Of a stretch of 64,000 nucleotides of DNA, positions 1 to 64,000 are shown in pieces. The translations under genes and the position numbers were made by a program. Source of the DNA: Streptomyces sp. NBC_01142. Its GTDB lineage: Bacteria > Actinomycetota > Actinomycetes > Streptomycetales > Streptomycetaceae. How positions within the stretch are numbered: the first letter of the stretch is position 1; the number at the start of each line of letters is the position of its first letter. Location: contig NZ_JAPEOR010000002.1 of assembly GCF_026341125.1 (NCBI RefSeq), positions 310,001 to 374,000 of the forward strand, given 5' to 3'. Under the pieces are notes generated by a model that was given only the letters and a program-made list of their open reading frames with translations, did not search any database and was not told where the DNA came from.

Positions 1-1784
1 CACTTGTCGGCCAGGCCCGGGTTCTCCTCGAGCCAGGCGCGGACGGCGTCCTGCTCCTTGCCCTTCCCGGTCGTCTGGATCTTGGCTTCAAGGTCCGTGA
101 GCTGCTTTTCGGTCATCTTGAAGTTCTTGAGCCACTTGCCGACCTGCGGGTTCTCGGCGGAGAAGCCCTTGCGGGCCAGGGTGTGCACGCCGTCGCCCTT
201 GCCCCAGCTGCCCTGGGGATCCTTGAGCTTCTTCAGGTCGTAGCTGCTGTACGCCCAGTGCGGTGACCACAGCGTGGTGACGATGGGCTCCTTCTTGTCG
301 TACGCGCGCTTCAGCTCGGCGAGCATGCCGGGCGTGGAGCCGTCGACGACCTTGTACTCGCCCTCCAGGCCGTAGTCCTTGAGCACCTTGTCCTTGAGGA
401 TGCCCATCATTCCGGCACTCGGCTCGATGCCGATGATCCGGCCCTTGAAACGGCTCGACTTGCCCTTGAGGTCCTCGAGGGAGTCGATGCCCTTCATGTA
501 CGAGGGGACGGAGAGCTCCAGCGAGGTGGGCCCGTACCAGGCGCCCACATCCTCGAGCTTGTTCCGGTACTTGTCCCAGTACTGGGCGTGCGTGACCGGG
601 AGCCAGGAGTCGGTCTGGAAGTCGATCTGGCCGGTGGACAGGCCGGTGTAGAGCGCTCCGGCCTCCAGCTGCTTGGTGTCGACCTCGAAACCGCGCTGCT
701 CCAGCAGCTCCTTCCAGAGGAAGGTGGAGGCGATGCCTTCGTCCCAGGGGATGTAGCCCAGGGAGATCTTCTTGCCCTGGCCGACGTTGTCCGCGCCCTT
801 GGCGGAGCCGGACGTGGCGCCACCGAACATGCTCATGCTGCCCGCGACCAGCGCGAGGACGACGACACCGGCGACCGCGACGACGGGCTGCGGGCGGTAG
901 CTCCAGATCTGCCGTCCACCGGTCACCGACGTGGCCTTGGCCAGCGCGCGGCGGCCGAGCGGCGAGACCTGGCGGCCCAGGGCGCCGGTGATCCGGTCGA
1001 GGTACATCGCCAGGATGACGATGGAGATACCGGCCTCGAAGCCGAGGCCGATGTCCACATTGCCGATGGCACGGTAGACCGCGCCGCCGAGTCCGCCGCC
1101 ACCGACCATGCCGGCGATGACCACCATGGACAGCCCGAGCATGATCACCTGGTTGATACCGGCCATGATCGTCGGCAGCGCCAGGGGGAGCTGGATGCGC
1201 AGCAGCGTGTTGCGCGGGGTGGTGCCGAAAGCCTCGGCCGCCTCGACGAGCTCACCGTCGACCTGACGGATGCCGAGCTCCGTCATCCGTACGCCCGGAG
1301 GCAGCGCAAAGATGATCGTGGCGATGATGCCGGGGACCACACCGACGCCGAAGAAGATGATGCCGGGGATCAGATAGACCATCGCCGGCATGGTCTGCAT
1401 GAAGTCGAGCACGGGCCGGATCACGGCGCTGACGGTCTTGGAGCGCGAGGCCCAGATACCGAGCGGGACCGCGATCGCCAGTGTGACGATGGTGGCGACG
1501 AGGACCAGCGAGAGGGTCGACATCGCGTCGTCCCACAGCTCGATGGAGTCGATCAGCGCAAACCCGGCGAAGGCGAGGGCGCCCGCGGCCAGACCGCGCA
1601 GCCACCAGGCGACGACGGCGAGGATGCCCGCGAAGAGCAGCGGCTCGGGCGCGGTGAGTACCGCGTCGATGCCGTCGTACAGGCCGGTGACGACGGAGCT
1701 GATCGCGTCGAAGAGCCAGGCGAGATGCTTCTGGAGGAAGTCGACACCGCTGTCGACCCAGTCTCCGAGGTGGAGCCTAGGCAT
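1..1784 (-). CDS. QAT-type ABC transporter permease fused to substrate-binding domain (partial, 3' end off window)
   Basis: Membrane permease for glycine betaine, choline or a similar quaternary amine, carrying its own solute-binding domain at the C terminus. About 594 residues are visible. Residues 1-290 hold several hydrophobic spans and the EAA-type loop (ELVEAAEAFGTTPRNTLLRIQ). A further membrane segment near residue 305 is followed by an extracytoplasmic OpuAC/ProX-like domain (KISLGYIPWDEG, WLPVTHAQYW, aromatic ligand-box residues). The start is ATG at 1784, overlapping the ATPase stop by 8 bases, so the two genes are translationally coupled. The last residues lie left of the window. 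Family assignment is firm; the exact substrate is inferred. Confidence 0.92.
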   Translation of the reverse strand, partial: MPRLHLGDWVDSGVDFLQKHLAWLFDAISSVVTGLYDGIDAVLTAPEPLLFAGILAVVAWWLRGLAAGALAFAGFALIDSIELWDDAMSTLSLVLVATIVTLAIAVPLGIWASRSKTVSAVIRPVLDFMQTMPAMVYLIPGIIFFGVGVVPGIIATIIFALPPGVRMTELGIRQVDGELVEAAEAFGTTPRNTLLRIQLPLALPTIMAGINQVIMLGLSMVVIAGMVGGGGLGGAVYRAIGNVDIGLGFEAGISIVILAMYLDRITGALGRQVSPLGRRALAKATSVTGGRQIWSYRPQPVVAVAGVVVLALVAGSMSMFGGATSGSAKGADNVGQGKKISLGYIPWDEGIASTFLWKELLEQRGFEVDTKQLEAGALYTGLSTGQIDFQTDSWLPVTHAQYWDKYRNKLEDVGAWYGPTSLELSVPSYMKGIDSLEDLKGKSSRFKGRIIGIEPSAGMMGILKDKVLKDYGLEGEYKVVDGSTPGMLAELKRAYDKKEPIVTTLWSPHWAYSSYDLKKLKDPQGSWGKGDGVHTLARKGFSAENPQVGKWLKNFKMTEKQLTDLEAKIQTTGKGKEQDAVRAWLEENPGLADK

Positions 1785-3006
1785 TGCGGGCCACCTCCTT
1801 GGTCTTCCTGGTCTGCCCGGACTGTTCGTCCTGCTCGGACTGTTCGGTCTGCTCGGACTGCTCGGACTGCTCGGGCTGTTCGGACTGCTTCGGGACCGGG
1901 GCGGTGACCGGCGCGGCGTCCCTCGGGGGCTCGAGCGGGCTCATCGGCTCGCCGAGGACGGCGAGCAGCCGGGCGCGCGGTACGACACCCACGAGGCGGC
2001 CCTTCCCGTCCGTCACGGCGACCGCCGCATCGCTGGTGGAGCAGGGCGTGAACAGCTCGATGATCGGGGTGCTCTCCGGGACGGTGGCGGGCGCGGCCGC
2101 GAGGACGTCCTCGGGTGTACGGAGTTCCTTGCCGTCGTCCGTCCTCGTACCCATCACGGTGTGCGGCTCGGCCATGATCGCGCCCGCGGTCAGCACCCGG
2201 GAGCGGTCGACGTCCTGGGTGAAGGAGGCGACGTAGTCGTTGGCCGGGGTCACGAGAATGTCCTCGGCGCTGCCGAGCTGGACGATCCGGCCGTCCCGCA
2301 TCACGGCGATCCGGTCACCGAGGCGCATGGCCTCGTTGAGGTCGTGCGTGATGAAGACGATGGTCTTCTTCAGCCGCTTCTGCAGCTCGAGGAGCTGGTC
2401 CTGCATATCGCGGCGGATCAACGGGTCGAGCGCGCTGAAGGACTCGTCCATCAGCAGCAGATCGGCGTCGGTGGCGAGCGCACGGGCCAGGCCGACGCGC
2501 TGCTGCATACCGCCGGAGAGCTCGTCGGGCCAGGAGTTCTCCCAGCCGGCGAGGCCGGTCATCTCCAGGGCCTCGGTGGCACGGCGGTCGCGCTCGGCGC
2601 GGGGGACGCCCTGCACCTCGAGGCCGTAGCCGGCGTTCTCCAGCACGCTGCGGTGCGGGAAGAGCGCGAAGTGCTGGAACACCATGCTGATCTTGGTGGA
2701 GCGGACGGCGCGCAGCTCGCGGGGGCGGAGCGCGGTGAGGTCCTGGCCGTCGAAGAGAACGCGTCCGGCGGTCGGCTCCAGCAGTCCGTTCAGCATGCGC
2801 AGCAACGTGGACTTGCCGGACCCGGACAGACCCATGACGACGAATATCTGACCCGGTTCGACGGCGAACGAGGCATCGATCACCGCTGCGGTCGTACCGT
2901 CGGCGCGCAGCTCGTCGCGGTCGCCGCCGCTTTCGAGCTTCCGTACCGCTTCGTCGGGTCGTCTGCCGAACACTTTGTACAAGTGCTCGGCTTGCAGCCT
3001 GGACAC
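1777..3006 (-). CDS. Glycine betaine/proline-type ABC transporter ATP-binding protein
   Basis: Cytoplasmic ATPase partner of the fused permease/binding protein encoded next to it. It has Walker A GLSGSGKST, signature LSGGMQQRV, Walker B LLLMDESFSALD and a switch histidine in FITHDLNEA. Residues from about 285 onward look like the paired CBS domains that sense ionic strength in ProV/OpuAA proteins. GTG at 3006 is preferred because GAGG lies 5 bases upstream; the open frame extends further but without family similarity. 409 aa. The C terminus is odd: a tail of SEQ/PEQ/TEQ tripeptides encoded by a 9-base repeat. Confidence 0.93.
   Translation of the reverse strand: MSRLQAEHLYKVFGRRPDEAVRKLESGGDRDELRADGTTAAVIDASFAVEPGQIFVVMGLSGSGKSTLLRMLNGLLEPTAGRVLFDGQDLTALRPRELRAVRSTKISMVFQHFALFPHRSVLENAGYGLEVQGVPRAERDRRATEALEMTGLAGWENSWPDELSGGMQQRVGLARALATDADLLLMDESFSALDPLIRRDMQDQLLELQKRLKKTIVFITHDLNEAMRLGDRIAVMRDGRIVQLGSAEDILVTPANDYVASFTQDVDRSRVLTAGAIMAEPHTVMGTRTDDGKELRTPEDVLAAAPATVPESTPIIELFTPCSTSDAAVAVTDGKGRLVGVVPRARLLAVLGEPMSPLEPPRDAAPVTAPVPKQSEQPEQSEQSEQTEQSEQDEQSGQTRKTKEVARNA
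1811..1890 (-). repeat. In-frame nonanucleotide repeat in the ABC ATPase C terminus
   Basis: About eight imperfect copies of a 9-base unit (GACTGCTCG or GACTGTTCG on the plus strand) encode consecutive EQS/EQT/EQP/EQD tripeptides near the end of the ATPase. The unit length keeps the frame, so copy number can change without breaking the gene. Confidence 0.85.
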
Positions 3007-3273
3007 ATACACCTCACGCGTTGAACCGAAAACGGCTCCGCCACCCCGGGCGACGGCATGAGCCGTCGACGGCAGAGGCAGAGCCGTGGAGCAGGGCGGG
3101 TTCCGCCCGCTGCCCCGGGGTGCGCCCGGCCGTACCCGGCCGGATGCGGAACCAGGGGGTCCGCTCCAGGTCCGCGCCTGCCCCTGTCCTCTCAGGGGCA
3201 AACGCAATGGTGAGCCACGTCACCGGGGCCGCTCGCGGGGTGGCTGTCGGCGGGGTGCGGCATCATCGGGTCT

Positions 3274-4194
3274 GTGACACGACGCCTGATGCTCCTCGAC
3301 ACCGCTTCCCTGTACTTCCGGGCCTATTTCGGGGTCCCCGATTCGGTCCGGGCCCCCGACGGCACGCCGGTCAACGCCGTGCGCGGACTGCTCGACTTCA
3401 TCGCGCGGCTGGTCCAGGACCACCGCCCCGACGACCTGGTGGCCTGCTGGGACAACGACTGGCGGCCGCACTGGCGGGTCGAGCTGATCCCGACGTACAA
3501 GGCGCACCGCGTCGCGGTCGAGACGGAGCTGGGGCCGGACGAGGAGGAGACTCCGGACACCCTTGCCCCGCAGGTCCCGGTGATCATGGACGTGCTCGAC
3601 GCGCTCGGCATCGCCCGGGTCGGCGCCGACGGGTACGAGGCGGACGATGTCATCGGCACACTCACCGGCCGTGCCACGGGCCCGGTGGACATCGTGACCG
3701 GCGACCGCGACCTCTTCCAGCTGGTCGACGACGCCCGCGGCCGGCGGGTGCTCTATCCCCTGAAGGGCGTCGGGACGCTCCAGGTCACGGACGAGGCATG
3801 GCTGCGCGAGAAGTACGGCGTGGACGGCCCGGGGTACGTCGATCTGGCACTGCTGCGCGGTGACCCGAGCGACGGACTGCCGGGCGTGCCCGGAATCGGC
3901 GAGAAGACCGCAGCCAAGCTGCTGGACGCCTTCGGCGATCTGGCCGGGATCATGGCCGCCGTCGACGACCGGACCTCCAAGCTGACACCCTCGCAGCGCA
4001 AGCGGCTGGACGAGGCCCGGGGCTATGTGGCGGTCGCGCCCAAGGTGGTCCGGGTCGCCTCGGACGTACCGCTGCCCGACTTCGACCCCGCGCTGCCCAC
4101 CGAGCCGCGCGATCCGGCCTCGCTGGACGAGCTCGCGGCCCGGTGGGGGCTCGGCGGTGCCTTGAAACGGTTGTTGACCACACTCCAGCACTGA
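3274..4194 (+). CDS. 5'-3' exonuclease (PolA N-terminal/FEN-type domain protein)
   Basis: Stand-alone flap/5'-3' exonuclease, 306 aa, equivalent to the N-terminal domain of DNA polymerase I; expected to remove RNA primers and flaps. The sequence opens MLLDTASLYFRAYFG with the family's first metal-binding aspartate. It has the ADDVIGTL and VTGDRDLFQL acidic motifs near residues 120-145, DPSDGLPGVPGIGEKTA (helix-hairpin-helix) near 200-215 and a C-terminal DNA-binding helical part. It starts at GTG 3274 with a poor Shine-Dalgarno. The 3' end carries the -35 box of the next gene. Confidence 0.93.
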   Translation: MTRRLMLLDTASLYFRAYFGVPDSVRAPDGTPVNAVRGLLDFIARLVQDHRPDDLVACWDNDWRPHWRVELIPTYKAHRVAVETELGPDEEETPDTLAPQVPVIMDVLDALGIARVGADGYEADDVIGTLTGRATGPVDIVTGDRDLFQLVDDARGRRVLYPLKGVGTLQVTDEAWLREKYGVDGPGYVDLALLRGDPSDGLPGVPGIGEKTAAKLLDAFGDLAGIMAAVDDRTSKLTPSQRKRLDEARGYVAVAPKVVRVASDVPLPDFDPALPTEPRDPASLDELAARWGLGGALKRLLTTLQH

Positions 4195-4216
4195 GTGTTA
4201 GCTTAGGCAAGCCTAA
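4174..4216 (+). promoter_or_regulatory. Iron box overlapping a promoter for the siderophore-interacting protein
   Basis: TTAGCTTAGGCAAGCCTAA at 4198-4216 is an almost perfect 19-bp inverted repeat that fits the DmdR/IdeR iron-box consensus. TTGACC at 4174-4179 lies 18-19 bases before TTAGCT/TAGCTT inside the box, so an iron-loaded repressor would cover the -10 region. The start codon of the regulated gene is 21 bases downstream. Confidence 0.85.
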
Positions 4217-4237
4217 CCAACTTCAGGGGAGACCGCC

Positions 4238-5080
4238 GTGGCAGAACGACCGGCCCGCAATGCACCGAAGGCCCACGAGGCGCAGGTGGTGCGCACCGAG
4301 CGGATCACTCCGCACATGGTGCGCGTCGTCCTGGGCGGTGAGGGGCTGGCCGGCCTGGGCGTCGGCGAGGCCACCGACCACTACGTCAAGCTGCTGTTCC
4401 CGGCCGAGGGGGTGACCTATCCGGAGCCGTTCGACATCGATCGGATCCGCAAGGAGTTCCCGCGCGAGCAGTGGCCCGCCAACCGCACGTACACGGTACG
4501 GAGTTGGGACCCGGTCAACCGCGAGATGGCGGTCGACTTCGTGGTCCACGGCGACGAGGGACTGGCCGGCCCGTGGGCGGCACGGGCCCGCGTGGGCGAG
4601 ACGATGCACATCCTGGGCCCCGGCGGTGGTTTCGCCCCGGACCCGGCGGCGGACTGGCATTTGCTGGTGGGCGACGAGAGTGCGCTGCCCGCGATCGCCG
4701 CGTCGATGGAACAGATGCCTGCCGGCGCACTCGTCCATGCCTTCGTCGAGATCTCCGGCCCGGAGGAGGAGCAGAAGACCGCCACGCCCGACGGGACCGA
4801 GATCACCTGGCTGCACCGGGGCGACCGCCCGGTCGGCGAGGCGCTGGTCGCCGCCGTCACCTCGCTGGACTTCCCCGAGGGTGACGTGTGCGCCTTCGTC
4901 CACGGCGAGGCGGCGTTCGTGAAGGAGCTGCGTCGCCATCTCCGCCTGGAGCGGCAGGTACCGCGCGAGCAGCTGTCGATCTCCGGGTACTGGCGACTCG
5001 GCCAGACCGACGAGGACTGGCGCGCGGTCAAGCGCGAGTGGAACGAGCAGGTGGAACGCGAACAGGAACCCGGCGCCTGA
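4238..5080 (+). CDS. Siderophore-interacting protein (FAD-dependent ferric-siderophore reductase)
   Basis: Cytoplasmic NAD(P)H/FAD flavoprotein of the ViuB/SIP family, 280 aa, that reduces ferric siderophores to release iron. The FAD-binding pattern RTYTVRSWDP lies near residues 84-93, followed by the LHILGPGGGFAP-like segment and a C-terminal NAD(P)H domain with WRLGQTDEDW. GTG start at 4238 with GGGGAG 6-8 bases upstream. The iron box directly upstream predicts induction by iron starvation. No transporter or siderophore synthesis gene is adjacent. Confidence 0.95.
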   Translation: MAERPARNAPKAHEAQVVRTERITPHMVRVVLGGEGLAGLGVGEATDHYVKLLFPAEGVTYPEPFDIDRIRKEFPREQWPANRTYTVRSWDPVNREMAVDFVVHGDEGLAGPWAARARVGETMHILGPGGGFAPDPAADWHLLVGDESALPAIAASMEQMPAGALVHAFVEISGPEEEQKTATPDGTEITWLHRGDRPVGEALVAAVTSLDFPEGDVCAFVHGEAAFVKELRRHLRLERQVPREQLSISGYWRLGQTDEDWRAVKREWNEQVEREQEPGA

Positions 5081-5115
5081 CGCGACCTGCACCACGGGCC
5101 CCGCGCCCCGGCCCT

Positions 5116-5139
5116 GCCCCCGGCGATTCAGCCGGGGGC
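5116..5139 (+). terminator. Rho-independent-type hairpin after the siderophore reductase
   Basis: GCCCCCGGC, six-base loop, GCCGGGGGC: a perfect 9-bp stem 36 bases after the stop codon. Confidence 0.8.
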
Positions 5140-5625
5140 TCTGTCGTCGCCGGACATACGTACCGAGACGTCCACGTGCGCGGGTCTCGCGGTGACGCCG
5201 GCGCCGCGTCGCCCAGGATCGCGCCGGTCACCACGCTCCGCGGCTCACCGACGGCGTAACGGGCACGATGCGGTCCGCTGCCGATCCCGGCACCTTGTGC
5301 ACCGACGTGCACCGACGTGCACCGACGGGCACCGACGGGCACCGACGGGCACCGACGGGCCGGACCGTAGGCAGCCGCGAGCACTCCGCGACGGGTGACA
5401 CCTTCAGCGCACCCGCATCGAGCAGCGGGGACGGTCCGCGACGGGAGTCGGCGGCCGTCCCGTACAACCGGTGTCGTACGGGACGGACTTCGGGACGGGC
5501 GTCGGGACGGACTTGCGGTATGCGCGGAAGACGCGCAGAGGGCGCGGGCCGAACGCCGGACCGCCCGGACCATGGCCCCCAACAGCGCGCATCCACGGGC
5601 GCGTGCGAACATCGGCGCACCCGGA
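5140..5625. other. Long intergenic region upstream of the ECF sigma gene
   Basis: No ORF here has recognisable protein features. The open frames are Arg/Ala/Gly-rich readthroughs of GC-rich DNA. The region holds the decamer array at 5301-5360 and leads into the sigma promoter at 5626. I see no other structure. Confidence 0.6.
5301..5360 (+). repeat. Six tandem decamers upstream of the sigma factor
   Basis: Exactly six copies of a 10-base unit: ACCGACGTGC twice, then ACCGACGGGC four times, with a degenerate seventh unit just before. A 10-bp period places each copy on the same face of the helix. Confidence 0.95.
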
Positions 5626-5653
5626 CCAATCCGTACAGCCCTCGGCTACGAAT
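5626..5653 (+). promoter_or_regulatory. Putative ECF (SigK-type) promoter of the sigma/anti-sigma/photolyase operon
   Basis: CCAATCC (5626-5632), 16-base spacer, CGAAT (5649-5653). The same two elements with the same 16-base spacing occur on the minus strand at 9943-9970. From memory, mycobacterial SigK promoters have a CCATCC-like -35 and CCGAAT-like -10. The predicted start site leaves a leader of about 50 bases before GTG 5714. Autoregulation is inferred. Confidence 0.7.
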
Positions 5654-5713
5654 GCCTGACGGATGCCTGGTGGAAACTGTCCGGAAGACATCCGCACCGT
5701 GGAGGAAAGCCGC

Positions 5714-6298
5714 GTGAAACAAGCCGTACACATCGGCGGCCCCGCCTCGGCGGGCCCCGATCTGCAGGAACTGCTCGGTCTCGTGGCCAGAGGAGACCAG
5801 GAAGCCTTCTCCCGCGTGTACGACACGGTCTGCGGGCAGGTCCTCGGACTGGTACGCACCGTGCTGCGCGATCCCGCCCAGTCGGAAGAGGTGACACAGG
5901 AGGTGCTGATCGAGATCTGGCGCAGCGCCGCACGCTTTCAGCCGACCCGCGGATCGGCGATGGCCTGGATCCTCACCCTCGCCCACCGGCGGGCGGTGGA
6001 CCGGGTCCGGTCCGCCCAGGCCGCCACCGACCGCGAGCGGCGGGCTGCCCTGCTGGAGCAGATCCCCGCCTACGACGAGGTCGTCGAACAGGTCGAGGCC
6101 AGCCTCGAGCGCGAACAAGTACGGCGCTGCCTGCGCACGCTGACCGAGCTGCAGCGCCAGTCGGTGACCCTCGCGTACTACCGGGGGCTGGCCTACCGCG
6201 AAGTGGCCGAACTTCTCTCCGTGCCACTGGGCACGGTCAAGACACGACTGCGCGACGGGCTCATCCGCCTGCGCGACTGCCTGGGGGTGAGCACGTGA
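5714..6298 (+). CDS. sigK: ECF RNA polymerase sigma factor, SigK type
   Basis: Alternative sigma factor, 194 aa. Region 2 lies near residues 20-95 (FSRVYDTVCGQVLGLV, AWILTLAHRRAVDRVR) and region 4 near 130-185 (AYYRGLAYREVAELLSVPLGTVKTRLRDG, a helix-turn-helix). GTG 5714 is chosen because GGAGG ends 8 bases upstream; the open frame begins at 5663 without such a site. The stop overlaps the start of the RskA-type anti-sigma gene (GTGA), a pairing typical of the SigK/RskA (ECF19) group. A matching promoter lies upstream. The symbol marks the family, not proven orthology. Confidence 0.92.
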   Translation: MKQAVHIGGPASAGPDLQELLGLVARGDQEAFSRVYDTVCGQVLGLVRTVLRDPAQSEEVTQEVLIEIWRSAARFQPTRGSAMAWILTLAHRRAVDRVRSAQAATDRERRAALLEQIPAYDEVVEQVEASLEREQVRRCLRTLTELQRQSVTLAYYRGLAYREVAELLSVPLGTVKTRLRDGLIRLRDCLGVST

Positions 6299-7047
6299 GC
6301 ACCGCTGATCTGCACACGCTGACCGGCGCCTATGTGCTGCACGCACTCGCGCCCGACGAGCGTGCCGAGTTCGAGCGGCACCTTCAAGTGTGCCCGTCCT
6401 GCGCGCAGGAGGTACGCGAACTGAGCGCCACCGCCGGGCGGTTGGCGCTCGCGGTGGCGGTGGTACCGCCCCCCGCGCTCAAGGCGCAGGTGATGGGCCG
6501 GATCTCCGCCGAGCGCCAGGAGGCGCCCTGGGTCCCGCGGCAGGCCCGCCGTGGCGTGCGCGGCCGCCGCGGCCGGGCACTGTCGCGCTTCGCGCTGGCG
6601 GCCTGTATCGCCGCGGCCGCGGGCTTCGGCGGGGTGGCCGTCTGGCAGCACGGCGAGGCGCAGGACGCGCGCGATACGGCGCAGCGCGCGCAGCGCCAGT
6701 CCGAGGAGCTGGCCTCGGTGCTGGCCGCGCCGGACGCCAAGGCGAGCACCGCGAAACTCTCGGACGGGGGACGCGGCACGGTCGTCGTCTCACAGCGCCG
6801 GAACAAGGCGGTCTTCCTCACCTCGGGCCTGCCCAAACCGCCTCAGGGCAAGGTCTACCAACTCTGGTACAGCGATGCCGGAACGATGCGCCCGGCCGGA
6901 CTGATGGACCCCGCCGCCACCGACAGCGCCGTACTGATGGACGGCCCGCTGAACGCGGCATCGGGCATGGGCATCACCGTCGAACCGGCCGGCGGTTCCG
7001 CCAAACCGACCTCCGACCCCCTGGCCCTGGTGAACTTCCCCGCCTGA
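6295..7047 (+). CDS. rskA: Anti-sigma factor, RskA type
   Basis: Membrane-anchored anti-sigma factor, 250 aa, expected to hold the upstream sigma factor inactive. The N-terminal anti-sigma domain carries a zinc-binding H-x3-C-x2-C motif (ERHLQVCPSC). One transmembrane segment lies near residues 99-115 (ALAACIAAAAGFGGVAVW). The extracytoplasmic part is an RskA domain (GKVYQLWYSDAGTMRPAGLM). It starts with GTG inside the sigma stop codon. Release probably needs regulated proteolysis; a site-2 protease gene exists at 34.7-36 kb, but any link between the two is speculation. Confidence 0.93.
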   Translation: MSTADLHTLTGAYVLHALAPDERAEFERHLQVCPSCAQEVRELSATAGRLALAVAVVPPPALKAQVMGRISAERQEAPWVPRQARRGVRGRRGRALSRFALAACIAAAAGFGGVAVWQHGEAQDARDTAQRAQRQSEELASVLAAPDAKASTAKLSDGGRGTVVVSQRRNKAVFLTSGLPKPPQGKVYQLWYSDAGTMRPAGLMDPAATDSAVLMDGPLNAASGMGITVEPAGGSAKPTSDPLALVNFPA

Positions 7048-7060
7048 AAAAGGACGGCGC

Positions 7061-8449
7061 ATGAGTGTTGCGGTCATGCTCTTCACCTCCGATCTGCGGC
7101 TGCACGACCAGCCGGCGCTACGAGCCGCGCTGCGCGAGGCCGACGAGATCGTGCCCCTGTTCGTACTCGATCCGGGCGTACGGAAAGCGGGCTTCGACGC
7201 CCCCAACCGCCGGGCGTTCCTGGCCGACTGCCTGGCATCGCTCGACGCCGGTCTGCACGAGCGGGGCGGGCGGCTCGTGATCCGTACCGGCGATGTCACC
7301 GAGCAGGTCTGCCGGGTGATCGCCGAGAGCGGTGCCCGCGCGGTGCATGTCTCGGCCGGGGTCAGCGCCTACGCCGTACGCAGGGAGGAGCGGCTGCGCG
7401 AGGCTCTGACAGCGCTGCGGTGCACCCTGCACGTCCATGACGCGGTCGTCACCGCGCTGCCCCCGGGGCAGATCACGCCCGTCGGCCGCGACCACTTCGC
7501 GGTGTTCACACCGTACTTCCGCAAGTGGGAGGCGGCCGGGGTACGCGAGCCCGTGCCCGCGCCACGCTCCGTGGCGGTCCCCGAGCTCGCCGGCCATCCG
7601 CTGCCGCGCCGCACCGCGGTCACGGGCGTGTCGCCCCAACTGGCCAACGGCGGGGAGACGGAGGGCCGTCGGCGGCTGAGTGCCTGGCTCGCCGACAGGA
7701 GCAAAGGCATCGGGGCGTACGACGACCGGCACGACGATCTCCAGGGCGACGCCACCTCCCGGCTCTCCCCGCATCTGCACTTCGGCACCCTCTCCGCCGC
7801 CGAACTCGTCCACCGGGCACGCCGCAAGGGCGGCCCGGGCGCGGACGCTTTTGTACGGCAGCTGGCCTGGCGGGACTTCCACCACCAGGTCCTCGCGGCC
7901 CGGCCGGACGCGGCACACGCCGACTACCGTCCGCGCGGCGACCGCTGGCGCGCCGACGAGAAGGAGATCACCGCCTGGAAGGAAGGCATGACCGGCTGTC
8001 CGATCGTGGACGCGGCCATGCGCCAGCTGCTGCACGAGGGCTGGATGCACAACCGCGGACGGCTGCTGACGGCGAGCTATCTCACCAAGACCCTGTACGT
8101 GGACTGGCGTATCGGTGCCCGCCACTTCCTGGATCTGCTGGTGGACGGGGACATCGCCAACAACCAGCTCAACTGGCAGTGGGTGGCGGGCACCGGGACC
8201 GACACCCGCCCCAACCGCGTCCTGAATCCGCTCGCCCAGGCCAGGCGGTTCGATCCGCGGGGAGAGTACGTACGCCGGTGGGTCCCGGAGCTCGCCGGAC
8301 TGGCCGGGCCCGCCGTGCACCGGCCGTGGAAGCTCGATGGGCTCGAGCGGGCGCGCCTCGACTACCCCGACCCGCTGGTGGATCCGGCGGAGGGGCGGGC
8401 GAGGTTCGAGCGGGCCCGTGGACTGGACGGGCCCCGGCCCGGTTCCTGA
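7061..8449 (+). CDS. phr: Deoxyribodipyrimidine photolyase
   Basis: Light-driven repair of cyclobutane pyrimidine dimers, 462 aa, normal length for a class I enzyme. The N-terminal alpha/beta antenna domain opens VMLFTSDLRLHDQPAL. The C-terminal FAD domain has GCPIVDAAMRQLLHEGWMHNR, LLVDGDIANNQLNWQW and NRVLNPLAQARRFDP. It begins 13 bases after the anti-sigma stop with AAGGA before ATG, so it is probably in the sigma operon. That places repair of UV damage under the same control. It converges on the methyltransferase gene with only 3 bases between stops. Confidence 0.95.
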   Translation: MSVAVMLFTSDLRLHDQPALRAALREADEIVPLFVLDPGVRKAGFDAPNRRAFLADCLASLDAGLHERGGRLVIRTGDVTEQVCRVIAESGARAVHVSAGVSAYAVRREERLREALTALRCTLHVHDAVVTALPPGQITPVGRDHFAVFTPYFRKWEAAGVREPVPAPRSVAVPELAGHPLPRRTAVTGVSPQLANGGETEGRRRLSAWLADRSKGIGAYDDRHDDLQGDATSRLSPHLHFGTLSAAELVHRARRKGGPGADAFVRQLAWRDFHHQVLAARPDAAHADYRPRGDRWRADEKEITAWKEGMTGCPIVDAAMRQLLHEGWMHNRGRLLTASYLTKTLYVDWRIGARHFLDLLVDGDIANNQLNWQWVAGTGTDTRPNRVLNPLAQARRFDPRGEYVRRWVPELAGLAGPAVHRPWKLDGLERARLDYPDPLVDPAEGRARFERARGLDGPRPGS

Positions 8450-8452
8450 GCC

Positions 8453-9721
8453 TCAGGCCTCGTTCGGCGGGCGGCCCGTCTCCCCCTTCGTCAGCAGCAG
8501 TTGCTGCACCTCCAGACAGCCGGCGCGGAAGCCCGCCTCGAAGTGGGCGAGACAGAAGGTCCACATACGGCGGAAGGCCTCGTCGTAGCCGAGGGCGGCG
8601 ACCTCGTTGGCGCGTCCGGTGAAGCGTTCGCGCCACAGGCGAAGCGTCTCGGCGTAGTGCAGGCCGAAGCCGTCCCGCTCGGCAACCCGCAGTGCGGTGC
8701 ATCCGGCGACGATCTGATCGATCCTCTCGGTCGACGGCAGCATCCCGCCGGGGAAGAGGTACTTCCGGCTCCAGGCGGAGGTGGCGTGGGAGGCCGGCAG
8801 CCTCGTGTGCGGCACGGTCACCGCCTGGAGAGCGATCCGTCCGCCGGGCGCGAGCAGCCGGTCGAGCGACATGAAGTACTCCGGCCAGTGCTCCTCACCG
8901 ACGGCCTCGGCCGCCTCCACGCTGACGATCGCGTCGAAACTGCCCAGCACCTTGCGGTAGTCGCGCAGCAGAACGGTCACCCGGCCCTCCAGGCCCGCGG
9001 CGCGGACGCGCTGCCGGGCCAGCGCCTGCTGCTCGCGCGAGGGGGTGACGGTCAGTACGCGCGCGCCGCGCTGCGCCGCACGGATCGCCGACTCTCCCCA
9101 GCCGGTGCCGAGTTCCAGCAGCTGGGTGCCCGGTCCGACCTGCGCGAGATCGAGCAGCCGGTCTATCTTGCGCTGCTGCGCGGCGGGCAGGAGGTGCTGC
9201 TCCGCGGGGAAGCCGCGAAAGAGGGCGGAGGAGTACGAAAGGGTCTCGTCGAGGAAGAGCGCGAACAGCTCGTTCGACAGGTCGCGCGAGCCTTCGGCGG
9301 TGTTGCGGTACGCGGCCGGACGGCGCGGCGAACTGGTCGCCCTGCCCCCGCCCAGCCGCTGGAGCGGCTCGGGTACGAGGGCGGGGTCGTGCTCGGCGAG
9401 CACGGTCAGCACGCCGACGAGGTCGCGGGCCTCCCATTCGCCCGCCAGGTAGGACTCGCCGAAGCCGATGAGGCCCTCGGCGCCGATGCGCCGGAAGAAG
9501 GCGTGCGGATCGCGCACCTCCATGAGGGGCCCGCCCAGGCCGATCGGCTCCCTGCCGGCGAGTCGCACCCGCAGTGGAAGCCGGCGAAGCGCGCGCCGGA
9601 CGCACCGTTCGATGACGGCCGCCCGCAGCGGGGAGGTCCGGGGCAGGTGGGTCACCTCGGGCCGGTTCCGTGCGGCAACGGACGCGGCTCGCGAGGACGC
9701 GGGGGACACGGACACGATCAC
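8453..9721 (-). CDS. Cyclopropane-fatty-acyl-phospholipid synthase family methyltransferase
   Basis: SAM-dependent methyltransferase of the CfaS family, 422 aa, likely acting on unsaturated acyl chains of membrane lipids. The N-terminal lipid-facing domain (residues 40-150, FGESYLAGEWEARDL) is followed by the SAM domain with LLELGTGWGES near 200, VSVEAAEAVGEEHW and a C-terminal GFGLHYAETLRLWRERF segment. GTG at 9721 has AGGAGG 7 bases upstream and overlaps the stop of a 59-aa ORF. Members of this family often sit next to SigK/RskA-type genes, which fits the shared promoter motif. Substrate is not shown by the sequence. Confidence 0.92.
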   Translation of the reverse strand: MIVSVSPASSRAASVAARNRPEVTHLPRTSPLRAAVIERCVRRALRRLPLRVRLAGREPIGLGGPLMEVRDPHAFFRRIGAEGLIGFGESYLAGEWEARDLVGVLTVLAEHDPALVPEPLQRLGGGRATSSPRRPAAYRNTAEGSRDLSNELFALFLDETLSYSSALFRGFPAEQHLLPAAQQRKIDRLLDLAQVGPGTQLLELGTGWGESAIRAAQRGARVLTVTPSREQQALARQRVRAAGLEGRVTVLLRDYRKVLGSFDAIVSVEAAEAVGEEHWPEYFMSLDRLLAPGGRIALQAVTVPHTRLPASHATSAWSRKYLFPGGMLPSTERIDQIVAGCTALRVAERDGFGLHYAETLRLWRERFTGRANEVAALGYDEAFRRMWTFCLAHFEAGFRAGCLEVQQLLLTKGETGRPPNEA

Positions 9722-9897
9722 TTCACATCCTCCTGGGGCAGCTGACGGGGACGCAGACGGGGCGTAGGGGCGGACGGGGCCGCAGGAACAGTCCGCGCAG
9801 ACAGCGGCGGATGCCGTGGAACCGGATACCGGCGGACACCGCCGGCGTCGGCAGATGCGGGTGGCTGCGCGGCCGTAAGCCGCCGTTCCACTGTCAT
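9718..9897 (-). CDS. Small 59-aa ORF coupled to the methyltransferase (candidate)
   Basis: ATG at 9897 is preceded by GGAGGGAG (5-8 base spacing). The frame ends in TGA overlapping the GTG start of the methyltransferase (GTGA), a classic translational-coupling arrangement. The product, beginning MTVERRLTAAQPP, is Pro/Arg/Ala-rich with no hydrophobic segment and no family I recognise. The ECF-type promoter at 9943-9970 would start transcription about 40 bases upstream of its ATG. It may be a real small protein, or a leader peptide that sets up translation of the next gene. Confidence 0.45.
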   Translation of the reverse strand: MTVERRLTAAQPPASADAGGVRRYPVPRHPPLSARTVPAAPSAPTPRLRPRQLPQEDVK

Positions 9898-9942
9898 TCC
9901 CGCTCCCTCCGGGCCGGCTGGGTCACCGCGCCTCACTGGGCA

Positions 9943-9970
9943 ATTCGGTGCGACAGGGTGCCTGGATTGG
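9943..9970 (-). promoter_or_regulatory. Putative ECF (SigK-type) promoter for the small ORF/methyltransferase transcript
   Basis: Read on the minus strand: CCAATCC (9970-9964), 16-base spacer, CGAAT (9947-9943). Both elements and the spacing are identical to the motif before the sigma gene at 5626-5653. The transcript would begin near 9936. Confidence 0.7.
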
Positions 9971-10082
9971 TCGAAGGCGAGACTTTCGACGGACGCTGCC
10001 CCGAGGAGGGCAACGGAGTGCGGCCACACGCCGGGTGACGGCACGTCACGGCCCCGATCCAGGCCCCGTCACGGCTGCAATC

Positions 10083-10088
10083 TAGGCT
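10083..10088 (+). promoter_or_regulatory. -10 box TAGGCT of a leaderless promoter
   Basis: TAGGCT followed by six bases (GGCCGG) and the ATG at 10095, with no Shine-Dalgarno, predicts a transcript that starts at the start codon. Confidence 0.6.
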
Positions 10089-10094
10089 GGCCGG

Positions 10095-11018
10095 ATGCAC
10101 CCCATGGACCGCGTGACCGGTACCGTCGTCGGCTCGGCGGTGGGCGACGCCCTGGGAGCGCCCTTCGAGTTCCGCGAGCACGGCGTGTTCACCGCTCAAT
10201 TCCCGGACGGCGTCGGCGAGATGTGCGGGGGCGGCGGCTGGGACCCCGGCGAGGCCACCGACGACACACAGATGGCGGTGCTCGTCGGGGAGTCGCTGCT
10301 GGAGCGGGGCGGCCTGGACCTGCCGGACATCTTCGGGCGCTTCCGGCGCTGGGCGGCCGGCGAGCCGAAGGACATCGGCCTCCAGACGGAGGACGTCCTC
10401 ACCAACGGTCAGCCGTGGGACCTCGCCGCCGCGCTCCACTTCCAGGTGACCGGCCGTGCCGCGGGCAATGGCTCCCTGATGCGGGCAGCCACGTCGGCGG
10501 TCCACTTCGCTGGGGCGGGCCGCGAGGCCACGATGGCGGCCGCCCGCCGGATCGCAGCACTCACCCATGGCGACCGGGCGGCCTGGGAGGGCACGGCGGT
10601 CTTCCACGAACTGGTACGCGTGGCCCTGGAGGGCGGGGACCCGTGGGCCGCGGTGCCCTCCACGCTGGCGCATGTCGACGTGGACCACCGCGCCCGGTGG
10701 GCGACGGTCCTCGCGCCGGACTGGCATCCGGACGACGCGACGGAGTTCAACGGCGCGGTGTGGCCGTGCCTGGGATCGGCGCTGTGGGCGCTGCGTACGA
10801 CAGCTTCGTTCGAGGAATCCCTCGCGGCAGCGGTCGACCTGGGCGGCGACACGGACACGGTGGCGGCGGTCACCGGGGCGCTGGCGGGTGCGGTGTACGG
10901 GATCGGGGCAATCCCTCCGAGGTGGCTGCAGTCACTGCACGTACCGCTGCCGGGTTACGGGGACAGGGTGCTGCGCCTTCCTGAACTGACACGCCTGGCC
11001 GAGGCGTTGGCGCCCTGA
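10095..11018 (+). CDS. ADP-ribosylglycohydrolase family protein
   Basis: DraG/ARH-type hydrolase, 307 aa, that removes ADP-ribose from proteins or small molecules using two Mg ions. Metal-site motifs are visible: GDALGAPFEF near residue 18, TDDTQMA near 55 and DLGGDTDTVAAVTGALAGA near 250. ATG 10095 fits the leaderless promoter; ATG 10104 is an alternative. It stands alone between divergent and convergent neighbours. The target cannot be told from context, as no ADP-ribosyltransferase is nearby. Confidence 0.92.
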   Translation: MHPMDRVTGTVVGSAVGDALGAPFEFREHGVFTAQFPDGVGEMCGGGGWDPGEATDDTQMAVLVGESLLERGGLDLPDIFGRFRRWAAGEPKDIGLQTEDVLTNGQPWDLAAALHFQVTGRAAGNGSLMRAATSAVHFAGAGREATMAAARRIAALTHGDRAAWEGTAVFHELVRVALEGGDPWAAVPSTLAHVDVDHRARWATVLAPDWHPDDATEFNGAVWPCLGSALWALRTTASFEESLAAAVDLGGDTDTVAAVTGALAGAVYGIGAIPPRWLQSLHVPLPGYGDRVLRLPELTRLAEALAP

Positions 11019-11053
11019 CGGCTGCCCCGGCGGTCTTGCTCCCGCCCCGGCTC

Positions 11054-11707
11054 TCACCCTCCGGCGCTCACACTCCGGCGCTCACCCCCCACGATCCGCA
11101 GTGCCGCATCCGCCGTCGCCGCCGCGAACGCCTCCACCGCCCGCTCCGGGTCCGACCTGTGCACCAGGATCACGCCCTCGATCAGGCCGAACACCAGGTC
11201 CGTCCGGAGCACCAGCTCGCTCTCGTCCAGCACCCCGCCGGGGCCCGTGGCCGCCAGCAGCTGCCCGTACGCGTCCTTCAGCTCGGCCCGCACCCGGCGG
11301 AAACCCTCGAACCGTTCCCCCCGTACCTCGGGGAGCAGATACAGCGCGCCCAGATTGTGCGGCCCCCCGCACAGCAGCTCCACGTCCGAGCGGCACAGTT
11401 CCCACAGGCGCTCATCCGCCGGGCGCGCACCGTCCGCGAGCAGCTTCCGCGCGAGGGCCAGGGACGGGGTGACCGTCGACTCGAGGAGCTCGGCGAGCAG
11501 GTCCTCCTTGCCCCCGAAGTAGTGGTACATCGTCGCCTGGCGCATTCCCGCGCTCTCGGCGACCACGCGGGTCGTGGTCGCCGCATACCCGTACTCGGTG
11601 AACAACTCGGCCGCCGCGGCCAGGAGTTCGTCCCGCGCGGACAGCCCGCTGTCCGGCCGCTGCTCGGCGCGCGGCCGCCCGACCCGTTTTCCCGTGGTGG
11701 TGCCCAT
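11054..11707 (-). CDS. TetR family transcriptional regulator
   Basis: Ligand-responsive repressor, 217 aa. The N-terminal helix-turn-helix runs over residues 25-75 (LFTEYGYAATTTRVVAESAGMRQATMYHYFGGKEDLL), with a divergent helical C-terminal ligand domain. ATG at 11707. It is transcribed divergently from the SnoaL-like gene. The 153-bp gap has a perfect 12-bp inverted repeat with one arm near each start codon, the likely operators. Ligand is unknown. Confidence 0.93.
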   Translation of the reverse strand: MGTTTGKRVGRPRAEQRPDSGLSARDELLAAAAELFTEYGYAATTTRVVAESAGMRQATMYHYFGGKEDLLAELLESTVTPSLALARKLLADGARPADERLWELCRSDVELLCGGPHNLGALYLLPEVRGERFEGFRRVRAELKDAYGQLLAATGPGGVLDESELVLRTDLVFGLIEGVILVHRSDPERAVEAFAAATADAALRIVGGERRSVSAGG

Positions 11708-11737
11708 GCGGCCGATCGTCGCACACACCGCCCGCCA

Positions 11738-11833
11738 CCCTCTCTTTTCGGCCAGGGCCGCTGCGGAACACCGACGGGTCTCGGCACCTGCGTGGACAGC
11801 TCTTCGCACCCGGCGGATGATGAAAAGAGAGGG
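11738..11833. promoter_or_regulatory. Paired 12-bp inverted sites in the TetR/SnoaL divergent promoter
   Basis: CCCTCTCTTTTC at 11738-11749 and its exact complement GAAAAGAGAGGG at 11822-11833. Each arm ends about 30 bases before the start codon of the gene it faces, so each promoter has the same sequence in the same orientation. Confidence 0.65.
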
Positions 11834-11860
11834 ATTATAGGGACGAAAGGTGTGATTCGC

Positions 11861-12256
11861 ATGGCTGAACACCCGGACTGCACCCTGGTACGGCAGGGTT
11901 ACGCAGCGTTCGGAGAGGGCGACATGGAGACTCTCGGCTCCATGATGACGGCGGACGTCGTCTATCACGTACCCGGAAGCAGCCCGATCTCCGGCCATCA
12001 CAAGGGCCGCGACGCCGTTGTCCAAGTGCTCCAGCGGTTCGGCGAGGAGACCAACGGCACCATGCAGGTCCAGCTCGAAGCCGTGCTCGCCGACGGGCGT
12101 GGGCACGTCATGTCCTTCCAGACGACCCGTGCCGACCGGGGCGACCATGGCATCGAGATCCGTCAGGGACTGTTCTTCACGATCGTCGGCGGAAAGATCA
12201 CCGACATCGACGGGTGCACCGAGGACATCGACGAGGAGGACAGGTTCTGGGCCTGA
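11861..12256 (+). CDS. SnoaL-like/nuclear transport factor 2 fold protein
   Basis: Small alpha+beta barrel protein, 131 aa. The pattern is typical of SnoaL-like/DUF4440 ketosteroid-isomerase folds: VRQGYAAFGEGDMETLGSMMTADVVYHVPGSSPISGHHKGRDAV, then FFTIVGGKITDIDGCTEDID. ATG at 11861 with GAAAGG upstream. It is likely controlled by the divergent TetR protein. The fold covers isomerases, hydrolases and non-enzymes, so no reaction is assigned. Confidence 0.85.
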   Translation: MAEHPDCTLVRQGYAAFGEGDMETLGSMMTADVVYHVPGSSPISGHHKGRDAVVQVLQRFGEETNGTMQVQLEAVLADGRGHVMSFQTTRADRGDHGIEIRQGLFFTIVGGKITDIDGCTEDIDEEDRFWA

Positions 12257-12267
12257 CCCAGACGCCG

Positions 12268-12306
12268 AGGCCCCGTTCACCACCCGACGGATGAGGAACG
12301 GGGCCT
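12268..12306. terminator. Bidirectional terminator between the SnoaL gene and helY
   Basis: AGGCCCCGTTC, 17-base loop, GAACGGGGCCT: a perfect 11-bp stem between two convergent genes. Confidence 0.85.
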
Positions 12307-12359
12307 TGCCACGCACCGCAGCTCGGCTCAGCGCGGCCCGGCTCAGCCCGCCGAGCCGC

Positions 12360-15188
12360 TCAGCCCACCGAGCTGTACGCCACCACACCCCGCAGCAACG
12401 CGTCGACCGCCTTGCGGGCGTTCTTCGCGACCGTACTGCCCTCCCGCGGCGCCGCCGCCGCGATCTGCCCGAGAACGTCGATCACCTGCTTGCTCCAGCG
12501 GACGAAGTCACCGGCAGGCATCTCCGCCTCGCGCAGCACCTCGTCCAGACCCTTGTCGGAGGCCCACTGATAGGCAGCCCAGGCGAAGCCGAGGTCGGGT
12601 TCGCGCTGTCCGACGCCCTCCGCCTGGTTGATCTTGAACTCTTCCTCCAGGGCATCGAGCCGGCCCCAGATGTGCACCATCTCGCCCAGCGCGGCCTTCG
12701 CCTTCCCCGCCGGGACCTTGGGCGCCACCGCGTCGTCCGACTGCCGCGCCTCGTACACCAACGCCGAGACACACGAGGCCAGTTCGGCCGGGCTGAGCCC
12801 CTCCCACACCCCGTCCCGCAGGCATTCGCTGGCCAGCAGATCCAGCTCGCCGTAGAGCCGCGCGAGCCGCTTGCCGTGTTCGGTGACCTCGTCGCCGCGC
12901 AGATAGTCCATCTCGGTCAGCAGCGCCACGATCCGGTCGAAGGTACGGGCGATGGTGTTCGTCCGGCCCTCGATACGCCGCTCCAGCTGCTGGGTGTCGC
13001 GCTCCAGCCGGTGGTAACGCTCCGCCCACCGCGCGTGGTCCTCACGCTCGTCGCAGCCGTGGCAGGGATGCGCGCGCAGCTCCGTCCGCAGCCGGGCGAT
13101 CTCCCGGTCGTCGGCGGCCGCGGCCCGCTGCTTGCGGTGCCGCTCGGGCTCGATGTGCCCCGCCTTGGTCCGCAGCGCGGACGCCAGATCCCGCCGTGAC
13201 TGCGGCGAGCGCGGATTGAAGGACTTCGGGATCCGCATCCGCTCCAGTGCCTCGACCGGCACCGGGAAGTCCATTGATGCCAGCCTCTTGACCTGCCGCT
13301 CGGCGGTCAGGACGAGCGGCCGCGGACCGTCGTGGTGCTCGAAGCCGCGGTGTCCGTTGGTGCGTCCCGCCGGGATCCCCGGGTCGAGCACCAGCGCAAG
13401 ACCCGCGAACTTGCCCGTCGGGACATGGATGACATCGCCCGGCTTCAGCTTCTCCAGCGAGGAGGCCGCGGCTGCCCGCCGCTGTGCGACGCCCTGCTTG
13501 GCCAGTTCCGTCTCGCGGTCCTTGAGCTCGCGGCGCAGCCGCGCGTACTCCTCGAAGTCCCCCAAGTGGCAGGTCATGCCCTCGCGGTAGCCCTCGAGCC
13601 CCTCTTCGTTCTTCTGTACCTGACGGGAGATGCCGACGACCGACTTGTCCGCCTGGAACTGCGCGAAGGACGTCTCGAGCAGCTCGCGCGAGCGGTGCCG
13701 CCCGAACTGCTGCACCAGATTGACCGCCATGTTGTACGAGGGTCTGAAGCTGGAGCGCAGGGGGTACGTCCGCGTGCCGGCCAGGCCCGCGAGCGCGCTC
13801 GGGTCCATGGCTCGCTGCCACAGCACCACCGCATGGCCCTCGACGTCGATGCCACGCCGCCCGGCCCGGCCGGTGAGCTGGGTGTACTCACCGGGGGTGA
13901 TGTCGGCGTGCTGCTCGCCGTTCCACTTGACGAGCTTCTCCAACACCACCGAGCGCGCAGGCATGTTGATGCCGAGCGCCAGCGTCTCGGTCGCGAACAC
14001 CGCCTTCACCAGGCCGCGTACGAAGAGCTCCTCGACGACCTCCTTGAAGGTCGGCAGCATGCCGGCGTGGTGCGCGGCGATGCCCCGCTCAAGGCCTTCC
14101 AACCACTCGTAGTAGCCCAGGACATGAAGGTCCTCACCGGGGATGGCGGCGGTCCGCTCCTCGACGATCCGGCGCACTTTCAGGCGCGCCTCGTCGGCGT
14201 TGAGCCGCAGCCCGGCATGCATGCACTGCTGTACGGCGGCTTCGCAGCCCGCCCGGCTGAAGATGAAGGTGATCGCGGGCAGCAGACCTTCCGCGTCGAG
14301 CCGCTCGATGACCTCGGGGCGCCCGGGCGTCCAGATCCGGCTGCGTTGGCGCCGCTCCCGCTCGCGGTCCGCCTCGCGCACCATCTTGCCGCGCCGCCGG
14401 TCGCGGGGGTTGTACCCCCGCTGGTTCTCCATCCGCGCCAGGCGGACGAGATCGGGGTTGACCTCGCGCCTGCCCGCGCCGCGGCCGCCGTGGTCGGTCT
14501 CCTCCTCGAAGAGGTCGTACATCCGGCGGCCGGCCATGACGTGCTGCCACAGCGGCACCGGCCGGTGCTCGGAGACGATCACTTCGGTGTCGCCGCGGAC
14601 GGTGTCCAGCCAGTCGCCGAACTCCTCGGCGTTCGACACGGTCGCCGACAGCGACACCAGAGTCACCGACTCCGGGAGGTGAATGATCACTTCCTCCCAC
14701 ACGGCGCCGCGGAAGCGGTCGGAGAGGTAGTGCACCTCGTCCATCACCACATAGCCGAGGCCGAGCAGCGACTGCGATCCCGCGTACAGCATGTTCCGCA
14801 GGACCTCGGTGGTCATGACGACCACCGGCGCATCGGAGTTGACGCTGTTGTCCCCGGTGAGCAGGCCGACCTTGTCCGCGCCGTAACGCCGGGCCAGGTC
14901 GGCGTACTTCTGGTTGGACAGCGCCTTGATGGGCGTGGTGTAGAAGCATTTGCGGCCCTGCTGAAGGGCCAGGTGGACTGCGAATTCGCCGACGATGGTC
15001 TTACCGGAGCCGGTGGGCGCAGCCACGAGCACGCCCTTGCCGGCTTCCAGGGCCTGACAGGCTTCGATCTGGAACGGGTCCAGATCGAATTCGTACAGCG
15101 CGCGGAAGGGGGCCAGCGCAGTGGCCTCCTCGGCGCTGCGGATACGGGCAGCGGCGTAGCGCTCAGCGGGTGAGAGGTCCTCGGTCAT
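12360..15188 (-). CDS. helY: DEAD/DEAH-box RNA helicase, Ski2/Mtr4-like (HelY)
   Basis: ATP-dependent helicase of the Ski2-like superfamily 2, 942 aa. It has Walker A APTGSGKT near residue 50, DEVH box (VVMDEVHYLSD) near 150, SATVSN motif III, QLTGRAGRRGID motif VI near 440, and a C-terminal DSHCT domain (residues 770-940). ATG 15188 (MTEDLSPAERY) matches family N termini; the frame is open further upstream. TAGGCT lies 10 bases before it, so the leader is very short or absent. It is the last gene of the tat/paf run. Substrate RNA or DNA is not known from sequence. Confidence 0.94.
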   Translation of the reverse strand: MTEDLSPAERYAAARIRSAEEATALAPFRALYEFDLDPFQIEACQALEAGKGVLVAAPTGSGKTIVGEFAVHLALQQGRKCFYTTPIKALSNQKYADLARRYGADKVGLLTGDNSVNSDAPVVVMTTEVLRNMLYAGSQSLLGLGYVVMDEVHYLSDRFRGAVWEEVIIHLPESVTLVSLSATVSNAEEFGDWLDTVRGDTEVIVSEHRPVPLWQHVMAGRRMYDLFEEETDHGGRGAGRREVNPDLVRLARMENQRGYNPRDRRRGKMVREADRERERRQRSRIWTPGRPEVIERLDAEGLLPAITFIFSRAGCEAAVQQCMHAGLRLNADEARLKVRRIVEERTAAIPGEDLHVLGYYEWLEGLERGIAAHHAGMLPTFKEVVEELFVRGLVKAVFATETLALGINMPARSVVLEKLVKWNGEQHADITPGEYTQLTGRAGRRGIDVEGHAVVLWQRAMDPSALAGLAGTRTYPLRSSFRPSYNMAVNLVQQFGRHRSRELLETSFAQFQADKSVVGISRQVQKNEEGLEGYREGMTCHLGDFEEYARLRRELKDRETELAKQGVAQRRAAAASSLEKLKPGDVIHVPTGKFAGLALVLDPGIPAGRTNGHRGFEHHDGPRPLVLTAERQVKRLASMDFPVPVEALERMRIPKSFNPRSPQSRRDLASALRTKAGHIEPERHRKQRAAAADDREIARLRTELRAHPCHGCDEREDHARWAERYHRLERDTQQLERRIEGRTNTIARTFDRIVALLTEMDYLRGDEVTEHGKRLARLYGELDLLASECLRDGVWEGLSPAELASCVSALVYEARQSDDAVAPKVPAGKAKAALGEMVHIWGRLDALEEEFKINQAEGVGQREPDLGFAWAAYQWASDKGLDEVLREAEMPAGDFVRWSKQVIDVLGQIAAAAPREGSTVAKNARKAVDALLRGVVAYSSVG

Positions 15189-15198
15189 CTTGTTGATG

Positions 15199-15204
15199 AG
15201 CCTA
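15199..15204 (-). promoter_or_regulatory. -10 box TAGGCT upstream of helY
   Basis: TAGGCT on the minus strand, ten bases before the helY ATG, predicts a leader of about four bases. Two tandem 12-bp repeats (CCGGGGCAAGCA on the plus strand) lie just upstream at 15241-15264. Confidence 0.5.
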
Positions 15205-15346
15205 CCCGCCACCACTGACAGCGAGCCGATCTTTAATTGACCGGGGCAAGCACCGGGGCAAGCACCAGGGGCGAGCCGTCCGAGCACCCGTACGGCGCCC
15301 GGAACACACTCGGGCGGTCAGCGGCAGCGTCCGTGCCTCGGCCGCG

Positions 15347-15399
15347 TCCGGCGGCGGGACCGATCAGAAGGACGATCGCGCCGGTCAGCCGCCGCCGGA
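15347..15399 (-). terminator. Hairpin downstream of tatC
   Basis: TCCGGCGGC with GGACCG pairs with CGGTC and CCGCCGCCGGA across a loop of about 18 bases, 11 bases past the tatC stop. Confidence 0.65.
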
Positions 15400-15409
15400 C
15401 CCTGCAAGG

Positions 15410-16363
15410 TCAGGTGATGTCGTCGTAACCGTTGAGCCGGTTCGCCGGCGCACCGTCCGCGTCACCACTGGCCTGCTCGGGCAGTGCCCGGCTGGCGGGC
15501 ACGGACTCGATCTCGCCGAGGGCCTCAGGAGAGAGGTCGATCTCGGAGGCCTCGTCGTCGTCGAGCTCGGCGTCCGGATTGTTCCGAGCGCGGCGCCTGT
15601 CGTTGAGGATCGAGAAGCCGACCGCCATGAAGTAGAGCAGGATGATCGGTCCGGCGAGCGCGATCATGCCCACGGGGTCGGTGGAGGGCGTGGCGATCGC
15701 ACCGAAGACGAAGATCCCCATGACGACGCCCCGCCACCAGCCGGCCATCCGGCGCCCGGTGACCACACCGGCGGCATTCAGCATGATCAGCAGGAGCGGC
15801 AGTTCGAAGGAGAAGCCGAAGATCAGCACCATCCGGACGGCGAAGTCCAGAATCTTGTCGACCTCGAGGAAGTTCGCGGCTGTGTCCGGGGTGATGCTCA
15901 GCAGCACCTTCATGCTGACCGGCATGACCAGGAAGGCGAGGTAGGCGCCGGCCGCGAAGAGGGGAACGGCGGCGGCGGCGAAGTAGTACGTGTACTTCTT
16001 CTCGTTCCGGTGCAGACCCGGGGCGACGAACGCCCACAGCTGGTACAGCCAGACCGGGCAGGACGCGATGATGCCCGCCATCAGCACCACCTTCACCGTG
16101 GTGGTGAAGGGCGACAGCAGGTCGGTGTAGACGATGGTGGCGCACTTGCCGCCGGTCTCGAGCACTCCCTTTTCGCAGGCGGTGACCGGCGAGGCCAGGA
16201 GGTGCATCAGCTCCTGGCTGTAGAACGCGGCCACGACCGATGTGATCGTGATCGCCAGCATCGCCTTCGCAAGCCGGTTGCGCAGCTCACGCAGATGGTC
16301 CGCGAGCGGCATCCGCCCCTCGGGGTCCTTCTCCTTCTGATTCGAGCGGGCAGGCTTGAGCAA
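15410..16363 (-). CDS. tatC: Sec-independent (twin-arginine) translocase subunit TatC
   Basis: Polytopic membrane protein that binds the twin-arginine signal peptide, 317 aa. Six hydrophobic spans are visible between residues 30 and 250. The family signatures MPLADHLRELRNRLAKA near residue 18, SPFTTTVKV and the FGFSFELPLLLIMLN span are intact. The cytoplasmic tail from about 255 is acidic, as in other actinobacterial TatC. TTG start at 16363 preceded by GAGGA. It lies 47 bases after tatA. A tatB gene is not present here. A Tat-type signal is seen in the protein at 60.2-61.2 kb. Confidence 0.96.
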   Translation of the reverse strand: MLKPARSNQKEKDPEGRMPLADHLRELRNRLAKAMLAITITSVVAAFYSQELMHLLASPVTACEKGVLETGGKCATIVYTDLLSPFTTTVKVVLMAGIIASCPVWLYQLWAFVAPGLHRNEKKYTYYFAAAAVPLFAAGAYLAFLVMPVSMKVLLSITPDTAANFLEVDKILDFAVRMVLIFGFSFELPLLLIMLNAAGVVTGRRMAGWWRGVVMGIFVFGAIATPSTDPVGMIALAGPIILLYFMAVGFSILNDRRRARNNPDAELDDDEASEIDLSPEALGEIESVPASRALPEQASGDADGAPANRLNGYDDIT

Positions 16364-16410
16364 CCCACGTCCTCATCTCGTGCGGCAGGCCGCTACCGGC
16401 GGCCTTGGGG

Positions 16411-16704
16411 TCAGCGCTGGGGGGTGGTGTCGGTGGGCTCGTTCACGGGGCGAGCGCTCGTCACATCGCCGGGCGACGCCTGGATCGTACGAGGGGCGGC
16501 CTGACCCTGGGCCGGGTCCTTCGGCGGGTCGGCCGGGGTGGCAGCCGGCTGGCCCTCCGTCTTCATCGCCTTGGCTTCGCTCTTCAGGATCCGGGCCGAC
16601 TTGCCCAGCGAACGGGCCATCTCGGGAAGCTTCTTGGCTCCGAACAGCAAGACGACGACGAGCAGGATGAGAATGATCTCGGTGGGGCCGATCTGTCGGA
16701 ACAT
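16411..16704 (-). CDS. tatA: Sec-independent translocase subunit TatA
   Basis: Pore-forming Tat component, 97 aa. One N-terminal membrane helix (residues 7-22, PTEIILILLVVVLLFG) is followed by the hinge and amphipathic helix GAKKLPEMARSLGKSARI, then a Pro/Ala/Gln-rich soluble tail. ATG at 16704. Upstream of tatC in one operon. Confidence 0.95.
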   Translation of the reverse strand: MFRQIGPTEIILILLVVVLLFGAKKLPEMARSLGKSARILKSEAKAMKTEGQPAATPADPPKDPAQGQAAPRTIQASPGDVTSARPVNEPTDTTPQR

Positions 16705-16917
16705 AACTGGTGTCTACCTTCTCACCGAGGCGGCATGGGGCTGAGCTGCTGATCGCGGTGGACTGGTGTCCGAACCACGACCGGCTGCGATCGTAACTCT
16801 CACGGGTAAACGCAGGGCAATCCCCGTGCGTACTCCCGTTGCGGCCGGCGCCTCATTGCCTGTTGCCGCCATTCTCAGCGTACCGCCCGGATCAGCGGCA
16901 CATCAGGGTGCACCCGG

Positions 16918-17115
16918 CTACCGCAAGGCTTCGCCGGTGCGGGCCAGAGCGGTCGCCGCCTTCTCCAGATCCTCCGCGGCACGGTTGATCCGCTCCGTTG
17001 TGCGGACCACCTGACGGCCCAGGCGCTGGGCCTCGATGAAGACCCGTATGCCGAGAATGCCGAGTACGGCGATCCCGAGAAATCCCAGGGCGATGGCGAG
17101 CATGGGCCAGAACAT
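16918..17115 (-). CDS. Small single-pass membrane protein (hypothetical)
   Basis: 65 aa. One N-terminal transmembrane helix (residues 3-26, WPMLAIALGFLGIAVLGILGIRVF) is followed by a charged helix with heptad-like spacing (RLGRQVVRTTERINRAAEDLEKAATALART), suggesting a membrane-tethered coiled coil of DUF948 type. It lies 213 bases upstream of tatA on the same strand. It appears leaderless, with TAGGCT six bases before ATG. Function unknown. Confidence 0.8.
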   Translation of the reverse strand: MFWPMLAIALGFLGIAVLGILGIRVFIEAQRLGRQVVRTTERINRAAEDLEKAATALARTGEALR

Positions 17116-17121
17116 GCGCTG

Positions 17122-17127
17122 AGCCTA
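17122..17127 (-). promoter_or_regulatory. -10 box TAGGCT of a leaderless promoter
   Basis: Minus-strand TAGGCT, six bases, then ATG 17115; no ribosome-binding site between them. Confidence 0.6.
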
Positions 17128-17134
17128 GACCGTT

Positions 17135-17389
17135 CTAGACGGTGGAGTGGAGGCGCAGCGTCCGCACGCCGCCGCCGGTGAGGAGTTCGATGATGCGCTC
17201 CCCCGCCGGCCTGCGGACGGCCGAGCCGCAGTCGGGGCAGGTGAAGGTGTAGAAGGTGGTGCGGTGGCTGGCACCGATCGCCAGCCGCAGCGCACCCGCC
17301 GAGAGCTCGAGGCGCGCCCGGCACTCGGGGCAGGCAGCCTTGAAGAGGAGCGGTCCCACGGGAGTCGTGATTCCAGACATCAGAGACAT
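17135..17389 (-). CDS. Zinc-ribbon small protein (hypothetical)
   Basis: 84 aa with two CxxC pairs: CPECRARLELSAG near residue 20 and FTCPDCGSAV near 50, predicted to bind one zinc in a rubredoxin-like knuckle. ATG 17389 with GGAG 11 bases upstream; ATG 17380 is possible. It follows pafC by 15 bases and so is probably in the pafBC operon. No function is known to me. Confidence 0.82.
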   Translation of the reverse strand: MSLMSGITTPVGPLLFKAACPECRARLELSAGALRLAIGASHRTTFYTFTCPDCGSAVRRPAGERIIELLTGGGVRTLRLHSTV

Positions 17390-17404
17390 GTAGCGCGAAT
17401 CTCC

Positions 17405-18361
17405 TTATTCCTGTCCGTCATAGGCCGCCAGCGCCTCTCGCGCCGCCAGCCGGGCGCTGTCCGCCAGGTCCTTGGGCGACACGATCCGCCCGTCCCCGCC
17501 GAGCCGCAGTGCGAGCCGGCGCAGCGAGGCCGGCGCAGGCGTACGCAAGGTGATGCGCAGGCCACCCTCCGCCAGCTCCTCCGCGCTGTCGTGCGGGTAG
17601 TACTCGGCGACCCAGCGGCCGCCGGGACCGACCTCGACCACGACCTCCGGATCGTCCGCCGACGGCTGCACCAGCCCCTCCGACAGATCGCGCAGCTCGA
17701 TCTCGGGCGGTGCGGCCGGGGCGTCCAGCAGTCTGATCTCGGCCACCCGGTCGAGGCGGAAGGTTCTGCGCGCCTCGGAGAGGCGGCACCAGGCCTCCAT
17801 GTACGTATGGCCGACGGCGAAGAGCCGGATCGGGTCGACCTCGCGCTCGGTGAGCTCGTCACGCGCGGGCGAGTAGTACCGCAGCCACAGCCGCCGGCGC
17901 TCCGAGATCGCCCGGTCCACATCGGCGAAGACGCCGCCCTCGGACTCGAAGGTGACCGAGAGTCGCGAGCTCGCGCCGGCCGCCTCGCCCGCCGCGGCCT
18001 CCAGCTTGGCGGTGGCCCGCAGCAGCGCCTCCCGGTCGCTCTCGCGCAGCCCGGGGAGTGTGGCGACGGCACGCGCGGCGACCAGCAGGGCGGTTGCCTC
18101 GTCGGCCGCGAGCCGCAGCGGCTCCGCGACATCGTCGGGGTTGTGCCACCAGATCCGGTCACCGTCGGTGTCGATGTCGAGCAGATCGCCGCCGCGGAAA
18201 CTGGTTCCGCACATCGGCAGTACGTCGAGATCGGAGATCAGCTCGTCCTCGGTGATCCCGAAGGCCCGGGCGACATCCCCGACGCGCGCGCCGGGGCGCT
18301 CGCGCAGATAGGTCACCAGCGAGAGCATCCGCCTGGTCTGGTCAATGGCGTTGGCGGCCAT
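17405..18361 (-). CDS. pafC: WYL-domain transcriptional regulator PafC
   Basis: Half of the PafBC heterodimer, 318 aa. It has an N-terminal winged helix-turn-helix (residues 5-60, RMLSLVTYLRERPGARVGDVARAFGIT), a WYL sensor domain near 145-215 (RRLWLRYYSPARDE, GHTYMEAWCRLSEARRTFRLDRV) and a C-terminal WCX extension. In mycobacteria PafBC activates a RecA/LexA-independent DNA-damage response. The gene follows pafB by 17 bases. Confidence 0.95.
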   Translation of the reverse strand: MAANAIDQTRRMLSLVTYLRERPGARVGDVARAFGITEDELISDLDVLPMCGTSFRGGDLLDIDTDGDRIWWHNPDDVAEPLRLAADEATALLVAARAVATLPGLRESDREALLRATAKLEAAAGEAAGASSRLSVTFESEGGVFADVDRAISERRRLWLRYYSPARDELTEREVDPIRLFAVGHTYMEAWCRLSEARRTFRLDRVAEIRLLDAPAAPPEIELRDLSEGLVQPSADDPEVVVEVGPGGRWVAEYYPHDSAEELAEGGLRITLRTPAPASLRRLALRLGGDGRIVSPKDLADSARLAAREALAAYDGQE

Positions 18362-18378
18362 GGATGTACGAGTCCCCC

Positions 18379-19335
18379 TCAGCCCTTGGCCACGGCGCGC
18401 AGCCGGTCCACCACATCGGCCCGCAGATCTGCGGGCTCCACTACGACCACGTCCGGGCCGAACTCCACGAGCCAGGCGTCCAGACCGTGTCCGTACGGAA
18501 TCTCCAACTCGTCCCAGCCCTCCCCCAGTTCCCGTATCGACTGCGCTCTGGAGCGCAGCGGATAGCCGCAGCCCGAGCGCAGCCGGATCAGCGCGGACCG
18601 GGTCGCGGTCTCACCCGCCCAGCTCTCGACGGTCTCCCGGACGGTGACGACATCGGGCACGGGTGCGGTGAAGGAACCGGCGCGCGAGCGGACCTTGCCG
18701 GTGATACGGGAGAGCCGGAAGACACGCTCGGCGCCCCGGTCCCGGTCCCAGCCCGCCAGATACCAGTGGCCGCGCCAGCACTCGAGCGTCCATGGCTCGA
18801 CATGGCGCTGCTCCGGGCGCGCGGCGTTCGCCTTGCGGTAGTCGAAGACGACGGGACGGCGGTCGCGGCAGGCGAGCATCAGCGGCTCGAAGGCGGCCTC
18901 GTGCACGGGAATACGGGGTTCGAGGGCGCTGTGGTGCGCTTCGTAGGAATCCTCGGCCTCGGGCATACCGGCCGCGCGCAGCTTCTGCAGGGCGCCGTTG
19001 GCGGCTCCGGCCAGCCGGGCCTGCTGCCAGACCTTGGCCGCCAGGCCCAGCGCCGCGGCCTCCTCGGCGTCGAGCGTGATCGCGGGCAGCCGGTTGGAGT
19101 CGCGGCGGGCGAGATATCCGATGTCCCCGTCGAGGTTTTCCACCGTCTCGATGACCAGGCCGAGTTCGCGCAGATCGTCCTTGTCGCGCTCGAACATCCG
19201 GTTGAAGGAGTCGTCGGAGCCGGCTTCCAGATAGGCCTCGATGGACCCGCGCAGCTCGCGCTTGCTGAGCGGGCGCCGCGTCCCCAGCAGGCACAGCGCC
19301 AGATTCATCAGCCGCTCGGCCTTGGCAATGGCCAT
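18379..19335 (-). CDS. pafB: WYL-domain transcriptional regulator PafB
   Basis: Partner of PafC, 318 aa, with the same architecture: winged helix near residues 5-60 (RLMNLALCLLGTRRPLSKRELRGSIEAY), WYL domain near 140-210 (DRRPVVFDYRKANAA, GHWYLAGWDRDRGAERVFRLSRI) and WCX domain. ATG 19335. Sequence identity to PafC is visibly low, as in other actinomycetes. The pair lies in the Pup-proteasome neighbourhood, which historically gave the paf names, but its role is transcription rather than tagging. Confidence 0.95.
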   Translation of the reverse strand: MAIAKAERLMNLALCLLGTRRPLSKRELRGSIEAYLEAGSDDSFNRMFERDKDDLRELGLVIETVENLDGDIGYLARRDSNRLPAITLDAEEAAALGLAAKVWQQARLAGAANGALQKLRAAGMPEAEDSYEAHHSALEPRIPVHEAAFEPLMLACRDRRPVVFDYRKANAARPEQRHVEPWTLECWRGHWYLAGWDRDRGAERVFRLSRITGKVRSRAGSFTAPVPDVVTVRETVESWAGETATRSALIRLRSGCGYPLRSRAQSIRELGEGWDELEIPYGHGLDAWLVEFGPDVVVVEPADLRADVVDRLRAVAKG

Positions 19336-19400
19336 CGACGCCCTTCCTCGCAGTACTTCCGACCTGTGACCGTACCGCTCCGGGGTGTCGGGGCAAAGCC

Positions 19401-19454
19401 GAGGGCCCACGCCCTGGGATCCCCCGGAGGGACTCCGGGGAGGCATGGGCCCTC
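19401..19454 (-). terminator. Strong hairpin after the cytoplasmic FKBP gene
   Basis: GAGGGCCCACGCC pairs with GGCATGGGCCCTC (one mismatch), enclosing an inner CCCCGGAG/CTCCGGGG stem. It separates the FKBP gene from pafB on the minus strand. Confidence 0.8.
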
Positions 19455-19471
19455 TCGCCGACCGTATGCGA

Positions 19472-19843
19472 TCAGACGGAGACCAGGTCGCAGACGAAGA
19501 TCAGCGTCTCGCCCGGCGCGATGCGGCTACCGGCACCGCGGTCGCCGTACGCGAGGTGCGCGGGGATGATCAGCTGGCGACGGCCGCCGACCTTCATACC
19601 CTGCACGCCCTGGTCCCAGCCGGAGATGACCTGGCCGACACCGAGCCGGAACCTCAGCGGCGCACCACTGTTCCAGGAAGCGTCGAACTCCTCGCCGGTG
19701 GAGAAGGCCACGCCCACGTAGTGGACGGCGACGGTGTCGCCCGCCTTGGCGACCGGCCCGTCGCCCTCCCAGATGTCCTTGATCTCCAGCTCGGCCGGCG
19801 GCTCGCCGCCCGGGAAGTCGATCTCGGGCTTCTCGATGCTCAC
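19472..19843 (-). CDS. FKBP-type peptidyl-prolyl cis-trans isomerase (cytoplasmic)
   Basis: Single-domain FKBP, 123 aa. It has the canonical core: GDTVAVHYVGVAFSTGEEFDAS near residue 36, VISGWDQGVQGMKVGGRRQLIIPAHLAYGDRG near 70-105, and a C-terminal LIFVCDLV strand. No signal peptide. GTG 19843 with GGAG 7 bases upstream. It follows the lipoprotein FKBP gene by 43 bases and is probably co-transcribed with it. Confidence 0.95.
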   Translation of the reverse strand: MSIEKPEIDFPGGEPPAELEIKDIWEGDGPVAKAGDTVAVHYVGVAFSTGEEFDASWNSGAPLRFRLGVGQVISGWDQGVQGMKVGGRRQLIIPAHLAYGDRGAGSRIAPGETLIFVCDLVSV

Positions 19844-19886
19844 TGAACTGCTCCTCCACATGATGAACGGGACAACCTGGACAGTC

Positions 19887-20825
19887 TTACACCTTGGCCA
19901 GGACGTCCACGACGAAGACCAGCGTGGAGTTCTTGGGGATGCCCTGCGTTTCCTTGTCGCCGAAGCCCTGGTCCGGCGGAATGACGAGCAGCACACGGCT
20001 GCCGACCTTCTTGCCCACGAGGCCGTCCTTGAGACCCTTGAGCGTCACCTGCGCCAGGGGGAAGGTCTGGGTCTTGCCCGCCTGGTACGTGGAGTCGAAC
20101 TTCTTGCCGCCCTTCCACAGATACGCCTCGTACCTCACGACCGCGCTGTCCGTGGCATTGAGCGCGTCGCCCTTGCTCTCCAGGATGTAGTTGGAGACGA
20201 GCTTGGTGGGCGGGTCGCTCTTGGGGAACGTGACGGACGGCGCCTTGCCGTCGGTGTTGGTGCCGACCTTGGGCAGGTCGATGTTGTCCTGGGCGACCTC
20301 GGTGCCCTTGGCGGAGACGGGGAGGGTGGTCGCCTTGAGGATGTCGACGACGAAGACCAGGGTGGAGTTGGCCGGAATCTGGTCACCCTTGGCCTGCGAC
20401 CCGTAACCGAGGTCCGGCGGGATCGACATCTCGATGCGGCTGCCGACCTTCTGGCCCTCGAGGCCCTTCTCCCAGCCCGGGATGACATCGCCGGCGCCGA
20501 GGGTCAGATCGAGCGGCTGCTTGCGGTCGAAGCTGTTGTCGAACGGCTTGTCCGAAACCCAGGTCTGCCCCAGGTAGTTGACCTGGAGGGCGTCGCCCTT
20601 CTTGGTCTTCGCGCCGTCGCCCTCGCTGAGCACCTCGACCTTCAGCTCCTTGGGCGGATCACCTTCTCCCTTCGCCAGAGTCGGCTTCTCGCCGAACTTG
20701 GCGCCGGCGGTGATCGCGGGCAGTTCGCTCTTGGACGAGGTGGAGTCGGAGTCCTTGTCATCGCTGCCGCACGCTGCTGTCAACAGCAGCAGCGGGACGA
20801 CGAGAAGGCCGGCAAGTCGGCGCAC
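19887..20825 (-). CDS. Lipoprotein with two tandem FKBP isomerase domains
   Basis: Secreted folding helper, 312 aa. The signal peptide ends in a lipobox (LLLLTAACG, Cys 19). An acidic/serine linker is followed by FKBP domain 1 near residues 65-165 (GDALQVNYLGQTW, VIPGWEKGLEGQKVGSRIEMSIPP) and domain 2 near 205-310 (AVVRYEAYLWKGGKKFDSTY, PPDQGFGDKETQG). The second domain is more diverged and may be non-catalytic. Its position between pafA and the cytoplasmic FKBP is conserved as I remember it in Streptomyces. Confidence 0.93.
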   Translation of the reverse strand: MRRLAGLLVVPLLLLTAACGSDDKDSDSTSSKSELPAITAGAKFGEKPTLAKGEGDPPKELKVEVLSEGDGAKTKKGDALQVNYLGQTWVSDKPFDNSFDRKQPLDLTLGAGDVIPGWEKGLEGQKVGSRIEMSIPPDLGYGSQAKGDQIPANSTLVFVVDILKATTLPVSAKGTEVAQDNIDLPKVGTNTDGKAPSVTFPKSDPPTKLVSNYILESKGDALNATDSAVVRYEAYLWKGGKKFDSTYQAGKTQTFPLAQVTLKGLKDGLVGKKVGSRVLLVIPPDQGFGDKETQGIPKNSTLVFVVDVLAKV

Positions 20826-20881
20826 GTGTTCCTCAGATCTCAGACGGCACAGTAGGTTCTCGACACTCTAGGGCGTGCCAA

Positions 20882-20910
20882 GGGCCCCGCACGAGGAACG
20901 TACGGGGCCC
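20882..20910 (-). terminator. Hairpin downstream of pafA
   Basis: GGGCCCCG and CGGGGCCC arms with a 13-base loop, in the gap between pafA and the lipoprotein FKBP gene. Confidence 0.7.
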
Positions 20911-20982
20911 GAGTGGCGTTCCACCGTCCTGCCACCGACTTGCCACAACGTCGCCACCGATGCGCCCACCGGCGGCCGGTCG

Positions 20983-22344
20983 CTACATCCCGGCGATCAG
21001 CTTCTCCACCCGGTCGTCGACCGACCGGAACGGGTCCTTGCACAGCACCGTGCGCTGCGCCTGGTCATTGAGCTTGAGGTGCACCCAGTCGACCGTGAAG
21101 TCCCGCCGCTGCTCCTGCGCCCGGCGGATGAAGTCGCCGCGCAGCCGCGCCCTGGTGGTCTGCGGGGGCACCGACTTGCCCTCGAAGATCTTCAGGTCGT
21201 TGCAGATACGTGCGGCCTGTCCGCGCTTCTCCAGGAGGTAGTACAGCCCGCGACGGCGGTGGATGTCGTGATACGCGAGGTCTATCTGAGCGACCCGCGG
21301 ATGCGACATGGTCATGTTGTGCTTGGCCCGGTACCGCTCGATGAGCTTGTACTTCATCACCCAGTCGATCTCGGTACCGATCCGGTCGAGGTCCTCCGCG
21401 TCGATCGCGTCCAGGGTGCGGCCCCAGAGCTCGAGGACCTGCTCGACCGTGCCGGTGCGGATCCCGCGCCGCTCGACGAAGTCCACGGCCTTCTCGTAGT
21501 ACTCGCGCTGCACCTCGAGAGCGGATGCCTCGCGTCCGCTGGCCAGGCGCACCTTGCGCTGCCCGGTGATGTCGTGGCTGACCTCGCGGATCGCCCGAAT
21601 GGGGTTCTCCAGGGTCAGGTCGCGCATCACTGTGCCCGCCTCGATCATGCGCAGTACGAGGTCGGTCGCGCCGACCTTGAGCAGCATGGTCGTCTCGGAC
21701 ATGTTCGAGTCGCCCACGATGACATGGAGGCGGCGGTACCGCTCCGCGTCCGCGTGCGGTTCGTCCCGGGTGTTGATGATCGGGCGCGAGCGGGTGGTGG
21801 CGGAGCTGACGCCCTCCCAGATGTGTTCGGCGCGCTGGCTGACGCAGTAGACCGCGCCGCGCGGGGTCTGCAGCACCTTGCCCGCGCCGCACAGCAGCTG
21901 ACGGGTGACCAGGAACGGAATGAGGATGTCCGCGAGCCGGGAGAACTCTCCGTGGCGGGCGACGAGATAGTTCTCGTGGCAGCCGTAGGAGTTTCCCGCC
22001 GAGTCGGTGTTGTTCTTGAAGAGATAGACGTCGCCCGCGATTCCCTCCTCGTGCAGGCGGCGTTCGGCGTCGACGAGCAGGCCTTCGAGAATGCGCTCGC
22101 CGGCCTTGTCGTGGGTGACCAGTTCGGTCACGTTGTCGCATTCGGGAGTTGCGTATTCCGGATGCGAACCCACGTCGAGGTAGAGGCGGGCGCCGTTCCG
22201 CAGGAAGACATTGCTGCTGCGGCCCCATGAGACAACACGGCGGAAGAGGTAGCGCGCCACTTCGTCAGGTGACAGTCGGCGCTGTCCCCTGAACGTGCAC
22301 GTGACGCCGTACTCGTTCTCCAGCCCGAAAATGCGGCGGTCCAT
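20983..22344 (-). CDS. pafA: Pup--protein ligase PafA
   Basis: Attaches prokaryotic ubiquitin-like protein through its C-terminal glutamate to substrate lysines, 453 aa. It is a carboxylate-amine ligase related to glutamine synthetase. The N-terminal ATP/Mg loop [35 protein letters not shown] near 55, [17 protein letters not shown] near 110-128 and [31 protein letters not shown] are all present. ATG 22344 lies six bases after TAATGT, so the mRNA is probably leaderless. The MFS gene ends 9 bases upstream on the same strand, but PafA seems to have its own promoter inside that end. Confidence 0.97.
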
Positions 22345-22350
22345 GTCTGA

Positions 22351-22356
22351 ACATTA
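22351..22356 (-). promoter_or_regulatory. -10 box TAATGT of a leaderless pafA promoter
   Basis: Minus-strand TAATGT, six bases (TCAGAC), then ATG 22344. It overlaps the stop region of the upstream MFS gene. Confidence 0.6.
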
Positions 22357-23622
22357 CGCCTCACGGCCTGAGCTGAAACCGAGTTCGGCAGCACCGTTTC
22401 GATCATTTTCCGATGAGCCTGCGATGTCCTTGGTACGGCCGGGAACAGCGAGTACCCGCTGAGTGGCCGTCAGCACCAGAAGTGCGGCGATACCTCCGGC
22501 TCCCGCGACGGCGAAACTCCAGGCAGTCCCGCCGAGCTCGACGGCCGGTCCAGCCACGGCGGCACCGGCCGCCGCACCCACGCCGAAGGTGGTGACGAGC
22601 CAGGAGAACGCCTCGGTGACCGTGCCGATGGGGGCGTGCCGGTCGACGACGATGAAGGCGCAGGCGATCGCGGGCGCGAGGAAGATTCCGGCGACGGCGG
22701 ACAGTGCGGTCATGGCGGCCACGCCGGGAGTGAGCGCGAGGGGCAGATAGCCGAGGGCGAGCAGCGCGACGATGATGCGCAAACGACGCTCGGGCGCCCC
22801 CGCCCACTGCCTCGCACCGTACACCGTGCCGCCGAGGAGGGCCCCCAGACCGATGGCGGCCATCAGCCAGCCGTAGACGGCCTCACGGCCGTGGTCGTCG
22901 GCGTACGCGACTCCGGCGACCGTGATCGAGCCGAGCGCGAGCCCGACGAAGAAGAACGCGCCGAGCAGCGCGAGCAGCCCGGGCGAGCGCAGCGCGCCCA
23001 GCCAGTGCGCCTCGCGGGGCGCACTGCGCCAGGCGCGGGACGGCTCGGACAGTACGACGGAGAGCGCGCCGAGCACGCCGAGGGCGTTGATGACCAGGAG
23101 CGCGGCGGTGGGCGACCAGAGCGAGACGAGCACGGTGACCAGCAGGGGGCCGACGGTGAACATGATCTCCTGGGCCACGGCGTCCATGGCGTAGGCCCGG
23201 TGCACCCGGTCCTCGCGGCCCAGGATGCTCGGCCACAGGGCCCGCAGTCCGCCTTCGAGGGGCGGGGTGAAGAGGCCGGCGACGGCCACGGCGGCGTACG
23301 AGGCGATCAGGGAGCCGGTGCCGGCGAGCGCGAAGAGGGCCATGCCGAGGGCGGAGACGACGGCCGCGGGGAACTGCACCCTGGGCTGTCCGTACAGGTC
23401 GACGGCGCGGCCGAGGAGGGGCTGGCCTATCGCGGTCGCCAGCCCGTACACCGCGGCGAGCGCGCCGGCGAGGGTGTAACTGCCGCCTTCGGCGCGGGTG
23501 AACAGGACGATGGCGATATGGGCCGTGCCGTTGGGCAGGCGGCCCACGAGCGTGCCGGTGAGCAGCCGGGCGGCGTGCGGCGCCTTGAGTATGTCGGCGT
23601 ATCCGGTTGCTCCTGCGGCCAT
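22354..23622 (-). CDS. Major facilitator superfamily transporter
   Basis: Inner-membrane exporter, 422 aa, with about twelve hydrophobic spans. Recognisable parts are the first helix pair (HAARLLTGTLVGRLPNGTAHIAIVLFTR), a loop AIGQPLLGRAVDLYGQPR equivalent to MFS motif A, and the long GVGAAAGAAVAGPAVELG span. ATG 23622 with GGAAAGGGG upstream is preferred over the longer frame. It is divergent from a LacI-type gene, with a near-perfect 27-bp palindrome between them. Substrate is unknown. Confidence 0.88.
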   Translation of the reverse strand: MAAGATGYADILKAPHAARLLTGTLVGRLPNGTAHIAIVLFTRAEGGSYTLAGALAAVYGLATAIGQPLLGRAVDLYGQPRVQFPAAVVSALGMALFALAGTGSLIASYAAVAVAGLFTPPLEGGLRALWPSILGREDRVHRAYAMDAVAQEIMFTVGPLLVTVLVSLWSPTAALLVINALGVLGALSVVLSEPSRAWRSAPREAHWLGALRSPGLLALLGAFFFVGLALGSITVAGVAYADDHGREAVYGWLMAAIGLGALLGGTVYGARQWAGAPERRLRIIVALLALGYLPLALTPGVAAMTALSAVAGIFLAPAIACAFIVVDRHAPIGTVTEAFSWLVTTFGVGAAAGAAVAGPAVELGGTAWSFAVAGAGGIAALLVLTATQRVLAVPGRTKDIAGSSENDRNGAAELGFSSGREA

Positions 23623-23657
23623 ATTCCGCCCCTTTCCCCCGGGCGCGGCCGAGGTTT

Positions 23658-23684
23658 TACGTATAACGTCGTTGGTCATACGTA
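23658..23684. promoter_or_regulatory. 27-bp palindromic operator candidate between MFS and LacI genes
   Basis: Arms TACGTATAAC and GTCATACGTA (9 of 10 paired) around GTCGTTG. It lies 36 bases before the MFS ATG and 61 before the LacI ATG, placed to control both. The wide 7-base centre is not typical of a LacI-family site. Confidence 0.6.
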
Positions 23685-23744
23685 CCATGTCCGCAGTCCG
23701 CGGGTCTACCGGGACGAGCGGACGAACGGACGAGGACGGCATTC

Positions 23745-24980
23745 ATGGCACACGGGTCCCCCCAGGACAGACCCGCCGAGCCGGGGCCGTACCCGCCCCG
23801 CAGGCCTGATGCCGCCGGGGCCGTGCACCTCAGGGGCGGGGGTGACGCCTCGCCCCTCGGCGCGGCCGCCGAGGGGCGAGGTCCGACACCGTCGGCAGCA
23901 GGGCCCGGAGACGGCCGCGAGCCCGGACAAGAGCAGGGGCAGGGGCAGGGGCAAGGACAGGGGCAAGGGGCCGCAGGGGCCCGGCCCACCAGCCGGGATG
24001 TGGCCCGCGTCGCCGGGGTCTCGCAGGCCACCGTCTCGCTCGTGGTCGGGGACAAGTGGCGCGGCCGCGTCTCCGAGCGCACCGCCCAGCTCGTCCGGGA
24101 CGCGGCACGCGAGCTCGGGTACCGGCCCAATCTCGCCGCCCGCAATCTGCGGCTCGGGCGGACCAGGACCGCGCTGCTCGTCGTACCCGCCCTCACGAAC
24201 GAGTTCTTCGCCCGGGTCTACGCCGGCGCCGCCGCCGGCGCCGCCGAGCACGGCTTCGGTGTGGTCCTCTACCCCTCCCCCCAGGGCATCGGGCCTGCCA
24301 AGGACCCCTTTGCCTCGGCGCGGGCCGCGCTCGACGGAGTGATCGCCTCCTCCATGGCCGCCGAGGCGCTGGCCGCGATCCGCGGGACGGACCTCCCGCT
24401 GGTGATGCTGGACAGCGATCCGGCCGACCCGGGGGCCGCCGCCCATGTGAATCTCGATATCGCCGACGGGGTACGGCAGATGACGGACCATCTGCTGACG
24501 CTCGGCCACCGCCGCTTCGTACATCTCGCCTCGGCCGTGGCGTCCTGGACCTTCGATGTACGGGCCCGGGCCCTGGCCGACGCGCTGCGCACCGTCCCCG
24601 ACGCCGTCGTACGGACCGTCCGCGCGCCCCTGGACGTGGGCAGCGCGCGCGAGGCGGCGGAGCGGGCCCTCAGCGGCCCCGGGCCCCGGCCCACGGCCAT
24701 CGTCTGCGACGACGACATCCAGGCCGCCGGCGCCTGCAAGGCGGTGCGGCGGCTGGGCCTGCGGGTGCCCGAGGACGTGTCGGTCACCGGCTTCGACGAC
24801 CTCGCACTCGCCACGGCCGTGGAGCCCGAGCTCACCACGGTGAGCCTGCCCGCGGAACGGGTCGGCGAGCGCGGTATGTCCGCGCTGCTCGCGGTCCTCG
24901 AGGGGCGCCCGCCCCAGGAGGGCGACCTCCCGGTGACTCTGGTCGTCCGGGACTCGTCGGCCCGCGCCCCCTCCGCTTGA
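23745..24980 (+). CDS. LacI family transcriptional regulator with a long low-complexity N-terminal extension
   Basis: Sugar-type repressor, 411 aa. The LacI helix-turn-helix is at residues 80-105 (TSRDVARVAGVSQATVSLVV) with the hinge RPNLAARNLRLGRTRT. A periplasmic-binding-like domain follows (ALLVVPALTNEFFARVY, IVCDDDIQAAGACKAVRRLGLRVPEDVSVTGFDD). LacI proteins normally begin at the HTH; here about 79 residues precede it, rich in Pro/Gly and ending in a GQ repeat. ATG 23745 has GAGGA 8 bases upstream, supporting the long form. Effector and targets are unknown; the divergent MFS gene is the obvious candidate target. Confidence 0.9.
   Translation: MAHGSPQDRPAEPGPYPPRRPDAAGAVHLRGGGDASPLGAAAEGRGPTPSAAGPGDGREPGQEQGQGQGQGQGQGAAGARPTSRDVARVAGVSQATVSLVVGDKWRGRVSERTAQLVRDAARELGYRPNLAARNLRLGRTRTALLVVPALTNEFFARVYAGAAAGAAEHGFGVVLYPSPQGIGPAKDPFASARAALDGVIASSMAAEALAAIRGTDLPLVMLDSDPADPGAAAHVNLDIADGVRQMTDHLLTLGHRRFVHLASAVASWTFDVRARALADALRTVPDAVVRTVRAPLDVGSAREAAERALSGPGPRPTAIVCDDDIQAAGACKAVRRLGLRVPEDVSVTGFDDLALATAVEPELTTVSLPAERVGERGMSALLAVLEGRPPQEGDLPVTLVVRDSSARAPSA
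23931..23970 (+). repeat. Hexanucleotide repeat coding a Gly-Gln tract
   Basis: About six copies of a GGGCAG-like hexamer, two of them altered, encode (GQ)n in the N-terminal extension of the LacI protein. Hexamer slippage would change the tract without a frameshift. Confidence 0.85.
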
Positions 24981-25013
24981 GCCCGCGGGACCCTCCGTGG
25001 AACGATCGCGATC

Positions 25014-26069
25014 ATGATGAGTACGGCGGACGCCCCGATCGACGCCCATCTGATCGGGACGGTCCCCGCAGCGGGATCCCTCGCCCCACTCCCCGGCGCA
25101 CGGCTCTCCGCCAGAACGGACGAGGGGCTGGAGATCCACGACCGGGATGCGTTCCTCTCCGGCACGCGGTCTCCCACGCAGTCGCTGCCCCTCCCGCCGC
25201 ACGCCAAGGCGACGCCGCTGCCCGACGGCGGCCTCGTCGTCGCCGAGGGGACGGGGATCCGCGCCCTGGACCCCGACGGCACCACCCGCTGGAAGGTGTC
25301 CCACGCCCCCTGGCACGGCGGACGGTGGGACCCCAGGCCGCCCGGTGCCCCGGCGGTGAGCCCGGACGGAGGGCTGGTCAGCGTCGTCGTGCCGACGCTC
25401 GCCACCGAAGACACCCCGGCGGTGCTGGTCCACGACGATCCGCCGAAGCACGGATATGCCCGGGACACCCTGCTCCTCCTGGACGCCGCGTCCGGCACGG
25501 TCCTGGCACGGCGGCCGATCGGCGCCGTCGCCTCCGACATCACACAGCGGTGGCATCCGGACAGTTCGATGCTCGCTCTCTCCTGCTGGACGGCCTGGTA
25601 CAGCTGGTCGACGTGGTGGATCGAGCCGCGCCATGACGGATTACACATCCGCGGCGGCACAATGATGCGCGAGGTGATCGACTTCCTGCCGGGTACCTCG
25701 CGAGCGCTGACCCTGCGACGTGCCGAGGGAATTGCGTTCAACGACGACCGCGACGAACTCGCGTCACACGACGTGACCACCGACGAGCAGGTCGGGCTCT
25801 TCGATCTCGCCGAGGTGGCCCTCGACCCCGACAACGACGAGTTCACCGGCGCCTTCCTCCTCGACGCCGCGCATCTCGTGGTCACCGGCCAGGTCTACTT
25901 CCCCGGGCGGCCGGCGGCGGTCCGTCACTGGCTGTGGGACGCGGTGACCCTGCACCCGCTGGGCCGGCTGCGCTACCCGGTGCCCGTCGGTGGCGACGTG
26001 ACCCCGCTCGGCGACGGCACCTGGCTCACCCGGGACGGCGGGCGCCTGCACCACTGGGCGCTCCCCTGA
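25014..26069 (+). CDS. Hypothetical beta-propeller-like protein
   Basis: 351 aa, no signal peptide or membrane span. Repeated blade-like strands are visible (PLPDGGLVVAEGTGIRALDPDGTTRW, LLLLDAASGTVLARRPIG, WHPDSSMLALSCWTAWY), similar in style to WD40/PQQ repeat proteins. ATG 25014 or 25017. It follows the LacI gene by 33 bases on the same strand. I do not recognise the family and give no function. Confidence 0.75.
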   Translation: MMSTADAPIDAHLIGTVPAAGSLAPLPGARLSARTDEGLEIHDRDAFLSGTRSPTQSLPLPPHAKATPLPDGGLVVAEGTGIRALDPDGTTRWKVSHAPWHGGRWDPRPPGAPAVSPDGGLVSVVVPTLATEDTPAVLVHDDPPKHGYARDTLLLLDAASGTVLARRPIGAVASDITQRWHPDSSMLALSCWTAWYSWSTWWIEPRHDGLHIRGGTMMREVIDFLPGTSRALTLRRAEGIAFNDDRDELASHDVTTDEQVGLFDLAEVALDPDNDEFTGAFLLDAAHLVVTGQVYFPGRPAAVRHWLWDAVTLHPLGRLRYPVPVGGDVTPLGDGTWLTRDGGRLHHWALP

Positions 26070-26086
26070 CCGCTCCGGCCCCGTAC

Positions 26087-26133
26087 ACGGCTGCGCCCCG
26101 GACCACGCGGGGGCGGATCCGGGGCGCAGCCGT
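26087..26133. terminator. Bidirectional terminator between the propeller gene and prcA
   Basis: ACGGCTGCGCCCCGGA pairs perfectly with TCCGGGGCGCAGCCGT (16 bp) around a 15-base loop, between convergent genes. Confidence 0.88.
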
Positions 26134-26147
26134 ACGAGTCGTGGGGA

Positions 26148-26909
26148 CTACTCCCCGCCGTCCTCGGTCTCCTCGTCCGACGGCGCGTCCGTCGGGGTCG
26201 ATGCAGCGCCGTCGGCCTCGAGCAGCCGGGACAGCTGCCGTCCGACGATGCGCTTGAACTTCCGCTGCTGGGGGCGCGTACGGTCCAGGACCGCGACCTC
26301 CAGCCGCTCTGCGGGGATCTCCCGATCGCTGCCGTTGGTCTGGTTGGACAGGGCCTGTACGGCCAGCTTCAGCGCCTCGGCCAGGGACATCCCGTCGCGG
26401 TGCCGCTGGTCGAGGAAGGTACTGATCTGCTCCGCGCTGCCGCCGACCGCGACCGAGCCGTGCTCGTCCACGATCGATCCGTCGTGCGGCAGCCGGTAGA
26501 TCTGGTCGCCGTCCGGGGTGGCACCGACCTCGGCGACGACCAGCTCCACCTCGTACGGCTTCTCGGCCGCACTGGAGAAGATCGTGCCCAGCGTCTGGGC
26601 ATAGACGTTGGCGAGGCCACGGGCCGTCACATCATCGCGGTCGTAGGTGTATCCGCGCAGATCGGCGTAGCGCACGCCGCCGATGCGCAGGTTCTCGTAC
26701 TCGTTGTACTTACCGGCTGCGGCGAAGCCGATGCGGTCGTAGATCTCGCTGAACTTGTGCAGCGCACGGGACGGGTTCTCACCGACGAAGACGATGCCGT
26801 CGGTGTACTGCATCACAACGAGGCTGCGACCACGGGCGATTCCTTTGCGGGCGTATTCCGCCCGGTCCGCCATGGCCTGCTGGGGTGAGACATAGAACGG
26901 CGTCGACAC
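26148..26909 (-). CDS. prcA: 20S proteasome alpha subunit
   Basis: Outer ring subunit of the core proteasome, 253 aa. The gate-forming N terminus [25 protein letters not shown] is typical. It has [36 protein letters not shown] near residues 43-80 and [22 protein letters not shown] near 125, with an acidic, disordered C terminus. It follows prcB by 35 bases. ARC/Mpa docks on this ring through its C-terminal GQYL motif. Confidence 0.97.
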
Positions 26910-26944
26910 CGGCTATCCGTCCCTTTCTGTCAGTGGCGAGTACA

Positions 26945-27790
26945 TCAGAGCAGCGCGGCGCGCGGGCCGTCGGGCTGTTCGAGGCGCCGCTCCAGGATCG
27001 CGCGGGCGATCTCGGAGGACTCGGCCTCGGTGAGCCTGCGGAAGCCGTCCTCGGAGATGACGGTGACGATCGGATAGATCCGCCGGGCCACATCGGGCCC
27101 GCCGGTCGCCGAGTCGTCGTCGGCCGCGTCGTACAGCGCCTGGATGACCAGGGTGGTGGCCTGCTGCTCCGTCAGGTCCTCGCGGTAGAGCTTCTTCATC
27201 GCGCCACGGGCGAAGATCGAGCCGGAGCCGGTGGCCGCGTATCCGTGCTCCTCGGAGCGGCCGCCCGTCACGTCGTACGAGAAAATGCGGCCCTTCTCGC
27301 GATCGACGTCGTAGCCGGCGAAGAGCGGAACCACGGCCAGGCCCTGCATGGCCATGCCGAGGTTGCTGCGGATCATGGTGGAAAGCCGGTTCGCCTTGCC
27401 CTCCAAGGAGAGTTGGGCGCCTTCGACCTTCTCGAAGTGCTCCAGCTCGAGCTGGAAGAGCTTGACCATCTCCACGGCGAGGCCGGCGGTGCCGGCGATA
27501 CCCACGGCCGAGTACTCGTCGGCCGGGAAGACCTTCTCGATGTCGCGCTGCGCGATCATGTTGCCCATGGTCGCCCGCCGGTCACCGGCAAGCACCACGC
27601 CGCCGGGGAAGGTCGTCGCGACGATGGTGGTGCCGTGCGGCGCCTCGATGACTCCCTGGACGGGCGGCAGGACGCGCTTGCCGGGCAGCATCTCCGGGGA
27701 GTGCTGGCCCAGGAAGTCCATGAATGACGAGGAGCCCGGCGTCAGGAAGGCAGCTGGTAGACGCCCGGTGCTACGAGTGTTGGCTTCCAC
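26945..27790 (-). CDS. prcB: 20S proteasome beta subunit
   Basis: Catalytic subunit, 281 aa including a propeptide of 53 residues. Processing at PHG|TTIVA would expose the nucleophile Thr 54; the matching Lys/Asp positions lie in [11 protein letters not shown] and [20 protein letters not shown] 27790 (with AAGGAAA upstream) gives the N terminus [16 protein letters not shown], which matches Streptomyces homologues as I recall them. The start region overlaps the 3' end of the HNH endonuclease frame by 49 bases. Confidence 0.97.
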
Positions 27791-28348
27791 GCGTTTCCTT
27801 CCAGGTATGCGATTGCCCGGCGCAAGGTGTCGGGATCGTTCCCCAACTTGCCAATGGCCGAATTGCAGTTGAAGCACAGTACGCCACGGACCCTACCCGT
27901 CTCATGGCAGTGATCCACGTGTACTGCTGGAGCAGCCTGACAGATCGAGCAGATGCCCCTCTGCGACAGGAATCTGGTCCCGCTCGGCCTCGGTGATGCC
28001 GTACTGACGCTTGAAGCCACCCGCACGCCCCCCGGCGGCCCTGCACGCCTTGCAGCGCGTCGACAGGCCGTCGGAGGCGGTCGCGTTGGGATGCCACTGA
28101 CCGTGCGGCTTGATCTCACCGCAAGCGCGGAACAACGTGCGCCCTGGTGGAACATCCGCCTTCTGATGCACGGCGTTCCCGACCGCCTCCCGGCGGCGTC
28201 GGTAGTACGCGGCGCCATATTCCGCCGCGCAATCCCGACACCGCACCTGGAGCCCATCTCGCCGATTCTGGTCCGCAGCGAAAGAAGTGAGCGATAGCGC
28301 CCGATGGCAGCCGGTACACCGTCGCTTCACGTCGGCAGGTTCGGACAT
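27742..28348 (-). pseudogene. HNH endonuclease (recombination endonuclease VII-like), frameshifted
   Basis: The 5' frame (ATG 28348) encodes two zinc-finger-like repeats (RCTGCHRALSLTSFAA...VRCRDC and FRACGEIKPHGQWH...TRCKAC) and runs to QYGITEAERDQIPVAE. The endonuclease VII/HNH core ([37 protein letters not shown]) and the end VYQLPS lie in another frame. Removing one base from CCCC at 27956-27959 joins them into a continuous protein of about 200 aa. So it is either a one-base disruption or a sequencing error in a homopolymer. It begins 5 bases after the pup stop and overlaps the prcB start. An HNH gene at this place is, as I recall, usual in Streptomyces. Confidence 0.82.
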
Positions 28349-28353
28349 GTCCG

Positions 28354-28572
28354 CTATTGTCCGCCTTTTTGGACAAATGAGCGAACGAAGTCCTCGGCAT
28401 TCTCCTCGAGCACGTCGTCGATCTCGTCCAGTACGGAGTCGACGTCGTCCGACAGCTTCTCCTGGCGCTCCTTGAGGTCCTCCGAAGCCTGCGCTTCCTG
28501 CGTCTGCTCCTCGGTCTCCTCAGTGGAACGCGTGGCCTTCTGCTGTCCGCCGCCGGTGTCCTTGGTCGCCAT
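28354..28572 (-). CDS. pup: Prokaryotic ubiquitin-like protein Pup
   Basis: Intrinsically disordered protein tag, 72 aa, very rich in Glu, Gln and Asp. The C-terminal half (EDLKERQEKLSDDVDSVLDEI) is the helix-forming part that binds the ARC coiled coil. The end FVQKGGQ finishes in glutamine, so Dop must deamidate it before PafA can ligate it. ATG with GTGAGGGATT upstream. It leads the pup-HNH-prcBA run. Confidence 0.97.
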   Translation of the reverse strand: MATKDTGGGQQKATRSTEETEEQTQEAQASEDLKERQEKLSDDVDSVLDEIDDVLEENAEDFVRSFVQKGGQ

Positions 28573-28710
28573 AATCCCTCACCCCGCTCGGTTTGCCCTG
28601 ACGTGAGTTCGTTCGGTCAAGATCAGACCCTACAAGCGGGGTCCGACATCGGCCCCGCACTTCGCACAACGTCCGGGGCCCACCTCCATGATTCCCGGAC
28701 GGGACCCCTT

Positions 28711-30222
28711 TCAGCCCCCGGAGAGCACCCGGACCAGGTCTTCCGCGGTGCGGCACCGGTCCAGCAGCTCCTTGACGTGGTTCCGGGTGCCGCGCAGCGG
28801 CTCCAGGGTCGGTACCCGTTGCAGGGAGTCACGACCCGGCAGATCGAAGATGACCGAGTCCCAGGAGGCCGCGGCCACGTCGTCCGCGTACTGCTCCAGA
28901 CAACGACCACGGAAGTACGCACGGGTGTCCTCCGGCGGCTTCGTCTCGGCCCGCTCCACGGCCGGCTCGTCCAGCAGCCGTTTCATCTTCCCGCGGGCCG
29001 CCAGCCGGTTGTACAGGCCCTTCTCGGGGCGCACGTCGGCGTACTGGAGGTCCACCAGGTGCAGCCGCGGTGCGTCCCAGTCCAGGTTGTCCCGCCGGCG
29101 GTAGCCCTCCATCAGCTCCTTCTTGGCGATCCAGTCCAGCTCCCCGGACAGGCTCATCGGATCGTTCTCGAGCCGGTTGAGGGTGTCCTCCCAGCGGATC
29201 AGGACATCCTTGGTCTGGTCGTCGGCGTCCACGCCGAAGCGCTCCTCGACGTACTTCCGGGCCAGCTCGAAGTACTCCATCTGCAGTTGGACCGCGGTGA
29301 GTGTCCGGCCGCTACGGAGTGTGACCAGGTGCTTGAGGCTGGGGTCGTGCGAGACCTGGTGCAGGGTGCGTACCGGCTGGTCGACCGCCAGGTCCACCGC
29401 GATGAACCCGTCCTCGATCATCGACAGGACCAGGGCCGTCGTGCCCAGCTTCAGATACGTCGAGATCTCCGACAGATTCGCGTCGCCGATGATCACGTGG
29501 AGCCTGCGGTACTTCTCGGCGTCGGAGTGCGGCTCGTCGCGGGTGTTGATGATGGGCCGCTTCAGCGTGGTCTCGAGCCCGACCTCGACCTCGAAATAGT
29601 CGGCGCGCTGGCTGATCTGGAAACCGTGCTCATGGCCGTCCTGGCCGATTCCGACCCGTCCCGCGCCGGTGAAGACCTGCCGGGAGACGAAGAAGGGCGT
29701 CAGATGGCGCACGATGTCCGAGAAGGCGGTCTCCCGCTTCATCAGATAGTTCTCGTGCGTCCCGTAGGAGGCGCCCTTGTTGTCGGTGTTGTTCTTGTAG
29801 AGGTGGATCGGCTGGGCCCCGGGGAGCTGGGCCGCGCGCTCGGCGGCCTCCGCCATGATGCGTTCGCCGGCCTTGTCCCACAGGACGGCGTCGCGGGGGT
29901 TGGTGACCTCGGGTGAGCTGTACTCGGGGTGGGCGTGGTCGACGTAGAGCCGCGCGCCGTTGGTGAGGATGACATTGGCCAGGCCGATGTCCTCGTCGGT
30001 GAGCTGGCTGGAGTCGGCGGCCTCGCGGGCGAGGTCGAAGCCGCGGGCGTCCCGCAGCGGATTCTCCTCCTCGAAGTCCCAGCGGGCGCGCCGCGCCCTG
30101 TGCATCGCCGCCGCGTAGGCGTTGACGATCTGGGACGAGGTGAGCATGGCATTGGCGTTCGGGTGGCCAGGGACGGAGATGCCGTACTCCGTCTCGATGC
30201 CCATTACTCGCCGTACGGTCAT
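28711..30222 (-). CDS. dop: Pup deamidase/depupylase Dop
   Basis: Converts the C-terminal glutamine of Pup to glutamate and cleaves Pup from substrates, 503 aa. Homologous to PafA, with [14 protein letters not shown] at the N terminus, [16 protein letters not shown] near 93, [17 protein letters not shown] near 150 and [31 protein letters not shown] near 240. The longer N-terminal loop (residues 35-80), absent from PafA, marks it as Dop. ATG 30222 with GGAGGG upstream. Downstream gene is pup (138-base gap). Confidence 0.97.
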
Positions 30223-30416
30223 GCGGCCCTCCTTGCCCGGCGGCGCTCCCCTCCGGGAACGGCGCTCAAGTACCGCTGTCTCTCCGGTGCGTGTGCGGTG
30301 CCCGTCCCCGCACTGCGCGACTCGGCGGTACCGAAGAGCCTAGAACGCCTCTGCGCTGGTGGGGAGATCAATTTCGTCATTGCTCCGGTGTGTGGCCGGA
30401 CCTTGTCAGGAAAGCA

Positions 30417-30454
30417 ACCGGCTGCGGATGCCCGGCCGGGCATCCGCAGCCGGT
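30417..30454 (-). terminator. 38-base perfect palindrome after arc
   Basis: ACCGGCTGCGGATGCCCGG is followed directly by its exact reverse complement, 7 bases past the arc stop and about 195 bases before dop. It should end arc transcripts, so dop likely has its own promoter in 30223-30416. Confidence 0.85.
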
Positions 30455-30461
30455 CTGCGTT

Positions 30462-32228
30462 CTACAGGTATTGACCTGTGTTGGCCACCGTGTCGATGGA
30501 ACGTCCGGTGTCCGCGCCCTGCTTTCCGGTCACAAGGGTACGGATGAACACAATCCGCTCGCCCTTCTTACCGGAGATCCTGGCCCAGTCGTCCGGGTTG
30601 GTGGTGTTCGGCAGGTCCTCGTTCTCCTTGAACTCGTCCACGCATGCCTGGAGGAGATGGGCGACCCGAAGGCCCTTCTGATTCTGGTCGAGGAAGGCTT
30701 TGATGGCCATCTTCTTGGCCCGGTCGACGATGTTCTGGATCATCGCGCCGGAGTTGAAGTCCTTGAAGTACAGGACTTCCTTGTCGCCGTTCGCGTACGT
30801 GACCTCGAGGAAGCGGTTCTCCTCCGATTCCGCGTACATCTGCTCGACGACGGACTGGATCATCGCGTGCGCGGCGGCATCCTTCGAGCCGCTGTGCTCG
30901 GACAGGTCGTCGGCGTGCAGGGGCAGCGAAGCCGTCAGGTACTTGGCGAAGATGTCCTTCGCGGCCTCCGCGTCCGGACGCTCGATCTTGATCTTGACGT
31001 CGAGCCGGCCGGGCCGCAGGATCGCGGGGTCGATCATGTCCTCGCGGTTGGAGGCGCCGATGACGATGACGTTCTCCAGGCCCTCCACACCGTCGATCTC
31101 GGCGAGCAGCTGCGGGACGATGGTGTTCTCCACGTCCGAGCTGACACCGGAACCACGGGTGCGGAAGAGGGATTCCATCTCGTCGAAGAAGACGATCACG
31201 GGGGTACCCTCGCTCGCCTTCTCCCGGGCACGCTGGAAGACGAGACGGATGTGCCGCTCGGTCTCTCCGACGTACTTGTTGAGGAGCTCGGGGCCCTTGA
31301 TGTTGAGGAAGTAGCTCTTCCCCGCGGGCTGTCCGGTCACCTCGGCGACCTTCTTGGCAAGGGAGTTGGCAACCGCCTTCGCGATCAGCGTCTTGCCGCA
31401 TCCGGGCGGACCGTAGAGCAGGATGCCCTTCGGCGGCCGCAGTTCGTGCTCCTTGAAGAGGTCCGGATGGAGGTAGGGGAGCTCGACTGCGTCGCGGATC
31501 ATCTCGATCTGGCCGCCCAGACCGCCGATCTTGTCGTAGTCGACGTCCGGGACCTCTTCGAGGACGAGCTCTTCGACCTCGCTCTTGGGAACCACTTCGT
31601 AGACGTAGCCGGAGCGGGGCTCGAGCAGCAGGGCGTCGCCGGGGCGGATGGTGATGTCCAGCAGCGGCTCCGCGAGCCGCACCACCCGTTCCTCGTCGGT
31701 GTGCCCGACCACCAGGGCGCGCTCGCCATCCTCGAGGATCTCCTTGAGGGTGACGATGTCCCCGGCGCGCTCGTACTCCATGGCCTCGACCACGTTGAGC
31801 GCCTCGTTGAGCATGACTTCCTGGCCGCGCCGGAGCTCGTCGAGCTCGACGCTGGGGCTGACATTCACCCGGAGCTTGCGGCCCCCGGTGAAGATGTCAC
31901 ATGTGCCGTCCTCGTTGGCCTGCAGGAAGACACCGAAGCCGGCCGGCGGCTGTGCAAGCCGGTCGACCTCCTCCTTGAGGGCCACGATCTGGTCGCGGGC
32001 CTCGCGGAGCGTACTGGCGAGCCGCTCGTTCTGTGCGGACACGCCGGCCAGATTTGTCTGCAGCTCGACGATCCGCTCTTCGAGAATCCTCGTATGGCGC
32101 GGAGAGTCGGCGAGCTTGCGGCGCAGGACGGCGATTTCCTGCTCGAGATAGGCAACCTGGCCGGCTGGGTCTTCAGACCCCCGCCCCGGCCGGATGCCGC
32201 GGTTGATGTCGTCGTCGTGGGCTGCCAC
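30462..32228 (-). CDS. arc: Proteasome-associated AAA ATPase (ARC/Mpa)
   Basis: Hexameric unfoldase that recognises pupylated proteins and feeds them to the 20S core, 588 aa. An N-terminal coiled coil (residues about 20-75) binds Pup. A tandem OB region runs to about 220, then the AAA domain with GPPGCGKT near 270, FFDEMESLF Walker B near 335 and the arginine-finger region [18 protein letters not shown]. The end GQYL is the proteasome-docking motif. GTG 32228 is chosen because AGGAGG lies 8 bases upstream and it gives the usual family length; the frame opens 6 codons earlier. Confidence 0.96.
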
Positions 32229-32481
32229 GGTCCTCACCTCCTCCAAGGGGAGCTGGACGCTTCCTGACCCTACCTGGGTGGGTGGTGATTGAAACCCCTA
32301 GATCACAAAGACGGTAGAGGTGTGTCCGATCTTCACCCTTGCGCTCTCCCTCACGCCAGTGGAATACCCACCCATCAACATCGGAAAGCGGCCGGAGGTA
32401 TCGTCGAAGTGTTCAACACCCGTCAGAGCTGGCGCGACTTGCTTCACATTGCTACACCCGACGAAGGAAATGGCAGGAGAT

Positions 32482-32793
32482 ATGACCGTGCAGCACGAGG
32501 CCCCCACCGACGGCATCGGGGAGGCTCTGGAGGTCTGGATCGACCAGGACCTCTGCACCGGGGACGGGATCTGTGCCCAGTACGCCCCCGAGGTCTTCGA
32601 GCTCGACATCGACGGGCTCGCGTACGTCAAGGGCACCGAGGACGAACTGCTGCAGAACCCGGGCGCCACAACGCCTGTTCCGCTGCCGCTCCTGACGGAT
32701 GTCGTGGACTCCGCGAAGGAGTGCCCGGGCGACTGCATTCATGTGCGACGCGTTTCGGACAGGGTCGAGGTCTACGGCCCCGACGCGGAGTGA
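32482..32793 (+). CDS. Ferredoxin
   Basis: Small electron carrier, 103 aa. Cysteines are arranged CTGDGIC...AKECPGDC, the pattern of actinobacterial 3Fe-4S/4Fe-4S ferredoxins that serve P450s and other oxygenases, with an acidic surface (YAPEVFELDIDGLAYVK). ATG 32482 (MTVQHEAP) follows AGGAGA closely; ATG 32470 is an alternative. It is divergent from arc. No P450 or reductase is adjacent, so its partner is unknown. Confidence 0.9.
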   Translation: MTVQHEAPTDGIGEALEVWIDQDLCTGDGICAQYAPEVFELDIDGLAYVKGTEDELLQNPGATTPVPLPLLTDVVDSAKECPGDCIHVRRVSDRVEVYGPDAE

Positions 32794-32797
32794 CGGA

Positions 32798-33370
32798 TCA
32801 CACACTCCGCGCTTGCGCCGGGGTGGTGCGGACGAACTTCCCGCCCTGCCACTGCCACTTGACCTTCTCCTGCCGGTCGGGACAGCAGCGCGGCACCTCG
32901 GGCGAGGAGTAGCCGAGCAGGGTCGCCGTGACGACTCCGTCACGTACGGCGACGTCGGCGACGCTCATCTTCTGCGCGGGCTCCACCAGCGTCGCGACGA
33001 CGCGGGGCACCGCTCCCCCGGCACGGGTCAGTACGTAGACGCCGCTCGGCGGGGTGCCGGAGCCGGCGTCACAGCGGGCCACCGCGACGGTCTCGGGGCT
33101 GCCGTCGCCGTCGAGGTCGCCGGAGGCCTTCTTGGTCACCACGCTCTTCGCACCGCCGCATTCGAGCGGGAACAGGACACCGGCGGGATCGGGCGCGGGA
33201 GCCGCGGCGGTAGCCGTCTGCGGCGGGGAGCCGGGCTGGGAGGCGGTGGCGGCCTCGGGCTGCAACAGCCCCGCACCTGCGACGACCGCGGCCATCGCCG
33301 CCGCCGTGGCGAGCCAGTGCACCGGGCGGGCGTGGGTGTGCGCGAGGTCCGGTACGGCAGAGGTCTGCAC
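32798..33370 (-). CDS. Secreted or membrane-anchored hypothetical protein
   Basis: 190 aa. An N-terminal hydrophobic segment (residues 19-37, WLATAAAMAAVVAGAGLL) is followed by a likely signal peptidase site near TAS, a Pro/Ala linker and a compact domain with GDLDGDGSPETVAVARC, resembling FG-GAP/VCBS calcium-binding repeats. Cysteines at CGGAK, ARCD and RCCPD may form disulfides. GTG start at 33370. It converges on the ferredoxin with 4 bases between stops. Function unknown. Confidence 0.78.
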   Translation of the reverse strand: MQTSAVPDLAHTHARPVHWLATAAAMAAVVAGAGLLQPEAATASQPGSPPQTATAAAPAPDPAGVLFPLECGGAKSVVTKKASGDLDGDGSPETVAVARCDAGSGTPPSGVYVLTRAGGAVPRVVATLVEPAQKMSVADVAVRDGVVTATLLGYSSPEVPRCCPDRQEKVKWQWQGGKFVRTTPAQARSV

Positions 33371-33502
33371 GCGGGATGTCTCCTGTGAAGGGCGGTGCCG
33401 ACGGGGGTGGCTCGCATCGTGCCATATGTCACAACGCTGCGGAACAGCGGGGTCCGTAAGTCTGATGTAAAGAAAGTGCGCTCATCGTGCGGTCAACGCA
33501 AG

Positions 33503-33553
33503 GACGCCGCCGTCGAGTTCTCCCTGGTGAAACGGGAACTCGGCGGCGGCGTC
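33503..33553 (-). terminator. Long hairpin downstream of trmI
   Basis: GACGCCGCCGTCGAGTTC pairs with GAACTCGGCGGCGGCGTC (one bulged base) around a 15-base loop, 18 bases past the trmI stop. Confidence 0.85.
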
Positions 33554-33570
33554 GGTGCGTTGTGCGGGAG

Positions 33571-34458
33571 TCAGCCCTTATTGGGACCGTCGTAGTCCTC
33601 GCCGTACGCACCCTTGGCGGGACGACGGCGGCGCATCGGGGGCTCCACACCGTCCGCGAGACGACGGGCGGTGACGAGGAAGCCGGTGTGGCCGATCATC
33701 CGGTGGTCCGGGCGGACGGCCAGGCCTTCGACGTGCCAGTTGCGGATCATCGACTCCCAGGGCTGCGGCTCGGCGAAGCATCCGACCTCACGGATGGACT
33801 CCACGGTCCGTGCCAGCTGGGTGGTGGTCGCGACGTAGCAGCAGAGGATGCCGCCGGGCACCAGCGCCTTGGAGACGGCCTCCAGGCACTCCCAGGGGGC
33901 GAGCATGTCCAGGATCACGCGGTCGACGTCGGCGTCGGTCAGGTTGTCCTGAAGGTCGCCGACGGTCAGCTGCCAGGCCGGGTGCGGACCGCCGAAGTAG
34001 CGCTCCACGTTCTGCTGGGCGATCTCGGCGAAGTCCTCGCGGCGCTCGTAGGAGTGGAGCATGCCGTGGTCCCCGATGGCGCGCAGCAGGAAGCTGCTGA
34101 GCGAGCCGGAACCCACCCCCGCCTCGACGACGCGCGCGCCGGGGAAGATGTCGGCGAAGGCCAGGATCTGCCCCGCGTCCTTGGGGTAGACCACGGCGGC
34201 ACCGCGGGGCATGGACAGGACATAGTCGGGGAGCAGGGGGCGCAGCGCGAGGTAGGCGACGTTTCCCGTGGTACGGACAACACTGCCCTCGGGAGCACCG
34301 ATCAGCTCGTCGTGGGGGAAGGAACCCTTGTGGGTGTGGAAATTCTTCCCGGCCTCGAGCGTGAACGTGTAGTGGCGTCCCTTGGGGTCGGTGAGCTGGA
34401 CCTGGTCCCCGACCTTGAAGGGCCCACGTCGGCGGGCGGCACCGGTCGGTTCGGACAT
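33571..34458 (-). CDS. trmI: tRNA (adenine(58)-N1)-methyltransferase TrmI
   Basis: Methylates A58 in the T-loop of tRNA, as a homotetramer, 295 aa. The N-terminal beta domain (GPFKVGDQVQLTDPKGRHYTFTLEAGKNFHTHKG) is typical. The SAM site VVEAGVGSGSLSSFLLRAIG is near residue 105, and ILDMLAPWECLEAVSKALVPGGILCCYVATTTQ is near 180-215. TAGGCT lies six bases before ATG 34458, suggesting a leaderless mRNA. Confidence 0.95.
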   Translation of the reverse strand: MSEPTGAARRRGPFKVGDQVQLTDPKGRHYTFTLEAGKNFHTHKGSFPHDELIGAPEGSVVRTTGNVAYLALRPLLPDYVLSMPRGAAVVYPKDAGQILAFADIFPGARVVEAGVGSGSLSSFLLRAIGDHGMLHSYERREDFAEIAQQNVERYFGGPHPAWQLTVGDLQDNLTDADVDRVILDMLAPWECLEAVSKALVPGGILCCYVATTTQLARTVESIREVGCFAEPQPWESMIRNWHVEGLAVRPDHRMIGHTGFLVTARRLADGVEPPMRRRRPAKGAYGEDYDGPNKG

Positions 34459-34464
34459 GTGACC

Positions 34465-34470
34465 AGCCTA
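34465..34470 (-). promoter_or_regulatory. -10 box TAGGCT of a leaderless trmI promoter
   Basis: Minus-strand TAGGCT, six bases (GGTCAC), then the ATG of trmI; no ribosome-binding site. Confidence 0.6.
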
Positions 34471-34509
34471 CCGGGCCCCGCCGACCGCCAGGACCACGCC
34501 TGCGGTGTG

Positions 34510-34537
34510 GGCCGGTGAGCCCTCCGCCTCACCGGCC
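34510..34537. terminator. Hairpin in the 259-base gap between the site-2 protease and trmI
   Basis: GGCCGGTGAG, 8-base loop, CTCACCGGCC: a perfect 10-bp stem. It may terminate the protease transcript. The rest of 34459-34717 shows no gene. Confidence 0.6.
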
Positions 34538-34717
34538 TGCGTACTCCCCCCGGCGAGTGGGCCGCCACCTCACCGACCCCCCGTGAAACTGTCGGCGAGT
34601 GAACCGAAGGGCGCGCGGCTGTCGAAAGAGAGAACGCGCCAGGGCCGCGAGGAACGAGTGGTCGAGCACGATCGACCGTCGACAGTCGCTCAAAGCGCCC
34701 GGAGGCGAACCGACCCC

Positions 34718-35965
34718 CTAGGAAGACGGCCTTGCCATGGCGGCCACGAAGGCGCGCTCCACGTCGGCCGTGGACAGGACGCCGTAGATCTCGCCCGTCT
34801 CCTCGACCACGAGGTACTCGGTCGCCGGGGAGGACCTGAGCCTCTCGAGGAGTGCCTCGCCCGCGAGTTCGGCCGACACCTTCATGCCTTCGGTGAGCTC
34901 CTGGGCGAGGCCGCTGACGGCCACCCAGGGGCGGCGGTGCTCGGGGACGCCGACGATGGCCGCCTCGCGGACCAGGGCCTTCGGGTCGCCGTGACCGTCG
35001 ACGACTACCAGGGCACGGGCGCCGGCCTCGTTGGCGCGGCGCAGGGCCTCGGAGAGCGGGGTGTCGGACTCGACGGGGACGGCACGTCTGGTGAGCGTGC
35101 GGGCCTCGAGCTCCGGGAGGTGTTCACGCAGCCGCGCCATGCGCAGGCTGTTGCCGGCCCCGGTCCAGATGATCGCGGCGAGGATCGCGGCGAGCAGCGC
35201 GTCCATGACGGTCTCCATGCCGCCGATGTCCTCGGTCGCGTTGCCGAGTGCGCCGGTGTGGGTGAGCAGCGGGAGTCCGATCAGGACGGCGACGGCGAGC
35301 GCGCGGCCGACCCAGGCAGCCGCGACGGTACCTGCCATCGGCTTGCCGGTGATCTTCCAGACGACGGCGCGCAGCATCCGGCCGCCGTCCAGCGGCAGAC
35401 CGGGAAGCAGATTGAACGCGGCGACGATGAGATTGGAGATCATCAGCCCGGCGAGCAGCACCCCGGGGACGGTGCCGGGATCGACGGCCTTCATCCCGAG
35501 GTAGAAGACGCCGGACAGAACGAGGGAGAGCAGTGGTCCGACGAAGGCGAGGATGAATTCGCGGCCGGGGCTCTCGGACTCCTTCTCGATCTCCGAGACG
35601 CCGCCGAAGAACTGGAGCTGGATGCGGCGCACCGGAAGTTTGAAGCGCAGCGCGGCGACGGTGTGGGCCAGTTCGTGCACGAGCACGGAGGCGTAGAAGG
35701 CGACCGCGAAGAAGAGTGAGACGAGGTAGCGGGCTGCGCCCAGCTCGGGGAGCACGCGGTCGATCTGGTCGCCGAAGACCCAGGTGATGAGGGCGGCGAC
35801 GATGAACCAGCTGGGGGCGACGTACACCGGCACACCGAAGGGTCGGCCCATCAGGATGCCGCCACCGGGGCCGTCGGAGCGCCGCGGCTTGCCGCCGTCG
35901 GGGTTCACTCCCCCCGTACCGGACTGCGGCCGCTCGCGCTCGCCGCTCGTGTCGTCCTCGTTCAC
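34718..35965 (-). CDS. Site-2 protease (M50 family metalloprotease) with CBS domains
   Basis: Intramembrane zinc protease, 415 aa. About six membrane spans lie between residues 45 and 265. The active-site motif HELAHTVAALRF is near residue 99 and the second zinc ligand motif NLLPGLPLDGGRML near 195. The C-terminal 130 residues look like a CBS pair (RAVPVESDTPLSEALRRANEAGARALVVVD, TEYLVVEETGEIYGVLSTADVERAF). GTG 35965 with AAGGGG upstream is preferred over GTG 35992. It could cleave membrane anti-sigma factors, but the substrate is not shown. Confidence 0.93.
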   Translation of the reverse strand: MNEDDTSGERERPQSGTGGVNPDGGKPRRSDGPGGGILMGRPFGVPVYVAPSWFIVAALITWVFGDQIDRVLPELGAARYLVSLFFAVAFYASVLVHELAHTVAALRFKLPVRRIQLQFFGGVSEIEKESESPGREFILAFVGPLLSLVLSGVFYLGMKAVDPGTVPGVLLAGLMISNLIVAAFNLLPGLPLDGGRMLRAVVWKITGKPMAGTVAAAWVGRALAVAVLIGLPLLTHTGALGNATEDIGGMETVMDALLAAILAAIIWTGAGNSLRMARLREHLPELEARTLTRRAVPVESDTPLSEALRRANEAGARALVVVDGHGDPKALVREAAIVGVPEHRRPWVAVSGLAQELTEGMKVSAELAGEALLERLRSSPATEYLVVEETGEIYGVLSTADVERAFVAAMARPSS

Positions 35966-36060
35966 GGGTCCCCTTCGTTGCGAATGCTTCACTCGCACGA
36001 TCCTGCAGTGCGCGAGGGTCTGACGTCGATGGTATTCCGCTCGCTGTCAGTGGCGGGCCG

Positions 36061-36066
36061 TAGGGT
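36061..36066 (+). promoter_or_regulatory. -10 box TAGGGT of a leaderless promoter
   Basis: TAGGGT, seven bases, then ATG 36074, with no Shine-Dalgarno. Confidence 0.55.
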
Positions 36067-36073
36067 CTGGGTC

Positions 36074-36934
36074 ATGAGTACAAGTCAGCAGCCCACATCG
36101 CTGTCACCGTCGCGGGCGAGCGACTTCATGCAGTGTCCCCTGCTGTACCGGTTCCGGGTGATCGACAAGCTGCCGGAGAAGCCCAGTGAGGCAGCTACCC
36201 GCGGCACGCTGGTGCACGCCGTCCTGGAGCGGCTCTTCGACGACCCGGCGGCGGAGCGTACGGTTCCGCGGGCCAGGGCCATGGTTCCCGGCCAGTGGAC
36301 CCGGCTGCTGGAGACGAAGCCGGAGCTGGCCGAGCTGTTCGCCGGGGATGCCGAGGGCGAGCGGCTGAAGGGCTGGCTGGGCGAGGCGGAGCAGCTGGTC
36401 GAGCGGTGGTTCTCGCTGGAGGACCCGACTCGCCTGGAGCCGGCCGAGCGCGAGATGTTCGTCGAGACGGAGCTGGAATCCGGGCTGCGGCTGCGCGGAG
36501 TCATCGACCGGGTCGACGTGGCGCCCACCGGCGAGGTGCGGATCGTCGACTACAAGACGGGGAAGGCTCCGCGCCCGGAGTACAGCGAGGGCGCGCTGTT
36601 CCAGATGAAGTTCTACGCGCTGGTGGTGTGGCGGCTGAAGGCCGTCGTTCCGCGGCGGCTTCAGCTGGTGTATCTGGGCAGCGGCGATGTGGTGACGTAC
36701 GACCCGGTCCTGGCGGACCTGGAGCGCATGGAGCGCAAGCTGCTGGCGCTGTGGGAGGCGATCAGGCAGGCCACCGAGACGGGCGACTGGCGGCCGCGGC
36801 CGACCAAGCTGTGCGGCTGGTGCGACCACCAGGCAGTCTGTCCGGAATTCGGCGGCACTCCCCCGGTCTATCCGCTGAGCATTTCCCCGGCCGAGTCGGC
36901 AGAGGATGGCCAGGGCAGAATGGGCCCGGTCTAA
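36074..36934 (+). CDS. RecB-family PD-(D/E)XK exonuclease with a predicted Fe-S cluster
   Basis: Stand-alone nuclease, 286 aa. The PD-(D/E)XK core shows GTLVHAVLERLF near residue 44 and LRGVIDRVDVAPTGEVRIVDYKTGK near 145-170 (catalytic D and DYK). One early cysteine (FMQCPLLYRF) and three near the C terminus (CGWCDHQAVCPEF) match the four-cysteine iron-sulfur staple of AddB/Cas4-type nucleases. It has no helicase domain. It lies next to a response regulator gene (14-base gap), which may be co-transcribed. The context does not resemble CRISPR: no cas genes or repeats are here. Confidence 0.92.
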   Translation: MSTSQQPTSLSPSRASDFMQCPLLYRFRVIDKLPEKPSEAATRGTLVHAVLERLFDDPAAERTVPRARAMVPGQWTRLLETKPELAELFAGDAEGERLKGWLGEAEQLVERWFSLEDPTRLEPAEREMFVETELESGLRLRGVIDRVDVAPTGEVRIVDYKTGKAPRPEYSEGALFQMKFYALVVWRLKAVVPRRLQLVYLGSGDVVTYDPVLADLERMERKLLALWEAIRQATETGDWRPRPTKLCGWCDHQAVCPEFGGTPPVYPLSISPAESAEDGQGRMGPV

Positions 36935-36948
36935 ACGAAGGAGTACCC

Positions 36949-37620
36949 GTGGCTATCCGCGTCCTACTGGTCGATGACCAACCGCTGCTGCGTACCGGTT
37001 TCCGGATGATCCTGGAGGCGGAGCAGGACCTCGCGGTCGTCGGCGAGGCCGGGGACGGCCTCCAGGCTCTCGACCAGGTGCGCGCGCTGCAGCCCGATGT
37101 GGTGCTGATGGACATCCGGATGCCGCGTATGGACGGGGTCGAGGCGACCCGGCAGATCACCGGGCCCGGCCGGGACGGTCCGGCGAAGGTGCTGGTGCTG
37201 ACCACCTTCGACCTCGATGAGTACGTGGTGGAGGCGTTGCGCGCCGGGGCGAGCGGCTTCCTGCTCAAGGACGCGCCCGCCAATGAACTGGTGCAGGCGA
37301 TCCGGGTGGTCGCGGCGGGCGAGGCGATGCTGGCGCCGAGCATTACGCGTCGGCTGCTCGACAAGTACGCGGACCATCTGCCGTCCGGCGACGAGCAGGT
37401 TCCGAACACGCTGCACACGCTGACCGAGCGTGAGGTGGAGGTGCTCAAGCTGGTCGCGCGGGGACTGTCCAACGCCGAGATCGCCGCGGATCTCTTCGTC
37501 AGTGAGACCACCGTGAAGACGCATGTGGGCCATGTGCTGACGAAGCTGAGTCTGCGCGACCGTGTGCAGGCCGCGGTGTACGCGTACGAGAGCGGTCTGG
37601 TGCGCCCCGGCGCCCAGTGA
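36949..37620 (+). CDS. Response regulator, NarL/LuxR type, without adjacent kinase
   Basis: Two-component response regulator, 223 aa. The receiver domain has VDDQPLLRTG near residue 7 and phospho-acceptor Asp 54 in DVVLMDIRMPRMDG, with K in FLLKDAP. A LuxR-type HTH sits near 155-215 (LTEREVEVLKLVARGLSNAEIAADLFVSETTVKTHVGHVLTKL). GTG 36949 with GAAGGAG upstream. No histidine kinase is encoded in the neighbourhood, so the partner is elsewhere or absent. Confidence 0.94.
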   Translation: MAIRVLLVDDQPLLRTGFRMILEAEQDLAVVGEAGDGLQALDQVRALQPDVVLMDIRMPRMDGVEATRQITGPGRDGPAKVLVLTTFDLDEYVVEALRAGASGFLLKDAPANELVQAIRVVAAGEAMLAPSITRRLLDKYADHLPSGDEQVPNTLHTLTEREVEVLKLVARGLSNAEIAADLFVSETTVKTHVGHVLTKLSLRDRVQAAVYAYESGLVRPGAQ

Positions 37621-37651
37621 GCAGCCGGGGCGCCGGGGTCCTGGCCGACGG

Positions 37652-39241
37652 TCAGACCTTCTTGATCTCCCAGAACCGGAAGACGGTCGAGGCGTCCAGG
37701 GTCCACTCGAGACCGGTGACGGTGCCGTGGGCCACGGCGTACTGCTTGCCCTGCCAGAGCGGCAGGATCGGCAGTTCGGCCGCGACCAGGTCCTGGAGCT
37801 TGCCGTACAGCCGCTCGGTGGCGGACCGGTCGGCGAGGCCGGCGGTCTCGGGGAGGATCGAGTCGGTGATCTGCGTGTTCTCGTAGTAGTTTCCGAGGAC
37901 GTTGCCCTGGCCGAAGAAGGGCTGTGTGAAGTTGTCGGCGTCGGGGTAGTCGGGGATCCAGCCCTTCACGTAGACGCCGTACTTCCCGGCCGCGATGTCC
38001 TTCTCGTACTGCTCGAAGCTGACCGACTTCACCGTCGCGTCGAACAGCCCGCTGTCGTTGAGCTGCTTGGCGATCGTCTTGAACTCCTGGTCGGTGGCCG
38101 GGCCGTAGCGGCTGGGCGTGGACCAGAGGGTGAGCTTCACCTTGTCGGTGATGCCGGCGTCGCGCAGTGCCTGCTTCGCACGTTCCGGCTGCGGGGAGCC
38201 GCCGTAGAGGTCGAAGAAGGCGGTGTTGTGACCGGTGACGCCGGCCGGGACGATCGAGTACAGCGGGGTCGCGGTGGACTGGTAGACGTCCCGGACCAGG
38301 GCGTCGCGGTCGATGAGATGGGCGATGGCCTTGCGCACCCCGAGCTTGCCGACGACCGGGTGCTTGACGTTGAAGACCAGGTGCTGCACCTCTGCGCTGG
38401 TTCCCTCGACGACCTCGATGCCCTGGTCGTCGGCCGAGGCCGAGCCGTGGAGTTCGGCGATGTCGTCCGCCGGCAGTCCTCGGTAGGCGACGTCGACCTG
38501 GCCTTCACCGAGCGCGGATGCCAGCGCCTTCTGGTCGCTGTGGAAGAACTTCAGGGTGACGCCCGAGTTCTGCGCCTTGGCGGTGCCCTTGTAGTCGGAG
38601 TTGATCGAGAAGCCCGCCTCGTCCTTGCCGTACGAATCAAGCTTGTACGGGCCCGAGCCGACGGCCTTGCCGTCGGTGCGCAGGGCGTCGGCCTGGTACT
38701 CGCGGTGGTCAACGATGGAGCCGGCACCCGAGGCGATCTTGCTCGGGAAGGTGGCGTCGGGGACCTTCAGCTCAAAGACGACGGTCTTCTCGTCCGGCGT
38801 CTTGATCTTGTCGATGGTGGAGAGCAGAGGCATGGGGCCCGCGTCGCTGGCGATCTTCTGCACACGCTCGAAGGAGAACTTCACGTCCTCCGACGTCAGG
38901 CTGTTGCCGTTGCTGAACTTCAGCCCGTCGCGCAGTGTGCAGCGGTAGACCGTGCTGCCGCCCTTGTCGAAGGTGCAGCTCTCGGCCGCCTCCGGCTCCG
39001 GGGTGGAACTGCCCTTGGGGAAGCTCATCAGCGACTGGAAGACGTTGTTGAACAACAGCCAGGAACCCGGGTCGTAGCCTGCCGCCGGGTCGGTGGCCAG
39101 GATCTCGTCCGACATTCCTATGACCAGCGAGTTGGTGTCGCCGGCGTCAGCGCCATCCTTCTGGGTGCCACAGCCGCTCAACAGACCGGCCGCCAGCCCC
39201 GCCGCGAGCGGGGCCGTCAGCCACTTGTTACGTGCCTTCAC
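37652..39241 (-). CDS. Peptide/solute ABC transporter substrate-binding lipoprotein (family 5)
   Basis: Extracytoplasmic solute-binding protein of the DppA/OppA class, 529 aa. A signal peptide with lipobox LLSGC (Cys 24) is followed by the SBP_bac_5 fold: LRDGLKFSNGNSLTSEDVKFSFERV near residue 100, GSGPYKLDSYG near 195, and GVYVKGWIPDYPDADNFTQPFF near 430. No permease or ATPase gene is next to it; a second homologous gene lies 63 bases upstream. Substrate unknown. Confidence 0.93.
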   Translation of the reverse strand: MKARNKWLTAPLAAGLAAGLLSGCGTQKDGADAGDTNSLVIGMSDEILATDPAAGYDPGSWLLFNNVFQSLMSFPKGSSTPEPEAAESCTFDKGGSTVYRCTLRDGLKFSNGNSLTSEDVKFSFERVQKIASDAGPMPLLSTIDKIKTPDEKTVVFELKVPDATFPSKIASGAGSIVDHREYQADALRTDGKAVGSGPYKLDSYGKDEAGFSINSDYKGTAKAQNSGVTLKFFHSDQKALASALGEGQVDVAYRGLPADDIAELHGSASADDQGIEVVEGTSAEVQHLVFNVKHPVVGKLGVRKAIAHLIDRDALVRDVYQSTATPLYSIVPAGVTGHNTAFFDLYGGSPQPERAKQALRDAGITDKVKLTLWSTPSRYGPATDQEFKTIAKQLNDSGLFDATVKSVSFEQYEKDIAAGKYGVYVKGWIPDYPDADNFTQPFFGQGNVLGNYYENTQITDSILPETAGLADRSATERLYGKLQDLVAAELPILPLWQGKQYAVAHGTVTGLEWTLDASTVFRFWEIKKV

Positions 39242-39304
39242 AGAACCGTGCCTCTGTTCTCTTTACCGGCGGTCGGCGATCTGCCCCGCCGAATGCCGTA
39301 CGGG

Positions 39305-40900
39305 TCAGGCGGTGCCGCGGCCCAGCTCCCACAGCTGAAGGTCCGAGCTGGAGTTGAGCGCCCACTCGACGCCGGTCACATCGCTGCGGGCGGCGACGTA
39401 CTGCTTGCCCTGCCACAGCGGCAGCACGGGGACGTCGCGGGCGACGATCTCCTGCATCTTCGTGAAGGCCTGGGACGCCGCGGTGCGGTCCGACTCGCGC
39501 CGCGACTGCGGGATGAGCGAACGCGCCACATCACTCGCATACGGGCTGTTGAGGAAGTTGCCCTTGTCCAGGAACGGGGCGATGTAGTTGTCCGGGTCCG
39601 GGAAGTCGGGGAACCAGCCCAGTCCGTAGACCGCGTAGTCGCCGGCCTTCTGGGCGGGGCGGAACTTCTCCCACTCGGCGCCCTCGATGGAGACGTCGAA
39701 CAGCTTGGTCGCGTTCAGCTGGTCCCGGAGCGCCTCGAACTCCTTGGCCGTGCCCTCGCCGTAGTGGTCGGTCGTGTAGTGGAGCTTCAGCTTGACCGGC
39801 GTGGTGATGTTGGCGTCACCGAGGATGGCCGCGGCCTTCTTGGGGCTCGGGTCGCCGTACTTGTTGTAGAAGGAGTTGGTGTGCGCGGCGATGCTCGTCG
39901 GGATGAGCGAGTAGAGCGGCTCGGCAGTGGCGCCGTACACCTGACCGGCGATCTGGCCGCGGTCGACGACGGCCGCCATGGCCTGTCGGACCGCCTTGCT
40001 CTTCACCGACGGGTCGTTGGTGTTGAAGGCGAGGTAGCGGATCTCCAGGCCGGGCATCTCGGTGAGCTCGATGCCCTCCTTCGGGTTCTCGGAGAGATCC
40101 TTGATCTGCTCGGGCGACATCGCGCGGGTCATCATGTCGATGTCACCGGACTCGAGAGCCTTGCCCATGGACTCGGAGTCCGGGAACGACCGCAGCTCGA
40201 TCCTGTCGTTGTGGACCTTGAGATCGCCCTTGTATTCGGGGTTCTTGCTGAAGACAACCTTGGAGATCTGGTTGTCCCGGGTCTCGGCCCTCATGGTGTA
40301 CGGGCCGGAGCCGTCGATCTCAAAGCCCTCGCGGAGCTGCTTCGCGGCGTACTTCTTCTTGCTCACGATGCCGGCGGCGGGCGTCGAGAGCTTGTACGGG
40401 AAGGTCGCGTCGGGCGTGGAGAGGTGGAAGACCACCTCGTCGCCGTTGGCCTCGATGGTGTCGATGTTCGAGAGCAGGGCCGCCGTGCCGTTGTCGGCGT
40501 CGATGTCCAGCACGCGCTCGATGGAGAACTTGACGTCCTCGGCGGTCACGGGGGTGCCGTCGGCGAACTTCAGCCCGCTGCGCAGCTTGCAGCGGTAGCT
40601 CTCGCTCGCGTTGTCCGTGAACGTGCAGGACTGGGCCGCGTCGGGCACCGGCTCGCCGCCACCGCGCGGCGAGTGCATCAGCGTCTGCACGGTCTGGCGG
40701 AGGACGTTCCAGGCACCGGTGTCGTACGCATAGGCCGGGTCGAGGGGCGCGGGGGCGTCCTTGGTGGCGGTGAACTGGTCCGTGGTGCCCACGACAATGG
40801 CATCACCGCTGCCGGACCCGCCGTCCGTCGCGCCGCAGGCGACGAGCACGGGCGCGAGCAGACCGACCACGGCCGGCAGCACCAGAGTCTTGCGGTTCAT
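39305..40900 (-). CDS. Second family 5 ABC substrate-binding lipoprotein
   Basis: 531 aa, paralogue of the neighbouring gene. The signal peptide ends in lipobox VLVAC (Cys 22). Shared landmarks are LRSGLKFADGTPVTAEDVKFSIERV, GSGPYTMRAET and AVYGLGWFPDFPDPDNYIAPFL, at the same relative positions. Both proteins also keep the C-terminal LPLWQGKQYVAAR-type segment. ATG 40900 (MNRKTLVLP) with AGGAGA upstream; the longer open frame adds nothing family-like. The tandem pair without membrane subunits suggests they share a transporter encoded elsewhere. Confidence 0.93.
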   Translation of the reverse strand: MNRKTLVLPAVVGLLAPVLVACGATDGGSGSGDAIVVGTTDQFTATKDAPAPLDPAYAYDTGAWNVLRQTVQTLMHSPRGGGEPVPDAAQSCTFTDNASESYRCKLRSGLKFADGTPVTAEDVKFSIERVLDIDADNGTAALLSNIDTIEANGDEVVFHLSTPDATFPYKLSTPAAGIVSKKKYAAKQLREGFEIDGSGPYTMRAETRDNQISKVVFSKNPEYKGDLKVHNDRIELRSFPDSESMGKALESGDIDMMTRAMSPEQIKDLSENPKEGIELTEMPGLEIRYLAFNTNDPSVKSKAVRQAMAAVVDRGQIAGQVYGATAEPLYSLIPTSIAAHTNSFYNKYGDPSPKKAAAILGDANITTPVKLKLHYTTDHYGEGTAKEFEALRDQLNATKLFDVSIEGAEWEKFRPAQKAGDYAVYGLGWFPDFPDPDNYIAPFLDKGNFLNSPYASDVARSLIPQSRRESDRTAASQAFTKMQEIVARDVPVLPLWQGKQYVAARSDVTGVEWALNSSSDLQLWELGRGTA

Positions 40901-41404
40901 CCTGGACGTTCTCCTCATCCGGCACTGGGATACAGCGTTGTCACGGGGCACTCCGTCACGGCCGCCCGTTCGGAGCGGTGCGATCGGGCCGGGGATACAG
41001 AGCGATCGGCACTGTGTTCCCAATGGCTGGGTGGCCGTCGAGACGCGTCGGTGATGGCGACGAAGTTCTCGCGACGAGATTAGTCGGCAACGCCAGGAAA
41101 GCGTGACCGAGCCCTAGTTGAGGGGTAATCGCTGAGTGATCAGTAATACCTGTGAGTGGATGGTCATGCCGCGGAATGATTCGTACACCACGCCACCAAT
41201 ACGGACACATGGGTCCGCCCGGCACCCCTTGGGCGAGGTACCGGGCGGTCCAGACAAACCTCGACAACACCACGCACGGTGACGAACGTCACGCCGCGCA
41301 TTCGCGTCGCGGAGCCTTGGCAATCAGCGGGCGGACATCACCGAAATCGAACAATCGTTGCCCCGAGTTTCCCTTGCATTCAAGAAACACGGACAGTGCA
41401 CGCA
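40901..41404. other. 504-base intergenic region upstream of the tandem binding-protein genes
   Basis: No gene is seen. It contains a hairpin with arms GGTCCGCCCGG (41212-41222) and CCGGGCGGTCC (41241-41251), one mismatch. It also has two copies of GGGATACAG (about 40927 and 40993) close to the start of the second binding-protein gene. Base composition is less GC-rich than the flanks, as expected for a regulatory region. Confidence 0.5.
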
Positions 41405-42106
41405 TCAGTTCATTGCGGTGATCAGGCTGCGTAGAAAAACAAGGTCGACTTCTTCGAGCGACCTGACGACCACCCGGCCGTCGGCGGGCGCGATCGGCGC
41501 CACGGAGGGCACCGCCACCACCCGGCAGCCCGCCGCCTCAGCGGCCGCGACACCGGTCGCCGTGTCCTCGACGACCGCACATCTCGCCGGTTCGGCGCCG
41601 AGCCCCTGGGCCGCAATCAGATACGGGTCGGGGTGCGGCTTCGTACGCGGCACCTCGTCGCCCGCCACCGACAGCGCGAAGTGCTGGGGGCCCAGCGAGG
41701 CCAGGACACGGTCGATGATGCGCCGGTGGGAGGCGGAGACCAGTGCGGTGGGCACATTGTGCGCGGCCAGCTCGGCGAGCAGCCGGGCGGCGCCCGGCAT
41801 GAGCGGCACACCCCTGCTGATGCGGTCCTCGAACCGGTCGTTGAGCAGCACGGTCAGCTCCAAGAGCGAGATGTCCGCGCCGGTGGCCTCGATGAGATAG
41901 CCGGCACTGCGCGTCATGGGACCGCCCACCACCACGTCCCGCCATGATTCGTCGAGGTCATGGCCGAGGTCGGCGAAGACCTCCACCTCCGCGTCCCACC
42001 AGAATCCTTCGGTGTCCACGAGGGTGCCGTCCATGTCGAGAAAGACCGCCTGCAGGGCAGAGCCTTCGGCCGAACGGGTCAAGGACGCGGGGACCGTACT
42101 GGTCAT
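41405..42106 (-). CDS. HAD-superfamily hydrolase (beta-phosphoglucomutase/phosphatase-like)
   Basis: 233 aa, subfamily IA. The four HAD motifs are present: FLDMDGTLVDTEG near residue 22 (nucleophile Asp), TALVSASHRR near 125, the lysine in RTKPHPDPY near 165 and VVEDTATGVAAAEAAG near 185. ATG 42106. It follows metH by about 110 bases on the same strand and may be read from it. The natural substrate is probably a sugar phosphate or other small phosphoester. Confidence 0.92.
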   Translation of the reverse strand: MTSTVPASLTRSAEGSALQAVFLDMDGTLVDTEGFWWDAEVEVFADLGHDLDESWRDVVVGGPMTRSAGYLIEATGADISLLELTVLLNDRFEDRISRGVPLMPGAARLLAELAAHNVPTALVSASHRRIIDRVLASLGPQHFALSVAGDEVPRTKPHPDPYLIAAQGLGAEPARCAVVEDTATGVAAAEAAGCRVVAVPSVAPIAPADGRVVVRSLEEVDLVFLRSLITAMN

Positions 42107-42216
42107 CCGGCACACCTCCATGAGGGACGAGAAGGCCGGCCACCTTCTCCCCACGGTGCTACCGCTGGGACAGGCGACCGGCCTGCACTGGACCGACCAG
42201 TGTACGACTCGTACGA

Positions 42217-45200
42217 CTAACGTGCGTTGAAGTACTTGGCTTCGGGGTGGTGGATGACGATGGCGTCGGTGGACTGTTCGGGGTGGAGCTGGAATTCCTC
42301 GGAGAGCTGGACCCCGATCCGTTCGGGCTGGAGCAGGTCGGCGATCTTCGCGCGGTCCTCCAGGTCCGGACACGCTCCGTATCCGAGGGAGAAACGGGCG
42401 CCCCGGTACTTCAGGGCGAACATGTCCTCCACGTCGGCGGGGTCCTCGCCGGCGAAGCCGAGCTCGGAGCGGACCCGGGCGTGCCAGTACTCGGCCAGGG
42501 CTTCGGCCAGCTGCACGGACAGGCCGTGCAGTTCGAGGTAGTCGCGGTAGGCGTCGGCCTCGAAGAGCTCGGCGGTGGCCTCTCCGATCTTCGAGCCGAC
42601 GGTGACGACCTGCAGGCCCACCACGTCCCTCTCGCCTGATTCCTCGGGACGGAAGTAGTCCGCCAGGCAGAGCCGGCGCCCGCGCCGCTGACGCGGGAAG
42701 GAGAAACGGGTCCGCTCGGAGCCGTCGTCGTTGAGCAGGATCAGATCCTCACCCTTGGACACACAGGGGAAGTAGCCGTAGACGACCGCTGCTTCCAGCA
42801 TGTTGCCGGTGTGGAGCTGGTCCAGCAAGCCACGCAGCCGCGGCCGGCCCTCGCTCTCGACGAGGTCTTCATAGCTCGGCCCGCCCGCACGGGCCTGCTT
42901 GAGACCCCACTGGCCCTTGAACAGTGCGCCCTCATCCAGCCAGGACGCATACTCCTTCAGCTGGATACCCTTGATCACCCGCGTTCCCCAGAACGGCGGG
43001 AGGGGCACCGGATTGTCGACCGCCACATCCGAGCGGCCACCACCGTCGGGCTCACTGACCTGAAGCAGCGGCGCATCACGCCTGGCCACCCGGCGCTGCT
43101 TCAGTTCGGGCAGCACAGCCCCCGGGACACCGCGTTTGACCGCGATCAGGGCATCCATCAGCCGCAGACCCTCGAACGCGTCACGGGCGTAGCGGACTTC
43201 GCCCTCGTAGATTTCGTGGAGGTCCTGTTCGACATAGGCGCGGGTCAGTGCCGCGCCGCCCAGGATGACGGGGTAGTCGGCGGCCATCTTGCGCTGGTTC
43301 AGCTCCTGAAGGTTCTCCTTCATGATGACGGTGGACTTCACCAGCAGACCGGACATGCCGATCACATCCGCACGGTGTTCCTCGGCCGCCTCCAAGATCG
43401 CGGAGACCGGCTGCTTGATACCGAGGTTGACGACGTTGTAGCCGTTGTTGGACAGAATGATGTCGACGAGGTTCTTCCCGATGTCATGGACATCCCCGCG
43501 GACCGTGGCCAGCACGATCGTGCCCTTGCCCTCCGCGTCGGACTTCTCCATGTGCGGCTCCAGGAAAGCCACCGCGTTCTTCATCACCTCCGCCGACTGA
43601 AGAACGAACGGCAGCTGCATCTGACCGGAGCCGAACAGCTCACCGACAACCTTCATCCCCTCCAGCAGGGTGTCGTTCACGATGGCCAGCGCCGGCCTCG
43701 ACTGCAGGGCCTCCTCCAGATCCGCCTCCAGACCGTTCTTCTCACCATCGATGATCCGCCGCTTGAGACGCTCCTCCAGCGGCAGCGCCATCAGCTCCTC
43801 GGCCTTGCCCGCCTTCATCGACTTCATGTTGACGCCCTCGAAAAGCTCCATGAGCTTCTGCAAGGGGTCATAACCCTCCGCACGGCGGTCGTAGATCAGA
43901 TCGGAGGCGACCTTGACCTGCTCCTCCTCCAGCCGCGCAATCGGCAAAATCTTGGACGCATGCACGATCGCGGAATCCAGACCGGCCTTCACACACTCAT
44001 CCAGGAACACCGAGTTCAGCACCACACGCGCAGCCGGATTCAGACCGAAGGAAATATTCGACAGACCCAGCGTGGTCTGCACATCAGGATGACGCCGCTT
44101 CAGCTCACCGATCGCCTCGATCGTGGCGATACCGTCCTTACGGGACTCCTCCTGACCCGTGCAGATCGTGAACGTCAGACAGTCGATCAGAATGTCCGAC
44201 TCATGCACACCCCAGTTACCCGTCAGATCCTCAATCAGCCGCTCCGCGACAGCAACCTTGTGCTCGACCGTGCGGGCCTGGCCCTCCTCATCAATGGTCA
44301 GCGCGATCAGCGCCGCACCATGCTCCCGCGCCAGAGCCGTCACCCTCGCAAACCGCGACTCCGGCCCGTCCCCGTCCTCATAATTGACCGAGTTGATGAC
44401 CGCACGCCCGCCCAGCTTCTCCAACCCCGCCCGCAACACCGGCAGTTCCGTCGAATCCAGCACAACCGGCAACGTCGAAGCAGTCGCGAACCGGCCCGCC
44501 AGCTCCTCCATGTCCGCCACACCATCACGGCCGACATAGTCCACACACAGATCCAGCATGTGCGCACCCTCACGGATCTGATCCCGCGCCATCTCCACAC
44601 AATCGTCCCAGCGGCCCTCAAGCATCGCCTCCCGGAACTTCCTGCTGCCATTGGCGTTGGTCCGCTCACCGATCGCCATATACGCCGTGTCCTGACGGAA
44701 CGGCACACTCTGATACAACGACGCAGCACCCGGCTCCGGACGCGGATCCCGCACCGTGGGCACCACACCACGCACCCGCTCCACCACCTGCCGCAAATGC
44801 TCCGGCGTCGTACCGCAGCACCCCCCCACCAACGACAGCCCGTACTCCCGCACAAACGTCTCCTGCGCATCCGCCAGCTCACCCGCCGACAACGGATAAT
44901 GCGCACCATCACGACCCAGCACCGGCAGCCCCGCATTGGGCATACACGACAACGGCACACGCGAATGCCGCGCCAGATACCGCAGATGCTCACTCATCTC
45001 CGCCGGACCCGTCGCACAGTTCAGACCGATCATGTCGATCCCCAACGGCTCCAACGCCGTCAACGCCGCACCGATCTCCGAACCAAGCAGCATCGTCCCC
45101 GTCGTCTCCACCGTCACCGAACAGATCAACGGCAGACTCACACCCATCACATCCAACGCCCGGCGGGCACCCAGCACCGCCGCCTTCGTCTGCAACAGAT

Positions 45201-45726
45201 CCTGCGTCGTCTCCACCAGCAACGCATCCGCACCACCAACGATCATGCCCTCAGCATTCTGCTGATACGCATCCCGCAACGTCACATACGGCGCATGCCC
45301 CAACGTCGGCAGCTTCGTCCCCGGCCCCATCGAACCCAGCACCCACCGCTGCCGCCCCGACGAAAGGGTGAACTCATCCGCCACCTCACGCGCAATCCGC
45401 GCCCCCGACTCCGACAGCTCGAACACCCGCTCAGGAATGTCGTACTCCGCCAACGCCGCAAAGTTCGTACCGAACGTGTTCGTCTCCACACAGTCCACAC
45501 CCACAGCGAAATACGCCGCATGCACCGACCGCACAATGTCCGGACGCGTCACATTCAGAATCTCGTTACAACCCTCAAGATTCTCGAAATCCTCCAACGA
45601 CGGATCCTGCGCCTGAAGCATCGTGCCCATCGCACCATCAGCCACCACCACACGAGTGGCAAGCGCCTCACGAAGAGCGTCGATACGGGTCCGGCTGTCA
45701 GCGGAAGGGTTCGGCGACGGGGCCAT
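42217..45726 (-). CDS. metH: Cobalamin-dependent methionine synthase
   Basis: Transfers the methyl group from 5-methyltetrahydrofolate to homocysteine through cobalamin, 1169 aa, all four modules in order. They are homocysteine/zinc (VVADGAMGTMLQAQ; zinc Cys in LNCATGP and GGCCGTTPEH), folate (SVPFRQDTAYMAIGERTNANGSRKF), cobalamin (VRGDVHDIGKNLVDIILSNNGY) and the C-terminal activation domain (RFSLGYGACPDLEDRAKI). ATG 45726. Odd: from about 43.6 kb to the start, codons end mostly in G or T, while the 3' third uses the C/G-ending codons of the neighbours. Divergent from gylR. Confidence 0.97.
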   Translation of the reverse strand: MAPSPNPSADSRTRIDALREALATRVVVADGAMGTMLQAQDPSLEDFENLEGCNEILNVTRPDIVRSVHAAYFAVGVDCVETNTFGTNFAALAEYDIPERVFELSESGARIAREVADEFTLSSGRQRWVLGSMGPGTKLPTLGHAPYVTLRDAYQQNAEGMIVGGADALLVETTQDLLQTKAAVLGARRALDVMGVSLPLICSVTVETTGTMLLGSEIGAALTALEPLGIDMIGLNCATGPAEMSEHLRYLARHSRVPLSCMPNAGLPVLGRDGAHYPLSAGELADAQETFVREYGLSLVGGCCGTTPEHLRQVVERVRGVVPTVRDPRPEPGAASLYQSVPFRQDTAYMAIGERTNANGSRKFREAMLEGRWDDCVEMARDQIREGAHMLDLCVDYVGRDGVADMEELAGRFATASTLPVVLDSTELPVLRAGLEKLGGRAVINSVNYEDGDGPESRFARVTALAREHGAALIALTIDEEGQARTVEHKVAVAERLIEDLTGNWGVHESDILIDCLTFTICTGQEESRKDGIATIEAIGELKRRHPDVQTTLGLSNISFGLNPAARVVLNSVFLDECVKAGLDSAIVHASKILPIARLEEEQVKVASDLIYDRRAEGYDPLQKLMELFEGVNMKSMKAGKAEELMALPLEERLKRRIIDGEKNGLEADLEEALQSRPALAIVNDTLLEGMKVVGELFGSGQMQLPFVLQSAEVMKNAVAFLEPHMEKSDAEGKGTIVLATVRGDVHDIGKNLVDIILSNNGYNVVNLGIKQPVSAILEAAEEHRADVIGMSGLLVKSTVIMKENLQELNQRKMAADYPVILGGAALTRAYVEQDLHEIYEGEVRYARDAFEGLRLMDALIAVKRGVPGAVLPELKQRRVARRDAPLLQVSEPDGGGRSDVAVDNPVPLPPFWGTRVIKGIQLKEYASWLDEGALFKGQWGLKQARAGGPSYEDLVESEGRPRLRGLLDQLHTGNMLEAAVVYGYFPCVSKGEDLILLNDDGSERTRFSFPRQRRGRRLCLADYFRPEESGERDVVGLQVVTVGSKIGEATAELFEADAYRDYLELHGLSVQLAEALAEYWHARVRSELGFAGEDPADVEDMFALKYRGARFSLGYGACPDLEDRAKIADLLQPERIGVQLSEEFQLHPEQSTDAIVIHHPEAKYFNAR

Positions 45727-45761
45727 GGATGTACTCCCAGGGATGCGACGGCTGTCGGCTT

Positions 45762-45784
45762 TGCGCCTTCCGGTAGAGGGCGCA
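45762..45784 (-). promoter_or_regulatory. Hairpin in the metH leader
   Basis: TGCGCCTTC and GAGGGCGCA pair over 9 bp (one G-T) around CGGTA, 36 bases before the metH ATG. It may be part of a leader control element. I could not fit it to a cobalamin, SAM or SAH riboswitch consensus. Confidence 0.4.
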
Positions 45785-45924
45785 CGGAGCCACAGTAGCC
45801 GGGCGGGCCGTCCGTGGGTGGGGGCGTCCCACGGGGCGGACGGCATTCTGTCGTCCATGGTGTCTGATGATCTTCGGCGATGCAGTCTGACTCAACGGTG
45901 ACCAAGGTCGACATCGACCGATAG

Positions 45925-45942
45925 TGTTCAGCATTGTCGAAC
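45925..45942. promoter_or_regulatory. Putative GylR operator upstream of gylR
   Basis: TGTTCAGCATTGTCGAAC is an imperfect palindrome 27 bases before the gylR start. Its last twelve bases, GCATTGTCGAAC, recur upstream of glpF at 46829-46840. Confidence 0.6.
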
Positions 45943-45969
45943 TGCAGCAGAGGAGAAGGGGCCGCTTCG

Positions 45970-46734
45970 ATGGCGAAAAACATCCAGTCGCTCGAGCGGG
46001 CAGCAGCGATGCTGCGACTGCTCGCGGGCGGAGAGCGCCGTCTGGGCCTGTCCGACATCGCGTCCTCACTGGAGCTGGCCAAGGGCACGGCCCACGGCAT
46101 CCTGCGCACGCTCCAGGCAGAGGGCTTCGTCGAGCAGGATCCGGCATCAGGCCGCTACCAGCTGGGCGCCGAGCTGTTGCGGCTCGGAAACAGCTATCTG
46201 GACGTGCACGAGCTGCGCGCCCGCGCCCTTGTCTGGACGGACGATCTGGCCCGCTCCAGCGGTGAGAGCGTGCACCTCGGGGTGCTGCACCAGCAGGGCG
46301 TACTCGTCATCCACCACGTCTTCCGCCCCGACGACAGCCGTCAGGTCCTGGAGGTGGGAGCCATGCACCCACTGCACTCCACCGCCCTGGGCAAGGTGCT
46401 GTCCGCGTACGACCCGGTGGCACACACCCAAGTGACCGAGATCGAGCGCACGGAGTTCACGCCCCGGACCGTCACCGGCCTGGAGGCATTCGAGGCGGTG
46501 CTCGACCACACCCGCGCGCGCGGGTGGGCAGCCGACGTGGAGGAGACCTGGGAGGGTGTCGCCTCGGTGGCCGCGCCCATCCACGACCGGCGGCGGATGC
46601 CGGTCGGCGCCGTCGCCATCACCGGTGCGGTGGAGCGGGTCTGCGACCGGGAAGAGCTGCGTTCCGAGCTGATCGCGGCGGTACGGGACTGCGCCCGCGC
46701 CGTCTCCAGGGATCTCGGCGCCGGACGCTTCTGA
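45970..46734 (+). CDS. gylR: IclR family regulator of the glycerol operon
   Basis: Repressor of the glycerol genes that follow, 254 aa. It has an N-terminal winged helix (residues 5-65, LERAAAMLRLLAGGERRLGLSDIASSLELAKGTAHGILRTL) and a C-terminal IclR effector domain (GVLHQQGVLVIHHVF, HSTALGKVLSAY, WAADVEETWEGVASVAAPI). ATG 45970 with GAGGAGAAGG upstream. By position and family it is GylR, induced by glycerol or glycerol 3-phosphate. Similar palindromes lie before it and before glpF. Confidence 0.95.
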   Translation: MAKNIQSLERAAAMLRLLAGGERRLGLSDIASSLELAKGTAHGILRTLQAEGFVEQDPASGRYQLGAELLRLGNSYLDVHELRARALVWTDDLARSSGESVHLGVLHQQGVLVIHHVFRPDDSRQVLEVGAMHPLHSTALGKVLSAYDPVAHTQVTEIERTEFTPRTVTGLEAFEAVLDHTRARGWAADVEETWEGVASVAAPIHDRRRMPVGAVAITGAVERVCDREELRSELIAAVRDCARAVSRDLGAGRF

Positions 46735-46822
46735 GGCATTTGTCCAACCATCGGTAACGAATCAGCTTTCGGCCACTCAACCCTTGACGTCGTGTTAACC
46801 CGGGGGCAAAACTTCCGTTCAT

Positions 46823-46882
46823 CGGTCGGCATTGTCGAACACCTACCGGCAATACGCGTTAGAGTGTTCGGCGGTGCCAAGG
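46823..46882 (+). promoter_or_regulatory. Putative GylR operators upstream of glpF
   Basis: CGGTCGGCATTGTCGAAC at 46823-46840 shares 15 of 18 positions with the site before gylR. A weaker half-site, TGTTCGGCGG, starts at 46865. The glpF GTG is 87 bases further on. Confidence 0.55.
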
Positions 46883-46968
46883 GCCGGTAACGCCCTCACC
46901 TGAGGGCGCGGACCACCGGAGGGACCCGGGGTTCGCCTTCCCCTGGACGAAGGACAAAGGAGTCGCGG

Positions 46969-47757
46969 GTGTCCAGCTCCGACATCTTCATCGGCGAGAT
47001 CATTGGTACCGCCGTACTCATCCTGCTCGGCGGTGGCGTCGTCGCCGCCGTCGTACTCAAGCGCTCGAAGGCGCAGAACGCCGGCTGGCTGGCAATCACC
47101 TTCGGGTGGGGCTTCGCGGTCATGACCGCGGTCTACATGACGGGCACGCTGTCCGGAGCCCACCTCAACCCGGCGGTCACCGTCGGTATCGCGATCAAGG
47201 ACGGGGACTGGAGCAACGTTCCGGTCTACTTCGCCGGACAGCTGCTGGGCGCCGCGATCGGCGCCGCCCTGGTCTGGATCGCGTACTACGGACAGTTCCA
47301 GGCCCACCTCACGGACCCGGAGATCATCTCCGCGGCGCCGCACGAGGAAGGCATGGTCAGCGAGCCGTCCGCTCCGAAGGCCGGTCCGGTGCTCGGTGTC
47401 TTCTCCACCGGTCCGGAGGTCCGCAATGTGGCACAGAACCTCGCCACCGAGATCATCGGCACCGTTGTGCTCGTGCTCGCGGTCCTGACACAGGGCCTCA
47501 ACAACAGCGGCAAGGGTCTCGGCCCCATCGGCGCGCTGATCACCGCGTTCGTCGTCGTCGGTATCGGCCTCTCGCTCGGCGGCCCGACCGGTTACGCGAT
47601 CAACCCGGCCCGTGACCTCGGCCCGCGCATCGTGCACGCCCTGCTGCCGCTGCCCAACAAGGGCGGCTCGGACTGGGGCTACGCCTGGATACCCGTCGTC
47701 GGTCCGCTGATAGGCGGCGCCCTCGCAGCGGGTATCTACAACCTCGCGTTCGCCTGA
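46969..47757 (+). CDS. glpF: Glycerol uptake facilitator (aquaglyceroporin)
   Basis: MIP-family channel for glycerol, 262 aa, six membrane spans. Both pore motifs are intact: [12 protein letters not shown] near residue 67 and [13 protein letters not shown] near 210. The aspartate after the second NPAR is the mark of glycerol-permeable members. GTG 46969 with AAAGGAG upstream. First structural gene of the operon; glpK starts 33 bases later. Confidence 0.96.
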
Positions 47758-47790
47758 GCCGATCTTCCCGAGACCTCGCAGGAGCACTCC

Positions 47791-49317
47791 GTGACCGACG
47801 CACACACCACCGGCCCCTTCATCGCGGCCATCGACCAGGGCACCACCTCCAGCCGGTGCATCGTCTTCGACAAGGACGGCCGGATCGTCTCCGTCGACCA
47901 GAAGGAGCACGAGCAGATCTTCCCGAAGCCGGGCTGGGTGGAGCACGACGCCGCCGAGATCTGGACGAACGTCCAGGAGGTCGTCGACAGCGCCATCGCC
48001 AAGGCCGGCATCACCTCCGCCGACGTCAAGGCGATCGGCATCACCAACCAGCGCGAGACCACGCTGCTCTGGGACAAGAACACCGGCGAGCCCGTCCACA
48101 ACGCCATCGTCTGGCAGGACACCCGCACCGACGCCCTCTGTAAGGAACTCGGTCGCAACGTCGGCCAGGACCGCTTCCGCCGCGAGACCGGACTGCCGCT
48201 GGCCTCCTACTTCGCGGGCCCGAAGATCCGCTGGATGCTCGACAACGTCGAGGGTCTGCGGGAGCGTGCCGAGCGCGGCGAGATCCTCTTCGGCACCATG
48301 GACTCCTGGGTCATCTGGAACCTCACCGGCGGCACCGACGGCGGCGTGCACGTCACCGACGTCACCAACGCCTCGCGCACCATGCTGATGAACCTGCACG
48401 ACCTCGAGTGGGACGAGAAGATCCTCCAGTCGATGGACGTGCCGGCAGCGGTGCTCCCGGAGATCCGTTCCTCTGCCGAGGTGTACGGCACGGCCAAGGG
48501 CGGCGCGCTCGCGGGCGTTCCGGTCGCCTCCGCGCTCGGTGACCAGCAGGCGGCCCTGTTCGGCCAGACCTGCTTCGCCGAGGGCGAGGCCAAGTCGACG
48601 TACGGCACCGGCACCTTCATGCTGATGAACACCGGTGGCGAGCCCGTCAACTCGTACAACGGCCTGCTGACGACCGTCGGATACCGCATCGGCGACCAGG
48701 CTCCGGTGTACGCCCTCGAGGGCTCGATCGCCGTCACCGGTTCGCTGGTGCAGTGGATGCGCGACCAGATGGGCCTGATCAACAGCGCCGCCGAGATCGA
48801 GACCCTGGCCTCCTCCGTCGAGGACAACGGCGGCGCGTACTTCGTGCCCGCCTTCTCCGGGCTCTTCGCCCCGTACTGGCGCTCCGACGCCCGCGGTGTG
48901 ATCGCCGGCCTGACCCGCTATGTCACCAAGGCGCACATCGCGCGCGCCGTTCTCGAGGCCACTGCCTGGCAGACCCGCGAGATCACCGACGCCATGACCA
49001 AGGACTCCGGCGTCGAGCTGACCGCGCTCAAGGTCGACGGCGGCATGACCTCCAACAACCTGCTGATGCAGACCCTCTCGGACTTCCTGGACGCACCGGT
49101 GGTGCGCCCGATGGTCGCCGAGACGACCTGCCTCGGCGCCGCCTACGCCGCCGGCCTCGCCGTCGGCTTCTGGTCCAGCACCGACGAGCTGCGCGCCAAC
49201 TGGCGTCGGGCCGCCGAATGGACCCCCCGCATGGACGCGGACACCCGCGACCGCGAGTACAAGAGCTGGCTCAAGGCCGTCGAGCGGACCATGGGCTGGA
49301 TCGAGGACGAGGAGTAA
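47791..49317 (+). CDS. glpK: Glycerol kinase
   Basis: Phosphorylates glycerol to sn-glycerol 3-phosphate, trapping it in the cell, 508 aa. FGGY-family signatures are [18 protein letters not shown] at the N terminus, [25 protein letters not shown] near 170, [17 protein letters not shown] near 310 and [15 protein letters not shown] near 415. GTG 47791 with AGGAG upstream. glpD follows after 6 bases. Confidence 0.97.
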
Positions 49318-49323
49318 GACGAG

Positions 49324-50934
49324 ATGACCACCCTGCAGAGCGTCCCTGCCCTGGGGACGCACCCGGCCTCCGGCTCCCTGCCGAGCCGCGCCGAAACTCG
49401 GGAGCAGCTTTCCAAGGCGACGTACGACCTCCTGGTGATCGGCGGCGGCATCCTGGGCATCTCCACCGCCTGGCATGCGGCGCAGTCCGGGCTGCGGGTG
49501 GCTCTGGTGGACGCCGGCGACTTCGCCGGCGCCACCTCCTCCGCCTCCTCCAAGCTGCTCCACGGCGGTCTGCGCTATCTGCAGACCGGCGCGGTCAAGC
49601 TGGTCGCGGAGAATCACTTCGAGCGGCGTGCGGTGTCGCGGGACGTGGCCCCGCACCTGGCCAATCCGCTCACCTTCTACCTTCCGGTCTACAAGGGCGG
49701 ACCGCACGGCGCCGCCAAGCTCGGCGCGGGCGTCTTCGCCTACTCTGCGCTCTCGGCCTTCGGTGACGGCGTCGGACATGTCATCTCCGCGGCCAAGGCG
49801 CAGCGCGATGTGCCCGAGCTGCGTACGGACAATCTGAAGGCCGTGGCCGTGTACGGCGACGACCAGATGAACGACTCGCGCATGGCCCTGATGACCGTGC
49901 GTGCGGCGGTCCAGGCCGGCGCCGCCGTCCTCAACCACGCCGAGGTCACCGGCCTGCGCTTCACCAAGGGCAGGGTCACGGGCGCGGAGCTCAAGGACCG
50001 CATGGACGGTACGGAGTTCGGTGTGAGCGCCCGTCTGGTGCTCAACGCCACCGGCCCGTGGGTCGACCACCTGCGCAGGATGGAGGACCCGAACGCGGCT
50101 CCGTCCATCCGTCTCTCCAAGGGCGCGCACCTGGTGCTCAAGCGCACCCGCCCCTGGAAGGCCGCGCTGGCGACCCCGATCGACAAGTACCGGATCACCT
50201 TCGCGCTGCCCTGGGAGGACATGCTCCTTCTGGGCACGACGGACGAGGAGTACGAGGGCGACCCGGCGGATGTCGCGGTCAACGAGAAGGACACGGCCCA
50301 GATCCTGGACGAGGCCGCGTTCTCCATCCGGGACCAGCAGCTGTCGCGCGATCTGATCACGTACTCCTTCGCCGGACTGCGGGTGCTGCCCGGCGGTCCC
50401 GGCGACACCTCGAAGGCCAAGCGGGAGACGGTCGTCTCCGAGGGCAGCGGCGGCATGCTGTCGGTGGCCGGCGGCAAGTGGACGACCTTCCGCCACATCG
50501 GCCGTACGGTGATGAACAAGCTGGCTGCCCTGCCGGGTCACCCGCTGGCGGACGACATGGAGCCGATCGCTTCGCTGCCGAAGAAGCTTCCGCTGCCCGG
50601 TATCGCCAACCCGAACGCGGTGGCCCACCGGCTGCTGATCGACGGTGGCACACCGGGACCGCGGATGGCGGCGGACACCGCCCGTCATCTGGCCACGCAC
50701 TACGGCTCGCTGTCCTTCGACATAGCGCGCCTGGCCAACGACGACCCGGCGCTCGCCGAGCGGATTCACCCCGACGCCCCGGAGATCTGGGCGCAGGTCG
50801 TGTACGCGCGTGACCACGAGTGGGCCGAGACGGCGGACGATGTGCTGCGCCGCCGTACGACGCTGACCATCCGGGGTCTGGCGACGGACGGCATCAGGAG
50901 CAGGGTCGAGGACCTGCTCGGCAAGAAGAACTGA
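49324..50934 (+). CDS. glpD: Glycerol-3-phosphate dehydrogenase (FAD-dependent, aerobic)
   Basis: Membrane-associated flavoenzyme that oxidises glycerol 3-phosphate to dihydroxyacetone phosphate and passes electrons to quinone, 536 aa. The FAD-binding motif LLVIGGGILGISTAWHAAQSG is near residue 38, and the family signature SSASSKLLHGGLRYLQ near 76-92. YSFAGLRVLPGGPGD and GGKWTTFRHIGR lie in the C-terminal half. ATG 49324. It completes the pathway from glycerol to glycolysis and is followed by a strong terminator. Confidence 0.97.
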   Translation: MTTLQSVPALGTHPASGSLPSRAETREQLSKATYDLLVIGGGILGISTAWHAAQSGLRVALVDAGDFAGATSSASSKLLHGGLRYLQTGAVKLVAENHFERRAVSRDVAPHLANPLTFYLPVYKGGPHGAAKLGAGVFAYSALSAFGDGVGHVISAAKAQRDVPELRTDNLKAVAVYGDDQMNDSRMALMTVRAAVQAGAAVLNHAEVTGLRFTKGRVTGAELKDRMDGTEFGVSARLVLNATGPWVDHLRRMEDPNAAPSIRLSKGAHLVLKRTRPWKAALATPIDKYRITFALPWEDMLLLGTTDEEYEGDPADVAVNEKDTAQILDEAAFSIRDQQLSRDLITYSFAGLRVLPGGPGDTSKAKRETVVSEGSGGMLSVAGGKWTTFRHIGRTVMNKLAALPGHPLADDMEPIASLPKKLPLPGIANPNAVAHRLLIDGGTPGPRMAADTARHLATHYGSLSFDIARLANDDPALAERIHPDAPEIWAQVVYARDHEWAETADDVLRRRTTLTIRGLATDGIRSRVEDLLGKKN

Positions 50935-50951
50935 CGGACCGGCGGTTCGGC

Positions 50952-50990
50952 GAAGGGGCGGTTCTCCCAGGCGGGAGAGCCGCCCCTTTC
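50952..50990 (+). terminator. Terminator of the glycerol operon
   Basis: GAAGGGGCGGTTCTCCC pairs with GGGAGAGCCGCCCCTTTC around a short loop, 18 bases after the glpD stop. Confidence 0.88.
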
Positions 50991-51078
50991 CGCTGCCACG
51001 CGGCCTTCATGCTGCCGCAATACCCGGCAGCGAGAGTGGAGGGATGCCCGCTCCGTTTCCGGCCGTACAGGGGACACC

Positions 51079-52137
51079 ATGAGATTTTCCGTACTCTCCA
51101 TCATCGGTCACGCCCCGCACCCGCTGACAGGTCAACTCCTCTCCCCCGCCGACCGGTTCGAGGAGGTGATCGAGACCGGCGTGGAGGCGGAACGGCTCGG
51201 CTTCGACGCGTACGCGATCGGCGAGCGGCACGCGGGCGCCTTTCTGTCGTCCAGTCCGACCGTGCTGCTGGGCGCCCTGGCCGCCCGAACGACCAGGATC
51301 AAACTCCTCACCGGTGTCACGGTCGTCGCGATCCTCGATCCCGTGCGGGTCGCCGAGGACTACGCGACGCTCGACCAGATATCGCGCGGCCGGATCGAGC
51401 TGGTCGTCGGCAAGGGCGCGGAGGCCGGGCACTTCGATCTCTTCGGGCTGGACGAGAAGCGGCAGTGGGATCTCCAGAAGGAGAAGTACGAACTGCTGCG
51501 CAGGCTGTGGAGCGAGGAGAACGTCGACTGGGCGGGTGAGTTCCGGCCGCCGCTGAAGAGTGTGACGACGGTGCCGCGCCCGTACGCCGGGCTGCCGCGG
51601 ATCTGGCACGGCTCGGCCACCAGCCTCAACTCGCCCGAACTGGCGGCGCAGCACGGTGATCCGCTGTTCACCGCCAACGCCGTCCAGCCGCGGGAGGCGT
51701 ACGCGAAGCTGATCGCCGAATACCGCAGGCGCTTCGAGGAGTACGGACACGATCCCGCGAACGCCCATGTGGCGGCGGGTTCGGGCGGGCTGCTGATCGC
51801 CGACTCCTCGCAGCAGGCGGTGGAGCGCTTCAAGGAGCTGTACGAGGCGAAGGTGTCGCAGAGTTTCCGGCCCCATCTGGAGGGCAGAGCCGGGTACAAC
51901 ACCCCGTTCCGCACGATCGAGGACGCCATCGCGAACGGGCCGCAGCTGATCGGCAGTCCGCAGCAGATCATCGACAAGATCCTCGGCTACCGCGAGGTGT
52001 ACCGGCACGACCTCCAGTCGATCACGGTGGACGGTTTCGGGCTGAGCCGTGGTGAGCAGGTCGAGACACTCCGGCGGTTCGCGGAGGAGATCGCGCCAGT
52101 GGTGCGGAAGGAGGCACCGACCACACTCTGGGGCTGA
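51079..52137 (+). CDS. LLM-class flavin-dependent oxidoreductase (luciferase-like)
   Basis: FMN/F420-type monooxygenase with a TIM-barrel fold, 352 aa. Family landmarks are ERLGFDAYAIGERHAGAFLSSSP near residue 40, TGVTVVAILDPVRVAEDYATLDQISRGRIELVVGKG near 80-115 and QLIGSPQQIIDKI near 295. ATG 51079 with AGGGGA upstream. It is a single gene between the glycerol terminator and the FadR-type regulator. Substrate unknown; alkanal monooxygenases and sulfonate or nitrilotriacetate-type enzymes share this fold. Confidence 0.92.
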   Translation: MRFSVLSIIGHAPHPLTGQLLSPADRFEEVIETGVEAERLGFDAYAIGERHAGAFLSSSPTVLLGALAARTTRIKLLTGVTVVAILDPVRVAEDYATLDQISRGRIELVVGKGAEAGHFDLFGLDEKRQWDLQKEKYELLRRLWSEENVDWAGEFRPPLKSVTTVPRPYAGLPRIWHGSATSLNSPELAAQHGDPLFTANAVQPREAYAKLIAEYRRRFEEYGHDPANAHVAAGSGGLLIADSSQQAVERFKELYEAKVSQSFRPHLEGRAGYNTPFRTIEDAIANGPQLIGSPQQIIDKILGYREVYRHDLQSITVDGFGLSRGEQVETLRRFAEEIAPVVRKEAPTTLWG

Positions 52138-52259
52138 GAGCCTGTCCCACCTGGATCGGCACCTTCACGGGCAGCGGGATCGCTGCTTGTCATGTGCGGT
52201 AAGCCGGTGGACCGTATCCGCATGGAACGGTGTGGCTGATACGGCGCTCCGGAACCGCA

Positions 52260-52288
52260 TAATGGTGCTCAGACATCGGATGTCTGAG
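52260..52288 (+). promoter_or_regulatory. Operator and promoter of the FadR-type regulator
   Basis: Perfect palindrome with ten-base arms CTCAGACATC/GATGTCTGAG around one base (52268-52288), directly after a TAATGG -10 candidate (52260-52265). Its core ACATCNGATGT recurs twice in the promoter of the fuconate operon. This predicts autorepression. Confidence 0.72.
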
Positions 52289-52305
52289 GAGCGAGGAGGC
52301 CTTCC

Positions 52306-52977
52306 ATGGCAGTCACCGACGAGGCGATCGAGAAGATCAAGGGGATGATCGTCTCCGGTGCGCTGCGACCGGGCGACCGGCTGCCGAAGGAGAGCGAACT
52401 CGCCGCCGAGCTGGGCCTGTCCCGCAACTCGCTGCGCGAGGCGGTGCGCGCCCTGTCGCTCATCCGCATCCTCGACGTACGGCAGGGCGACGGCACCTAT
52501 GTCACCAGCCTGGATCCGCAGTTGCTGCTGGAGGCGCTGAGCTTCGTCGTGGACTTCCACCGGGACGACACGGTCCTGGAGTTCCTTGCCGTGCGCCGCA
52601 TCCTGGAGCCGGCCGCGACCGCGATGGCCGCCACCCGGATAAGCGAGAGTGAACTGGATGTGCTGAGCGCCCAGTTGGACGCGCTGGGGGCCGCACCCTC
52701 GGTGGAGGAGCTGGTCGCCGCCGACCTCGAATTCCACCGTGGCATCGTGCAGTCCTCGGGCAATTCGGTGCTCTGCTCGCTGCTGGACGGGCTCTCCGGG
52801 CCGACCACGCGGGCCCGGGTCTGGCGCGGACTGACCCAGGAGGACGCGGTCAGCCGCACGCTCCACGAGCACCGGGCGATCCTGTCGGCACTCCGCGACC
52901 GGGACGCGGAGGCGGCGCGGTCGTGGGCGACGGTGCATATCGCGAGCGTGGAGCAGTGGCTGAGGTCTTCGCTGTAG
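52306..52977 (+). CDS. FadR/GntR family transcriptional regulator of the fuconate operon
   Basis: 223 aa. A GntR winged helix (residues 5-70, IKGMIVSGALRPGDRLPKESELAAELGLSRNSLREAVRAL) is followed by an all-helical FCD domain whose metal/ligand residues are visible in LEFHRGIVQSSGN and HRAILSALRDRDAEAARSWATVHI. ATG 52306 with GAGGAGGC upstream. The gene sits at the far 3' end of the operon, on the opposite strand. Matching operators in both promoters tie it to that operon. The effector is probably a sugar acid of the pathway. Confidence 0.92.
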   Translation: MAVTDEAIEKIKGMIVSGALRPGDRLPKESELAAELGLSRNSLREAVRALSLIRILDVRQGDGTYVTSLDPQLLLEALSFVVDFHRDDTVLEFLAVRRILEPAATAMAATRISESELDVLSAQLDALGAAPSVEELVAADLEFHRGIVQSSGNSVLCSLLDGLSGPTTRARVWRGLTQEDAVSRTLHEHRAILSALRDRDAEAARSWATVHIASVEQWLRSSL

Positions 52978-52981
52978 CGCT

Positions 52982-53020
52982 CCTTCCCGTAAGCGGGGCT
53001 CCGCCCCAGGTACGGGAAGG
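52982..53020. terminator. Bidirectional terminator between the regulator and the ABC permease
   Basis: CCTTCCCGTA and TACGGGAAGG arms enclose an inner GGGGC/GCCCC stem, between convergent genes. Confidence 0.88.
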
Positions 53021-53055
53021 GCCGGGTGGGGGACGAGCTCCACGCAGCGGCCGCC

Positions 53056-54084
53056 CTAGTCCTGCTTTTCGCCGCTCGCGAAGCGGGAGATGACCAGCGC
53101 CACGATGATGATCGCGCCGTTGAGGAACTGGTTCCACAGCGCGGGCACTCCGCCGAGCGTCATCACATTGACGACCAACTGGAGTGTCAGCACACCGGTC
53201 AGCGCACCGAAGAGCGTGCCGCGGCCGCCCTTGAGGCTGATCCCGCCGATCACGGCCGCGGCGAAGACCTGGAAGATCCAGCCGTTGCCCTGGGTGGCCG
53301 CGACCGAGCCGTAGTGACCGGTGTAGAGGATGCCGGCGAAACCCGCGAGGAGACCGCCGATCACGAGCACGATCCAGGTGATCCGGTCCACCCGGACACC
53401 CGCAGCCCGTGCCGCCTCCGGGTTGCCGCCGATCGCGTACAACGCACGCCCGTGCCGCAGCCAGGCCAGCGCCGCACCGCCGATCGCGAACAGCGCCAGG
53501 CAGATCCATACGGCCGCCGGCGCGCCGAGCCAGTCGGTCTTGCCCAGGTACCGGAAGGACTCGGGAACATCGGTGATCGACTTGCCCTCGGTGATGCCGA
53601 TGTGGAGGCCACGCAGCATGGTGAGCATGCCGAGGGTGGCGATGAAGCCGTTGACGCGCAGCTTCAGCATCAGGAAGCCGTTGACCGCGCCGATCGCCAT
53701 GCCGGCCAGCAGACAGAGAGGGATCGCCGTCCAGACGGGCAGCAGCTCCAGGCCGGCGAAGCGCCCGCCCTCCGTCGGCAGGACCAGCCACATGGCAATG
53801 ACGGGCGCGATGCCGATCGTCGACTCCAGGGACAGATCCATCCGGCCGCAGATCAGGATCAGCGCCTGCCCCAGCACCAGCAGGCTGAGTTCGGAGGACT
53901 GCTGGACGACGCTGATGAGGTTGCTGGAGGTGAGGAAGACCGGCGAGACGATGAAGCCGATCACCATCAGCACCAGGATCACCGGCACGAGCGAGAAGTC
54001 GCTCCACCGGATCAGCTTCAGCCGGCTGCGCGGGCCCGCGGTCTTCAGATCGTCGGCCGTCAGGGGCCGTATCGTCCCGGTCAT
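53056..54084 (-). CDS. Sugar ABC transporter permease (RbsC type)
   Basis: Carbohydrate ABC permease, 342 aa, with about nine to ten hydrophobic spans. The family motif GQALILICGRMDLSLESTIG near residue 72 and the EAA-like region AIGGNPEAARAAGVRVDRITW near 215 are clear. ATG 54084 overlaps the stop of the ATPase gene (ATGA). It is the last gene of the five-gene operon; the transported sugar is inferred to be L-fucose, L-fuconate or a related deoxysugar from the co-encoded enzymes. Confidence 0.93.
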   Translation of the reverse strand: MTGTIRPLTADDLKTAGPRSRLKLIRWSDFSLVPVILVLMVIGFIVSPVFLTSSNLISVVQQSSELSLLVLGQALILICGRMDLSLESTIGIAPVIAMWLVLPTEGGRFAGLELLPVWTAIPLCLLAGMAIGAVNGFLMLKLRVNGFIATLGMLTMLRGLHIGITEGKSITDVPESFRYLGKTDWLGAPAAVWICLALFAIGGAALAWLRHGRALYAIGGNPEAARAAGVRVDRITWIVLVIGGLLAGFAGILYTGHYGSVAATQGNGWIFQVFAAAVIGGISLKGGRGTLFGALTGVLTLQLVVNVMTLGGVPALWNQFLNGAIIIVALVISRFASGEKQD

Positions 54085-55607
54085 TCCTGCTCCCCCACAC
54101 CTTCCATGGCAGCGACCAGTTCCCGGTCGGCCCATCCGCTCCCGAACGTGGCGACCACCCGCCCGTGGAAGAGCGCGAGCACTCGGTCGCACACCCGCAG
54201 ATCGTCCAGCTCGTCGGAGATGATCACGGCCGCGCTGCCCTCGTCCGCCACCCGTCGTACGACACCGAGCAGCGAGTCCTTGGACTTCACGTCCACACCC
54301 GCCGTGGGCCGGACCGCCACCAGGACGGCCGGTTCGCGGGCCAGGGCGCGGGCGACCACGACTTTCTGCTGGTTGCCTCCGGACAGGCCGGAGACGGGCT
54401 GCTCAGGGCCCTGGGTCTTGATGTCGAGCGAAGAGATCATGGACTGGGCGAATTCCCTTGTACGAGACGGCAGTACGGTTCCCCAGGGGCCGAGCCGGCC
54501 GGTGACGGTGAGCGTGGCGTTCTCGGCGACGCTGCGGCCGATGACCAGCCCCTGGAGGTGGCGGTCCTCGGGGATGTAGCCGATGCCGGCGTCGAGAGCG
54601 TGCGGGACGCTGCCGGGCTTCACGGCCCTGCCCCGTACGGTGATCCGCCCCGCGCTCGCCCGGCGCATGCCGACCAGGGTCTCGCCGAGGGCGGTGTTGC
54701 CGCTGGCGGCTGCCCCGGCCAGACCCAGTACCTCGCCGGGGCGCACCTCGAGGTCGAGCGGCTCGAACCGGCCTTCCAGGGCGAGCCCTTCGGTCCGCAG
54801 GACCGGATCCGCGTCCCGTACGACAGCGGCGCCGGCGTGCCAGGTGGAGGCGCGGGTCACCGAGTCACCGGTCATCGCCAGCACCAGATCGTCCTTGGTG
54901 AGGCCGGAGACCGGTTCCGTCAGGACGTGCCGGGCATCGCGGTAGACGGTGACGGTGGTGCACAGTTCGTACACCTCCTGCAGATGGTGGGAGATGAAGA
55001 GGAACGCCACTCCCTGGCTCTGCAGTACGCGCAGCTTGTCGAAGAGCCGCTGGATGCCGCGGGCGTCGAGCTGGGCGGTCGGCTCGTCGAGGATGATCAG
55101 CCGGGCGCCGAAGGAGAGGGCACGCGCGATCTCGACGAACTGGCGCTGCTCGACGGCGAGATCCTTCGCCCGGGTGGTCGGGTCGACACTGACGCCGTAT
55201 CCGGCGAGCAGTTCCTCGGCCCGCTTGCGCAGCCGCCGCCAGCTGATGAACCGGCTGCCCTTCTCGAAGCGGTTCAGGCTGTAATGGTTCAGGAAGAGGT
55301 TCTCGGCGACGGTCAGATCGGGCACGACCATCGACTTCTGGTAGACGCAGGCGACCTTGGACTGCCAGGCCGCAGCGTCCCCGAAGGCGGGCGCGGGCCG
55401 GCCGCTGAAGGTCACCGTGCCCGCATCGGGTCTGTGCAGACCGGTGAGGACGCTGACGAGGGTGGACTTGCCGGCGCCGTTGCGCCCGACGAGTGCGTGC
55501 GCCTCACCGGGCGCGACGGTCAGGCGCACACCGTCCAGCGCCGCGGTCGGGCCGAAACGCTTGACGATGCCTTCAGCGTGGACCGCAGCTGGTGCCTGGT
55601 GTTCCAT
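54081..55607 (-). CDS. Sugar ABC transporter ATP-binding protein (RbsA type, two domains)
   Basis: Fused tandem ATPase, 508 aa. The first domain has Walker A GRNGAGKST near residue 40 and LIILDEPTAQLD near 160. The second has the degenerate Walker A region GAAASGNTALGE and an intact signature LSGGNQQKVVVARAL near 420; its Walker B region reads AVRPTAGVD, lacking the usual acidic pair. Such asymmetry is common in RbsA/MglA proteins. ATG 55607. It starts 2 bases after the binding-protein stop. Confidence 0.93.
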   Translation of the reverse strand: MEHQAPAAVHAEGIVKRFGPTAALDGVRLTVAPGEAHALVGRNGAGKSTLVSVLTGLHRPDAGTVTFSGRPAPAFGDAAAWQSKVACVYQKSMVVPDLTVAENLFLNHYSLNRFEKGSRFISWRRLRKRAEELLAGYGVSVDPTTRAKDLAVEQRQFVEIARALSFGARLIILDEPTAQLDARGIQRLFDKLRVLQSQGVAFLFISHHLQEVYELCTTVTVYRDARHVLTEPVSGLTKDDLVLAMTGDSVTRASTWHAGAAVVRDADPVLRTEGLALEGRFEPLDLEVRPGEVLGLAGAAASGNTALGETLVGMRRASAGRITVRGRAVKPGSVPHALDAGIGYIPEDRHLQGLVIGRSVAENATLTVTGRLGPWGTVLPSRTREFAQSMISSLDIKTQGPEQPVSGLSGGNQQKVVVARALAREPAVLVAVRPTAGVDVKSKDSLLGVVRRVADEGSAAVIISDELDDLRVCDRVLALFHGRVVATFGSGWADRELVAAMEGVGEQE

Positions 55608-55609
55608 GG

Positions 55610-56647
55610 CTAGCTCTTCTTCTCCAGCTGGTTGGCCCACAGCTTCGGGTCGTCCACGTTCTCCTTGGTCACCAGCGGCGCGGGAAGCTGGTCCTCGAAA
55701 CCGTTCGGGATCTTGATGATCGTGGAGTCGTGGTCGGTCGGCCCCTCCTTGGGGGTCTTTCCTTCCAGCGCCTGCCTGGCGTAGTACAGCGCGTACTTGG
55801 CGTACAGGTCGGCGGGCTGGGAGACGGTGGCGTCGATCTTCCCGGCCTTGATGGCGTCCAGCTCCTCCGGGATGCCGTCATTGGAGATGATCGTGATGTG
55901 GCCCGGCGTGCCCGGGGCCTTGAGCAGCTTCTTCTGCTCCAGCAGCGCGAGGGTGGGCTGCAGGAAGACCCCGCCGGCCTGCATGTAGATGCCGTTGATG
56001 TCAGGGTGGGCGGCCAGCGTGGACTGGAGTTTCGCGGAGGCGATGTCGCCCTTCCATTCGGTGGCCAGCTCGAAGACCTTGATGCCGGGGAAGTTCTTGT
56101 CCATGCACGACTTGAAGGCCTCGGAGCGGTCCCGGCCGTTGATGGACGACAGGTCGCCCTGGAACTCGACGACCTTGCCCTTGCCCTTGAGCTGCTCGCC
56201 GAGGTAGGTGCAGGCCTGCTCGCCGTAGGCGCGGTTGTCCGCCCGGACCACCATGTAGACGCTGCCCTTGTCGGGCCGGGTGTCGACGCTGACGACCGGA
56301 ATCTCCTTCTCCTCCAGCGTCCGGAGTGTCTCGGCTATCGCGCCGGTGTCCTGCGGAGCCATGACGACGGCCTTGGCACCCTGGTCGGTGAAGACCTGGA
56401 CATGGGAGACGAGCTTTCCGATGTCGTTCTGGGAGTTCGTCAGGGACAGCGCATCCACCTCGCCGCCCTTGACGCCCTTCTCGACGTACTGCTGGTAGGA
56501 GTTCCAGAAGTCGCTGTCGCTGCGCGGCAGATCGATGCCCACCTTGCCTCCGCCGGACCCGCTGTCCGTGTCACGGTTGCAGCCCGCGAGGGCGGTCACG
56601 GCCAGAAGTACTGCGCAGGCCGCGGCACTTGTCGTACGCACTCTCAT
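55610..56647 (-). CDS. Sugar ABC transporter substrate-binding lipoprotein (RbsB type)
   Basis: Periplasmic-binding-like protein, 345 aa, with lipobox TALAGC (Cys 23). The fold's landmarks are GKVGIDLPRSDSDFWNSYQQYV near residue 35, VQVFTDQGAKAVVMAPQDTGAI near 85 and the ligand-contact region NGIYMQAGGVFLQPTL near 230. ATG 56647. It lies between the SDR gene and the ATPase gene in the operon. Confidence 0.92.
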   Translation of the reverse strand: MRVRTTSAAACAVLLAVTALAGCNRDTDSGSGGGKVGIDLPRSDSDFWNSYQQYVEKGVKGGEVDALSLTNSQNDIGKLVSHVQVFTDQGAKAVVMAPQDTGAIAETLRTLEEKEIPVVSVDTRPDKGSVYMVVRADNRAYGEQACTYLGEQLKGKGKVVEFQGDLSSINGRDRSEAFKSCMDKNFPGIKVFELATEWKGDIASAKLQSTLAAHPDINGIYMQAGGVFLQPTLALLEQKKLLKAPGTPGHITIISNDGIPEELDAIKAGKIDATVSQPADLYAKYALYYARQALEGKTPKEGPTDHDSTIIKIPNGFEDQLPAPLVTKENVDDPKLWANQLEKKS

Positions 56648-56677
56648 TGTCCCGTCCTTCGGTGGGTGTCGGCTCAG

Positions 56678-57454
56678 TCAGGTGGCGGGGCGCAGCCGCA
56701 GGCCCTGCATTCCGCCGTCGACCGCGAGTGCCGTGCCCGTGACGGCGGCCGCGGCGGGGCCGGCGAGATACACGACGGCGGCGGCGACCTCTTCCGCAGC
56801 GACCAGCCGTCCGGTCGGCTGGCGGGCCTCGAGGGCGGCACGTTCGGCCGCGGGGTCGTCGGCCCGGTCGAGCAGGCGGCCGATCCAGGGGGTGTCGGCG
56901 GTGCCGGGGTTGACACAGTTGACGCGGATGCCCTCGCGGACGTGGTCGGCGGCCATGGCGAGGGTGAGGGAGAGGACGGCGCCCTTGCTGGCGCTGTACA
57001 GGGCGCGCTGGGGCAGGCCGGCGGTGGCGGCGATGGAGCAGGTCTGGGTGATGGAGACATGGCCGGGGCGGTCGGCGGCGGCGCGGCGCAGATGCGGCAG
57101 GGCGTGCCGGGCGGTCCGCACCATGCCCAGCACGTTGATGTCGAGGACGCGCTGCCATTCGTCGTCGGCGTTGTCCACGACGGTGCCGATGGCGCCGATG
57201 CCGGCGTTGGAGACGACAGTGTGCAGCGCCCCGAACTCCGCGGCCGCCGCGTCCACGGCCGCGCGTACGGCCGCGTCGTCGGTGACGTCGGCCTTGAGGG
57301 CGAGGACGCCGTCGGGCGCTCCCGCCGTCTCGCGGTCCAGTACGGCGACGCGGGCGCCGCGCTCGAGCAGCAGTGCCGCCACGGCGGCCCCGATGCCCGA
57401 CGCTCCGCCGGTCACCATGGCCGACATTCCCTCGAAGTCCCTTGTCGCCGTCAT
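56678..57454 (-). CDS. Short-chain dehydrogenase, probable 2-keto-3-deoxy-L-fuconate dehydrogenase
   Basis: NAD(P)-dependent SDR, 258 aa. Cofactor motif TGGASGIG near residue 15, VSNAGIG near 84 and catalytic YSASK near 150. It overlaps the dehydratase stop by four bases (ATGA), so the two are coupled. In the L-fucose pathway known from Xanthomonas and Burkholderia, the product of fuconate dehydratase is oxidised by an SDR of this kind, which supports the inferred role. Other SDR reactions cannot be excluded. Confidence 0.85.
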
Positions 57455-58770
57455 GGGTTGACCTCCTCGATGGCGCGGCGGGCCTGCCAGACGGGCCCTT
57501 CCGGATAGCGGTGCGCGGCGATCGACGCGGGCAGCATGCGGGCCGAGAAGCCCGGTACGCGGGGGGCGGCGTAGCGACCGGAGACGAGCACTGCGGGGTC
57601 GGTGAAGTGCTCGTGCAGGTGGTCGACGTACTCGATGACGCGGTCCTCCCAGCTGCCGGAGACGGCGACGTAGTCGAACATGGCGAGATGCTGGACGAGT
57701 TCGCACAGTCCTACCCCGCCGGCGTGCGGGCAGACGGGGACGCCGTACTTGGCGGCGAGCAGCAGGATCGCGAGGTTCTCGTTGACTCCGGCGACGCGGG
57801 TGGCGTCGATCTGGACGAAGTCGACGGCCCCGGCCTGGAGCAGCTGTTTGAAGACGACGCGGTTGGCGACGTGTTCGCCGGTGGCGACCTTGACCGGCTG
57901 GCCGGCGCGTACGGCGGCGTGGCCGAGGATGTCGTCGGGGCTGGTCGGCTCCTCGATCCAGTGCGGTTCGTACGGGGCGAGGGCCTTCATCCAGCGCACC
58001 GCGTCGGCAACGTCCCAGCGCTGATTGGCGTCCACGGCGATGCGTATGGAAGGACCGACGGCGGCGCGGGCCAGCTTCATCCGCCGGACGTCGTCCTCGA
58101 TGTCCCCGCCGACCTTCAGCTTGATCTGGCCGAAGCCGTCGGCGACGGCCTCCTTGGCCAGCTCGACCAGCTTCTCGTCGGAGTACCCGAGCCAGCCGGG
58201 CGAGGTGGTGTAGGCGGGATAGCCCTTGTCGCGCAGCTCCGCGGCCCGCTCGGCCCGGCCGGGTTCGGCGGCGCACAGCAGGCGCAGCGCCTCTTCGGGA
58301 GTGAGGACGTCGGTGAGATATCGGAAGTCGACGAGCGAGACGAGTTCCTCGGGTGTCATCGAGGCGAGGAACTCCCACACCGGCTGCCCGGCGCGCTTGG
58401 CCGCCAGGTCCCACGCGGCGTTGACCACCGCACCGGCCGCCATGTGCATCACGCCCTTCTCCGGGCCGAGCCAGCGCAGTTGCGAATCGTGGGTGAGTTC
58501 GAGGTGGAGCGCGGCGAGATCGGCTGCGGTACGGGGGGCCGGTCGCCCCAGCACATAGGGCCGCAGAGCCTCGATGGCTGCGGCGGTGACATCGTTGCCG
58601 CGCCCGATGGTGAAGCAGAAGCCGTGTCCCTCGGCCCCGTCGGTGGCGCGCATCACCACATAGGCGGCGGAGTAGTCGGGGTCCGGGTTCATGGCGTCCG
58701 AGCCGTCGAGCTGTTCCGAGGTGGGGAAGCGGATGTCATGAACCTCGAACTCCGTGACGGTCTGGCTCAT
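57451..58770 (-). CDS. L-fuconate dehydratase (enolase superfamily)
   Basis: Mg-dependent dehydratase of the mandelate racemase group, 439 aa, normal length for FucD/ENOSF1 proteins. The catalytic lysine pair is in [10 protein letters not shown] near residue 215. Metal ligands are DANQRWDV near 245, [14 protein letters not shown] near 275 and the following glutamate region; the general base His is in [16 protein letters not shown] near 350. ATG 58770. It leads the operon, under the operator/promoter at 58790-58845. The specific substrate is assigned by similarity of these motifs from memory. Confidence 0.88.
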
Positions 58771-58789
58771 GCACGCACCCCCGAGAAGA

Positions 58790-58845
58790 ACATCGGACCT
58801 CTCTTGGTCATCCGATGTATAGCGCCGCTCAGGCGACAACGTCCA
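58790..58845 (-). promoter_or_regulatory. Promoter and tandem operators of the fuconate operon
   Basis: Two copies of the regulator's core motif ACATCNGATGT: 58790-58800 (9 of 11) and 58808-58818 (10 of 11), centres 18 bases apart. The second overlaps a minus-strand -10 TATACA (58821-58816), which lies 18 bases from TGGACG (58845-58840). Binding would block the promoter. Confidence 0.7.
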
Positions 58846-59036
58846 GGGTCGGGGCGAACAATTTCGTACACAGCTCGGATGAATCATGTGATGAATCAGC
58901 TCTCGGATGCCCCGGATCCCCGCCGTGTGCCCTGGCTCGCCGAAGTTCACCCTGCCGTGCAAGGGGGCTGCGGCGGGGGACCCCGTAAGCCGTAAGGTTG
59001 GGGCGTACGAAAGGGAACTTCGGAAGGAGGCACTGG

Positions 59037-60041
59037 GTGATCGAGCTCGAGGGGGTACCCGAGCTGATCGACCCGGTCATGGTGGCCGCGTTCGAGGGCT
59101 GGAACGACGCCGGCGACGCTGCCTCCACCGCGGTCGCACACCTGGACCGGGAATGGAAGGGCGAGGTGTTCGCGGCGCTCGACGCCGAGGACTACTACGA
59201 CTTCCAGGTCAACCGGCCCACGGTGTGGCTGGACGGCGGGGTACGGAAGATCACCTGGCCCACCACCCGGCTGTCCGTGGTCCGCATCGGCGGCGACAAG
59301 CCGCGCGACCTGGTGCTGGTCCGCGGTATCGAGCCGTCCATGCGCTGGCGCTCGTTCTGCAACGAGATCCTGGGCTTCGCCCACGAGCTCGGCGTCGAGA
59401 TGGTGGTCATTCTGGGCGCGCTCCTGGGCGACACCCCGCACACCCGGCCGGTGCCGGTCAGCGGGATCACCTCGGACGCGGATCTGGCCAGGACGATGGA
59501 TCTGGAGGAGACCAGGTACGAGGGGCCGACCGGCATCGTCGGGATCCTCCAGGAGGCGTGCACGCACGCGGGAGTGCCCGCGGTGAGTCTGTGGGCGGCG
59601 GTGCCGCACTATGTGTCGCAGCCGCCCAACCCCAAGGCGACGCTGGCGCTCCTCAACCGGCTGGAGGACCTCATCGGCCTCCGTATCCCGCTGGGTGAAC
59701 TGCCCGAGGACGCACGGGCATGGCAGCTCGGGGTGGACCAACTGGCCGCCGAGGACAGCGAAGTGGCGGAGTACGTCCAGACGCTGGAGGAGGCGCGGGA
59801 CACCGCGGAGCTGCCCGAGGCGTCCGGCGAGGCCATCGCGCGCGAGTTCGAGCGGTATCTGCGGCGACGCGACGGCGGGCCGGGGCATGCGACCGACGGG
59901 GGCGAGGGCAGTTCGTATCTGCGCGACACCTCCAGCGGGCGCACGCGGCCGCCGAAGCCTCCACGGGTGGAGCCGGAATCCGGAGCCGAGGCAGAAGCCG
60001 AGGCGGAGGCCGGGGACGAGGAAGATTCCTCGGAGGACTGA
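59037..60041 (+). CDS. PAC2 (proteasome assembly chaperone) family protein
   Basis: 334 aa. The PAC2 fold is marked by [22 protein letters not shown] near residue 15, [13 protein letters not shown] near 55, [19 protein letters not shown] near 125 and [11 protein letters not shown] near 185. A C-terminal helical part (residues 205-285) is followed by an acidic tail with an EAEAEAEA run. GTG 59037 with AAGGAGG six bases upstream is preferred over the longer frame. Homologues are general in actinobacteria; a link to the PrcBA proteasome, encoded 31 kb away, is unproven. Confidence 0.92.
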
Positions 60042-60126
60042 GGTCCATCGGTCCGAAGTACTCACAGGGGACTGAGCGGTTCAGCGGTTCAGCGGCAGGT
60101 TCAGGGGCTCGAGGTTCAGCAGGGAG

Positions 60127-60161
60127 CGGCGGGGCGGCACCGATGAGGTGCCGCCCCGCCG
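60127..60161. terminator. Bidirectional terminator between the PAC2 and secreted propeller genes
   Basis: CGGCGGGGCGGCACC, loop GATGA, GGTGCCGCCCCGCCG: perfect 15-bp stem between convergent genes. Confidence 0.9.
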
Positions 60162-60195
60162 TTGTGCGTCGCGGCCGGCCGCTCGCTCAGACCTG

Positions 60196-61164
60196 TCAGA
60201 CCTGGTCGACCGCCACCGCGTCGTACGTCGTGTCAGGCGTCGGCTGCACGTCGAAGCGGGCGTTGGGCAGATAGATCCGGTCGCCCCAGGCCGCCGCCGT
60301 CGTGGGCACCTTGAATCGCTCCGGATCGGTGATCCGGGTGACGGCCCTGCCCTGCAGCCCCGAGTCGCTGAGCCGCAGCACGTCGATGGCGTTCTGTCGC
60401 TGCTGTACGACATAGAGGAGCCGGCCGAGGAGCAACAGCCCGTCGCCGTTGGGGAGTCGGGTGTCACCGATGTCGACGCGGCGCGCGATTCCCGTGCGCG
60501 GATCGACCCGCATCAGTGCACCGCCGCCGACCATGGAGTTGACCATCAGCAGAGCGCGTCCGTCCGGCGTGCGCGCGATGCCGTTGGCCGTGAAGTCGGG
60601 CCCCTGCTCCCAGTCGCCGCCCAGCGGGACGGTCGTCACCTTGCCTCCCGGCTCGCCCTGCCGGCCGAGCGGGAGGCGGTAGATCTGCGGTGTGAATGAA
60701 TCCGTGAACCAGGCGGCGCCCGGCGTGAGGATCACATCGTTGACCATCGTCTTGTCCGAGCCGACGGTATAGGTCTTCAGCAGTGTGCCCGAGCGGGCGT
60801 CGGCGATACGGATCTCCCGGCTCTGACCGCCGCAGAGGAACAACAGCCGCTCGCGCCGGTCGATCTTCAGCCCGATCACGGGGTGTTCGGCACCGAGACC
60901 CCGGCTGATGACGCGTCCACGGCCGCTGGCCAGGCTCACCCGGTAGACGTCGCCGCTCGCGATCGACCCGAAGTAGGCGTACGGACTCGATCCGATGGTG
61001 ATGCCCTCCGGCCGGAAGCCGTCCGGCAGGGGGAAACGGGTGGGCCATCGCTGTCCGGTGAATCCGGCCGCGCGGGCCACCCCGCCCAGCGGGGAGAGAA
61101 GCACGGCGCCACCGAACGCGGCCGCCGCTCCGAGAACTCTCCGACGTGCGAAGGAAGGGTGCAT
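60196..61164 (-). CDS. Tat-secreted SMP-30/beta-propeller-like protein
   Basis: 322 aa. The N terminus SFARRRVLGAAAAFGGAVLLSPLGGVARA is a twin-arginine-like signal ending in an ARA cleavage site. The mature part shows repeated strands and the SMP-30-like pattern PDGFRPEGITIGSSPYAYFGSIASGDVYRV, GSDKTMVNDVILTPGAAWFTDS, PDFTANGIARTPDGRALLMVN. ATG 61164 with GGAAGGA upstream. It may be a lactonase-like or binding protein. Given the nearby fuconate operon a sugar lactonase role is tempting, but the gene is separated by PAC2 and the evidence is weak. Confidence 0.82.
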   Translation of the reverse strand: MHPSFARRRVLGAAAAFGGAVLLSPLGGVARAAGFTGQRWPTRFPLPDGFRPEGITIGSSPYAYFGSIASGDVYRVSLASGRGRVISRGLGAEHPVIGLKIDRRERLLFLCGGQSREIRIADARSGTLLKTYTVGSDKTMVNDVILTPGAAWFTDSFTPQIYRLPLGRQGEPGGKVTTVPLGGDWEQGPDFTANGIARTPDGRALLMVNSMVGGGALMRVDPRTGIARRVDIGDTRLPNGDGLLLLGRLLYVVQQRQNAIDVLRLSDSGLQGRAVTRITDPERFKVPTTAAAWGDRIYLPNARFDVQPTPDTTYDAVAVDQV

Positions 61165-61547
61165 GGCTCGTCCTTCCGGCAAACGTTCTGCAGATACTCC
61201 CACCTCAGCACACGACAGGCCCCTCCGCAGCACATGGCCGGATCGTCCCGTTACATCACCTTCGAGCAGCAATGCTCAGGGCTTCCGGGACGTAATGACA
61301 CCCTTCCCGGGCCGGACGCCGATCCTCTGCCGGCGTGCGCTTCGGGAGCGGGCGACGAAGGCGGCGAACAGGCCAGCCATGCGGCAAGTGCCGCATGGCC
61401 TGAGCCGTGTTGGTGATCTGGTGGGTGATCTGATGGCGCGTGTGCGGCGCGTTGGCACGTACACCGTCACGGGCGTGCGTCCGCCGCTCCTGGACCCAGC
61501 GCACGCGGGTGGCACGTCCAGGAGCGGCGGGCGCAGCCGGGGCGGCT
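61165..61547. other. 383-base intergenic region between the secreted protein and mshC
   Basis: No gene is supported. It holds a tight hairpin, GCCATGCGGCA/TGCCGCATGGC with a 2-base loop (61376-61399), and the mshC terminator at 61477-61534. The upstream part contains the promoter region of the secreted protein. Confidence 0.55.
61477..61534 (-). terminator. Terminator of mshC
   Basis: GCGTCCGCCGCTCCTGGAC pairs with GTCCAGGAGCGGCGGGCGC (18 of 19) around a 20-base loop, 13 bases past the mshC stop. Confidence 0.8.
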
Positions 61548-62777
61548 CTACAGCGCTACGCCCAGCAGTGCGTCGACGGCGCGGGAGGCGAGGCCGGGTG
61601 CCCCCTCGTCCGTACCCCCGTCGGACTGCTGCAGAGCGGCCCAGCGGTCGACGGCCGCCAGCGCGGTGGGGGCGTCGAGGTCGTTCGCGAGTGCGTCGCG
61701 GATCTCCTCGACGAGAGCGTCGGCGGAGGGTCCGTCGGGCCGGGAGACGGCGGCGCGCCAGCGATCGAGCCGCTCGACGGCGTCCCGGAGAACGTGGTCG
61801 GTCCACTCCCAGTCGGCCCGGTAGTGGTGCGAGAGCAGCGCGAGCCGGATCGCTGCGGGGTCGACACCGTCACGGCGCAGCTTGGAGACGAAGACGAGGT
61901 TGCCCTTGGACTTGGACATCTTCTCGCCGTCGAGCGCGACCATGCCCGCGTGCACGTACGCCTTGGCGAAGGGGTACTCACCGGTGAGCGCCTGGGCGTG
62001 CGAGGCACCCATCTCGTGGTGGGGGAAGGCGAGATCCGACCCGCCGCCCTGCACGTCGAAGCCCATCCCCAGGTGGTCCAGAGCGATAGCCACACACTCG
62101 ATGTGCCAGCCGGGCCGGCCGAGGCCGAGGCTGGCGCCGTCCCAGCTCGGCTCGCCCTCGCGGGCGGCCATCCACAGCATCGGGTCGAGCGGGTTCTTCT
62201 TGCCGGGGCGGTCAGGGTCGCCGCCGCGCTCGGCGGACAGCAGCCGCATCGCCTCGGCGTCGAGGTTCGACACCTCGCCGAAGTGCGGGTCGGACTCGAC
62301 GGAGAAGTAGATGTCCCCCTCGAGCTCATACGCGGCACCGGCGTCCCGCAGCCGCTCGACGAGCGGCACGATGCCGGGTATCGCCTCCACGGCGCCGATG
62401 TAGTGCTGCGGCGGCAGCATCCGGAGCGCGGTCATGTCCTCGCGGAACAGCGCGGTCTCCCGCTCGGCGAGCTCGGTCCAGTCGTGCCCGTCGCGGATGG
62501 CCCGTGCCAGAAGGGGGTCATCGACGTCGGTCACGTTCTGGACGTAGTGAACCTGCCGCTTGGTGTCGAGCCACACGCGCTGAACGAGGTCGAACGCGTT
62601 GTAGGTCGCCGCGTGACCCATGTGGGTCGCGTCGTACGGAGTGATGCCGCAGACGTAGATACGGGCGACGGGGCCGGGGTCGAGGGTCACAGGACCACCG
62701 GTCGCGGTGTCGTGGATCTGGAGGTCGCGGCCCTTGCCAGGCAGGGCGGGGACCTCAGAAGCGGGCCAGGCATGCAT
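61548..62777 (-). CDS. mshC: Cysteine--glucosaminyl-inositol ligase MshC (mycothiol biosynthesis)
   Basis: ATP-dependent ligase that joins L-cysteine to GlcN-Ins in the third step of mycothiol synthesis, 409 aa, related to cysteinyl-tRNA synthetase. The signature regions are [22 protein letters not shown] near residue 42 (HIGH-like), a zinc site around [33 protein letters not shown] near 225-260, and KMSKSKGN near 290. The anticodon-binding domain of CysRS is absent, as expected for MshC. TAGGCT lies six bases before ATG 62777, suggesting a leaderless mRNA. Confidence 0.96.
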
Positions 62778-62783
62778 GTCATG

Positions 62784-62789
62784 AGCCTA
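62784..62789 (-). promoter_or_regulatory. -10 box TAGGCT of a leaderless mshC promoter
   Basis: Minus-strand TAGGCT, six bases (CATGAC), then ATG 62777; no ribosome-binding site. Confidence 0.6.
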
Positions 62790-62880
62790 ACCGGACGGGT
62801 GTTCCGTATACGAACCGGATCACCGATCTTGGCCGGATAGGCAGTCTTGTGGATGGCGGGGGTCTGTGCGGGGTTCCGGT

Positions 62881-62942
62881 GTGTCCGGTCCTGGGGGGTG
62901 CGGGTGGGTGCCTTGGGGTGTCCGGTCCTGGGGGGTGCGGGT
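62881..62942. repeat. Two 25-bp direct repeats, 37 bases apart
   Basis: Identical 25-base copies start at 62881 and 62918 (beginning GTGTCCGGTCC, ending GGTGCGGGT). The 37-base offset is the same as the period of the larger repeat field downstream. Confidence 0.85.
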
Positions 62943-63120
62943 TTGGGGTCCGCTCCGGGGTTGCGCCGGGACTGCACGATTTACGGCGCGCTGAAGGTGA
63001 CCCCGTGAGGGTGCCGTTTCCCGTGCGCCACACATCACGCTTTACGTCCCGGCTCCACCCCTGCGCGTCCCCCCGCCCGTGACCGGAGCCAAGCCCGCAC
63101 GCGCCGCACCCAGCAAAGCC

Positions 63121-63480
63121 GACGCCCATGGGGGGCGTGCCGCTCGCGTCGCGTGGCCGATGCTCGTGGGGGTGTGGCCCGTAAGCCGCTCGCTGCGGTC
63201 GATGCTCGTGAGGTGTGTGCCTCTCGCGTCGCGCCGCATGGACGGCGCTCTTGGGGGTGTACCCCTCGCGTCGCGTGGACGGTGCTCGTGGGGGTGTGTC
63301 TCTCGCGTCGCGTGGGCGGTGCCCCAGGGGGTGTGGGGCATCGGCTTCGCATGTCTGCCTCACCCCGCGGGGGTGTGGGGCATCGTGCCGGGAAGCCGAC
63401 GCAGTCCGGTGCTCGTTGGCGGTGCCCGTACGTCTCGCGCCGCGAAGGTGGCGTCCCTGGGGGTGTGGGGGCGTCAGTCC
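63121..63480. repeat. Degenerate tandem repeat field, about 37-45-base unit
   Basis: Eight to nine diverged copies of a unit of the form CGGTGCTCGTGGGGGTGTG then CTCTCGCGTCGCGTGG. Two adjacent copies (63242-63315) are exactly 37 bases each and nearly identical. The whole stretch 62778-63493 has no convincing gene: the open frames are Arg/Pro/His-rich and shift phase with each unit, since 37 is not a multiple of three. Confidence 0.8.
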
Positions 63481-63493
63481 CCACACCCACCTT

Positions 63494-63528
63494 CCCCCAC
63501 GTAGTGGGGGCCTGGGGGCTCCCCCCAG
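63494..63528 (-). terminator. Double hairpin downstream of the right-edge gene
   Basis: CCCCCAC/GTGGGGG with a 3-base loop, next to CTGGGGG/CCCCCAG; both lie within 50 bases past the stop of the minus-strand gene at the edge. Confidence 0.65.
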
Positions 63529-63544
63529 TTTCGGGTTCGGGAAC

Positions 63545-64000
63545 TCACACCGGGGGCCACGGTATCGCCGGCCACTCCCCCGACGGCAGCGGATGCACCC
63601 CCGCCCCCAGCAGCACCCCCACCCTCCCCCGGAGCGCCTCCACCTCCGCCGAGGTGAGCAGTTCCGCCAGACGGGTGGCGAGCGGCGCGCCCTCGGTCAG
63701 GGTCGCGGCCAGCTCCGTCAGCGTCCGGCTCGCATCCGCCGGCAGCGGCTCCCCCGCCCACCCCCACAGCAGCGTCCGCAGCTTGTCGTCCACGTTGAAC
63801 GTGACCCCGTGGTCGATCGCGTACAGATTCCCGTCCGCCGTCGGCAGCAGATGCCCGCCCTTGCGGTCACCGTTGTTGATCACCGCGTCGAGCACGGCAA
63901 GCCGCCGCAGCCGCACGTCGTCCGCGTGCACGAGCAGCGCCGTACGCCCCTCGCCCACCTCCGCGAAACCGACCGCCTTCCAGCCCTCGCCCGGCTCCTC
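63545..64000 (-). CDS. SCO1664-like/phosphatidylinositol kinase-like protein (partial, 5' end off window)
   Basis: The C-terminal 151 residues of a protein whose start lies beyond the right edge; the frame is open to 64000 with no start needed. The kinase-like core is visible: RLAVLDAVINNGDRKGGHLLPTADGNLYAIDHGVTFN, which has the catalytic ND/GD and DHG motifs of PI3/4-kinase-type and HipA-like folds. A helical C terminus follows. As I recall, a gene of this type sits next to mshC in Streptomyces. Substrate unknown. Confidence 0.85.
   Translation of the reverse strand, partial: EEPGEGWKAVGFAEVGEGRTALLVHADDVRLRRLAVLDAVINNGDRKGGHLLPTADGNLYAIDHGVTFNVDDKLRTLLWGWAGEPLPADASRTLTELAATLTEGAPLATRLAELLTSAEVEALRGRVGVLLGAGVHPLPSGEWPAIPWPPV

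Follow-up and report, generated by a model that had tools for sequence, protein, structure and literature searches.

The two promoter-like sites in the window, the whole 64,000-nucleotide stretch of Streptomyces sp. NBC_01142 analysed here, very probably serve as promoters for SigK, the sigma factor of a SigK-RskA (ECF19) sigma/anti-sigma pair whose genes lie beside one of them. The pair would drive three units: the sigK-rskA-phr operon, the remnant of a lipid-modification operon and a distant DUF4331-TPR-NicO operon. SigK-RskA is a known kind of system, and its regulon is remodelled in this strain. The first site (5626..5653, plus strand), upstream of sigK-rskA-phr, was an exact match to CCAATCC-N12-GC-N2-CGAAT. 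The second (9943..9970, minus strand) was also exact, with a spacer of 16, and would once have served a flavin oxidoreductase-DUF1365-cfa operon. Thus, the identical −35 element, −10 element and 16-base spacing reported in the preliminary description were confirmed. Its distance of 40–55 bases to the start codons held for a 59-aa ORF (ATG at 9897, 45 bases from the −10 element of the second site) but not for sigK (GTG at 5714, 60 bases from its −10 element) or cfa (GTG at 9721, 221 bases from that of the second site).

The sigma factor encoded by sigK (5714..6298, plus strand, GTG start) scored 292 bits with the curated NCBIfam SigK model NF007228 (cut-off 226), and was the only SigK match above the cut-off in the genome. 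It shared 93 of 186 residues with M. tuberculosis SigK (4NQW), and its Cys139 and Cys189 aligned with cysteines of that structure; the redox cysteines of M. tuberculosis SigK are given as 133 and 183 (family numbering per PMC7509140). The membrane anti-sigma factor gene rskA (6295..7047, plus strand) overlaps the sigK stop. Its product matched RskA_C (1.3e-32; the sole match in the genome), RskA_N (27.9 bits, cut-off 27) and zf-HC2. In a comparison by eye, HTLTGAYVLHAL and APDERAEFERHL in the window RskA agreed with the AS19-1 helix motifs HTLAGAYALDAL and LDDERAAFERHL (PMC7406223). Judged by sequence, the pair is SigK-RskA (ECF19), and it resembles that of M. tuberculosis in its orthologous sigma factor, RskA-type anti-sigma factor, gene order and two redox cysteines. 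The M. tuberculosis pair itself has been classed as AS19-1/ECF19 (PMC7406223), ECF19 (PMC8965627) and ECF18 (PMC7509140). The DNA photolyase gene phr (7061..8449, plus strand; DNA_photolyase and FAD_binding_7 domains) begins 13 bases past rskA on the same strand, which bears out its earlier placement in the sigma factor operon. Among the best 80 of 520 sigK loci, 31 had photolyase as the first matched gene following rskA. A SigK-type promoter, recognised from its sequence, stands upstream of sigK's own operon (5626-5653), and control of the photolyase operon by SigK is plausible.

CCAATCC-N16-CGAAT occurred twice in the window, against 0.02 matches expected. Three exact matches to the strict N16 pattern were present in the whole 10.1-Mb genome and none to the reversed pattern. 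The genome search proposed in the preliminary description, with spacers of 15–17, returned four matches versus zero for the reversed control. Matching with up to two mismatches in the strain's own genome was uninformative (253 versus 115 for the control). None of the 16 one-mismatch sites was accepted; the best of these, a weak fourth candidate (C1:2362219-2362246), reads GCAATCC, retains the GC pair and has a 129-aa ORF 64 bases downstream. Two CCATCC-N16-CGAAT sites (C2:3172607 and C3:1033527) were rejected, with no clear gene downstream of either.

Conservation was assessed around 80 named sigK loci, which ranked best among 520 confirmed relatives. In the 935,509 bases around them, all 66 exact sites had a spacer of 16 and no exact site had any other spacer from 10 to 22, in counts that cover related species and not independent events; the reversed control gave 0 and shuffles 0.15 on average. 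Among these best 80 of 520 loci, the targets of the 66 sites were sigK (47), a molybdopterin oxidoreductase (12), the flavin oxidoreductase (5), cfa (1) and cfa2 (1). The site upstream of sigK was exact in 47 of the 80 and matched with 1–2 mismatches in 31 of the other 33. At positions 20–21, within the spacer and outside the search pattern, 66 of the 66 exact sites had G and 63 had C. This conserved GC pair extends the motif to CCAATCC-N12-GC-N2-CGAAT, a base-level SigK promoter code for a large antibiotic-producing genus. The conservation in relatives agrees with the earlier proposal of one ECF promoter motif shared by both units, and the promoters of this class probably belong to the adjoining SigK/RskA pair. 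In S. albidoflavus (L116), sites stand ahead of sigK and of the molybdopterin oxidoreductase gene, and in S. griseus (L118) a site stands ahead of sigK-rskA-phr. Apart from the 66 sites, single sites were assigned to DUF1295 (L154, plus strand) and to a fasciclin gene 208 bases downstream (L243, minus strand). Outside the genus, the CCATCC-N16-CGAAT form was found near sigK in 6 of 22 loci, and neither the CCAATCC nor the CCATCC form in 13 of 22. The −35 element in the window strain, CCAATCC, is unlike the mycobacterial SigK form, CCATCC; the literature searched yielded nothing on a CCATCC promoter of SigK.

Across 150 genomes of the genus, 206 sites were found in the 121 genomes with SigK and four in the 29 without; the reversed control gave four matches across all 150. 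At least one site was carried by 99 of the 121, the exact site not being found in the other 22, versus 3 of the 29 without detected SigK. In view of this tracking, a genuine motif whose main reader is a different ECF sigma factor, with SigK just one of its targets, is very unlikely, and one of the three genomes that have a site but no detected SigK is only 79% complete. Those three genomes do speak for another reader, as do 35 further sigma-like matches in the strain's genome, although none of them exceeded the SigK cut-off. We consider the probability that the two window sites are chance matches negligible, given the 0.02 expected in the window, the empty control in 10.1 Mb and the conservation in relatives. 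What does resemble chance is one further genome match with a spacer of 15 (C1:471946) and no gene start in reach; it was dropped because a spacer of 15 was absent from every site in relatives.

For the favoured reading, with both sites used by the resident SigK-RskA pair, the sequence itself shows the family, motif, spacing, SigK co-occurrence, conserved targets and deletion scar; we infer transcription, the release step, the signal and the state of the enzymes. Membrane-bound RskA would hold SigK via its cytoplasmic zinc-finger domain until stress, at best guess light, UV or redox, freed it. SigK-RNA polymerase would then initiate at CCAATCC-N12-GC-N2-CGAAT. Reading of sigK-rskA-phr would yield positive feedback and photolyase, reading of the lipid-modification operon remnant would reach the diverged cfa as its sole survivor, and the DUF4331-TPR-NicO operon, approximately 145 kb away, would be the third unit read.

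A purely local regulon, as first described, proved too narrow, since the third exact site, GC pair included, lies about 145 kb from the window pair and precedes the DUF4331-TPR-NicO operon, which is linked to SigK genus-wide. An exact site preceded 25 of 30 DUF4331 orthologues, and 63 of 64 genomes with an orthologue had SigK, the single exception being without a site. At least 54 of 67 DUF4331 copies adjoined SigK. For four genomes in which DUF4331 genes stood without SigK, the further listed SigK rows left this count unchanged; it does not include one SigK match in G025. The 13 copies without a SigK neighbour comprised six with an exact site and seven with none. In a phylogenetic tree, the SigK genes adjoining DUF4331 formed their own clade (100/99), with the window SigK outside; three genes are present twice among its 30 DUF4331-linked rows (L178/L194, L166/L199 and L163/L204). 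The region 4.2 consensus was nearly identical between both SigK lineages. Nothing was found in the literature searched on DUF4331 with a sigma factor or with Streptomyces; the site ties this uncharacterised operon to a defined sigma factor.

The 59-aa ORF (9718..9897, minus strand), previously counted as a regulon gene, is built from pieces of two genes that are whole in relatives. Its start resembles that of the flavin oxidoreductase, as judged by eye, and the rest is the C-terminus of DUF1365 in two frames, a relic with a frame change (9721..9863, minus strand). The frame-1 alignment of the relic scored 69 against a highest value of 46 in 300 shuffles; the frame-0 tail alone scored 48, inside the shuffle range (highest 54). 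From these alignments, the ORF is a flavin oxidoreductase start fused to a DUF1365 end, a deletion scar and not a gene, and it illustrates how regulon erosion can make the scar of two lost genes appear to be a new one. Many relatives retain both genes between promoter and cfa, and the best 80 of 520 loci included 5 with an exact site ahead of the flavin oxidoreductase gene. No DUF1365 gene was found in the genome; in relatives, DUF1365 sits in SigK-linked operons. The remaining gene, cfa (8453..9721, minus strand), encodes a diverged CMAS-type methyltransferase (PF02353, 3.5e-70) that matched the profile only from position 13. In an alignment with 43 relatives, Cfa was missing seven conserved residues, xNISHHY ahead of DLSN (at 9283..9284, minus strand), and departed from 16 of 155 near-invariant columns (relatives other than L051: median 1, maximum 8). 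A confident lipid-modification arm, as originally described, is not upheld by these changes, and the predicted lipid role of Cfa is doubtful because the NISHHY motif was lost. The photolyase and cfa transcription units both have an upstream site, yet Cfa has diverged.

The view that the 59-aa ORF is a genuine small gene, and Cfa a working stress-response lipid methyltransferase, is improbable. In its favour, the ORF carries a good ribosome site, its stop overlaps the cfa start, and cfa is open across 422 codons with a dN/dS of 0.33–0.45, indicating purifying selection; set against this are the origin of the ORF in two genes of relatives and the lost residues and altered columns of Cfa. The DUF4331 site could conceivably be left over from a second SigK lineage that has disappeared, and go unused by the resident SigK, as the separate clade and the seven unaccompanied copies without a site would suggest. 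We regard this as unlikely, as the site in the window strain is exact with its GC pair, G055 and G096 keep the site with a single SigK match each that does not adjoin DUF4331, and region 4.2 is nearly the same in both lineages. Returning to use of the site by the resident SigK, we tentatively suggest a history that may well apply but falls short of probable. Streptomyces would have two SigK lineages, one with photolyase and lipid/oxidoreductase genes and one with DUF4331-TPR-NicO, sharing one nearly invariant promoter code. Here the second would be gone, its operon inherited by the surviving SigK while the lipid arm decays, so that the regulon was swapped by gene loss with the promoter unchanged.

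Compared with M. tuberculosis SigK-RskA, the system differs here in having no fasciclin and no DUF1365, a photolyase in the operon, and a site at DUF4331-TPR-NicO. The flavin oxidoreductase-DUF1365-cfa set presumably adjoins sigK in M. tuberculosis. No fasciclin (MPT70/83-type) match was found in the genome; relatives have fasciclin in SigK-linked operons, and many have both fasciclin genes and the flavin oxidoreductase-DUF1365-cfa set. Fasciclin is a known SigK target and not required for membership in the SigK-RskA class. In M. tuberculosis, the SigK targets include the fasciclin genes mpt70/mpt83, and SigK sites are described as highly conserved among Actinobacteria (PMC7509140). The literature consulted on Streptomyces SigK/RskA contained no description of a Streptomyces SigK regulon. 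SigK stimuli in mycobacteria have been called obscure (PMC9861118). In M. kansasii, expression of mpk70/mpk83, fasciclin genes with putative SigK sites, went up in the light, as did that of a separate photolyase locus (PMC9861118); that locus is not beside sigK, and the study did not address SigK dependence. The window system adds more hints that SigK may answer light or UV. One ECF sigma factor drives photolyase and Cfa synthase in the singlet-oxygen regulon of R. sphaeroides (Sigma-E/ChrR) and in the V. cholerae blue-light regulon (PMC7074977, PMC5241685). The window system is alike in outline but not a member, as the sigma and anti-sigma families differ, the window anti-sigma factor having Pfam matches to RskA_C, RskA_N and zf-HC2 only and not to ChrR. 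Its sites (CCAATCC-N16-CGAAT) also differ from the V. cholerae promoter, TGATC-N18-CGTAT (PMC5241685). The RpoE of R. capsulatus is reported to be nearer to SigK than to the RpoE of R. sphaeroides (PMC7074977).

The pattern CCAATCC-N16-CGAAT occurred exactly at 5626–5653 (plus strand) and 9943–9970 (minus strand), as the preliminary description had reported, giving two matches in the window against 0.02 expected. The genome-wide search agreed, with three matches to the strict N16 form in the 10.1-Mb genome and none to the pattern read backwards. The starts of sigK (5714–6298, plus strand), the 59-aa ORF (9718–9897, minus strand) and cfa (8453–9721, minus strand) lay 60, 45 and 221 bases from the respective −10 elements. 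All three exact sites of the genome carried a GC pair in the spacer (CCAATCC-N12-GC-N2-CGAAT). A weak fourth candidate outside the window (G000:C1:2362219–2362246, in the same genome; L028, L220) kept this pair with one mismatch (GCAATCC), and was followed after 64 bases by a 129-aa ORF.

The NCBIfam SigK model matched the sigma factor at 292 bits (cut-off 226), and it was the only one of 36 sigma-like matches in the genome to exceed that cut-off. The protein shared 93 of 186 residues with Mycobacterium tuberculosis SigK (PDB 4NQW), including cysteines 139 and 189. The closest named relatives were from Streptomyces, with 91% identity at best (best 80 of 520 confirmed). The following gene, rskA (6295–7047, plus strand), encoded RskA_C, RskA_N and zf-HC2 domains, the RskA_C match being the only one in the genome, and phr (7061–8449, plus strand) started 13 bases beyond it. 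The stop codons of the converging phr and cfa were three bases apart (8449–8453), an arrangement in which the two transcripts would overlap or run into each other. Upstream of sigK, a siderophore-interacting protein gene (4238–5080; also in 35 of the 80 named loci) and, in 19 of those loci, a MerR-family gene were found without the motif.

Across relatives, the motif is that of SigK. In the surroundings of sigK in 80 named relatives (the best 80 of 520 confirmed; 935,509 bases), all 66 exact sites had a spacer of 16; other spacers from 10 to 22 gave no exact site, the reversed control with spacers of 15–17 none, and 20 shuffles a mean of 0.15 matches (highest 2). The genes behind the 66 sites, with distances measured to extrapolated starts, were sigK (47), a molybdopterin oxidoreductase (12; its reference start is probably too early), a flavin oxidoreductase (5), cfa (1) and cfa2 (1). 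Two spacer bases left free by the pattern were nearly fixed (G in 66/66, C in 63/66). Where sigK lacked an exact site (33 loci), the closest N16 match differed at one position (27 loci), two (4), three (1) or four (1), and the reversed controls at no fewer than three. Of 150 genomes of the genus, 121 had SigK (E up to 1e-45); these held 206 sites, with at least one in 99 genomes, and the 29 without SigK held four, in three genomes (Fisher p 6e-13, a guide only as the genomes are related); the reversed pattern matched four times in all 150. Among the three genomes with sites but no SigK, G001 has a completeness of 79%. One of the two G001 sites and the G130 site precede a zinc-finger anti-sigma gene that also lies behind the motif in SigK genomes, and the G047 site has no clear gene behind it.

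The regulon had been described as local, but the third exact site (C2:464854) lies elsewhere, 46 bases before the gene of a secreted DUF4331 protein, which is followed by genes for a TPR protein and a NicO-type transporter. The predicted regulon is wider than the locus. DUF4331 was matched in 77 of 150 genus genomes, and 25 of the 30 best orthologues, this copy included, had an exact site upstream. At least 54 of 67 close orthologues had a SigK gene within 1 kb, and these orthologues came from 64 genomes, 63 of which encoded SigK; the sole exception, G085, also lacked the site. Thirteen copies had no SigK neighbour: six had an exact site (G000, G011, G055, G068, G096, G125), and among the other seven one had a one-mismatch and one a two-mismatch site. 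In a SigK tree of 135 rows, the 30 DUF4331-linked rows (27 distinct genes) all fell in one clade (100/99), and the window SigK belonged to the other, photolyase/lipid group. The region 4.2 consensus was nearly the same in both lineages, as expected if both read the same −35 element. A related sequence, CCATCC-N16-CGAAT, was located 65–76 bases before the matched start of two DUF4331-lineage SigK genes (L199, L204).

The 59-aa ORF, previously listed as a regulon gene, is instead a scar joining pieces of flavin oxidoreductase and DUF1365 genes that relatives keep. In relatives, the flavin oxidoreductase gene stands behind the same promoter (5 exact sites, 80 named loci), and DUF1365 immediately precedes cfa in 39 of these loci. 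By eye, the ORF start resembles that of the oxidoreductase (MTVERRLTA vs M...RRRTAVVG). The DUF1365 C-terminus was found within the ORF in another frame (score 69; 300 shuffles reached at most 46); the ORF end also resembles the last DUF1365 residues (RLRPRQLPQEDVK vs RHRPRHLPQEGVK), with a score of 48 that alone is within the shuffle range (highest 54). Its stop overlaps cfa, like the DUF1365 stop in relatives. Neither DUF1365 nor fasciclin had a match in the window's genome, and Streptomyces sp. ISL-1 (L051) had a similar shortened arrangement.

The proposed membrane-lipid arm is, on sequence comparison, in doubt. By dN/dS, the gene is relaxed but not dead (0.33–0.45 in five pairs with the window, 0.27–0.31 in five intact pairs). 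Seven residues (xNISHHY before DLSN) are missing from the window protein. Four of these columns are near-invariant (≥97%) in the 42 relatives apart from L051, and the chains of E. coli and 5z9o read HYDLGN and HYDIGN there. The CMAS match of the window protein begins at profile position 13; in L051 it begins at 14, and in two intact relatives at 5 and 6. The window protein departs from relatives at 16 of 155 near-invariant columns, against a leave-one-out median of 1 and a maximum of 8 apart from L051 (24).

Published work already describes SigK–RskA and conserved SigK sites, stepwise cleavage of RskA, a membrane anti-sigma factor, and a redox disulphide in SigK that influences RskA binding (PMC7509140), as well as one ECF factor over photolyase and Cfa, sigma-E/ChrR (PMC7074977, PMC5241685). 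The literature searched did not show a genus-wide SigK promoter code that includes the GC pair, a DUF4331 operon among SigK targets, or two SigK lineages with a code in common. Light or UV as the signal for this SigK is a supported guess. Three papers point that way: RskA of a soil actinobacterium fell under UV, and the authors suggested SigK (PMC8965627); in M. kansasii, fasciclin genes that have putative SigK sites went up in light, as did a photolyase locus (PMC9861118); and a SigK-like RpoE pair and photolyase increased with singlet oxygen in Rhodobacter capsulatus (PMC7074977).

In thirteen loci of genus relatives (L139, L141, L149–L152, L155, L160, L236, L238–L241), the exact motif preceded a zinc-finger anti-sigma gene by approximately 105 bases (216–218 aa, 246 in L139; zf-HC2 in L239), which suggests that SigK may feed into another sigma circuit there; a site of this kind was not seen in the window's genome. 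Divergent pairs of SigK sites some 35–62 bases apart (L055:3264–3380; similar in L060, L066 and L100) faced a flavin oxidoreductase operon on one side and a molybdopterin oxidoreductase on the other, where L055 and L066 also have a fasciclin lipoprotein. At L134:1501–1597, two tandem exact sites 69 bases apart were both upstream of sigK.
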